This document shows, one piece after another, positions 1 through 33,826 of a stretch of 33,826 bases of DNA. Positions within the stretch are counted from its first letter, which is position 1, and the number at the start of each line of letters is the position of its first letter. A model generated the notes under the pieces. That model saw only the letters and a list, made by a program, of their open reading frames with translations. It was not told the origin of the DNA and did no database searches. This stretch comes from a virus, in the IMG/VR virus record IMGVR_UViG_3300030294_001243, positions 1-33,826 of that record; one strand, given 5' to 3'. The position numbers and the translations under genes were made by a program.

Positions 1-109
1 ATGGGCTTCAATCTCTTCATAATCATTGTTTTTTTTGTGAAATATATACCTATTATTGAGAAACTGCTTACGGGTAAAAATGCAGTTTTGGCTCCAAATT
101 ATAAAACAA

Positions 110-157
110 AAAAGTCCCTAGATAAGCTTGATGAGCTTAATTCAGGACTTTTGTTTA
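110..157 (-). terminator. Terminator downstream of the tRNA 3' end
   Basis: AAAAGTCC (110-117) pairs with GGACTTTT (145-152), and inside it AAGCT (124-128) pairs with AGCTT (134-138). Read on the minus strand the hairpin ends in a run of T, as expected for an intrinsic terminator just after a leftward tRNA gene. It supports the idea that positions 1-167 are host flank. Confidence 0.6.
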
Positions 158-167
158 TTGTTTTAAG

Positions 168-209
168 AGCGACAAACGGGATTCGAACCCGCGACCCTCA
201 GCTTGGGAA
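168..209 (-). other. attL-like site: 3' fragment of tRNA-Gly(CCC)
   Basis: On the minus strand this is the last 42 nt of a tRNA: anticodon loop TTCCCAA (203-209, anticodon CCC), 3' anticodon strand GCTGA, a complete T arm (176-192, TTCGAAT loop), 3' acceptor strand TTGTCGC and discriminator T at 168; CCA is not encoded. The five bases before the loop (ACCGT) cannot pair with GCTGA, so the 5' half is missing. Phage integrases that use tRNA genes usually leave such a 3' duplicate at one prophage end and rebuild the whole tRNA at the other. With this orientation the intact tRNA should lie at the right end, outside the window. The core copy could alternatively be attP of a circular phage genome. 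Confidence 0.72.
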
Positions 210-313
210 ACGGTGTCATTAATCCTGTTAGTCAAGTACTTACATTGACCTGTGTAATTCATTTGTAATTGCTTCTTTTTACTTTGCTTTAATAAATGCG
301 CTAAAATCTATAA

Positions 314-769
314 TTACGCACTCTTGCCTTTGAACGTCTCGGCTTTTTTAGGGTATCCAAGTTGCTCCTGAAGTAATTCAACTTTTCCCTCTAATCTACC
401 TACCATATTACTCAGTCTAGCATTTTCTGATCTAAGATATTCAATTTCAGTTACTGATCCTATATCTCCGTAAGTTTCTTCCGGATCACATAATTTATCG
501 AAATTTTCATTACCTTCTCTTGCTTTGTCAAGATACATCTCTCCTATGCCTAATATAAGCCACTCCATAGATATCTTAGGGTATGCGCAAGCAATAGCGT
601 TAATAGTACTGTAACTTGGATTGCTTTCGCGTGCAAAAAGGCTATTAATAGTCATTGGATTTGAATCAATTCGAAGACTAAATGCCCTTATTGATTTCTC
701 GTTTTCATCTATTATACGCTTAATTCGCTGTAATATAGGTGATTTAATACTTTCTTTGTTTTTATCCAT
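314..769 (-). CDS. Phage repressor, HTH domain plus C-terminal coiled coil
   Basis: A 151-residue protein, probably the lysogeny repressor. Residues about 10-65 look like an XRE-type helix-turn-helix, followed by the ISMEWLILGIGEMY segment (67-80), which resembles the xxPEWLLxGxGEM motif of Bacteroidota phage repressors (from memory). Residues about 108-138 form a heptad-rich coiled coil that would give dimers or higher oligomers. There is no LexA/CI-type autoprotease domain, so induction would not go through RecA-stimulated self-cleavage. It is the only leftward gene in the first 21 kb and lies beside the att site. A minus-strand promoter (910-939) lies upstream and its transcript would run across the rightward early promoter. 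Role inferred from fold and position. Confidence 0.85.
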   Translation of the reverse strand: MDKNKESIKSPILQRIKRIIDENEKSIRAFSLRIDSNPMTINSLFARESNPSYSTINAIACAYPKISMEWLILGIGEMYLDKAREGNENFDKLCDPEETYGDIGSVTEIEYLRSENARLSNMVGRLEGKVELLQEQLGYPKKAETFKGKSA

Positions 770-800
770 TCTAAATTATGCTATTGAGTGTAAAATATAT

Positions 801-841
801 AAGCAATTGCTTGCGTATGTACTCTATTGCGTATATCTTTG
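801..841 (+). promoter_or_regulatory. Rightward early promoter with palindromic operator candidate
   Basis: TTG (811-813), 20 nt, TATCTTTG (834-841) matches the Bacteroidota sigma-ABfr promoter. A perfect 12-bp palindrome, AAGCAATTGCTT (801-812), overlaps the upstream box and is a natural candidate repressor operator. Transcription would start near 845-848 and run into the gene at 975. Confidence 0.7.
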
Positions 842-842
842 C

Positions 843-862
843 AGTTAGTTAGTTAGTTAGTT
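843..862 (+). repeat. (AGTT)5 tetranucleotide repeat
   Basis: Five perfect AGTT units begin two bases after the early promoter's -7 box, so they cover the expected transcription start and first transcribed bases. Such a tract can change length by slippage and alter promoter output or the 5' end. No function is demonstrated. Confidence 0.85.
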
Positions 863-909
863 AAGTATCTAGCCTGATATATACCGCTATTAAGTATTTA
901 ATTTCGGTA

Positions 910-939
910 CAAAGATACTAATTAGCTGTAAAACAGCAA
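910..939 (-). promoter_or_regulatory. Leftward repressor promoter with dyad
   Basis: On the minus strand TTG (937-939), 19 nt, TATCTTTG (910-917) makes a good Bacteroidota promoter directed at the repressor gene. A dyad, GCTGT-AAA-ACAGC (925-937), fills the spacer and could be an operator. The transcript would start near 904 and cross the early promoter. Confidence 0.68.
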
Positions 940-974
940 TGAATGTATTAGTTAATTAAGTAAATAAATATAAA

Positions 975-1184
975 ATGGAGAAAAATAGTGTAACAGTAGA
1001 TGCTATTCTAGCAATCGAAAAAGGAGAGTCAAAAACCTTTAAGGTAAATCATCCCCGGCAGTTGGGATCCGCCCGCGTAACGGCTAATTACGTGCAGAAA
1101 AACTATCCGGAGAACGGACTTAAATATTCTTGCTCATGTGATTATCCGCGCTTACTAGTCACGATTACTGCGCTTGATAAATAA
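975..1184 (+). CDS. Small early protein, unknown
   Basis: First gene of the rightward early operon, 69 residues; I do not recognise a family. It has a short charged N-terminal helix (VDAILAIEKGESKTFKV) followed by a positively charged stretch with RQLGSARVTANYV and a Cys pair (CSC) near residue 54. It starts at ATG after an A-rich leader, and its stop shares one base with the next start (TAATG), so the two are translationally coupled. Directly after the switch region, a Cro-like or antirepressor role is possible, but nothing in the sequence proves it. Confidence 0.7.
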   Translation: MEKNSVTVDAILAIEKGESKTFKVNHPRQLGSARVTANYVQKNYPENGLKYSCSCDYPRLLVTITALDK

Positions 1185-1426
1185 TGCTCGTAGATATCAC
1201 TCCAGCGCAAGTGACTTATCTTAAATTTCTCGTAGCTCATCGCCTCGAGAAAGAAGATAGAGAGTTTCTTTCACAACGCCAGGCTTTCGCAAGATTCGGG
1301 AGAGGAAACGTTGAGCGCTGGCTTCAAACTGGCAAGATAGAATCGTATCTCCGCCCAAAATGTATAGAATACAAACTGGCCGATCTACTCAGCTGTGCCG
1401 AGGAGCGGCAGGATTACGATAAGTAA
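1184..1426 (+). CDS. Small DNA-binding protein candidate, excisionase/MerR-like HTH
   Basis: An 80-residue protein. Residues about 31-70 (QRQAFARFGRGNVERWLQTG, then a basic KIESYLRPK segment and YKLADLL) have the pattern of the winged-helix HTH of excisionases and MerR-like regulators: a helix, a turn with basic residues, then a wing and a final ADLL helix. It is coupled by TAATG to the gene before it and precedes the primase by about 20 bp. In a temperate phage this is the usual place for an excisionase or Cro-type regulator. The assignment rests on pattern only. Confidence 0.7.
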   Translation: MLVDITPAQVTYLKFLVAHRLEKEDREFLSQRQAFARFGRGNVERWLQTGKIESYLRPKCIEYKLADLLSCAEERQDYDK

Positions 1427-1447
1427 CCTTCCTTTAATATTATAGAA

Positions 1448-4400
1448 ATGAAATACAGTGAAGACGATAAGAACCGTATAATTGAGGCGGCTGATAATAA
1501 TCTCCTGAAGGTAATAAGCTCTTTTATTACTTTAGAAAAAAGAGGTTCCGACTATGTAGGAAAATGCCCTATGTGCGGAGAACCTAGAGGCCTACACTAT
1601 ACTGAAGGTAAAAAAATATTTAAATGTTTCCATTGCAACGAGCTTAAGGGAAACAATGCTGTAACTCTGCTTATGAAGGGATTTAATAAAACCTTTCCTG
1701 AAGCATTAGAAGACCTCGGTAATCTATTTGGTATATATCTTCCTATACAAGATCAATCGAAAGAGGTCAAGGAAGCAACAGTATCTAAAGTTAATAATAA
1801 GAAGAAAGGCCGCAAAAGTAAGGGCGAGTCTCTAGATTCTTATTGTGCTCGTATGTTGGCTGAAAGCGGACTCACTTTTGAAGATGTTACGGCTAAAGTC
1901 TATAAAAGCGATGAAAAATCGACTATATTCGAATGCAAGACATTTCATGCCGGTACGGTATCGCCCAAAGGCGAAATCGATAATACCGGGGACGATGCCA
2001 TTATTGAATATTATGACTTAGCCGGATTCCCAGTTAAGTATGATGTTTTAGATGCGAAAGGTAGAGCCACGACCGAAAAGAAATCTTACTTCCGTGTTCG
2101 GTGGCAATATCCGGACGAACATAAGAATAAAGATTCTAAACCTACTAAGTATCGGAGCCCACGTGGATCAGGAACGCCAATATATATTCCGGAACGTCTT
2201 CGGAAAATGTATAATGCCGGTACTGAGATTCCTCGCCTCTATATTCAAGAGGGAGAAAAAAAGGCAGAAGCTTCTTGCAAGTATGATATTCCTTCTATTG
2301 CTATATCAGGAATACAGAATCTCGGACAGAAAGGAGCCCTTCCGGAAGACCTGATCCGGATCATTCAAAAATGCTCTGTTCATGAAGTTGTGCTACTTTT
2401 CGATTCTGATTGGAACGATATCGGAGAACATATTAAGCTTAGCGATGCCGTTGATCAACGCCCGCGTAACTTCTTTTATGCTGCTAGGAATTATAAGGAA
2501 TACATGCGATCTCTTAAGAATCGCGAGATATTCGTAGAAATTTTTATAGGGCACGTAAATAAGAACGAAGCCGGTGACAAAGGTATCGATGATCTTCTTG
2601 CCAATACCCTGAAGGGAAAAGAAAAAGAATTAGCGGAGGATATTGAGTACGCTATCAATGAGAAAAACAAAGAGGGCAAATACTGTACATTTTTTCAAAT
2701 AACCTCGCATTCAGATCATAAGCTCGAGGAGTTATGGTCACTTAATAATCCGAAAAAATTCGCAGAAGCTCATCGCGATATCCTTCGTAATCTTCCTGAA
2801 TTTAAACTTGGCCGCCACCTTTGGAAATTCTCCCCGGACGGAGAGTTGGAAAGCGCCCAACCGCTTGAGTCCGATGAAACATTTTGGCGCGAAATAGAGA
2901 AAACAAAGAGGGATGGAACTTCTTACACAGAATACGAATTCCGATATGTTCGTAGCAGAATATTCTTGCAAAATCACGGTTTCGGGCGCTTTCGGCAAAT
3001 TGATAACCAATTTTGCTTCATTCATTTAACTCCACCATTTGTGCGCGAGATATTACCCTCAGATGCCCGTGATTTTCTTTTTGAATTTACTGAGGTCAAT
3101 TGCAAAGAAGAAATAAATGAAATGATATCTAAGGGAGTTAGCCAGTATGTTGGCCCCGATAAGCTTTCACTACTCAAATTTATATTTCCGAACTTTATTC
3201 CATCAACAAGGGATGAACAATTTTTTTATTTTGGCCAGCAATGCTGGAAAGTTTCACAGACATCCGTTGTAGAGTCCGGATATGAACAAATAAGCCATCA
3301 CATTTGGATCGACCAGATGAGGAAATTCAAAGCTGCTTATATAGGTTCTCCTCTCATTCAGTTCCAAGATTGTGACGGTCAATATCTATATAGCATGTCG
3401 GCAGCCGGCACAAAATGCCATTTCTTGCGTTTTTTGGAAAACACTTCTAATTTTACTTGGCGGAAAGAAAAAGATATTGCCGCAGGAGAAAAAGTAGAGA
3501 TTACGGATGCTGAAAAAAAGGAGAATAGACAGCACCTTCTCTCCAAATTGTGCGCTATTGGTTATCTGATGATGACATGTAAGGATCCCAATGTTGCGCG
3601 AGCTGTAATAGGCATGGATGGCGCGCAATCTGAGGTAGGGGAGAGTAACGGGCGCTCAGGTAAATCGTTAATTGGTGAACTAATGAGACAGGTACTTCCT
3701 CTTACGTACATTGATGGAAAGAAGCGGGACATGTTTAATGACGGATTTATCTGGAATGACGTCAGCGAAAAAACTCGTATTGTATTTATTGATGACGTAC
3801 TGCAAAACTTTCAGTTTGAAAGCCTTTTCCCATGTATAACAGGCGATTGGAATGTAAACTATAAAGGTGGCCGCCGTATTAGCCTCCCTTTCTCATTTTC
3901 TCCAAAGATATATATTGCTACAAACCATGCAATTAAAGGTAGTGGTAGCAGTTTCTCTGATCGTCAATGGCTACTTGCATTCTCTGATTTTTATAATAGT
4001 TCCCATAAACCGGCTGATGACTTTGGTTGTTTATTCTTCCATGAATGGGACTATGAACAGTGGAATCTATGTTGGAATATGATGGCCAACTGCGTACAGC
4101 TGTACATGAAGTTTGGTGTAATTCAAGCATCTGGAGAACGCCTAGAGCAGCGCAAGTTACGACAAGAAATAACTGAAGGATTCCTTTCATGGGCGGAAGA
4201 ATATTTTTCGTCAGAAACAAAAATAAATGCAAGAATAAATAAAAAAGAACTGGTAGATTCATATAGAATCTATGATCCAGTAAATAGCAAATTCTGTACC
4301 CCAACAGAATTTAAAAAGCGTATAACTAAATATTGTGAATGGAAAGGATATACATTTAATCCTCACCGTTATGATCCGGTAACTGGAAAACCTTTTTCTT

Positions 4401-4597
4401 TCGACAAGGATGGCCGTGCAATAACGGTCGATAAATCGGGCGGAATAGAATTTTTTACCGTGGGTAATAAAAATTACTTCAAAGAGAATCCAGCTCCTGC
4501 ACCAAATACTGCAGCAGTAGATGGAAAAATCGCTGATAAAAATGAAGTAGATGAACTGCCATTTGCTCCAAGTAAAGATAACAATTATCTATTTTGA
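1448..4597 (+). CDS. Primase-helicase: zinc finger, TOPRIM and SF3-type ATPase
   Basis: A 1049-residue replication protein. Residues 40-63 hold a CHC2-like zinc finger (CPMC ... CFHC). Residues about 263-325 hold a TOPRIM-type core, with acidic E268 in LYIQEGEKKAEA and D319/D321 in VVLLFDSDWND. A C-terminal ATPase has Walker A GESNGRSGKS (731-740), Walker B RIVFIDD (777-783), sensor-like IATN near 824-827 and an arginine in SDRQW (839), the layout of SF3/D5-type helicases. The middle (about 330-700) is unassigned. Such a protein would both prime and unwind the phage genome. No DNA polymerase gene is visible, so host polymerase is probably recruited. The next gene starts two bases after its stop. 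Confidence 0.93.
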   Translation: MKYSEDDKNRIIEAADNNLLKVISSFITLEKRGSDYVGKCPMCGEPRGLHYTEGKKIFKCFHCNELKGNNAVTLLMKGFNKTFPEALEDLGNLFGIYLPIQDQSKEVKEATVSKVNNKKKGRKSKGESLDSYCARMLAESGLTFEDVTAKVYKSDEKSTIFECKTFHAGTVSPKGEIDNTGDDAIIEYYDLAGFPVKYDVLDAKGRATTEKKSYFRVRWQYPDEHKNKDSKPTKYRSPRGSGTPIYIPERLRKMYNAGTEIPRLYIQEGEKKAEASCKYDIPSIAISGIQNLGQKGALPEDLIRIIQKCSVHEVVLLFDSDWNDIGEHIKLSDAVDQRPRNFFYAARNYKEYMRSLKNREIFVEIFIGHVNKNEAGDKGIDDLLANTLKGKEKELAEDIEYAINEKNKEGKYCTFFQITSHSDHKLEELWSLNNPKKFAEAHRDILRNLPEFKLGRHLWKFSPDGELESAQPLESDETFWREIEKTKRDGTSYTEYEFRYVRSRIFLQNHGFGRFRQIDNQFCFIHLTPPFVREILPSDARDFLFEFTEVNCKEEINEMISKGVSQYVGPDKLSLLKFIFPNFIPSTRDEQFFYFGQQCWKVSQTSVVESGYEQISHHIWIDQMRKFKAAYIGSPLIQFQDCDGQYLYSMSAAGTKCHFLRFLENTSNFTWRKEKDIAAGEKVEITDAEKKENRQHLLSKLCAIGYLMMTCKDPNVARAVIGMDGAQSEVGESNGRSGKSLIGELMRQVLPLTYIDGKKRDMFNDGFIWNDVSEKTRIVFIDDVLQNFQFESLFPCITGDWNVNYKGGRRISLPFSFSPKIYIATNHAIKGSGSSFSDRQWLLAFSDFYNSSHKPADDFGCLFFHEWDYEQWNLCWNMMANCVQLYMKFGVIQASGERLEQRKLRQEITEGFLSWAEEYFSSETKINARINKKELVDSYRIYDPVNSKFCTPTEFKKRITKYCEWKGYTFNPHRYDPVTGKPFSFDKDGRAITVDKSGGIEFFTVGNKNYFKENPAPAPNTAAVDGKIADKNEVDELPFAPSKDNNYLF

Positions 4598-4599
4598 TT

Positions 4600-4926
4600 A
4601 TGGAACGTCCTAACCTACACCAATATGCCTATAACGGCGACGAAGATTTTAAAGAATTCCGCGAACAAGATGATGCCGGATTTCATGCGTATTTTTTGAA
4701 AATATTCGATTTTTTTGATGCGATAAAAGAGGGTGAAGAAATCGATGTTCTTAAAATAGTTTCCCCGGAGAGCTATAAAAAGTTCACCAAAGTTGCCGGA
4801 TATTATATGCAATGCGACCTCGTTCAGAAAGGCGCATTTGGTGGTATTCTTCAATATAGAGACGAAAAAGAAACTCTAATATTTAGAAATTATAATTCGT
4901 ATAAAAATAGAACCAAATGCAATTAG
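4600..4926 (+). CDS. Hypothetical early protein
   Basis: A 108-residue acidic protein of unknown function. A TTG codon upstream (4594) would overlap the primase stop, but ATG at 4600 two bases after that stop is the better start. It is rich in Phe, Tyr and Lys with a predicted helical centre (AYFLKIFDFFDAIKEGEEID). It overlaps the next gene by 10 bp, which suggests coupled translation in the early operon. I see no recognisable motif. Confidence 0.75.
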   Translation: MERPNLHQYAYNGDEDFKEFREQDDAGFHAYFLKIFDFFDAIKEGEEIDVLKIVSPESYKKFTKVAGYYMQCDLVQKGAFGGILQYRDEKETLIFRNYNSYKNRTKCN

Positions 4927-5243
4927 AAAAGAAAATCATGTTATGCGTTGATAGCGACGCTGAGACAAGAAAAAAAATGATTAGCAAACTGGCCGTACAG
5001 ATGGGACTCGCTATAATCCCAAGTGATTCTTCCAAGCTAATTAAGTCAGACATTTACGATGTCGATCTAGAGAATGATTATATAATTCTCTGCGACAATG
5101 TAGATCTATCCGGATCGGACCGTATTCTTCACGCTTTATATCGTCGTGCAGCACTTGGCGCTCCGGTTATTATCGGCGCCAAGAAAATGAATAAAGTCGC
5201 AGAATTCATGTGCTGCGTTCATTACTCAAGTAATTTACTTTAA
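4917..5243 (+). CDS. Hypothetical early protein, alpha/beta
   Basis: Up to 108 residues, unknown function. Alternating hydrophobic strands (KIMLCVDSD at the start, DYIILCDNVDLSG near the middle, APVIIGAKK near the end) suggest a small alpha/beta fold, superficially like a receiver or P-loop-less Rossmann layout, but no signature motif is present. The ATG at 4917 overlaps the gene before; an ATG at 4938 would give a shorter protein without overlap. It ends in a Cys pair (FMCCVHY). Confidence 0.72.
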   Translation: MQLEKKIMLCVDSDAETRKKMISKLAVQMGLAIIPSDSSKLIKSDIYDVDLENDYIILCDNVDLSGSDRILHALYRRAALGAPVIIGAKKMNKVAEFMCCVHYSSNLL

Positions 5244-5253
5244 ACTCCCTTTT

Positions 5254-5589
5254 ATGAAAGACAAAACCTCATTCAAAGCAACGATCAATGATCGCTTCAT
5301 CAGCAAGAAGATGAAGAAGAAACATTTATTCAATTACATTCAGAAGATTCACCGAGAATTAACCCGGCTACAGAAAGAGAATAAAGAGTTAAATTCTGCG
5401 CTTGTGTCTTATGCTGGCGACATATTTAAAATCAAGAAATTAAAAGAAGAAATACAGGCCGAAATGGCCGAACTTAAAAGGAATGAACGACAGTATTTAA
5501 AGGAGTCGATTTTTGCATTATGCTTCGGAGCATTATTTGCTGCATTCGCAATTCTTTTGGTAAGGCTTATTATACGTTCAATTATTTAA
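5254..5589 (+). CDS. Membrane-anchored coiled-coil protein
   Basis: A 111-residue protein with a basic N-terminus (about 1-30), a long charged coiled coil (about 30-88, many Leu/Lys/Glu heptads) and a hydrophobic C-terminal segment (about 89-111, LCFGALFAAFAILLVRLII) that would be a single membrane anchor. The shape, a cytoplasmic coiled coil tethered by its tail, is seen in phage membrane-associated and spanin- or exclusion-type proteins, but position in the early operon argues against lysis. Function unknown. Confidence 0.75.
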   Translation: MKDKTSFKATINDRFISKKMKKKHLFNYIQKIHRELTRLQKENKELNSALVSYAGDIFKIKKLKEEIQAEMAELKRNERQYLKESIFALCFGALFAAFAILLVRLIIRSII

Positions 5590-5605
5590 TAAACAAAAGA
5601 CGGAA

Positions 5606-5797
5606 ATGGAAACAATTGGATTAATCCTAATGGCTATAATCGTTATAGTCGGCTTCTGGGCGATATATCGCGCTGGAGTAGCATCAGACAAGTTATCCGA
5701 TCGATTAGATCGATGTGAGGTTAGACTTGATATCATTGAAGAAGGAAAAGTTCTAGAGCCTACTGAAATTACTGAATCGCAACAAAACAATAAGTAG
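5606..5797 (+). CDS. Small N-terminally anchored membrane protein
   Basis: 63 residues with a hydrophobic segment at about 5-25 (GLILMAIIVIVGFWAIYRAG) and a charged, helical tail (about 29-50, DKLSDRLDRCEVRLDIIEEG) ending in a polar Gln/Asn stretch. It follows another membrane-anchored coiled-coil protein by 16 bp; the two have opposite anchor positions and might interact. The single-TM layout could fit a holin, but it sits in the early region with no endolysin nearby, so I leave it as unknown. Confidence 0.72.
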   Translation: METIGLILMAIIVIVGFWAIYRAGVASDKLSDRLDRCEVRLDIIEEGKVLEPTEITESQQNNK

Positions 5798-5801
5798 AGC
5801 C

Positions 5802-6236
5802 ATGATACAAAGAATATTCACCCAAAACGGTAAAACACTCGTATTTTACAAAGAACACAACGATACAAAGTTTTCTTTTCTAATAGATGGCGAACCAGAA
5901 TTAACAGAATTGCTGCTTGCTAATTGTAATACTAAAAGAGTAACAGCTAGAGAGTTAATATATGCTGTTCCAGGCATATTCTCCAAAATAGAAGCCGGAT
6001 TAGTTAAACCTTATGTTGGGAGTCACCCGATGATTAAACTTTCAGAATATTGCCAAAAGCGTTGGGGGGAGAACATTGTATGTGAGATTGCGCAAAAAGA
6101 TGGTCCTGTGTATTCTCCAACAATATTAGTTAAGCTAACACTTCCAAATGGTGATTGCTATACCGGATCCGGAAGTAACCAGCGCATAGCTCGTCAACTA
6201 GCAGCTTCAGCTGCAATGGATTTTTTAGGAATCTAA
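5802..6236 (+). CDS. Double-stranded-RNA-binding-domain protein
   Basis: A 144-residue early protein. Residues 76-143 fit the dsRBD consensus: P76-x3-L80-x-E82-x2-Q85 in helix 1, the G-P pair (101-102) before strand 2, strands ILVKLTL and DCYTGSG, then G124-S-N-x-R-x-A at the start of helix 2 and the small-residue helix RIARQLAASAAMDFL. The usual KK of helix 2 is QR here, so RNA affinity may differ. Residues 1-70 are an unassigned N-terminal domain with strands (KTLVFYKE, FSFLIDG). There is no RNase III or deaminase domain, so it is a stand-alone binder. It lies mid-operon, 5 bp after a membrane protein gene. A role in shielding phage dsRNA is a hypothesis. Confidence 0.8.
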   Translation: MIQRIFTQNGKTLVFYKEHNDTKFSFLIDGEPELTELLLANCNTKRVTARELIYAVPGIFSKIEAGLVKPYVGSHPMIKLSEYCQKRWGENIVCEIAQKDGPVYSPTILVKLTLPNGDCYTGSGSNQRIARQLAASAAMDFLGI

Positions 6237-6259
6237 TAATAACAAAAAAAGCAACAAAG

Positions 6260-6643
6260 ATGGATACACAAGAATTAAAGAAAAAATATCCTGATTTAGT
6301 AGTATCTAAATCAGAGTTCCCGGTAGTATATTCTGCCTCTGATTTAATGTCTAAATTAAAAGAGGCATACGGTATTAATGCAATAAATAGAATTATACAT
6401 ATGGAGCATAGTGGTAGAAATGTGACTCTCTATCTAAGTGTAGAGTATGGATCTTTCATCTCTCAATTAGCTCCAGGGAGTAGCGTTATCATGACAGGAG
6501 CCGACATAGAATTCAATCCGGAGTGGAAAGATAAAGTTTGGGAAATATCTTATGGTCCTGCCATGATGTGTGGCGAATGGGTTGTGTGGTTAAAAGACTT
6601 TAGCGGGGCGTATAGCTGTCAATATCTAAAATTAGAATTATAA
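6260..6643 (+). CDS. Hypothetical early protein
   Basis: 127 residues, unrecognised. It has a Lys-rich N-terminal helix, then mixed helix and strands, with Trp-rich strands near the C-terminus (WKDKVWEISYG, GEWVVWLKDFSG). This suggests a compact beta-rich C-terminal domain, but no motif is identifiable. It sits between the dsRNA-binding-domain gene and the metallopeptidase-like gene in the early operon. Confidence 0.72.
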   Translation: MDTQELKKKYPDLVVSKSEFPVVYSASDLMSKLKEAYGINAINRIIHMEHSGRNVTLYLSVEYGSFISQLAPGSSVIMTGADIEFNPEWKDKVWEISYGPAMMCGEWVVWLKDFSGAYSCQYLKLEL

Positions 6644-6653
6644 ATCCATCGCC

Positions 6654-7052
6654 ATGTCACTAACGCTAAATAAAATTTATGAGTTCGATCCCGTGATTTA
6701 TCCATACGGTATCTGGATTGTTATCGATAATAATCCCAATTTGATACCAGATCTATTCGATGAATATAGCGGGAAACCGATTGAATCAATTGATAGAGAT
6801 ACTAAGGGATTGGAAGCGTTTACAATGCCTGTAATCAGAAAAGAGAATCCAAAATTTGGGGTTGTTATCTTTTTTCGGTCAAAGGAAAGCATGACGTTCG
6901 AATTAGCTGCGCATGAGTCCTCTCATGCTGCCAAGTATCTATTTGAGCATATAGGCGCAAACGTAGCTGCACACGAAACATTTGAGTTCCTTGTTGGTTG
7001 GATTGCCAGCTGTATTGGGGAAATAAAATCAGGAAATATAATAATACTTTAA
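6654..7052 (+). CDS. Zinc metallopeptidase-like protein with HESSH
   Basis: 132 residues. The motif HESSH at 87-91 (inside TFELAAHESSHAAKYLFEHIG) is the HExxH zinc signature; H87 and H91 would bind zinc, E88 would be catalytic, and E108 in AAHETFEFLVGW is placed to be the third ligand 17 residues later, as in gluzincins. Small phage proteins with this HExxH ... E arrangement are common and mostly uncharacterised. The rest is a short alpha/beta N-terminal part. As an early cytoplasmic protein it could cleave a host or phage target. Activity is inferred from the motif. Confidence 0.75.
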   Translation: MSLTLNKIYEFDPVIYPYGIWIVIDNNPNLIPDLFDEYSGKPIESIDRDTKGLEAFTMPVIRKENPKFGVVIFFRSKESMTFELAAHESSHAAKYLFEHIGANVAAHETFEFLVGWIASCIGEIKSGNIIIL

Positions 7053-7063
7053 GACTAACAATT

Positions 7064-7264
7064 ATGAGCTATTTAAAAAGACAAATAGAGGATCAGGAAG
7101 AACTTTATTCTGATTTAATCAATCGTGGTGAATCTACTTCTAATAAGGCTAAATATAAGAAACCTGAGGTATTGGCAGAAAGTACTAATATGATGGTGCT
7201 ATGTAGACCAGTAAGTATACCAAGTGGTAGCCCGTGCAATCCGCCAAAGCCAGCCGGACGATGA
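7064..7264 (+). CDS. Small hypothetical protein
   Basis: 66 residues from the ATG at 7064. An upstream in-frame start at 6998 would overlap the previous gene by 55 bp and is unlikely. The N-terminal half is charged and helical (LKRQIEDQEELYSDLINRGE); the C-terminal half ends in a Pro/Gly/Cys-rich tail (SGSPCNPPKPAGR). It lies in a gap of suitable size in the operon and has normal codon use. Function unknown. Confidence 0.5.
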   Translation: MSYLKRQIEDQEELYSDLINRGESTSNKAKYKKPEVLAESTNMMVLCRPVSIPSGSPCNPPKPAGR

Positions 7265-7310
7265 CGCAATGATAAGTAAATATAGTAACATCTTAACAAC
7301 GAAAAAAATC

Positions 7311-7811
7311 ATGCATTTATACTTTAAAACAAAAAAAGAGAGTGAAACTGGAAGTAAGTTTCACGAGCTAGAGGAACGTGGCCTTGCTTGTGGAGAGGCT
7401 GTAAAACAATTCCTTGATAAGTACCATTTTCAATGTTATCGGCCTAGTAGAATATCGTTTGTAGGTGGGATTTCTGCATGCTGTAGCCCTACGCAAATAG
7501 TTGATAGAGCTCTTTGGAAAGAGACTGGAACTGGACCTGAAGAATATATGCCCCGGCTTAATATTAAAAAAGGCAAAGCAATTATGGAAGAAATAAAAGT
7601 TTTGCCAATTGTCGATATCGATGAGCTCAATAAAGTGGTAGGATATCCTGGCAACGGATTTAAATCCTCTACAATTGGATTCTCAGGTCGAGCTGCTTGT
7701 AAAAGCCATTATGGCTTTATCATCCTTGATACTTGGAACGTCAAAGTTCCTAATGATTGTGAGGAAATCACAGCAAGTGAGTATAAAAAAATGTTTTTAA
7801 AAGAAAAATAA
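7311..7811 (+). CDS. Hypothetical early protein
   Basis: 166 residues from ATG 7311, which follows an A-rich leader. A GTG at 7224 opens the same frame but overlaps the upstream gene and adds an unlikely N-terminus. The protein starts with LYFKTKKESETGSKFHELEE and has two Cys-containing loops (SACCSPTQIV, RAACKSHYGF). No family is recognised, and no catalytic signature stands out. It is part of the rightward early operon, five bases before the next gene. Confidence 0.75.
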   Translation: MHLYFKTKKESETGSKFHELEERGLACGEAVKQFLDKYHFQCYRPSRISFVGGISACCSPTQIVDRALWKETGTGPEEYMPRLNIKKGKAIMEEIKVLPIVDIDELNKVVGYPGNGFKSSTIGFSGRAACKSHYGFIILDTWNVKVPNDCEEITASEYKKMFLKEK

Positions 7812-7815
7812 AATC

Positions 7816-8226
7816 ATGGAAAAGAGCATAAACATAATACCTGGTACACGGGTAGTAACTAAATTTAAGAAGGATGGCAGTACGGTTACCATTTCCCTGC
7901 CAGAAAATAAAAATTACAAATTCAAAGATGGTGATTTTGTTCGTTCAGTTTGTCGTTTTCTTAGTCATGAATGGTATTATATCTACAAGGGTGTTGATGA
8001 AAATGGAGCTATAAAGTTCTACGCTTTATTTGATGAAAAATTTGTTTGCAAAGAAAAGAAGATAAGCTTTGGAATCGGATATTATATGGACCATGTCGAA
8101 TCGCGAATTATGACGATGGTAGAAAAAACAAAAGCTATTGAGTCCTTAAAAATTGCCGGCAGCCAATGGGATGCTGAAAATAAGCGTATGGTTAATATTA
8201 AGCCTGAATTTAAACCCGAACTATAA
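7816..8226 (+). CDS. Hypothetical early protein
   Basis: 136 residues, unknown. The first half looks beta-rich (VVTKFKKDGSTVTISLPE, a FKDGDFV turn, then WYYIYKG), resembling a small SH3/OB-like barrel. The second half is helical and ends with WDAENKRMVNIKPEFKPEL, a tail I have the impression of seeing in other Bacteroides phage proteins. It lies 4 bp after the previous gene and 11 bp before the next. Confidence 0.75.
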   Translation: MEKSINIIPGTRVVTKFKKDGSTVTISLPENKNYKFKDGDFVRSVCRFLSHEWYYIYKGVDENGAIKFYALFDEKFVCKEKKISFGIGYYMDHVESRIMTMVEKTKAIESLKIAGSQWDAENKRMVNIKPEFKPEL

Positions 8227-8237
8227 TACATACAATA

Positions 8238-8504
8238 ATGGAAATAACTAAAATTCGCATAGGGAAAGCTATGCTCATAGACACTCGTGAAGATGTCTAT
8301 AATCTTGAATTTAAATTGGATGATGATAAGCGTTTCTATGGATACTCCTACGATCATTTCCAAACAAAGAAAGATGCTCAGTTGGCCTTGAATAATCACA
8401 ATAGCGGTTGCTTGGTGTATAAGCCCTTCCGTAAAATATCTAACTCGAGGCGATGGTGGCTTAAGGCAGAGGTTCCTGCCGATGCCTTGCCTTTCTTTAT
8501 ATAA
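8238..8504 (+). CDS. Hypothetical early protein
   Basis: 88 residues, unknown. A beta-hairpin-like N-terminus (KIRIGKAMLIDTREDVYNLE) is followed by an aromatic, basic centre (RFYGYSYDHF, RKISNSRRWWLKAEV). The Arg/Trp-rich segment could bind nucleic acid, but this is speculative. Its stop shares one base with the next start (TAATG). Confidence 0.72.
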   Translation: MEITKIRIGKAMLIDTREDVYNLEFKLDDDKRFYGYSYDHFQTKKDAQLALNNHNSGCLVYKPFRKISNSRRWWLKAEVPADALPFFI

Positions 8505-8878
8505 TGGAAAAATTACCAACCTTTCAGCTACCATTATTGCTACAATGGAATGAAGAAGCAGTTGCCGCAGACTGGAAACTCGCTATTGATACAATAATAT
8601 ACCGATCGAATATATCTAAGGAATATGTTTTTTCGTGCGTAGGACTTCATTATTGGTTTGTTCTATTCGGAGGGAATTCACAAGTAGACTTCGATATCAG
8701 AGATGTATGCGCGCATCTAGAAATCGAGTTCAGTGAAAAAGAACATGAATTTAAATATATGCTTAAAAAAATAAGAGCCATTTATCGCAAAGTGGGCAAT
8801 AAGGGCATTTTGTCTTTGTCAGATATATCTGTTGAAAAAGTAGATATAACCGCCGATGTTAATGATTTCCCTTTCTAA
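8504..8878 (+). CDS. Hypothetical early protein with SSB-like acidic PF tail
   Basis: 124 residues, unknown fold: largely helical with aromatic strands in the middle (LHYWFVLFGG). The last residues, DITADVNDFPF, are acidic and end in Pro-Phe, like the C-terminal tip of bacterial SSB (DDDIPF) that docks replication and repair proteins. No OB-fold pattern is obvious, so it may be a non-SSB protein that mimics the tip. It is translationally coupled to the gene before it and precedes a methyltransferase. Confidence 0.72.
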   Translation: MEKLPTFQLPLLLQWNEEAVAADWKLAIDTIIYRSNISKEYVFSCVGLHYWFVLFGGNSQVDFDIRDVCAHLEIEFSEKEHEFKYMLKKIRAIYRKVGNKGILSLSDISVEKVDITADVNDFPF

Positions 8879-8888
8879 ATATTTTCCT

Positions 8889-9371
8889 ATGAAAAAATAT
8901 AGAAAGAAAGTATTGGATGTCTGTTGTGGTCCCCGAATGATGTGGTTTGATAAGGAAAACCCTTTGGCCATGTTTGTAGATATTCGCAAAGAAAGTTTCA
9001 TTGCATGTGATGGCCGCACTATTAATATTGATCCGGATCTTATTGCAGATTTTAGGAGCCTACCTTTTGATGACAATAGTTTTAAATTAGTCGTTTTTGA
9101 TCCGCCACATGATCGATATGCTGGCAAGAATAGTTTCCTGGCACAAAAGTATGGAAAGCTCTCTGAAACATGGGAAAGCGATCTATCTAAAGGATTTAAT
9201 GAATGTATGAGAGTTCTATGCGACGATGGTATATTAATTTTTAAATGGAATGAAATTAGATTCCCGGTTAGCAGAATACTTTCTCTTTTCAATCAGGATC
9301 CGCTATTTGGACATAAGTCCGGAAAAGCTTCAAAAACGCATTGGCTTTGCTTTATGAAAAATCAAAAATAA
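8889..9371 (+). CDS. SAM-dependent methyltransferase, class I
   Basis: 160 residues from ATG 8889; an earlier in-frame start (8856) would overlap the previous gene. Motif I is VLDVCCGPRMMWF (8-20), an acidic residue follows strand 2 (D31), and the catalytic-type motif is FDPPH (70-74), close to the DPPY of amino-methyltransferases. Order motif I then DPPH matches the gamma-type arrangement without a target-recognition domain. It could methylate DNA bases (anti-restriction) or another substrate; the short length and absent recognition domain leave this open. It ends with a strand-rich KTHWLCFMKN. Confidence 0.82.
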   Translation: MKKYRKKVLDVCCGPRMMWFDKENPLAMFVDIRKESFIACDGRTINIDPDLIADFRSLPFDDNSFKLVVFDPPHDRYAGKNSFLAQKYGKLSETWESDLSKGFNECMRVLCDDGILIFKWNEIRFPVSRILSLFNQDPLFGHKSGKASKTHWLCFMKNQK

Positions 9372-9385
9372 TATAATTTATAATT

Positions 9386-9640
9386 ATGGAAAAATCAAAA
9401 GTACTAGAGGCCATCCTTGAAATGGCCAAAGACGATAATAAAGGGCTTATGATGAGCGATACAGTTGTTTCTGCATCAGAACACCCTAAAGGAGGTATCA
9501 TTTCTTTTGGCGTTCCTAAAGCGATAATGGAGGATGCTAAGCTAGTTAATCCTTTTTTTACTACAGCGTACTTGCATGTTTCATTCGCGATCGATCGCAA
9601 GGAGCTTAAAGCGTATCTAGCAAAACAATCAAACGGATGA
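9386..9640 (+). CDS. Small hypothetical protein
   Basis: 84 residues, unknown. It has an N-terminal helix (SKVLEAILEMAKDDNKG), a central strand-turn region (GGIISFGVPKAIM) and a final helix (DRKELKAYLAKQ). Its TGA stop overlaps the next start (ATGA), so the last two genes of the early operon are coupled. Confidence 0.72.
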   Translation: MEKSKVLEAILEMAKDDNKGLMMSDTVVSASEHPKGGIISFGVPKAIMEDAKLVNPFFTTAYLHVSFAIDRKELKAYLAKQSNG

Positions 9641-9807
9641 AGTATCTAATAGAATCATGTACCCTCTACTATGTGGATGGCCATCACGAAAAACTATTAT
9701 TGCAGGATGAGGTAGTGGTAACTGATATCAATGCTTACAAGCGTTCTATCACAGCGCTGATACATGGTATCGATCACATCCTACTTAGTTATTCAGAGCT
9801 TAGTTAG
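9637..9807 (+). CDS. Very small early protein
   Basis: A 56-residue frame starting MKYLIESCTLYYVDGHHEKL and ending in LLSYSELS. It starts within the previous stop (ATGA) and ends in TAG at 9805-9807, about 110 bp before the operon terminator. It has a beta-rich first half, a HH pair, and a helical second half. The tight coupling and sensible composition argue that it is real; function unknown. Confidence 0.6.
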   Translation: MKYLIESCTLYYVDGHHEKLLLQDEVVVTDINAYKRSITALIHGIDHILLSYSELS

Positions 9808-9914
9808 TAACTATCTATGTGCTAAACATTTCTTTGGATGCGTGTAAATGGCATTTAGCGGGCGACACAGCGACTTTAAAACTATTATAAAGCAATGTGT
9901 TGGAGGTATTATTT

Positions 9915-9951
9915 AGCGGGCTGTACGTTTATCGTGCAGCCCGCTTTTTTT
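9915..9951 (+). terminator. Early operon terminator
   Basis: A GC-rich stem (AGCGGGCTG with CAGCCCGCT, 9915-9945) with a short loop followed by seven or more T. It is a strong intrinsic terminator closing the early operon. Confidence 0.88.
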
Positions 9952-10162
9952 CTCCCCCGGTTTCCCCTTTTACCCCTTAATTTCATTAAAGTACTTTTGA
10001 ACTAAAGTTCATACGGATTTGGAAAGAAAAAGAGGGGATGGGGGAGGAAGTCTCCCAGCATCGAGAATACCGTCAAATGGATAAGCAATCTTCGCAGATG
10101 GGGGTATATAATATATACTTTTTTTATTATTTTATTTTTATAAAAAAGACTACTATAAAAAA

Positions 10163-10206
10163 AGAGAAATAAATCGTGCAATCGTGCGCATGCTATTTAT
10201 TTCTCT
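10163..10206. repeat. 12-bp inverted repeat framing two tandem iterons
   Basis: Perfect arms AGAGAAATAAAT (10163-10174) and ATTTATTTCTCT (10195-10206) enclose a 20-nt loop that carries the end of one AATCGTGC unit and a complete second one. It could extrude as a hairpin or cruciform in single-stranded or supercoiled DNA. Confidence 0.85.
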
Positions 10207-10466
10207 GAATATTAGTTTTTTAGATGCGTACGATTTTTGCACGATTCCGCACGATTTGTTCAAAAATGGTTTTTTATGCCTTTTCGTGCAAAAACCTTGA
10301 TTTTAGTGCACTTTTGCACAAAAATCGTGCGCCTGTAATCTTCTAATTTTCAGCACAAAAAGAGTTCTTTTTAAAAATGCGCACGACTGCACGATTTATA
10401 TTCAATGTTAGTACAAGGGTGTATTCCATTGTTCCCTATTTTGGCTTATATTATTAACGTAAACGC

Positions 10467-10497
10467 TTGATTAATAGACTTTTTTTTATTATCTTTG
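10467..10497 (+). promoter_or_regulatory. Promoter for the middle genes
   Basis: TTG (10467-10469), 20 nt, TATCTTTG (10490-10497): a strong host-type Bacteroidota promoter. Start expected near 10502, giving a leader of about 155 nt before the gene at 10659. Confidence 0.72.
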
Positions 10498-10523
10498 TGC
10501 TGTATTGATTTAAAAAAACACCT

Positions 10524-10542
10524 ATATTGAAGCATTCAATAT
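10524..10542 (+). repeat. Leader dyad followed by T9
   Basis: ATATTGAA (10524-10531) pairs with TTCAATAT (10535-10542) around a 3-nt loop, followed by GCTA and nine T (10547-10555). It could be an operator or a weak attenuator in the leader of the 10659 gene. Confidence 0.6.
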
Positions 10543-10658
10543 GCTATTTTTTTTTAATAAAAAAGATACTTAAATAATGCACCTGCACGATTTTTTTCGA
10601 AAAAACGGTAAAAATCTACTTAGGTAATGCTACGTTAAACATAACAATGTAATTAAAA

Positions 10659-11138
10659 ATGTACACTGTAAGGATTAAACTTAAGGCACATGTGGCTGAA
10701 TATTTACAAGGGAAATTCGGCACAGGAACTCCGGTACTCGTAAGATTGCCGAATAGCAGCGATTTATTCTTTGTTTTGCTTGACTTGCTTTCTAAACGCC
10801 CTGAATCGTGCCCAGTTGATAGAGGTAACTGTGAAATTCTAATTCCTGATCGCGAATATGGCAAACATCCGGTGGTGTACAATTATATATCAGATAATGC
10901 TCAAGAAGTTTTTTCTGCGCATGCTGAGTGTGTTATGTGGGCAGATATTCATCAGTATATGGAGGAGCAAAAGCATGTGAAGGGAATTAACTATCTTCAG
11001 AGTGCGTATTTCATAGTCGAATCTTTAAAGATAAAGTCGATCTCTACTGATGCTATAATTAAGAATCATTTCCGATGGAGAAAGCGTTGTAGAAGGACGT
11101 GGACTTCGCGAAAAAAAGTTTCCATGAAAATGGGCTGA
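10659..11138 (+). CDS. Basic, probably DNA-binding phage protein
   Basis: 159 residues; I do not recognise a named family. The first 60 residues look alpha/beta (YTVRIKLKAHVAEYLQGKFG, then LFFVLLDLLSKRPE). The C-terminal part (about 108-155) has helices (YLQSAYFIVESLKIKS, STDAIIKNHFRWRKRCRR) and a very basic tail with seven or more Arg/Lys in NHFRWRKRCRRTWTSRKK, a shape that fits DNA binding. It stands alone between the early and late modules, driven by its own host-type promoter inside the AATCGTGC cluster. It could be a late-gene activator or an origin-binding protein; both are inferences from place and charge. Confidence 0.82.
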   Translation: MYTVRIKLKAHVAEYLQGKFGTGTPVLVRLPNSSDLFFVLLDLLSKRPESCPVDRGNCEILIPDREYGKHPVVYNYISDNAQEVFSAHAECVMWADIHQYMEEQKHVKGINYLQSAYFIVESLKIKSISTDAIIKNHFRWRKRCRRTWTSRKKVSMKMG

Positions 11139-11175
11139 TTTGTCCATTTTATGTCCTTTTTATAAAATAAAAATT

Positions 11176-11622
11176 ATGAGTATTAAAAACAGAATGGGAG
11201 GGGTGGTATCAGCTTGGTTTATTCCAATATATGATATTGCAGAATACTTTCGGATTAACAGCCGTGAAGTATGTTATAAAATTAGTGCTGATAGAACTCC
11301 ACATAAGTTGGCATTTCCTTCAGAAGGTTTTCAACTCAATTCGGAGTATGATGATGAAATTTATACGATATCTGCTGAAATAAAGCTGATTTCTGATAAA
11401 TTATCTACGGACGATGAGATATTATTACGATCTTCGACAGAAGGATTCGTAATAATATACAAGCAATCGGATGAAGTACTTCGTATAGTTGGTTCACCTG
11501 TTACTCCTCTTAAGGGACATCTTGCTAGCCCTAGTGGCACAAAGGTATCTGATGCCAATCATTTTACGTTATCGCTTTCTTGTGAAAGCGAAATTGATGC
11601 AATGAAGGCTATAGAATTGTAG
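11176..11622 (+). CDS. Structural-type protein, paralogue of the 13716 product
   Basis: 148 residues from ATG 11176; an upstream TTG at 11140 opens the same frame but is a poor start. Beta-rich, with a C-terminal pattern (FVIIYKQSDEVLRIVGS, then P, GTK, SDANHFTLSLS, S and A) that matches the C-terminal region of the protein at 13716 (LVLVDSDGNQQLVGSEGHP, GGKAAADQRGFKFEFSS). Both probably belong to a decoration, tube or completion-type family of Bacteroidota phages. It sits in the same transcript as the basic protein, upstream of the first late promoter, which is odd for a virion gene. Confidence 0.78.
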   Translation: MSIKNRMGGVVSAWFIPIYDIAEYFRINSREVCYKISADRTPHKLAFPSEGFQLNSEYDDEIYTISAEIKLISDKLSTDDEILLRSSTEGFVIIYKQSDEVLRIVGSPVTPLKGHLASPSGTKVSDANHFTLSLSCESEIDAMKAIEL

Positions 11623-11656
11623 TCCTTCTTCGCCTATATAATGTGTGTTAACTTTG
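11622..11656 (+). promoter_or_regulatory. Late promoter 1, GTCCTTC-N20-TAACTTTG
   Basis: GTCCTTC (11622-11628), 20 nt, TAACTTTG (11649-11656), then ATG of the capsid protease at 11687. It has the late-class upstream box, with a C in place of the last T. The -7 box lies within a long hairpin (11640-11680). Confidence 0.6.
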
Positions 11657-11686
11657 TGCAATTAAAAGTTATCACACATTTTTTTT
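11640..11686 (+). terminator. 16-bp hairpin plus T8 directly before a start codon
   Basis: AATGTGTG-T-TAACTTT (11640-11655) pairs with AAAGTTA-T-CACACATT (11665-11680) with one T-T mismatch and a 9-nt loop, followed by T up to 11686, directly before the ATG at 11687. It would terminate transcripts coming from 10467, while transcripts from the late promoter start inside it and escape. Confidence 0.75.
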
Positions 11687-12637
11687 ATGAAAAATGAAGC
11701 AAAAAGAGTAATACTTACCGACTCGAGTCTTAACAGGCACGGATTTCGAGTTTTGACTTCGGGGATCAATCTAGATGGATTCCTGAAAAATCCGATTATG
11801 TTGTGGAATCACTTCCGTGACGAGGGTAGTGCCATATGGGGAAATTATCTTCCCATCGGACACTGGGAAGATATAAAGGTAGAAGGTGATGTTATTACCG
11901 CTATTCCTGTATTCGATGAAGCTGATGAACTATCTCGAGTAATTAAACAAAAGTATGAAGCGGGAACTATTTCTACTGCTTCTATTGGTGCCAATATAGA
12001 AGAAGCAACTACCGATCCCTCTATGATGATTCCTGGACAAACTAAGCCAACCATTTCTAAATGTGATCTTCTGGAAGTTAGTATGGTAGATATTCCGGCT
12101 AATTCAAACGCAGTTAAATTGTATTATAAAGATAGCGATAACTCTTACAAAACTCTGGCTGTAAGTGATATTGATAAGTTTTTGCCGGGGACTAAATTTA
12201 AAAAAAACATGAAATTAAAAGCGACATGGATTGCGCTACTCAGTTTTCTAGGAATTGAAAATTTAACCGCTGAAAACGAGGAGCTAAGCGCTGAAAAAAT
12301 GGAGTCTATCAACGGTGAAATGACTCGACTAAAGGCTGAGAATACCACTCTTACTGCCGAACGAGATCAGCTGAAGATATCTTCCGAGGGAGCTATTACA
12401 GCTAAAACTACTCTTGAAACGGAAAAAACTAATCTTACTACTGAAAACATTGCGCTTAAAGCTCAAGTGGAAGCTCTAAAGAAAGCTCCAGCCGGAGAAG
12501 AAAGCAAACCGCCGGCTCCTGAAGGTGAACCAGCCGCAGAAGAAGGTGTTGGCGATGATGAAGTTCTTTCTATTTGTAATGATACTAAGCTTAGTTTTTC
12601 CGAAAGGTCTGCTAAACTTAAAAAATTAGGATATTAA
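11687..12637 (+). CDS. Prohead protease fused to scaffold
   Basis: 316 residues. The N-terminal ~150 residues look like an HK97-type prohead protease: conserved NPIMLWNH (35-42), His59 in LPIGHWED, Ser96 or Ser99 in GTISTASIGAN, and Glu130 in LLEVSMVDIPANSNA. From about 185 to 262 follows a long coiled coil (many ENE, EKM, LKAEN heptads), then a Pro/Glu-rich linker and a C-terminal helix (LSFSERSAKLKKLGY), the shape of a scaffold. The protein would direct capsid assembly and then cleave itself and the capsid protein. An internal ATG at 12209 after an A-rich tract could yield the scaffold alone. The first gene of the late head operon. Confidence 0.85.
   Translation: MKNEAKRVILTDSSLNRHGFRVLTSGINLDGFLKNPIMLWNHFRDEGSAIWGNYLPIGHWEDIKVEGDVITAIPVFDEADELSRVIKQKYEAGTISTASIGANIEEATTDPSMMIPGQTKPTISKCDLLEVSMVDIPANSNAVKLYYKDSDNSYKTLAVSDIDKFLPGTKFKKNMKLKATWIALLSFLGIENLTAENEELSAEKMESINGEMTRLKAENTTLTAERDQLKISSEGAITAKTTLETEKTNLTTENIALKAQVEALKKAPAGEESKPPAPEGEPAAEEGVGDDEVLSICNDTKLSFSERSAKLKKLGY
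12209..12637 (+). CDS. Possible nested scaffold from internal start
   Basis: In-frame ATG at 12209 (Met175 of the protease-scaffold), preceded by an eight-A run (12200-12207), as at many Bacteroidota starts. It would give a 142-residue protein that is just the coiled coil and capsid-binding tail, a nested arrangement known from lambda C/Nu3. The evidence is only the position of the start and of the domain border. Confidence 0.4.
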   Translation: MKLKATWIALLSFLGIENLTAENEELSAEKMESINGEMTRLKAENTTLTAERDQLKISSEGAITAKTTLETEKTNLTTENIALKAQVEALKKAPAGEESKPPAPEGEPAAEEGVGDDEVLSICNDTKLSFSERSAKLKKLGY

Positions 12638-12650
12638 TACAACAAATTAT

Positions 12651-13697
12651 ATGACAAAATTAGTAGACGTATCTAAATTAAAAGATGCAACCGTATTGTA
12701 CGATCAAGGTTTACGTACACTTCCTTTTCTATCATTTCAGTCCATAGCTCAAGTACTAGGACTAAATGTAATGGATATTAAGGGCAAACATTCTTTGATC
12801 CTTGAGCGCCGAAAGGCCGGTGGAACTGTTCCATACTCTGTAGGTATGACTCCTTCCTATCTAGCGGATATCTTGGGCTATGATCCTAGCATCATAGAAC
12901 CAAAAGATACTGTTTTCTGTACGAAAGAAAATAGTAAAAAATACACGGACAATGAGCTTCTAGTGGTTGGCGGAGTGCCTGTTAGTAACATAACTAAGCG
13001 CCATCCAATGGAATTCCAAATTCTCTCTGCTCTCGTTAAATCTCATGCTGAAGATGTATGCAACTATATCTTTTTCGGCGATAGAGATGAAGCAGTAAAA
13101 ACGCCTGCTACTGCATTTAACGGCCTTTTCACTCATATAGATGATATGATCACTTCCAGTGCAATTGCTGCCGGTAATGGTAATTATGCTGTGACTGGCG
13201 CAATTGTAGCTCCTACTACAGAAACGGATGCAGCAGCATACGACATTTTGATTGATTTTATTGGCGATGCAAACCCATTCTTAAGAGACCCTCGGCAAGG
13301 CGGACCGGCTCAATTACTGATATCTGACTCGGTATTTAAAAATGTTCGTGATGCGTTAAAGATCAAGTTGAAAATGCTTGAATATCCAACAGCTCAAAGA
13401 GTGTTAGAATGCATCAGAGAGGATTCATTCTGTCCTGATCTGGAAATAGGAAGAAGTACTATTCTTGGCACAGGAAGTCGATTGACTTTACAGAAAAAAG
13501 GAAATATGGATGTAGCGTTCAATTCGCAGGCAGCCACTAAATTCTGCCAAGTTCGTGACATTTTTGAGGATCCTAATGAATGGCAATTTTGGTTGCAATC
13601 AGGGTATGATACCCGTGTTAGAGATTGGCATCAAAAGGTATTCAGAACCAACGAGCAGAAAAACACTCCAGTAGTTTTGGCTGGAGATTACGTTTAA
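12651..13697 (+). CDS. Major capsid protein
   Basis: 348 residues, the expected size for an HK97-fold capsid protein, and directly after the protease-scaffold. It has an N-terminal segment that could be the delta domain or be removed by the protease, then a mixed alpha/beta body (for example IIEPKDTVFCTKE, ALVKSHAEDVCNYIFFGD, AAYDILIDFIGDANPFLRD) and a C-terminal part rich in strands (LTLQKKGNMDVAFNSQA, EWQFWLQSGYDTRVRDW). No single motif proves it; assignment rests on position, length and fold-like pattern. It would form the icosahedral shell. Confidence 0.78.
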   Translation: MTKLVDVSKLKDATVLYDQGLRTLPFLSFQSIAQVLGLNVMDIKGKHSLILERRKAGGTVPYSVGMTPSYLADILGYDPSIIEPKDTVFCTKENSKKYTDNELLVVGGVPVSNITKRHPMEFQILSALVKSHAEDVCNYIFFGDRDEAVKTPATAFNGLFTHIDDMITSSAIAAGNGNYAVTGAIVAPTTETDAAAYDILIDFIGDANPFLRDPRQGGPAQLLISDSVFKNVRDALKIKLKMLEYPTAQRVLECIREDSFCPDLEIGRSTILGTGSRLTLQKKGNMDVAFNSQAATKFCQVRDIFEDPNEWQFWLQSGYDTRVRDWHQKVFRTNEQKNTPVVLAGDYV

Positions 13698-13715
13698 CTC
13701 TAATTTTTATCAAAT

Positions 13716-14276
13716 ATGGGAACAACATTTAGCCCAATGGTTTGGCCTTCTGGTCAAAATAATATGGGAGGTTATCAGAATCATGTGCTCTTCTATCCTG
13801 AAGATTACTTCACCGCTGAACCTGCTATTGGAGTCGTAGTAGATCTAGACGATAATGTAACTGCCACAGGTGCTTTTACAATGGTGACAGGACTTAAGCC
13901 TATCTATGTATATGCTACTCCTAATACGGTGAACTTCCAGTCTGATTCTCAGGGAGAAACTGACGGAAAGTCTTTTGTTCAAAAGGGAGAATTCTTCCAC
14001 CCTGGAAACACAAAGGCAGTACATGCTTTCGCAAGTATGATTAAGAATACCCCTGGACGACTTGTATTAGTCGATTCGGATGGTAATCAGCAACTTGTTG
14101 GCTCGGAAGGACATCCTGTTAGCATCGTTGCCGCATTTACAGGCGGCAAGGCAGCAGCTGATCAGCGTGGATTCAAGTTTGAGTTTAGCTCAGATAGTAA
14201 TCTATCAGCGGTATTTCTTGAAACTCCGATCGACTTTTCTGCAATTAAAAATGGAACAACTGTAGTAACTCCTTAA
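13716..14276 (+). CDS. Structural protein (decoration or tail-tube type)
   Basis: 186 residues, beta-rich, with many Gly/Thr/Val and few charged helices. Starts MGTTFSPMVWPSGQNNMGGY. The C-terminal part (LVLVDSDGNQQLVGSEGHP, GGKAAADQRGFKFEFSS) matches the pattern of the 148-residue protein at 11176. Placed right after the capsid gene, it could be a capsid decoration protein or a tail component. An out-of-frame reading of its end is a shadow. The role within the virion is not settled from sequence. Confidence 0.78.
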   Translation: MGTTFSPMVWPSGQNNMGGYQNHVLFYPEDYFTAEPAIGVVVDLDDNVTATGAFTMVTGLKPIYVYATPNTVNFQSDSQGETDGKSFVQKGEFFHPGNTKAVHAFASMIKNTPGRLVLVDSDGNQQLVGSEGHPVSIVAAFTGGKAAADQRGFKFEFSSDSNLSAVFLETPIDFSAIKNGTTVVTP

Positions 14277-14279
14277 TAG

Positions 14280-15323
14280 ATGAAACACATTGATAATGTT
14301 AAGCAATGGTTGGCTAACCCTCAGCGTAAATACGCTGAGGGTATTGCCATATTCGATGCGATAGCAACGAAGGCCATGAAAGAAAAAGTAGGCAGCTTTC
14401 TACACGAAGTTGTCGATGCTGATCAACTTGATATCCATTATACAACTCTGGTAGAAAAACTATCAAAGTGTAGAAGCTATCATGCTCTAGGTCAACTTCC
14501 TTCTGCTGAAAATGAGGTAGAAGAAGCCCCTTTGAAAGCTGAAAAAAAATCGGAAGCAGGCCAAAACACTACTGAAAATCCTGAAAATACGGATGAATCA
14601 TTGATTTCGGAGTTGCAAGATAAAATAAACGACCTTCAGACTGAACTATATGAAACTACTTCAGATGGAGAAGAGTCTGCTGAAAAAATAGCAGAGTTGG
14701 AAAATTCTATCGCCGGATATAATGAGCAGCTTATGTTGCTTATGAACGATGTTGATTTTCTCAAACGACCCGGTATCAAGGTTGTCTCAGAAAAAACGCT
14801 ACCGGACTATCTATTGCCGGTATATGCGCACATTAAGGATATCGTTCCAATTATGGCCAAATTTCATGCTGAGCTCTGCAATGAGTCTATTACAGATGAT
14901 GAGCGCAAAGAACTTGCCGAAAATATTTGTGCACTTGATGACGAACGTCGGAAGGCCTGGGATATGTTAGATACTTGGGCTGAAGGTAAGGAGATGAAGT
15001 TGGAGGTTGAAAAACCTGTATATGAGGAAACTGATTTCCTCAAAGGTCTTCAAATGTCACGTAGGATTAAACGTCTTCGTGAGAATATTTCCAATTCAAC
15101 TCGCGCTCTAGAATCTGCACAGGCATCAGGACGTAGTACTATCGCTACCAATGCGCAGATTCGTATAGATAAGTATACCGCAGAATTATCTGAGCTTGAG
15201 ACAGCGTTAGCAGAGCTGGAGAAACTAAAACCAAGTCAAACAGAGAATCCTTCTGAGGAGATTAAACAGCCCGATCCTGTCGATGCTGGAACTGAAGCTC
15301 CTCCATCTGAGGAAACGAAGTAA
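14280..15323 (+). CDS. Coiled-coil head-operon protein
   Basis: 347 residues, highly charged. An N-terminal small domain (VKQWLANPQRKYAEGIAIFD) is followed by a low-complexity Glu/Asn/Thr segment (about 78-106), a coiled coil (about 108-155), a middle helical domain (PDYLLPVYAHIKDIVPIMAK) and a second long coiled coil (about 258-310), with a Pro/Glu/Ser-rich acidic tail. Starts four bases after the previous gene and ends just before a strong terminator, so it closes the head operon. Could be a capsid-associated or assembly protein; I do not recognise a family. Confidence 0.75.
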   Translation: MKHIDNVKQWLANPQRKYAEGIAIFDAIATKAMKEKVGSFLHEVVDADQLDIHYTTLVEKLSKCRSYHALGQLPSAENEVEEAPLKAEKKSEAGQNTTENPENTDESLISELQDKINDLQTELYETTSDGEESAEKIAELENSIAGYNEQLMLLMNDVDFLKRPGIKVVSEKTLPDYLLPVYAHIKDIVPIMAKFHAELCNESITDDERKELAENICALDDERRKAWDMLDTWAEGKEMKLEVEKPVYEETDFLKGLQMSRRIKRLRENISNSTRALESAQASGRSTIATNAQIRIDKYTAELSELETALAELEKLKPSQTENPSEEIKQPDPVDAGTEAPPSEETK

Positions 15324-15344
15324 CGCGAATCCATTACTAATGTA

Positions 15345-15384
15345 GGGAGAGTGGGATCACAGTATCTCCTCTCCCTTTTTTTTT
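15345..15384 (+). terminator. Head-operon terminator
   Basis: GGGAGAG (15345-15351) pairs with CTCTCCC (15369-15375), with an inner GGGAT/ATCTC stem and T9 after it. It separates the head operon from the terminase genes. No GTCCTT-type promoter is seen between it and the terminase start. Confidence 0.85.
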
Positions 15385-15390
15385 ATTACT

Positions 15391-15984
15391 ATGAAACAGC
15401 AACAGACTATATACGAAAAAATAGAAAAGTCGCTCTATAAAAGAGATAGTGATTGCACCGATTTATCACCTCGAGAGCTGCAGGCAAAAAAGCGAATGAT
15501 GCTGTGTGTAAGCAAGCTCATGAACGATCCTATGACTCCGGATACGGACTTAATAACTGGATTGCAGAATGGCTTCGATGGTGCTGTGGAAGCCGTAAGT
15601 CAATCGCAAGCCTATCGCGACATTACGATGGTGAATAAGTTGGTTGGTAATATCCAGCTTTCTGCCAAAAATTGGTATAGGCATATCATTATAGAAGGTG
15701 CTAAGAAGGCATATAGCCTGGCTATTGATGAGAAAGATACACGTGGTGCAGCGGCGTGTCTTAATGTGATCGGTAAATATACGCGCGCTGATAAGGATGA
15801 CGATGCGCCCAACTGGGACGAGATGCTTCCACCTTCATTGGAGCCTTCAGATGATATTACTCTGTTAGACGGTATGAAGCCAATCGATAGTGCCGAACTC
15901 GAGAAAAAACGTATCGAATTTAGAGAGTTATTTAAAAAGGAAGCTGAATCAACCCAATTTAAGGAACTCAAAAAAGATGAATGA
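15391..15984 (+). CDS. terS: Terminase small subunit candidate
   Basis: 197 residues, directly upstream of and overlapping the terminase large subunit by 8 bp. Helical, with a region (about 85-130) of NWYRHIIIEGAKKAYSLAID and DTRGAAACLNVIGKYTRADK, followed by an acidic segment (DDDAPNWDEMLPPSLEPSDD) and a charged C-terminal helix. The pattern of a helical core, acidic linker and C-terminal segment that contacts TerL fits a small terminase that recognises the packaging site. The assignment rests mainly on context; no HTH is obvious at the N-terminus. Confidence 0.72.
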   Translation: MKQQQTIYEKIEKSLYKRDSDCTDLSPRELQAKKRMMLCVSKLMNDPMTPDTDLITGLQNGFDGAVEAVSQSQAYRDITMVNKLVGNIQLSAKNWYRHIIIEGAKKAYSLAIDEKDTRGAAACLNVIGKYTRADKDDDAPNWDEMLPPSLEPSDDITLLDGMKPIDSAELEKKRIEFRELFKKEAESTQFKELKKDE

Positions 15985-17686
15985 AGACCTTTTTACCGAA
16001 AGCTACTTCGCCAAAAATCGCGAACGAGTGCAGAAGCACTTCTTTAATAAAGTACAGCGCCGCGCCATGGCCATCAACGCGCACGATGAGTATATTGTTG
16101 CAGCACGTGGAGTTGGTAAATCTGAGGGGCTTGATGCGCGCTTTATAATTCGTAATGTTTGGGAGATGCCGGGCTCTACCGGCGCACTGATATCGCCTAC
16201 GTATGCGAAGGCCTGGGGTAACACACTTCCTGCCATCTGCCACGCACTCAAGTGTTGGGGATATATAGAGGGTGTGCATTATTTTGTCGGCCGAAAAGCA
16301 CCTTCTTCTATGGGATTCGGAACGCCTAAGCGTACCCCTTTGCGCGAAGCCTGGAGTAATTGTTTTCATTTTTGGAATGGGACTGTCATGGTAGTGCTTT
16401 CATTTGCTCAAGGGATGTCGGCTAACTCTATGTCGTTAGACTGGATTCTAGGTAGTGAAGCCAAATTCCTTGATTATGACAAGATTAAGCATGAGGTTAA
16501 CGCTGCTAATCGTGGTAACATACAATACTTTGGCGATTGCCCGTGGCATCATTCTGTGATGTATACCACCGATATGCCGACTACCGGTCGCGGAAAGTGG
16601 ATTCTCGATAAGCAGGAAGAATGCTCTCCGGAACACATCGATTTTTTGCGCAATATATATCGTCAAAAGAAAGAGATGGAAATGCGCGAACCTACTAGCT
16701 ATACCGAGCGCGTAATACGAGAGCTTACATCTGATTTAGCCCTGGCACGCAAGTATCAGAGACCTGTGAAGCCAAAGCCCGGCAAAACGCGCGAATACAC
16801 GGTCTATTACGATGAATACGATGTGTTCGACAATCTAGAAGTACTGGGTAAGGACTTCATCTGGCAGATGTATCGGGATTCTCCTCCTCTGGTATGGCAG
16901 ACCGCCTTTTTAAACAAGCGCATATTCCGTAATCCGAATGGATTCTATTCTGGTCTGAATGATGCGCATTTCTATATGCCGGCTGATTCTAGCCGGTTGC
17001 CGGAAATAGGGCAGAGAGGATCGCTGCTTAAATTAGGATGCCTCGCTGATGGAGACCTTGACATGTCGCTTCCGATCAACATTGCATTCGATGCGAACGC
17101 GGCCATATCCTCTTGTGTAGTATCGCAGGTGCAGAATAAAACGGAACGTATTCTAAAATCTTTTTTTGTAAAAACTCCATTGAAACTTCCGGATCTAGTT
17201 CAAAAGGTAGCAGACTATTACCACCTCAAGATCAATCACGACATCAATTTCTATTACGACCACACCTTCGTTTGGAAAAATGCAACTTCCTCTGAAAGTT
17301 ATTCAGACACGATCAAGAAGATATTCATTACTAATGGATATCGTGTTCGCGAACACTATATAGGTCAGGCTCCGCTTCACTCTTGGAAGCATGCGGAAAT
17401 CGATAAGGCACTCAAGGGAGACCCGCAATACTTACTCCCTCAATTTAATGAACCTAATAATGAATTTTTACGAATTGCACTCGAACAAACAGGCATTAAG
17501 CAAGGTAAAAATGGTTTCGAAAAGGATAAAACTCCTGAAGGGACTCCTGATTCTCCGGATAACCCTGATGAGTATAAAACTCATATCACAGATGCATTCG
17601 ATACTTTGTGGCTTGGTGATAACTTCTATTACCGCAAGAGCATGGATTCGGATGAAGTTCCGATATTTCTAGGGAAAAAAGGCTAA
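15977..17686 (+). CDS. terL: Terminase large subunit
   Basis: 569 residues from ATG 15977. Walker A is AARGVGKS (42-49); the likely Walker B/catalytic acid region is LDWILGSEAKFLD (154-166, E161), a less hydrophobic form than usual. The C-terminal nuclease has acidic residues in the RNase H-like order: D372 (INIAFDAN), D428 (FYYDHTF) and D539/D542 (HITDAFDTLW). It would power DNA packaging and cut concatemers. Earlier in-frame starts in the long frame lie inside the small subunit gene and are rejected. It ends just before a 319-bp non-coding stretch. Confidence 0.93.
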   Translation: MNEDLFTESYFAKNRERVQKHFFNKVQRRAMAINAHDEYIVAARGVGKSEGLDARFIIRNVWEMPGSTGALISPTYAKAWGNTLPAICHALKCWGYIEGVHYFVGRKAPSSMGFGTPKRTPLREAWSNCFHFWNGTVMVVLSFAQGMSANSMSLDWILGSEAKFLDYDKIKHEVNAANRGNIQYFGDCPWHHSVMYTTDMPTTGRGKWILDKQEECSPEHIDFLRNIYRQKKEMEMREPTSYTERVIRELTSDLALARKYQRPVKPKPGKTREYTVYYDEYDVFDNLEVLGKDFIWQMYRDSPPLVWQTAFLNKRIFRNPNGFYSGLNDAHFYMPADSSRLPEIGQRGSLLKLGCLADGDLDMSLPINIAFDANAAISSCVVSQVQNKTERILKSFFVKTPLKLPDLVQKVADYYHLKINHDINFYYDHTFVWKNATSSESYSDTIKKIFITNGYRVREHYIGQAPLHSWKHAEIDKALKGDPQYLLPQFNEPNNEFLRIALEQTGIKQGKNGFEKDKTPEGTPDSPDNPDEYKTHITDAFDTLWLGDNFYYRKSMDSDEVPIFLGKKG

Positions 17687-18005
17687 AAAGGGGTATCCGG
17701 CATTTCCCATCGCACGAATTAGGAAATTCCGATTTTGCGGGCTTACCTCCCAAGGCCGTGGCGAAAAATTACCTTTGCTGTGTCTTCGCACCACGCACCG
17801 CCCCCAAGAAAAGATTCGAAGCAAGGTTTCGAAATCCCTTATATGCTGGGCGCCTTTCCCCCTCTGGTAGTGCAAAATTTTGTTAAATTTTGGTTTTTTC
17901 GAGGAGAAATCGATAATGTCCGCAACACGATGGAACTTTCGAACGGAACTTTTGGAGTGTCCTTTCTCCTATGTATTCTACAACTTATCTTTGTAACAAA
18001 AAAAT
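17687..18005. other. Non-coding stretch after terL
   Basis: 319 bp with composition unlike its neighbours: a GC-rich segment with CGCACCACGCACCGC near 17787, a palindrome GGAAATTCC near 17727, an imperfect inverted repeat around TTCGAA (17813-17840) and an AT hairpin (AAAATTT ... AAATTTT, about 17873-17890). It ends in late promoter 2. It could hold the packaging site or a small RNA. Frames that cross it are not convincing. Confidence 0.55.
17959..17993 (+). promoter_or_regulatory. Late promoter 2, GTCCTTT-N20-TATCTTTG
   Basis: GTCCTTT (17959-17965), 20 nt, TATCTTTG (17986-17993); the ATG of the next gene follows 12 nt later (18006), so the leader would be very short. Confidence 0.72.
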
Positions 18006-18266
18006 ATGGACAAAACAAACTACATACATAGGTCCCGGTTGATTGACCTAATGTTGGTTAAGCAACCGAATGGTGCACCTAAGGAGTTCAGTTTTCGATT
18101 CTGTAAGCGATCTACCGGACAACTGGTTACATGGAATCGTGTAGTACTTACGAGCTTTCATGCTAAGGGAGGTACTATTAATATTAAACTATGCAACTCT
18201 GAGGAAATTAAGACTATACGACTATGTCTAATTACTCGATTTAATAACTTAACAGTATATATTTAA
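18006..18266 (+). CDS. Small protein upstream of portal
   Basis: 86 residues, unknown. A short N-terminal helix precedes a beta-rich body (EFSFRFCKRSTGQLVTWNRV, TINIKLCNSEEIKTIRL). It follows late promoter 2 and its stop shares one base with the portal start (TAATG), so it is coupled to the portal gene. I believe similar small genes stand before the portal gene in other Bacteroides phages (from memory, unverified). Confidence 0.75.
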   Translation: MDKTNYIHRSRLIDLMLVKQPNGAPKEFSFRFCKRSTGQLVTWNRVVLTSFHAKGGTINIKLCNSEEIKTIRLCLITRFNNLTVYI

Positions 18267-19690
18267 TGAGAAAAACAAAACTTAAGGTAGAAGACCATAC
18301 CGAATATGCAATACTTCGTGGAGGAAAGGCCATAGTATTATACGCTGATACTAAGGATATGGTGACCGATGTAGATCGTCCTGCAATGAGTGTCGAAGTG
18401 TCTTCAGGAACTCAGAAGGGTCAAACAATTGAGTTCGTTCCTCGAGGTGGCAATAACAATGCACCACTCGAAGTAATGAAGCGTGTGATGGAGAATGTGA
18501 CAGTAGGTGCCTGCGTTGAATTCAATACTAAGGTTGCTTATGGAGATGCTGTAATGGTTCTAAGAATGACCAGAGATGAAACGACAGACGAAATAAAATA
18601 TAAGCAACTGTTACCATCCGAAGAACCTGAGATATTTAGTTGGATAGAAGATAATGAGTATGATCGTATAGCAGAAGAGATTGCTAATGATCTTGTATGC
18701 TTCTATGATTCATACATAGAATACGTCTTCAATCAAGAAGAAGTTCCTCGATTGGTACAGGTCAATGTAAAAGAAGCATCTCATACTCGTATTAGTAAGA
18801 TAGATCCAGATAAGGGGTATAGCCTATGGCATGGATATAGTGCCCTGTGGCATAAGGGACAGGCATCTGATGATATATCCGTACTTCCTCTATTAAGGAG
18901 TAGTAAGCCATTACTCGATTTAAAAACTAGAATGGGTAAGATACCTGGTACAGAAGGATTAGTTAAGATCGTAAAAGATCGCCGCTTTGTTGAGAATATT
19001 AAGTTATCTACACCGGGACGTTTCTATTACTCACGCCCGTACTGGTGGAGTATATTCACAAGTGGATGGTACGACTTTTCGTGCTCAATCCCTAAAGTAA
19101 AGGCAGCACTTATTAAGAATCAAATGGTGTTACGTTACACCGTATTCATTCGAAAAAGTTTTTTTGGCGACTTGTATGCTAGTAATAACATAACAGATCC
19201 AGAAAAACAAAAAGACTTTAAACAAAAGTTTATGAATAATCTCGATGCTTTTCTATCCGGCGAAGAAAATGCCGGAAAGAGTTTCGTTACCATGTTCGAC
19301 TATGACCGAATGAAAGGAGTAGAAGAAAAAGATATCATTATCAATCCACTCGAATCATTCATCAAGGGAGGCGAATACATTGAGGATAGCGAGGAGACAA
19401 GCAACATGATATCTTTTGCAATGGGCGTTCATCCGTCGGTTATAGGCGCCAGCCCTGGCAAGAATCAAAGCATCTCCGGAAGCGAAGCGCGTGAACTATT
19501 TAATGTTCACCAGGCTTTGAGCAAAAGCATTCAGAAAAAATGCCTTCTTCCTCTATATCGTGCTAAGGTTATGAATGGCTGGCCGCAAGATATCTACTTC
19601 TCAATAGCCAATCTACAACTAACTACGCTTGACAAAGGTACAGGCGCGACTAAAAATATAGGTGTTCCACTTGATACTTCAAAAAAATGA
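18266..19690 (+). CDS. Portal protein
   Basis: 474 residues, in the usual size range. The C-terminal third has a portal-like pattern: SFAMGVHPSVIGASPGKNQS, then GSEARELFNVHQALSKSIQK and LLPLYRAKVMNGWP, resembling the segment where portal proteins choose the stem and wing helices. A Trp/Tyr-rich centre (YYSRPYWWSIFTSGWYDF) precedes it. It would form the dodecameric DNA gate and head-tail connection. Its context after terminase supports this; the start codon lies in the previous stop. The assignment is by pattern and place. Confidence 0.82.
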   Translation: MRKTKLKVEDHTEYAILRGGKAIVLYADTKDMVTDVDRPAMSVEVSSGTQKGQTIEFVPRGGNNNAPLEVMKRVMENVTVGACVEFNTKVAYGDAVMVLRMTRDETTDEIKYKQLLPSEEPEIFSWIEDNEYDRIAEEIANDLVCFYDSYIEYVFNQEEVPRLVQVNVKEASHTRISKIDPDKGYSLWHGYSALWHKGQASDDISVLPLLRSSKPLLDLKTRMGKIPGTEGLVKIVKDRRFVENIKLSTPGRFYYSRPYWWSIFTSGWYDFSCSIPKVKAALIKNQMVLRYTVFIRKSFFGDLYASNNITDPEKQKDFKQKFMNNLDAFLSGEENAGKSFVTMFDYDRMKGVEEKDIIINPLESFIKGGEYIEDSEETSNMISFAMGVHPSVIGASPGKNQSISGSEARELFNVHQALSKSIQKKCLLPLYRAKVMNGWPQDIYFSIANLQLTTLDKGTGATKNIGVPLDTSKK

Positions 19691-20580
19691 AAATAATTCC
19701 CGATATCGAAACTTTAAAAGAAGTGGTGAAAGTTAATGCATCTTTCCCTTTCGAATCAATATCAATCTATATTGATGATGCTCGTGATAACTATATTCGT
19801 CCATTCCTTGGCGATGAGTTGCTTGCTAAAGTTGAAGCAGAAGAATATCCTGAACTTCTTCCTTATCTTCGCCGGGCAATCGGTCCGCTCGCTGTTATGC
19901 TTTGCATACCTGAAAATGCTATCGTAGTCGGTGACAGCGGTATTACGGTACAGAACGATCAAGGCAAGCGTTCTGTGGCCAGCGATGCTAAGATAGCATC
20001 AGCGATGGAGAACCTATACGCTCGCGGATATAATGGCATTGACCGGTTACTTAATTTTATTGACAAGAATTCAGCTAATTATGCTGAAATGAAAGCATGG
20101 AAGTATCAAGACAGCCTCGTGCGCAGTGTCTCTGAATTCGAATCAATAAGTCATATTCTAATTGGGGGGTCTGCAGTAAATTTTAGCTTCCTGTACACAG
20201 CACTAGTTATGTCTAGCTACGAGATTAATCAAATAATCGGAAACACCTTATCACAACGATTATTTCAGATACTTGATTCTAATGCTGTTACAACTGCAGC
20301 AGAGAATAGGTTATTAATATCCTGCCAAAAATTTGTATGTGCAATGGCAAGAGCGTCTTACTCAAGGACAGTAGTAAATAAATATCTTCCTACAGAGTTA
20401 CGCCCTTTGTTTCCTTTAGGATTTTATGTTGATGAAGAATATTCAAGGCAAGCTGTAATGATGGAACGATGTCGTATAATGGCTGTGCTTTGTGATAACT
20501 ATGAAGCACTCGGCATTGCTTCGCCTATCTCTGAAGGAATCTATAAAAGTATTAACGGTAAAATGGTTGGAACGCTATGA
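19687..20580 (+). CDS. Head-tail connector or completion candidate
   Basis: 297 residues, helical. The first ~150 residues (SISIYIDDARDNYIRPFLGD, then RRAIGPLAVML and a NLYARGYNGIDRLLNFID segment) resemble an adaptor domain, and the second half is another helical repeat (EFESISHILIGGSA ... FVCAMARASYSRTVVNKYLP). I recall such proteins as the DUF6712 family in Bacteroidota phages, unverified. It overlaps the portal stop by 4 bp, matching a connector position. Confidence 0.75.
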   Translation: MKIIPDIETLKEVVKVNASFPFESISIYIDDARDNYIRPFLGDELLAKVEAEEYPELLPYLRRAIGPLAVMLCIPENAIVVGDSGITVQNDQGKRSVASDAKIASAMENLYARGYNGIDRLLNFIDKNSANYAEMKAWKYQDSLVRSVSEFESISHILIGGSAVNFSFLYTALVMSSYEINQIIGNTLSQRLFQILDSNAVTTAAENRLLISCQKFVCAMARASYSRTVVNKYLPTELRPLFPLGFYVDEEYSRQAVMMERCRIMAVLCDNYEALGIASPISEGIYKSINGKMVGTL

Positions 20581-21404
20581 TTACATTTAATATCGATTTA
20601 ATTGATTTAGAAATTCCTGAAAATTGGAATGAGCTAAGCGATTCTGTATTGCTGAGTCTATCCGGCTTTATTCGTTCCGGACTATCAGCACAGGAGATTA
20701 AGACGAAGATGGTTCTTACATGTATCGGTGGGCGTGTCATTCCTATTAAGCATCCTCACCAGGCGAACCATCCGCATGAAAAAAAGTATATCATTGAGCG
20801 CCGTCGTCAGCGCAATATTAGAATTACTCCCTCGCAGTTAGCGCGAATGGCTGAAGCATTTGATTTCCTGTACACCGTAGATGAAAATGAGAATAAGAAT
20901 CCTACGCTTATGCTTGATGTACACCTTACGCGTGCACCGTTTGTTTTTCCACGATTAGAAACACCATCTGATAACTTCTTATCGCTTACCTACGAGCAAT
21001 TTATGTACCTGCAAGCATATCAAGAGAGGGTTATAGCCGGTGATGAAGAAAAGGTAACCGATATGCTTGCAATATTATATCATCGTCCAGGAGAATTCAC
21101 TCCTGAAAAAATATCATCCGACTCTTGTATATTATCTCAGTATAAAGATTATATCCCTGTGCTTAATTGGTATTATATTGGATGCTTCAGATGGTTAGCT
21201 ATTAAATTCCCTCGAGTATTCAGTGGTGGGCATAGTGGTAGAGGACGAATTGGAAATGCTTACGAGGAGCAGATGAGAATAGTAGATGCGCTTAGCGATG
21301 GCGATGTGACGAAGAAGCCGACTATACGTGCAAGTATGTTGATGGATGTTCTATCGACAATGGAGGAGAACATAAGGCGATCGGAAAATATGAAGAATAA
21401 GTAA
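20577..21404 (+). CDS. Late protein of unknown role
   Basis: 275 residues, coupled by ATGA overlap to the gene before it. The N-terminus (DLIDLEIPENWNELSDSVLL) and centre (LTYEQFMYLQAYQERVIAGD, WYYIGCFRWLAIKFPRVFSG) are helical with aromatic clusters. The C-terminal part contains a Gly-rich loop and ends in acidic/basic helix. It is the last gene before a bidirectional terminator and the cargo island. Could act in tail assembly, but no family is recognised. Confidence 0.72.
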   Translation: MITFNIDLIDLEIPENWNELSDSVLLSLSGFIRSGLSAQEIKTKMVLTCIGGRVIPIKHPHQANHPHEKKYIIERRRQRNIRITPSQLARMAEAFDFLYTVDENENKNPTLMLDVHLTRAPFVFPRLETPSDNFLSLTYEQFMYLQAYQERVIAGDEEKVTDMLAILYHRPGEFTPEKISSDSCILSQYKDYIPVLNWYYIGCFRWLAIKFPRVFSGGHSGRGRIGNAYEEQMRIVDALSDGDVTKKPTIRASMLMDVLSTMEENIRRSENMKNK

Positions 21405-21406
21405 TA

Positions 21407-21443
21407 AAAAAAGGCTCTATAATTAAATATAGAAGCCTTTTTT
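21407..21443. terminator. Bidirectional terminator between late genes and hicAB
   Basis: GGCT-CTATA (21413-21421) pairs with TATAG-A-AGCC (21428-21437) with one bulged A; an A run precedes it and a T run follows, so it can stop both the rightward late operon and the leftward hicAB. Confidence 0.85.
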
Positions 21444-21472
21444 GAATTAGTGATAAAGTAAATAGTACCAGT

Positions 21473-21880
21473 TTAGAATCTTACATTCTCCATTTTGGCA
21501 ACTATTTCATTAAATTTTTCCTGAATAATGGTTTTTTGTTTTTCTCTTGCGACAGACATACCATTTTTGTATTTCCGCATTAGAGATGGATTTATACCTA
21601 CGCTTTTGGCGAATTCCGTAGCATTGATAAAAGGGAAACTCATAAAGAATCCAGACATATCATATCTATATTCTACTTTATAGTTACCATCATCATACCA
21701 TTCGGGATATTCATTTCTCCTTGAACTGTAGAATTCTGCCTGTTCCAAGATTACTTCCAAAAAATCGTTTTTGGCTTCCTCTTCTGTTAAACCGTAGCCA
21801 GTTAATCCGTGTACATCTTTAGCATATACGCCGTATCCACCATCTTCCGCTTTTTCAATAACAGCAGCAATTAATTTCAT
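21473..21880 (-). CDS. hicB: HicB antitoxin
   Basis: 135 residues. N-terminal HicB-like fold: MKLIAAVIEKAEDGGYGVYA, then GLTGYGLTEEEAKNDFLEV and aromatic YPEWYDD. C-terminal HTH (about 85-120, NATEFAKSVGINPSLMRKYK) for autoregulation. It neutralises HicA by direct binding and represses the operon. Length fits an HTH-bearing HicB. It lies downstream of hicA on the minus strand, so the toxin gene comes first. Confidence 0.9.
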   Translation of the reverse strand: MKLIAAVIEKAEDGGYGVYAKDVHGLTGYGLTEEEAKNDFLEVILEQAEFYSSRRNEYPEWYDDGNYKVEYRYDMSGFFMSFPFINATEFAKSVGINPSLMRKYKNGMSVAREKQKTIIQEKFNEIVAKMENVRF

Positions 21881-21910
21881 AAATCTGAGTGTTTTAGTGT
21901 AATATTGTCA

Positions 21911-21949
21911 TTATCTACTCCCTCCATTAGATAGGAGGGAGTCTGATAA
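21911..21949 (-). repeat. Hairpin between hicA and hicB
   Basis: ACTCCCTCC (21917-21925) and GGAGGGAGT (21934-21942) form a perfect 9-bp stem with an 8-nt loop, lengthened by outer TTATC and GATAA. No T run follows on the minus strand, so it is not a clear terminator. It may set the ratio of toxin to antitoxin mRNA or be a second control site. Confidence 0.75.
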
Positions 21950-21962
21950 TTTTTTCAATTTG

Positions 21963-22154
21963 TCATTTTTTGTTTTTCATGCCGGCATCTTTCAGTATCT
22001 TATTCAACGTTCCTTTTGGCACTTCTTTAGAAGAATGTCTCGGTACTGTGATGTAATAATCAAAATTTGGGTGAACGTATTTATAATGGTTCGTTCCCCC
22101 ATTTAATGTCCATCCTGCGGACTCAATTAGTTTGTACAGTTCTGCATACTTCAT
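21963..22154 (-). CDS. hicA: HicA toxin
   Basis: 63 residues from the Met at 22154; the frame opens earlier but that start lies over the promoter. It is a dsRBD-like mRNA interferase: GTNHYKYVHP and the catalytic His region VPRHSSKEVPKGTLNKILKD match HicA. It cleaves mRNA and arrests growth when free. It is first in a two-gene minus-strand operon, 82 bp from hicB. In a prophage it may stabilise lysogeny or limit other phages. Confidence 0.9.
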   Translation of the reverse strand: MKYAELYKLIESAGWTLNGGTNHYKYVHPNFDYYITVPRHSSKEVPKGTLNKILKDAGMKNKK

Positions 22155-22196
22155 TAATTTTAAAATTAAATATTTGGTTCTTTTTTGAACCTGATG

Positions 22197-22251
22197 CAAA
22201 GGTAACATATTTGTTCCTATTTAGCAAATAAAACAGGAACAAATATGTTAC
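22197..22251 (-). promoter_or_regulatory. hicA promoter inside a 16-bp palindrome
   Basis: Minus-strand TTTG (22225-22228), 20 nt, TACCTTTG (22197-22204). Perfect inverted arms GTAACATATTTGTTCC (22202-22217) and GGAACAAATATGTTAC (22236-22251) surround the TTTG box, so HicB bound there would block the polymerase. Confidence 0.75.
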
Positions 22252-22333
22252 TATTTAGCATTTTTAACAAACTGACATAGATTTGCAGAAAAACTAGAAT
22301 ATCACCTAATTTGAAAAGATGATAGCTAATCAC

Positions 22334-22364
22334 TTTTATTGTAATGGTTTTTTCATTACTTTTG
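22334..22364 (+). promoter_or_regulatory. Candidate promoter of the DUF4468-like gene
   Basis: TTTT (22334-22337), 19 nt, TACTTTTG (22357-22364). A dyad GTAATG ... CATTAC (22341-22359) overlaps it. The upstream box is weak. Confidence 0.45.
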
Positions 22365-22385
22365 CATCAAACTAAATAATTTCAC

Positions 22386-22937
22386 ATGAAAAAACTTTTT
22401 CTAATTAGTATCATGCTGCTTTCGTTTTTAGGAATACGAGCACAAGAGGAGCTTAAATTCTCAAAGGTTATCACAGTAGATAGCCTTAATAAATCACAGC
22501 TTTATATAGCAGCTAGAAGCTTTGTAGCTGAATATTACAAAAGTTCAAAGGATGTAATACAAATGGATGATAAAAATTCCTGTCTGTTAATAGGACAGGC
22601 TACAGATGAATACCATGCTACTTCATTAATATGTTCTTCATACTCTGGATGGATTGATTATGGATTTAAGATAGAAACGAAGGATGGACGATTAAGAGTC
22701 GAATTAAATTCATTTATTCATCATGTTAGGCCTGGTAATTATGAAAAATCTAATTTAGGGCTACTTACTACCGCAGAAGTGTTTACCGATAAAGGATTGT
22801 CAAAGAAATATCATAATAAGGTGTGGAAACAATTAAAAGAACAGGCTGGATCTATTAGCGCTGATTTTTTTGCCTCTCTCGAAAAATATGTAAAGGAATT
22901 CAAGGAGAGTAAAATAAAACCGGAAGAAAGCTGGTGA
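22386..22937 (+). CDS. Secreted DUF4468-like protein (cargo)
   Basis: 183 residues with a signal peptide (MKKLFLISIMLLSFLGIRAQ; cleavage expected near residue 20). The mature part starts EELKFSKVITVDSLNKSQLY and has the pattern of DUF4468 proteins of Bacteroidota, which carry a TBP-like fold (from memory). Central strands are Cys-containing (SCLLIGQATD, LICSSYSGWIDYGF) and the C-terminal part is helical (ADFFASLEKYVKEFKE). It would be exported to the periplasm or outer face. With its own promoter and terminator amid late genes, it is a typical prophage cargo (moron) gene, perhaps altering the lysogen's envelope. Confidence 0.8.
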   Translation: MKKLFLISIMLLSFLGIRAQEELKFSKVITVDSLNKSQLYIAARSFVAEYYKSSKDVIQMDDKNSCLLIGQATDEYHATSLICSSYSGWIDYGFKIETKDGRLRVELNSFIHHVRPGNYEKSNLGLLTTAEVFTDKGLSKKYHNKVWKQLKEQAGSISADFFASLEKYVKEFKESKIKPEESW

Positions 22938-22952
22938 AATTATATGCTCGTT

Positions 22953-22991
22953 AAAAATAACTCCTCAAATATTTGGTGGAGTTATTTTTTT
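22953..22991 (+). terminator. Terminator after the DUF4468-like gene
   Basis: AAATAACTCC (22955-22964) pairs with GGAGTTATTT (22978-22987), with an inner CAAATATTTG palindrome and T run. Its 3' arm overlaps the spacer of the next promoter. Confidence 0.85.
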
Positions 22992-23003
22992 GCCATATAT
23001 TTG
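22972..23003 (+). promoter_or_regulatory. Promoter of the structured RNA region
   Basis: TTTG (22972-22975), 20 nt, TATATTTG (22996-23003), a full match to the Bacteroidota consensus. Start expected near 23008, exactly where the long RNA stem begins. Confidence 0.75.
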
Positions 23004-23007
23004 CCCC

Positions 23008-23245
23008 CGTCAAAACACATACGGAGTGCTATTCGTACCGCAGAGCTAGGTTAATGCTCAACGAAAATTCGGGCTTTTTTTATGCCCGATAATAACCATT
23101 TTACTTGTATATAGAAATGGTATATACGAAATAGGCGGCTGTACTTTCCCTTACTTTTTTTGCTCTCGGGCGAAATCTGTATGTGTTTTGGCGAACGGGA
23201 AGGGACAGCCGTTTTTCTGTTCTATAAAGCCAAAATACATACAGT
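23008..23245 (+). ncRNA. Structured leader or small RNA candidate
   Basis: A 238-nt transcribed, non-coding stretch with: P1, 15 bp, 23008-23022 with 23179-23193 (one G-U pair), extendable by three pairs; P2, CGGCTGT (23136-23142) with ACAGCCG (23205-23211) plus CCCTT/AAGGG, followed by T5 (terminator-like); hairpins TCGGGC/GCCCGA (23069-23089), ACCATTT/AAATGGT (about 23095-23121) and GAGC/GCTC (23044-23059). P1 and P2 interleave, so they form a pseudoknot or exclude each other. A third copy of the P1 5' strand (23229-23244) lies against the ATG at 23246. It could be a 5' regulatory leader or a free RNA such as 6S-like; no known class is identified. Confidence 0.55.
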
Positions 23246-23515
23246 ATGAAAGCCAATCTTTCAGTCACTAATCGGCAGAGCTTAGCATCTACCGCAAAAC
23301 AGAGCCTACAATCGTGGCTCCACAGTCCAATTACATTCGCCTCTAATATAATGGGGCAAAAAGTAACTTATGCTCATTTCTTGCATCTCTCTCATTGTTG
23401 CATCGCATTTATATTTATGGCGATATCAGCTAATTTTTCTATACTACTAACGATAATTGGGCTAGTGTGGTTCATTACCTCTTTATCTTCAGCTAAGAAA
23501 GGAGGTTTAGAATGA
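23246..23515 (+). CDS. Small membrane protein
   Basis: 89 residues, unknown. A polar N-terminal half (NRQSLASTAKQSLQSWLHSP) is followed by a hydrophobic segment at about 50-81 (CCIAFIFMAISANFSILL, then TIIGLVWFITSL), one or two membrane helices, and a short basic tail. The ATG follows two bases after a near-copy of the RNA P1 strand, so its translation may be controlled by the leader. It overlaps the next gene (ATGA). Might be a cargo-type exclusion or toxin protein; not proven. Confidence 0.62.
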   Translation: MKANLSVTNRQSLASTAKQSLQSWLHSPITFASNIMGQKVTYAHFLHLSHCCIAFIFMAISANFSILLTIIGLVWFITSLSSAKKGGLE

Positions 23516-23814
23516 TGAGATATATCGAAGTCATTTCTTACATACCTAAGAATAAGAAGCAAGGAGAAGCCATTGATATAGTATTACCACATCACAGCCA
23601 ATTAATGCAATCGGATGATGATTATACTGAATTTAAGGCTTATATTTCCGAGTCAATCCGTGCACTTAATGCTAAATTCCCAAAGGCAAAAACGTTGGGA
23701 TTAGAATTACATGAGAATTCTATACATTGCATTAGTAATGGTAACACAGATGAGAAAACATTTATTATTTTGGTAAAGCCTATTAAATCAACTTATAAGA
23801 GTAGGATTTCTTAA
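23512..23814 (+). CDS. Small soluble protein, unknown
   Basis: 100 residues, coupled to the membrane protein gene. Alternating strands (YIEVISYIPKNKKQGEA, TLGLELHENSIHCISNG, TFIILVKPIK) and a central helix (FKAYISESIRALNAKFPKAK) suggest a ferredoxin-like alpha/beta fold. No family recognised. It ends about 30 bp before the GC-rich hairpin that terminates the cargo operon. Confidence 0.65.
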   Translation: MMRYIEVISYIPKNKKQGEAIDIVLPHHSQLMQSDDDYTEFKAYISESIRALNAKFPKAKTLGLELHENSIHCISNGNTDEKTFIILVKPIKSTYKSRIS

Positions 23815-23835
23815 TTACCTTTTTAAAAAGAATAA

Positions 23836-23872
23836 GTCCTTTATAGCCCCAATTATTGGGGCTATTTTTGTA
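23836..23872 (+). promoter_or_regulatory. Late promoter 3 / terminator, 37-bp repeat copy 1
   Basis: GTCCTTT (23836-23842), 20 nt, TATTTTTG (23863-23870); the spacer and edges form a perfect hairpin, ATAGCCCCAAT-T-ATTGGGGCTAT (23843-23865), followed by T. It therefore looks like both the terminator of the cargo operon and the promoter of the tail operon. Identical over 37 bp to 25050-25086. Confidence 0.75.
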
Positions 23873-23892
23873 TCGTAACTAAATATCTAATT

Positions 23893-24381
23893 ATGGCATA
23901 CAATCATTATCAATACGGATTATCAATTGCGAAAGGGCTCCGTGAAATCGCGCATAGCGATACTAATAAACGATACTTCTTCGCTACAGAAGATGAGGGA
24001 AGCTTAGAAATGATTGAGGGGATGAGTTCTTCTCGAGGAATGATTATGGTATCTATCGACGGCACGAATAGCGACTTCGATTGGCAATGCGATAATCTAA
24101 CTGAAAAACCTCAATATTTTTTTTTAGTACTTGAGAGTGGCGATTCTACGCAGGATGATATCCTTGCTCGACGAATGCATTGCAAGCGAATCGCAATGCA
24201 GATTATTGCAAAAATGATGGCCGATTATGCCAGTGGCGATTCTACTATGCAGCAGCTACTTCCGGACACTTTAATTATGCGTGGAATTGGTCCTGTTGTA
24301 GATAATTATCATGGCGTATTGATTGGCTTTAACATAAGTCTTTCAACAAATTATGCAATAGATGAAACGGCATGGCTGTAA
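23893..24381 (+). CDS. Tail terminator or completion candidate
   Basis: 162 residues. Helix-strand pattern with an N-terminal helix (YGLSIAKGLREIAHSDTNK), strands (RGMIMVSIDG, YFFLVLESGDS), a central helix (CKRIAMQIIAKMMADYAS) and C-terminal strands (GIGPVVDNYHGVLIGFNISL). The alpha/beta layout and the GxxxxYHGVxxxFxIS-type end look like small tail-completion proteins. It starts after late promoter 3 and overlaps the next gene by 10 bp. Role by pattern and position only. Confidence 0.75.
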   Translation: MAYNHYQYGLSIAKGLREIAHSDTNKRYFFATEDEGSLEMIEGMSSSRGMIMVSIDGTNSDFDWQCDNLTEKPQYFFLVLESGDSTQDDILARRMHCKRIAMQIIAKMMADYASGDSTMQQLLPDTLIMRGIGPVVDNYHGVLIGFNISLSTNYAIDETAWL

Positions 24382-25031
24382 CTAAAAGCATCGATGAATT
24401 TCTTCTAGACGATTGGCTTGACCTTCGTCTGAAAATGAATGCTGTTGCATTTAAGCGTAAGGTTTCTCTTGCTAGCGCAGCAGGTATTGAAGTACCTATG
24501 TGCGTGATGGCCGGCATTCGAGTTCCTAATGTTACATTCGTAACAGAGAGTGAAACGGCTCGATACAATCGAATGCTAGATACCGATAAGGTGAATCAAT
24601 TCAATGCGAAAGTAAAAGCCTGGGCGAAAGAGGTTGAATCAATGCTTCGGTCTTCTGCATCGAGTAGCTTCTCGCATACAGGAAAAGGACCGCATCTTCC
24701 TGATACCATTCGTAGCGCAGTTCGCTACGACAAAAAATATAAGACGGAAGCCGTATCTGTTGGCTTCACATTTGCTCGGCATGGTATCTATCGCCATTAT
24801 GGTGCATATCGAGGATATGGCGGATTATCAGGAAGTCAGTGGACTGATAAATACGGAACACTTAAGCATGCTTCTTCCGAAAGCTTGGGAAAGATGGGCT
24901 CCGGCAATGTCACTCCTGTTGACTGGTTTAATCCGGTAATTCGTAGTCATGTAGATGCCCTATCTGATATCGTTGCTGACTATTGCGCGGATATGACTAT
25001 TAACCTTTCTCAGTTGTTCCTTCCTGAATAG
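24372..25031 (+). CDS. Neck or tail-completion protein (HK97 gp10-like pattern)
   Basis: 219 residues. A helical N-terminus with a large central part, then RSAVRYDKKYKTEAVSVGFT and an aromatic segment (FARHGIYRHYGAYRGYGG) leading to WFNPVIRSHVDALSDIVADY. The strand followed by RHGIYxHYG and then a WFNP ... helix is the pattern seen in HK97 gp10-type and virion morphogenesis proteins that join head to tail. It overlaps the previous gene and ends near the second 37-bp repeat. Confidence 0.75.
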   Translation: MAVTKSIDEFLLDDWLDLRLKMNAVAFKRKVSLASAAGIEVPMCVMAGIRVPNVTFVTESETARYNRMLDTDKVNQFNAKVKAWAKEVESMLRSSASSSFSHTGKGPHLPDTIRSAVRYDKKYKTEAVSVGFTFARHGIYRHYGAYRGYGGLSGSQWTDKYGTLKHASSESLGKMGSGNVTPVDWFNPVIRSHVDALSDIVADYCADMTINLSQLFLPE

Positions 25032-25049
25032 ATTCGCAACCCCTTTAAT

Positions 25050-25086
25050 GTCCTTTATAGCCCCAATTATTGGGGCTATTTTTGTA
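25050..25086 (+). promoter_or_regulatory. Late promoter 4 / terminator, 37-bp repeat copy 2
   Basis: GTCCTTT (25050-25056), 20 nt, TATTTTTG (25077-25084), with the same GC-rich hairpin as copy 1, directly before the tape measure gene at 25105. The exact 37-bp identity to copy 1 suggests recent duplication or strong selection. Confidence 0.75.
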
Positions 25087-25104
25087 ACATAAATAATTGT
25101 AATT

Positions 25105-28100
25105 ATGGGCAATAACGACACTAGAAGGGGTATCAAGGTATATCTAGATACAACGGACTATACGAAGGGAATGCAAGCTATCGTTCAGAAAACAGCTGAA
25201 TATACTCATTCTCTCCAAGAACTTGAAGCTGCCGGAGAGGGCAATAGTAAGGCTGCGGACAAAATGAGGCAGACACTCGTTCGCCTGCAAGAAACCGAAA
25301 ATAAATACAAGAATGACGTTACTCAAACAAAAAGAGTACTTGAAAATTTATCAGGGTCTACTTACAATCAGCTTATAGGGGTTCGTAAAAAATTAGATGC
25401 TCAACTGAAAAATTCAGTACAGGGGACAGAAAAATACAATGCTATACTTGAACAACAGCGTAGAGTTGGGCTTCAGGTAGCTAAGGTGGATCAAGATCGA
25501 CGTTCTTCACTTGGCGCACAATCAAGTGCTTATAGCCAGGCTACTTCATCTATTTCGGAATATATCGGCAAAGCTACAATGCTAGTAGCTAGCGTTATGG
25601 CAATAAAATATACGATGGAGAATAGCGTAGAAGCTTATGCTTCTATGGAAGAAGCCATGAGTAAGGGTAGAAAGTATATTGGTATGACTGAAGACCAGGT
25701 TCGCGATTTGAATAAATCGCTTCAGCAAATTGATACTCGGACGAGTAGAGAAAAACTCAATGCGCTAGCTGGTGATGCAGGTAAACTTGGTGTAGCCGGT
25801 AAGGAAGGAGCTCTTGAATTCGTGGATGCTGCTAATCAAATCAATGTAGCACTTGGGGAAGATCTTGGTGAAGATGCAGTAAAGAATATCGGAAAGTTGG
25901 CAATGACGTTTGGCGAAGATAAAACAAAGGGACTTCGTGGAGCAATGCTTGCAACGGGTAGTGCTGTCAATGCGGTTGCACAAAGTTCTAGTGCTTCTGA
26001 ACCTTATTTAGTTGATTTTTTGGCTCGAGTGGGAAGTACTGCTCATCTAATGCATATATCCCAAGCTGATCTAATTGGCTATGCTTCTTCTCTTGATCAG
26101 AATATGGCTGAGGTAGAAGTTGCAGGTACGACTTTCCAAAATGTAATGGTAAAAATGTTTCAAACGCCTGCTAAGTTTGCAAAGATGGCTGGGATGGACG
26201 TAAAGGAGTTTACTAATCTTATTAAAACAGATACCAATGAAGCCTTCATCCAGATGATGCAGAATTTAAATAAAATGGGAGGAATGGATAAACTTGCTCC
26301 CATTTTTGCTGATATGAACTTAGACGGCCAGAAGGCTGTTCAAATATTAAGTATATTTGCAGGAAACATTAATCAGGTTCGGCAAGAACAACTTAATGCA
26401 AATAAGGCTTATAATGAAGCTACGTCAATCACACAAGAATATAACATCCAAAATAATACAGCTCAAGCAGTAATTGAAAAAAAGAAAAAAGCTATTCTTG
26501 ATGAAACGGTAGCATTGGGAGAAAGATTAATGCCAGTCTATGAGGATTTCATGGATGGTCAAATTCATTTAATCGAAATAACCAAAACTGTAATAGGTTG
26601 GTTTATTGATTATTCTAAAGAATTAATAGTCGCTGCAGTAACTCTCGCTTCGCTTCTTCTTGTTAAAAAGGCCGATATCCTTTTATCCAAAGAAAGCGTA
26701 TTATGGAATAATCGGATTGTAACCTCTCTTAAAGCTATTGGAACCGCTATTAAGAAGAATCCTTATACTCTGATTGCCGCAGCTGCAGCAGCTGCTATTG
26801 TTTATTTAATTGACCTAAAAAATAAAAATGAAGAAATTGCAAAATCGGAAGATAGATTGGCTGCCGTTAATGAATCGGCTACCAAAACATATATTGATCA
26901 ATCTGCCAAAGTGGATACACTTACGGCAATTTTAAATGACAATGGAATCGCGCTAAATGAGCGGAAAAAAGCACTTGAAACGCTTAAGAGTATTATACCA
27001 GGATACAACGCACAACTGACTGATGAAGGTAATATCATCAATAATAATACGAATGCAATTAAGGATTATCTAGTTCAACTTCAAAAACAAATAAGATTGA
27101 AAGCTGCTAAAGATGAGTTAGTTAATCTATATAAAACAGAACGTGAGCTTCAAAAATCAGAAGCAGATCAAAGTGCAGCATATTGGAAAACAAAACAAAC
27201 TAATACTCTGCAGGGATATAATCGCAATGCTCTTCCTGCGAAGCTGAGTCGGATATTTGGAACTTCTGATGAAGATTCTCAGCTGAATACGCTTCAGAAA
27301 ACTCAGACGGCCTTAAATGGCGTTAAAAATAATATCAGCGCAATACAAGATGAAATAGGCCTTACGGCTTCTGACTTAGCGGATGTAAAAGAGATCAATA
27401 CGGATATTACTGATACAAATAAAAAGGCAGTACCTTATGTTCCCGAGGCAAAAAAACAGAATGAAAAAGCTATATGGAAGCAAAAACTTGACATTATAAA
27501 TGCTGCATATGAGGAGCAAAAGGCCGCTACTAAGCAATTTAAAACAGATAACAATCTTACTGAAGAGCAGTATAATATGATAGCTCTATCACAAGAATCA
27601 GAATATCAATCGAAGCGAATCAAATCACTCGATAAATCTTTATCAACTGAAAAGAAAGCATCGGCAAAGGTCGAAATTAGAAAGGAGATTGCAGAAGCTA
27701 ATTCTGCTATGCTTGATGCACAGGTGAAATATGACAATGCATCTGTTGAAGAAACTAAGACCTGCAGAGATGAAGACTTAAAGCAATGGAATTCTTATTA
27801 TGATACTCAGAAATCTAACTACGAAGTAAAACTTAGTGAGCGTAATATGACTCAAGAGGATTATGATACTGAGATGACCATTTTGGACGAATCGGTATCA
27901 GAGCGTCGCCTTGCAATTGAAAATAATTACTTGGCTGCCATCAAACATCTTGGCATTAAAGCAGAACAAATAAGAGTTGATGCCGAGAAAGAAGCCGGAA
28001 CCTCTGTATTAGCAGCTGCTAGCGAAAATGCTTTAGCTCGCGCTAAGGTACAGGAGAATATGTATCAACGCCTTGCTTCCATTGCTGATAAGGAAGTAGG

Positions 28101-29310
28101 CACGATAGATGCCCCTGCCAATTATCAGATGCAGCTTGCTATGTTGGATTCTTATTATAATGCTGCTAAACAGAAACTTGAAGAAGAAGGAAAGGATAGC
28201 ACTGAATTAACGAAGTCTTATGCTCAAGCTAAACTGTCAGTAGAAAAAAAATATCAGGATGAAAAGAATGAACTTCTTGATGAGTACGGTCTATCTACGA
28301 GTGAAGATCGTGCTAACAGAGAATTAGAAGTTTTCCAAAAAACAAATAAGAAAGTACTTCTTAACGAAAAGCAAACACAGAAAGCTCTTGGAAAAATTCG
28401 TGATAAAGCCGGCGACGATTGGAAAGAAACGATGTCTAAAATTAGTGCAGTTACCAGTGCTGCCAGTGATGCAGTAACAGCCCTACAAGATGCCGAGATA
28501 GCGGGCATGGAAGCTAAATATGATGTAGAGATTGAAGCAGCAGGTGACAATACGGAAGAAGTTACTCGTCTCGAAAATGAAAAGGCACAAGCTAAATTAG
28601 ATATTCAAAAAAAATATGCCGACATTGACTTCGCAGTAAAAGCTTCAGAAATTATAGCTGATACAGCCGTTTCAATAATGAAAGCAAATGCTGATTTGGG
28701 TCCTATCGCGGGTCCTATCGCTGCAACATTAATGGGTATTACCGGTGCAGCTCAATTGGTAGTAGCGAATGCGGAACGTGAGAAAATAAAGAATATGACT
28801 TTAAGCAGCTCTAGCTCAAGCAGCTCAACAGCCTCTCGTGTAACGCAATATGCTACGGGAAAGTATGATGTTATGGGTGCAGATGATAGGCGCTCCTATA
28901 ATGGTGTACCTTACCTTGAATCAGCTAGCGGAGTAATTACACACCCGGCACTGATCAGCGAGCAGGGGAGTGAGTTAATTATAAATGCTGCTGACCTGAA
29001 GCTCTTACAGAAGGATGTCAATTATCCACTTGTGTTGAAGTCGATCGAAAATGCACATCGCGGTACTCCTGTTACACAACATGCTTCAGGGACGATATCA
29101 GCATCTTCTACATCGGACTCCTCTCGATCGGCTTCTTCCGCTGCGAGCAATTCTGATTATGCCGAATTACTTACTGCAGTAAAAGCTCTTACCGAAAAGA
29201 TGGGCTCCCCGACGAAAGCGTACGTAACACTTACCGACTTGTCGGCCAAGCAAGAACTAAAATCACGTCAAGAGAAAAGATTTACTCGAGGTGACAAAAA
29301 AAATAAATAA
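25105..29310 (+). CDS. Tail tape measure protein
   Basis: 1401 residues. N-terminal coiled coil (about 25-150), a TP901-type tape-measure core (about 160-470: for example LNKSLQQIDTRTSREKLNAL, GTTFQNVMVKMFQTPAKF, NLDGQKAVQILSIF), hydrophobic helices at about 508-525 and 555-570 (IAAAAAAAIVYLI), then long charged coiled coils (about 790-1200), a hydrophobic segment near 1200-1222 (ADLGPIAGPIAATLMGITGA) and a Ser-rich end. Such proteins set tail length, at roughly 0.15 nm per residue; that would give a tail of about 200 nm. No sheath gene is seen in the window, so the virion is probably a siphovirus. The hydrophobic helices may enter the host membrane. Confidence 0.93.
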   Translation: MGNNDTRRGIKVYLDTTDYTKGMQAIVQKTAEYTHSLQELEAAGEGNSKAADKMRQTLVRLQETENKYKNDVTQTKRVLENLSGSTYNQLIGVRKKLDAQLKNSVQGTEKYNAILEQQRRVGLQVAKVDQDRRSSLGAQSSAYSQATSSISEYIGKATMLVASVMAIKYTMENSVEAYASMEEAMSKGRKYIGMTEDQVRDLNKSLQQIDTRTSREKLNALAGDAGKLGVAGKEGALEFVDAANQINVALGEDLGEDAVKNIGKLAMTFGEDKTKGLRGAMLATGSAVNAVAQSSSASEPYLVDFLARVGSTAHLMHISQADLIGYASSLDQNMAEVEVAGTTFQNVMVKMFQTPAKFAKMAGMDVKEFTNLIKTDTNEAFIQMMQNLNKMGGMDKLAPIFADMNLDGQKAVQILSIFAGNINQVRQEQLNANKAYNEATSITQEYNIQNNTAQAVIEKKKKAILDETVALGERLMPVYEDFMDGQIHLIEITKTVIGWFIDYSKELIVAAVTLASLLLVKKADILLSKESVLWNNRIVTSLKAIGTAIKKNPYTLIAAAAAAAIVYLIDLKNKNEEIAKSEDRLAAVNESATKTYIDQSAKVDTLTAILNDNGIALNERKKALETLKSIIPGYNAQLTDEGNIINNNTNAIKDYLVQLQKQIRLKAAKDELVNLYKTERELQKSEADQSAAYWKTKQTNTLQGYNRNALPAKLSRIFGTSDEDSQLNTLQKTQTALNGVKNNISAIQDEIGLTASDLADVKEINTDITDTNKKAVPYVPEAKKQNEKAIWKQKLDIINAAYEEQKAATKQFKTDNNLTEEQYNMIALSQESEYQSKRIKSLDKSLSTEKKASAKVEIRKEIAEANSAMLDAQVKYDNASVEETKTCRDEDLKQWNSYYDTQKSNYEVKLSERNMTQEDYDTEMTILDESVSERRLAIENNYLAAIKHLGIKAEQIRVDAEKEAGTSVLAAASENALARAKVQENMYQRLASIADKEVGTIDAPANYQMQLAMLDSYYNAAKQKLEEEGKDSTELTKSYAQAKLSVEKKYQDEKNELLDEYGLSTSEDRANRELEVFQKTNKKVLLNEKQTQKALGKIRDKAGDDWKETMSKISAVTSAASDAVTALQDAEIAGMEAKYDVEIEAAGDNTEEVTRLENEKAQAKLDIQKKYADIDFAVKASEIIADTAVSIMKANADLGPIAGPIAATLMGITGAAQLVVANAEREKIKNMTLSSSSSSSSTASRVTQYATGKYDVMGADDRRSYNGVPYLESASGVITHPALISEQGSELIINAADLKLLQKDVNYPLVLKSIENAHRGTPVTQHASGTISASSTSDSSRSASSAASNSDYAELLTAVKALTEKMGSPTKAYVTLTDLSAKQELKSRQEKRFTRGDKKNK

Positions 29311-29312
29311 GT

Positions 29313-31601
29313 ATGCCATTAAAGATATCAACCAATAAGGGGACATTTGATGTACCGCGTGACTTTTCTATGGAGATAGAGGTTAATTCTCCTCTATATA
29401 ATGAAAAAGGAAGTCAGAGTATTAGTAGTACGATTCCGTACACTCGTAATAATCGTGCTATGTTGGGTCCGATCGATCGACTTGACATTGCTTCAGCTCC
29501 GAGTTCTGATCAGAAGGCGATCGTATCAGATGGCTCATTCATGCGCCGCGGATTACTTAATGTGGATAGCGCTTCTAGTAAGGAAGGCATTACACTTAAT
29601 GTCGGCCTAGACGAAAGTGTGATGTATGACGAATGGAGCGACGTATCGCTGCAAGATATTCCGAATCTTCCTAAGTACGCGCCCGCCTCTCTTTCCGTTC
29701 TAATATCCGAAATGGTGCAGGTGTACAATGGCGACATTACGCGTGATTATACTTTGTTCCAGGTATTGATTAAGCGAGATACAGAGAGTGATGTGGATTA
29801 CGATTTTATACTCAATCCACTAAAAAGAAAGAGTGAAGACGTTGCTTCTTCCGATTTTTTTAAATTGGTTCTCGATGTTGATCGGGATACTATGAAGCAA
29901 GTTGTTGACGGCACTGTAACGACTGTTACAATACCTGAAGGATACTGCATTTGTCCATTTCTTCGTGTGTACCGGGTATTAGAACTTTTATTCTCTGCTT
30001 ACGGATATACGCTTACTGAAAATCCTTTCTACAGTGATCCTCAATTGCGTTCGCTCGTACTCCTGCACAACGTTCCTGACATTCTGTGCACAGGGGTATT
30101 GTACTACAAGGATATGATGCCGGAATGCACAATCAACGATCTGCTCGACTCGCTTAAGGCGCATTTTGCGGCTTTTGTTGTGGTAAATAGCGACACGATG
30201 ACGGCGCGTATCGTAATGTTTCGTGATATCTCGGCCTCCGATGATAAGGTTGATTGGACAAATAAGCTAACTGGAGCGCCACTCATAACTTATAACGAGC
30301 CGAAGCAGCTCAAGCTATCTTCGAGTACCGGGTTTGATGGAGCGGCTCCGTCAGACGACAGCTTCGAGACTATGTTTAAGAAGTACCACGGAATCTGCCA
30401 CGTAGTCAACGACTTATTGCATAATGCAACTTCTCTTACTGACTATGCATTTTTGTATTCTAGAAATGATGGAATGTATTATACTATCGATGTCAATACC
30501 TTCGCTATTACTGCAATCTCCACGAACTTCTTTGAATATGATCGTGAAACAGCCGGGATTGATTACGAGGAGATATCCGGATCCGATGAACTCGTACCTT
30601 TTAAAACAGTTGCGCTATTTGGCTTAATACCATACTACCAAGCAGGTTATGTCCATCGACATACTACGTTAGATAATACTACTTCTTCTTCTGATTCTAC
30701 AACGACTACAAGTTCTACTTCAGATGACGAAAAGGATACACCTCTTTCATTTTTATTCGATGCCGGGATGGTGAAAGCTAATAACTACAGTACAGATATT
30801 GTTCCTACTTATCGTTTTGGCTCGAGTACCGGTCGCCAGGCTAATGGACTGCGTGCATTGTATAATGGTGTGCAGGGATTATACTCGCTGCACTATGTCG
30901 GAGAAGATGGTGCATTTAATCGGTTTTGGAAGGAATATGATTCTATACTCCGTTGGAGTAACCATACCGTGGAGACTTCTGCGGTACTGAGTAAAAAAGA
31001 TATTGCAGCACTAGATAGCGTAGGGATTATTCGTGTCAATGGCCAGCGTTTACTTTTAGATACTCTTACTTATACGCTTCCAATACTTGGCAATCCGGAG
31101 ACTGATATCACACTACGCACTACGAGATTATACGATGGTGCTGATATCGCAGCTACTTATAAGAATTTCGAAGACCAACTTTACAAGTGGTCTAAAAGTA
31201 GTAATCTTCAGCAACTAGCACTACAGGCATACAATGTAGCGATAGCTTATCTAACGGCAAATCCTGGATATGGAAATTTAGCACATTGCTTTTTTCAGGG
31301 TGGATTTCTTATCAATGAGTATTCAGAAGAAAAGTTCGACTTCATGTATCCTCCAACAGCGGCCGAGTTTGCTGCTGGTAAAACGCATGTTTTTCAAATC
31401 GATGGCGCTTCTAGTTTTCAGCTCGTTATAGATACATCTTATATAGATGTAGTAGCAGCTGCTGTAGGCTTCACGTATGAAAAGGGTAATCTCTATGAAA
31501 TTGTAGAAGTAATGGAAAATTACGAGCGGTATTACTATTATTATACCTGCAAAAAAATTGTGAATTATACCTATACTCTTGCGGCATCTATGATAGTATA
31601 G
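29313..31601 (+). CDS. Large tail protein (distal tail or baseplate type)
   Basis: 762 residues, directly after the tape measure, the usual site of distal-tail and hub proteins. It begins with FDVPRDFSMEIEVNSPLY and TIPYTRNNRAMLG, then beta-rich domains and helical stretches (FLRVYRVLELLFSAYGYTLT). A Ser/Thr/Asp low-complexity linker lies near 452-475, probably between two domains. The C-terminal part is strand-rich with a Tyr run near the end. I recognise the Bacteroides phage style, not a specific family. It would help form the tail tip. Confidence 0.8.
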   Translation: MPLKISTNKGTFDVPRDFSMEIEVNSPLYNEKGSQSISSTIPYTRNNRAMLGPIDRLDIASAPSSDQKAIVSDGSFMRRGLLNVDSASSKEGITLNVGLDESVMYDEWSDVSLQDIPNLPKYAPASLSVLISEMVQVYNGDITRDYTLFQVLIKRDTESDVDYDFILNPLKRKSEDVASSDFFKLVLDVDRDTMKQVVDGTVTTVTIPEGYCICPFLRVYRVLELLFSAYGYTLTENPFYSDPQLRSLVLLHNVPDILCTGVLYYKDMMPECTINDLLDSLKAHFAAFVVVNSDTMTARIVMFRDISASDDKVDWTNKLTGAPLITYNEPKQLKLSSSTGFDGAAPSDDSFETMFKKYHGICHVVNDLLHNATSLTDYAFLYSRNDGMYYTIDVNTFAITAISTNFFEYDRETAGIDYEEISGSDELVPFKTVALFGLIPYYQAGYVHRHTTLDNTTSSSDSTTTTSSTSDDEKDTPLSFLFDAGMVKANNYSTDIVPTYRFGSSTGRQANGLRALYNGVQGLYSLHYVGEDGAFNRFWKEYDSILRWSNHTVETSAVLSKKDIAALDSVGIIRVNGQRLLLDTLTYTLPILGNPETDITLRTTRLYDGADIAATYKNFEDQLYKWSKSSNLQQLALQAYNVAIAYLTANPGYGNLAHCFFQGGFLINEYSEEKFDFMYPPTAAEFAAGKTHVFQIDGASSFQLVIDTSYIDVVAAAVGFTYEKGNLYEIVEVMENYERYYYYYTCKKIVNYTYTLAASMIV

Positions 31602-31602
31602 T

Positions 31603-31637
31603 GTCCTTTATCTTAATCTTTATACTTAGTATCTTTG
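31603..31637 (+). promoter_or_regulatory. Late promoter 5, GTCCTTT-N20-TATCTTTG
   Basis: GTCCTTT (31603-31609), 20 nt, TATCTTTG (31630-31637). The ATG at 31642 begins four bases after the -7 box, so the transcript would be leaderless or nearly so. Confidence 0.7.
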
Positions 31638-31641
31638 TCCT

Positions 31642-31851
31642 ATGAAAAATTCAGAAAGCATACTTATAGCCCCTGAGGTTGTTGATTATACCGCACTTCT
31701 TGTTTCTTTTCAATCCATATACGGATTAACGAAGACGGAAGCCGACTTATATACCTTCCTCACTACGCCATCGGTTGATCGTGAACGATTCATTGCCAAT
31801 CGGACGATGGTATCGGTAAGTAATAACGTTGCAAAAAAAACAATTGTATGA
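31642..31851 (+). CDS. Small late protein
   Basis: 69 residues, unknown. Mostly helical: IAPEVVDYTALLVSFQSIYG, then LTKTEADLYTFLTTPSVDRE with a basic, polar end. It is coupled by ATGA overlap to the next gene and may be its chaperone or partner. It follows late promoter 5 so closely that its message may lack a leader. Confidence 0.68.
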   Translation: MKNSESILIAPEVVDYTALLVSFQSIYGLTKTEADLYTFLTTPSVDRERFIANRTMVSVSNNVAKKTIV

Positions 31852-32984
31852 GTCTGACAGCTACATTATACAATACTACGGCACTCGTTGGTAATCCAGT
31901 CAAGGTCGTTATAGCTAGTTCTAGTCAAGCTACCTACAAGATTAAGCAAGGCTCTACAATAGTATATACAGGTGTCGTAGAAGCCGGAACTACTACTTTC
32001 CACATCGGGGATATCCTTAGCTCTCTCGTATCAGGAACTCTGTACGAGGATGTTACGGATATCCTTCTTCAGAATTCTAGCAACGTTGCTAATTATAGTA
32101 TCGAGGTAACCAATACGGAAGGTAACACGGCGATATCGGTCAATGGTACTGCAGTAGCAGGAGCTATATCGAAGCGGGCATTACGTACGCTATTGAATAC
32201 CGGGAGTAATATTTTCACTTTTAAATTGCTTAATGGAGCCGGCAACTTTTTCATGAGTACCCGGAGCAGCTCGAAGGTACTTAACATTCGAGAAACAGAA
32301 CTCGTTCCGCTTGTATTTATTGCTCCTACTACTGCCATTATATTAACAGCCGGCGTAAATGCATACACTATGAGTGGACTTGTCGTTGGGAAATGCTATG
32401 CGCTCAATATAGAAGCACTTCGTAGATATTTCTGGAATACTCATAAGCAGCTGGCCAATCAATTCGTAGTAAGTACTGAAGAAGGTACTTCTGTTACAAT
32501 ACAGATACTTGAGAGCCTGGAAGTGAATGCTCATTTCTATATCGATTTTCTGAATTCATTTTCTTGCTATGAGCGGATTGAGGTGCGCGGATCCGGAACA
32601 CTTACGCAGGAATCTTCATCGGATGATGATAACTATTCTCAATACGATGAAGATGTGAATGATTATGTAGAGCGCCGTAATCGTCAGCGTAGCCAGGATA
32701 CGTTAACTGTATCGACTGGATTCAGAACTGAAGAAGAATTTCTATTCCTTATTGATATTCTATCGTCCGACGAAGCATTTTTAATCGGGTATGAAGATCG
32801 CCGTATTCGTGTGAACGTGACTACAGAAGATTATACGCTATATAAAAATCTAGGTAAGACACAGCGCATGGATTTGAAATTGAAGTTCGCCGATGAGGAG
32901 CAGTTCTTCACTCAGGCATTAAGCTCTGCTGACTTCGATGATCCTAGAATTCATTCTGAACAATTCTCAGCTCAATTTAATTAG
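31848..32984 (+). CDS. Tail tip or baseplate protein, beta-rich
   Basis: 378 residues. The N-terminal half is strand-rich (TATLYNTTALVGNPVKVVIA, TYKIKQGSTIVYTGVVEAGT), like an Ig-like domain; a central helix (YALNIEALRRYFWNTHKQLA) follows; the last third carries an acidic, Ser/Asp-rich turn (SSDDDNYSQYDEDVNDYVER) and a strand-rich end. It stands in the late tail cluster beside the large tail protein. The acidic loop may be surface exposed. Specific role unknown. Confidence 0.75.
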   Translation: MSLTATLYNTTALVGNPVKVVIASSSQATYKIKQGSTIVYTGVVEAGTTTFHIGDILSSLVSGTLYEDVTDILLQNSSNVANYSIEVTNTEGNTAISVNGTAVAGAISKRALRTLLNTGSNIFTFKLLNGAGNFFMSTRSSSKVLNIRETELVPLVFIAPTTAIILTAGVNAYTMSGLVVGKCYALNIEALRRYFWNTHKQLANQFVVSTEEGTSVTIQILESLEVNAHFYIDFLNSFSCYERIEVRGSGTLTQESSSDDDNYSQYDEDVNDYVERRNRQRSQDTLTVSTGFRTEEEFLFLIDILSSDEAFLIGYEDRRIRVNVTTEDYTLYKNLGKTQRMDLKLKFADEEQFFTQALSSADFDDPRIHSEQFSAQFN

Positions 32985-32985
32985 G

Positions 32986-33591
32986 ATGGCGGACTATTCA
33001 CAGGAAGTAGTAGATGCCCTTATAGAGCACATTAAAACGACTCTTAAAAAGGGGAGCGTAACCAATGTACAGGTCGCGGCTATTCTCGATTTTCTGAATA
33101 CTCGACAATCTGACTCAGAGGGAATATATCTTTCTAAGGTTAAGAGGGACGTCGCTCAGGAGCTTATTGAATTTTTAAAGGGAATAATAGTTACCGGAGA
33201 ATCGGAATTCAAAGACCGAACGACTTTCAGAAAAGGCTTAACAGCTTATTCCACCTCCACCGAAGGGGCAGGAAATGGAATTACTGAAGGAGAGGAAAGC
33301 GAGATTATAGAAGTAGATGCCTCCGAATTTTCAACGACCATTGGCGGATTAGAAAATGTAAGCGATGCGGCAGACAATGCAAGTGCCGGGTCTATTCTTT
33401 CTTTTGATGGCGCACAGTGGGCGGTTATAGCGTCTCAATCAGATACTGCAACTGATATTGCTAATATGCTAGTTCCTGTGTGGCATACAGTTCTACAAAA
33501 AATGATATTTGTTCCATGTTCAATATTCGGATCAGGCCAAGTTGTCACTAATAATAAATTCCCATACACATTACCATTAATACTCTCATAA
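32986..33591 (+). CDS. Tail fibre-associated protein
   Basis: 201 residues from ATG 32986; the longer frame upstream overlaps the previous gene and is rejected. N-terminal helical part contains YLSKVKRDVAQELIEFLKGI (about 59-78), which resembles the YLSK-x-DxAxxLIxFLKG motif I associate with Bacteroides phage tail fibre and baseplate proteins (from memory). The rest is Gly/Ser/Asp-rich with beta character (SILSFDGAQWAVIAS). It probably connects the tail tip to the fibre. Confidence 0.75.
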   Translation: MADYSQEVVDALIEHIKTTLKKGSVTNVQVAAILDFLNTRQSDSEGIYLSKVKRDVAQELIEFLKGIIVTGESEFKDRTTFRKGLTAYSTSTEGAGNGITEGEESEIIEVDASEFSTTIGGLENVSDAADNASAGSILSFDGAQWAVIASQSDTATDIANMLVPVWHTVLQKMIFVPCSIFGSGQVVTNNKFPYTLPLILS

Positions 33592-33592
33592 T

Positions 33593-33826
33593 ATGGCACT
33601 AAACATATCAAAACAAACAGGTGATTCTTTCTCTGCTGCTGAGCTAATGCAGATTATAGATTTTATCAATACAACGGATTCATCTCTTACATCATTAACC
33701 ACTACGGTGGCTAATAAGGTAAATGCCATTGTAGGGAAAGGGCTTTCTACACATGACTTAACAGCAGAATTATATGAGAAATTAAGTAATTGTACCGAGT
33801 ATACTTCTGATCAGATTGATGCTGCA
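33593..33826 (+). CDS. Tail fibre protein, N-terminal part (cut by the window)
   Basis: The first 78 residues of a gene that runs past the window end. It starts MALNISKQTGDSFSAAELMQ and contains TTTVANKVNAIVGKGLSTHD followed by LTAELYEKLSN. The VxxxxGKGLST-x-D-x-T-x2-x-Y-x-KL pattern is common in the trimeric fibre shafts of Bacteroides phages. It starts two bases after the previous stop and would recognise the host surface. Confidence 0.7.
   Translation, partial: MALNISKQTGDSFSAAELMQIIDFINTTDSSLTSLTTTVANKVNAIVGKGLSTHDLTAELYEKLSNCTEYTSDQIDAA

Follow-up and report, generated by a model that had tools for sequence, protein, structure and literature searches.

A stand-alone double-stranded-RNA-binding-domain protein of a probable Bacteroidales phage belongs to a rare phage family that may cloak RNA

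Introduction

Double-stranded-RNA-binding domains (dsRBDs) typify both the RNA-sensing immunity of eukaryotes and the viral inhibitors of that immunity. What such a domain might do on its own in a phage is the question raised by one small gene in the IMG/VR virus record IMGVR_UViG_3300030294_001243, which was analysed as a single stretch of 33,826 nt (hereafter, the window). The features discussed are collected in Table 1.

Table 1. Features of the dsRBD gene and its surroundings in the window.
Feature	Position	Strand	Evidence
Primase-helicase-type replication protein	1448..4597	+	CHC2 zinc finger E=1.4e-11; phrog_510 DNA primase
Accessory block of genes that includes the dsRBD gene	5254..9640	+	No counterparts in relatives having both the primase and the flanking anchors in common
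Two-domain phage dsRBD protein, 144 aa	5802..6236	+	ORF; Pfam dsrm; NG86 dN well below dS for full-length relatives
N-terminal domain, residues 1-66, predicted beta-beta-beta-alpha-beta-alpha	5802..5999	+	AlphaFold2 pLDDT mostly 81-90; alignments A7, A8; L131
Low-confidence linker, residues 68-74	6003..6023	+	pLDDT <50
dsRBD, residues 76-143	6027..6230	+	PF00035 E=7e-10; match to 2nug with Z 13.3 and 1.0 A over 69 residues
Putative minor-groove contacts of helix alpha1, among them E82 and Q85, both invariant	6039..6056	+	Alignments A6, A7
Beta1-beta2 loop GPVY, residues 101-104; Tyr replaces the His kept in 9/9 relatives	6102..6113	+	Family alignment
First residues of alpha2, N-Q-R-I-A-R (126-131), KKxAK-equivalent; 2/3 basic positions kept	6177..6194	+	Family alignment

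Domain content and predicted fold

The gene has an ATG start and lies in a tightly packed plus-strand run, 4 nt after ORF 5606-5797 and 23 nt before ORF 6260-6643. Residues 79-140 of its product match the Pfam dsrm family at 39.8 bits (cut-off 23), bearing out the first-pass annotation, in which residues 76-143 had been matched to the dsRBD consensus. The same annotation held that the protein has no nuclease or deaminase domain, and Pfam and NCBIfam scans found neither. NCBIfam gave only sub-threshold matches, made through the dsRBD; the RNase III catalytic domain was not found, TIGR02191 reaching 17.7 of the 166 bits needed with its dsRBD part only, and Ribonuclease_3 giving no match. The protein has no PHROG match at E<=1 and no PADLOC model. 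It likely binds double-stranded RNA (dsRNA), and because a catalytic domain is absent, binding itself is probably its activity.

From the single sequence, AlphaFold2 gave an unusable model (pLDDT 38); a seven-sequence family alignment (A6) gave a pLDDT of 84.7. Structure prediction and comparison with dsRBD folds, the check proposed at first pass, resulted in an alpha-beta-beta-beta-alpha arrangement at residues 76-142 and in dsRBDs as the top PDB matches, the best being dsRNA-bound Aquifex RNase III (2nug_A) and further ones including Xlrbpa (1di2; Z 12.9, 1.4 A), Staufen and TRBP. Viral structural matches (BFVD) were mostly DRBM proteins of eukaryotic viruses, among them vaccinia OPG065. The N-terminal 70 or so residues, earlier taken for a second domain, are modelled as such over residues 1-66, with no Pfam family; the fold search hardly probed this N-domain, for which no novelty of fold is claimed. 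It probably dimerises the protein or directs it to a partner.

Putative RNA-contact residues

All ten members of the family described below have the Glu of helix 1, and each has a basic residue at two or more of the three lysine-motif positions. The first-pass annotation had pointed to the replacement of KK by QR in helix 2 as a sign of an unusual ligand. The first two lysines are indeed changed, the KKxAK positions being occupied by Gln (in place of the first Lys), R128 and R131; the ligand signature does not stand, because the family pattern is N-[QK]-[KR]-x-A-[KR], with Lys or Arg at the third position in 10 of 10 members, and the third basic residue is kept here, so that QR is ordinary. 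In the family alignment, the real oddity is instead the change from GPxH to GPVY in the beta1-beta2 loop, which reads GADH, GPDH, GQDH or GSCH in the nine relatives and always retains the His. Within the phage clade, only one branch is longer than that of this protein. Because of the loop substitution and the long branch, its ligand preference may differ, or have drifted, from that of its relatives. The net positive charge of the dsRBD is small.

These residues bear on a reading in which the dsRBD fold has been turned to a purpose other than duplex RNA, as a cyclic-nucleotide sponge or a HicA-like toxin. The anti-CBASS sponge Acb4 (PF13876) is a phage protein for which a dsRBD-like fold has been reported (PMC11722364), and the relative in phage005 adjoins an Apyc1-like gene, but we consider such a role very improbable for a protein that matches PF00035 itself, retains most RNA-contact positions, has neither PF13876 nor a HicA family listed at E<=10 (hmmscan, subject to HMMER filters), and lacks the conserved loop His that might otherwise be proposed as catalytic.

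A rare, phage-restricted family

Free-standing dsRBD proteins had been called rare in phages at first pass, and a tblastn search of 50,697 phage records agrees, finding a full-length homologue (35.5% identity, E=7e-19) in two records, both entries of one phage, Porphyromonas phage phage005; a third match was at chance level and was left aside. Other relatives were sought by a pattern scan for the NQK motif and an HMM, then by profile scans for the dsRBD and for the N-domain, yielding L113, L115, L118, L119, L120, L122, L129 and L133, which with phage005 make nine dsRBD relatives. Every relative tested scores above the PF00035 cut-off. Seven of the nine also conserve the N-domain; the others, L115/L116 and L122, consist of the dsRBD only (71 and 80 aa), so the dsRBD can occur alone. 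Conversely, L131:4989-5399, which precedes a YqaJ exonuclease gene by about 1.5 kb, joins the N-domain to an unrelated and unassigned C-terminal part, and the N-domain is therefore modular, a phage domain in its own right. Both domains are present in L113, where the reading frame shifts within eight consecutive T and the N-domain is thereby severed from its likely start. This apparent one-base frameshift (L113:4360-4425, minus strand) may be an assembly error, a mutation or a slippage site; translation from an internal ATG would give a dsRBD with no N-domain, 71 aa long as in L115. In the comparisons that allowed an estimate of dS, dN/dS is about 0.14-0.37 in both domains (NG86), and dN well below dS in each points to purifying selection. 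HMM matches L123 and L124 were rejected as members, being RNase III, as was a weak match in L021, which sits inside a long, probably capsid-type ORF. No member has a PHROG or PADLOC match, and searches of the open-access literature found no account of such a phage dsRBD protein; the family is genuine and rare, and apparently undescribed.

A stand-alone dsRBD was not encountered in the 60 Bacteroidales genomes sampled. Exactly one PF00035 match occurs in 57 of them, always within an open frame of 190-360 codons, and the 30 such frames that were retrieved all match RNase III. When 393, 395 and 399 genomes (partly overlapping draws) were searched with the family profile, a single member was found, on a 35.6-kb prophage-like contig (G890 C31, 35,633) that equals the L120 contig in length and is taken to be the same prophage; besides it there were two matches identified on reading as RNase III, and one weak match. 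Protein-level scans with the window's protein alone returned only a near-identical copy, and nothing in genome contigs; a plasmid search returned only an RNase III. In these searches the family is phage-restricted. In the tree, its dsRBDs cluster together and are separated from Bacteroidales RNase III with support of 100/97, on few columns and long branches. Recent capture from a Bacteroidales RNase III, considered as an origin, is unsupported by this tree of a short alignment.

Genomic setting in the window

The dsRBD gene lies downstream of the primase gene and hence on the replication side of the genome; its placement in a phage operon, proposed at first pass, corresponds to the tight plus-strand run there. 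Judged by position, its expression is inferred to be early. A repressor-type regulator is encoded at 314-769. The gene is accessory in its own phage group, since none of 40 related records carries a PF00035 match. The accessory block is a hotspot of about ten mostly unassigned small genes between conserved anchors at 4917-5243 and 10659-11138, and the two anchors lie 5.74 kb apart, whereas the distance at 24 related loci is 0.86-2.47 kb. Within the hotspot, a phrog_954 DNA methyltransferase gene (8856-9371) has a homologue in phage005, two genes past the dsRBD gene of that phage. The genomes that hold relatives of the primase, those of Bacteroides, Tannerellaceae, Paludibacter and similar organisms, indicate that the host, taken to be a gut bacterium, very probably belongs to the order Bacteroidales. 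A primase of the same group of phages also turned up on a contig binned as Oscillospiraceae (L063), which has probably been misassigned.

The protein could be an RNA chaperone, or a regulator acting post-transcriptionally on the phage itself, that binds structured leaders or antisense RNA of the phage operons and thereby sets translation or decay. The close packing of the operon, the repressor-type regulator, a dsRBD with no enzyme attached and the existence of dsRBD-only members would suit that role; dsRBDs are only weakly sequence-specific, however, and the neighbourhoods of the relatives are diverse, and we regard it as distinctly unlikely.

Neighbourhoods of the relatives

Four of the ten dsRBD loci (phage005, L118, L119 and L120), together with the N-domain-only locus L131, lie inside phage recombination modules, with genes for RecT, Sak4/AAA_24, YqaJ or ExoVIII-type exonucleases and SbcC-like ATPases. 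In phage005 the order is SbcC-like protein, RecT, metallo-beta-lactamase (MBL) hydrolase and dsRBD protein. In L118 the dsRBD gene is followed directly by a phrog_1499 ATPase gene and, further on, by a Sak4-type AAA_24 gene; in L119 it is followed by Sak4 AAA_24, YqaJ exonuclease and phrog_1499 ATPase genes; and in L120 RecT (PF03837 E=7.5e-14) is directly upstream, with an ExoVIII-like nuclease (phrog_412) and an SNF2 helicase downstream. The phrog_1499 proteins (L118:6231-7523, L119:8122-9420) match a family that the phage005 SbcC-like protein matches too, which suggests that these proteins of "unknown function" are RecF/SbcC-like recombination ATPases. The MBL hydrolase adjoining the phage005 dsRBD gene (L002:6959-7801) is annotated as an Apyc1-like, anti-Pycsar counter-defence nuclease; its gene immediately follows that for RecT, the PHROG it matches best is a generic metal-dependent hydrolase, and it could equally be a nuclease of the recombination module. 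Helicase-loader, primase or other early-type genes were recognised by reading in L113, L115 and L129, and not in L122 or L133. The window has no recombination gene near its dsRBD gene, and rough probes drawn from the family loci found none in L113, L115, L122, L129 or L133; as probes of this origin make zero counts in control loci unfair, the linkage is used only qualitatively, and the association with recombination modules is suggestive.

These neighbourhoods make a serious rival of the idea that the protein is an accessory factor of phage DNA replication or recombination, binding RNA:DNA hybrids, R-loops or fork RNA alongside single-strand annealing proteins and exonucleases, with the N-domain as a docking site. 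The position of the window's gene downstream of the primase would fit, as would the N-domain with a different C-terminus near the YqaJ exonuclease of L131. Functions are mixed within early gene clusters, though, no recombination gene is near the dsRBD gene in the window or was found by the probes in the five loci named above, and a canonical dsRBD prefers A-form dsRNA; on balance such a role seems somewhat unlikely.

RNA cloaking as the leading reading

The leading reading, held tentatively and somewhat short of an even chance, is that the protein cloaks RNA against RNase III or an RNA-sensing defence. Its canonical C-terminal dsRBD would bind A-form duplex RNA; made early, as the position of its gene suggests, the protein may coat structured or sense-antisense duplex transcripts of the phage, and the coating might shield these transcripts against the RNase III of the host or against a defence triggered by RNA, for instance a CD-NTase sensor of structured phage RNA, to the presumed benefit of the phage. 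The working principle would be analogous to that of viral dsRBD proteins such as poxvirus E3. A Staphylococcus CD-NTase is activated by structured phage RNA (PMC10686824), which establishes the existence of such sensors but not any opposition to them by the protein described here.

RNA cloaking is favoured by the PF00035 match and the structural match to dsRNA-bound dsRBDs, by the contact residues kept, by the lack of an enzyme and by the dsRBD-only members; it is also favoured by the phage-restricted and accessory nature of the gene, by the Apyc1-like neighbour in phage005 and by the known RNA-sensing CD-NTase. Weighed against it are the relatives in recombination modules, the loop His replaced by Tyr on a long branch, the small net charge, and a designation as early that comes from position. 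The immune evasion proposed in the first-pass annotation is thus kept as a leading reading, now beside a serious rival raised by the recombination-module setting of four of the ten loci. That the family as a whole is the first bacteriophage dsRNA-cloaking family, of small early dsRBD proteins with an exchangeable N-domain hiding structured RNA from RNase III or bacterial sensors, is a broader and doubtful proposition.

Comparison with known systems

The dsRBD of bacterial RNase III (PF00035 within TIGR02191) resembles that of the phage protein in fold (1.0-1.3 A over about 70 residues), in the helix-1 Glu and in an Ala/Gln-rich alpha2, whereas the phage protein lacks the RNase III catalytic domain, its dsRBD belongs to the separate clade, and the family motif replaces the S-K-K-x-A-E of most Bacteroidales RNase III. 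Acb4 is likewise a phage protein with a reported dsRBD-like fold (PMC11722364) but differs in the PF13876 match that the window's protein lacks, and the latter retains most of the dsRNA-contact motif.

Protein XAW31776.1 of phage005 is a full-length homologue (35-37% identity) with the same two domains, annotated as hypothetical; unlike the window's protein it retains the His in its GQDH loop, and its gene adjoins those for the SbcC-like protein, RecT and the Apyc1-like MBL hydrolase. Phage005 is an active prophage (PMC10367356), which makes the question of function testable.

Poxvirus E3 (vaccinia OPG065) and other viral inhibitors that bind dsRNA are likewise small viral proteins with an N-terminal domain, a C-terminal dsRBD and no enzyme. 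The phage N-domain is, however, predicted to differ in fold from the winged-helix Z-nucleic-acid domain of E3, for which the window's protein has no Pfam match at E<=10, and the dsRBD is the one domain that the two share. In the sampled Bacteroidales genomes the dsRBD is confined to frames of RNase III length, against which stands a phage-restricted stand-alone family, offering a handle on whether DNA phages must manage duplex RNA in infection and whether bacterial defences sense it. If the family does cloak dsRNA, it would be a convergent counterpart of the viral inhibitors of eukaryotic RNA sensing.
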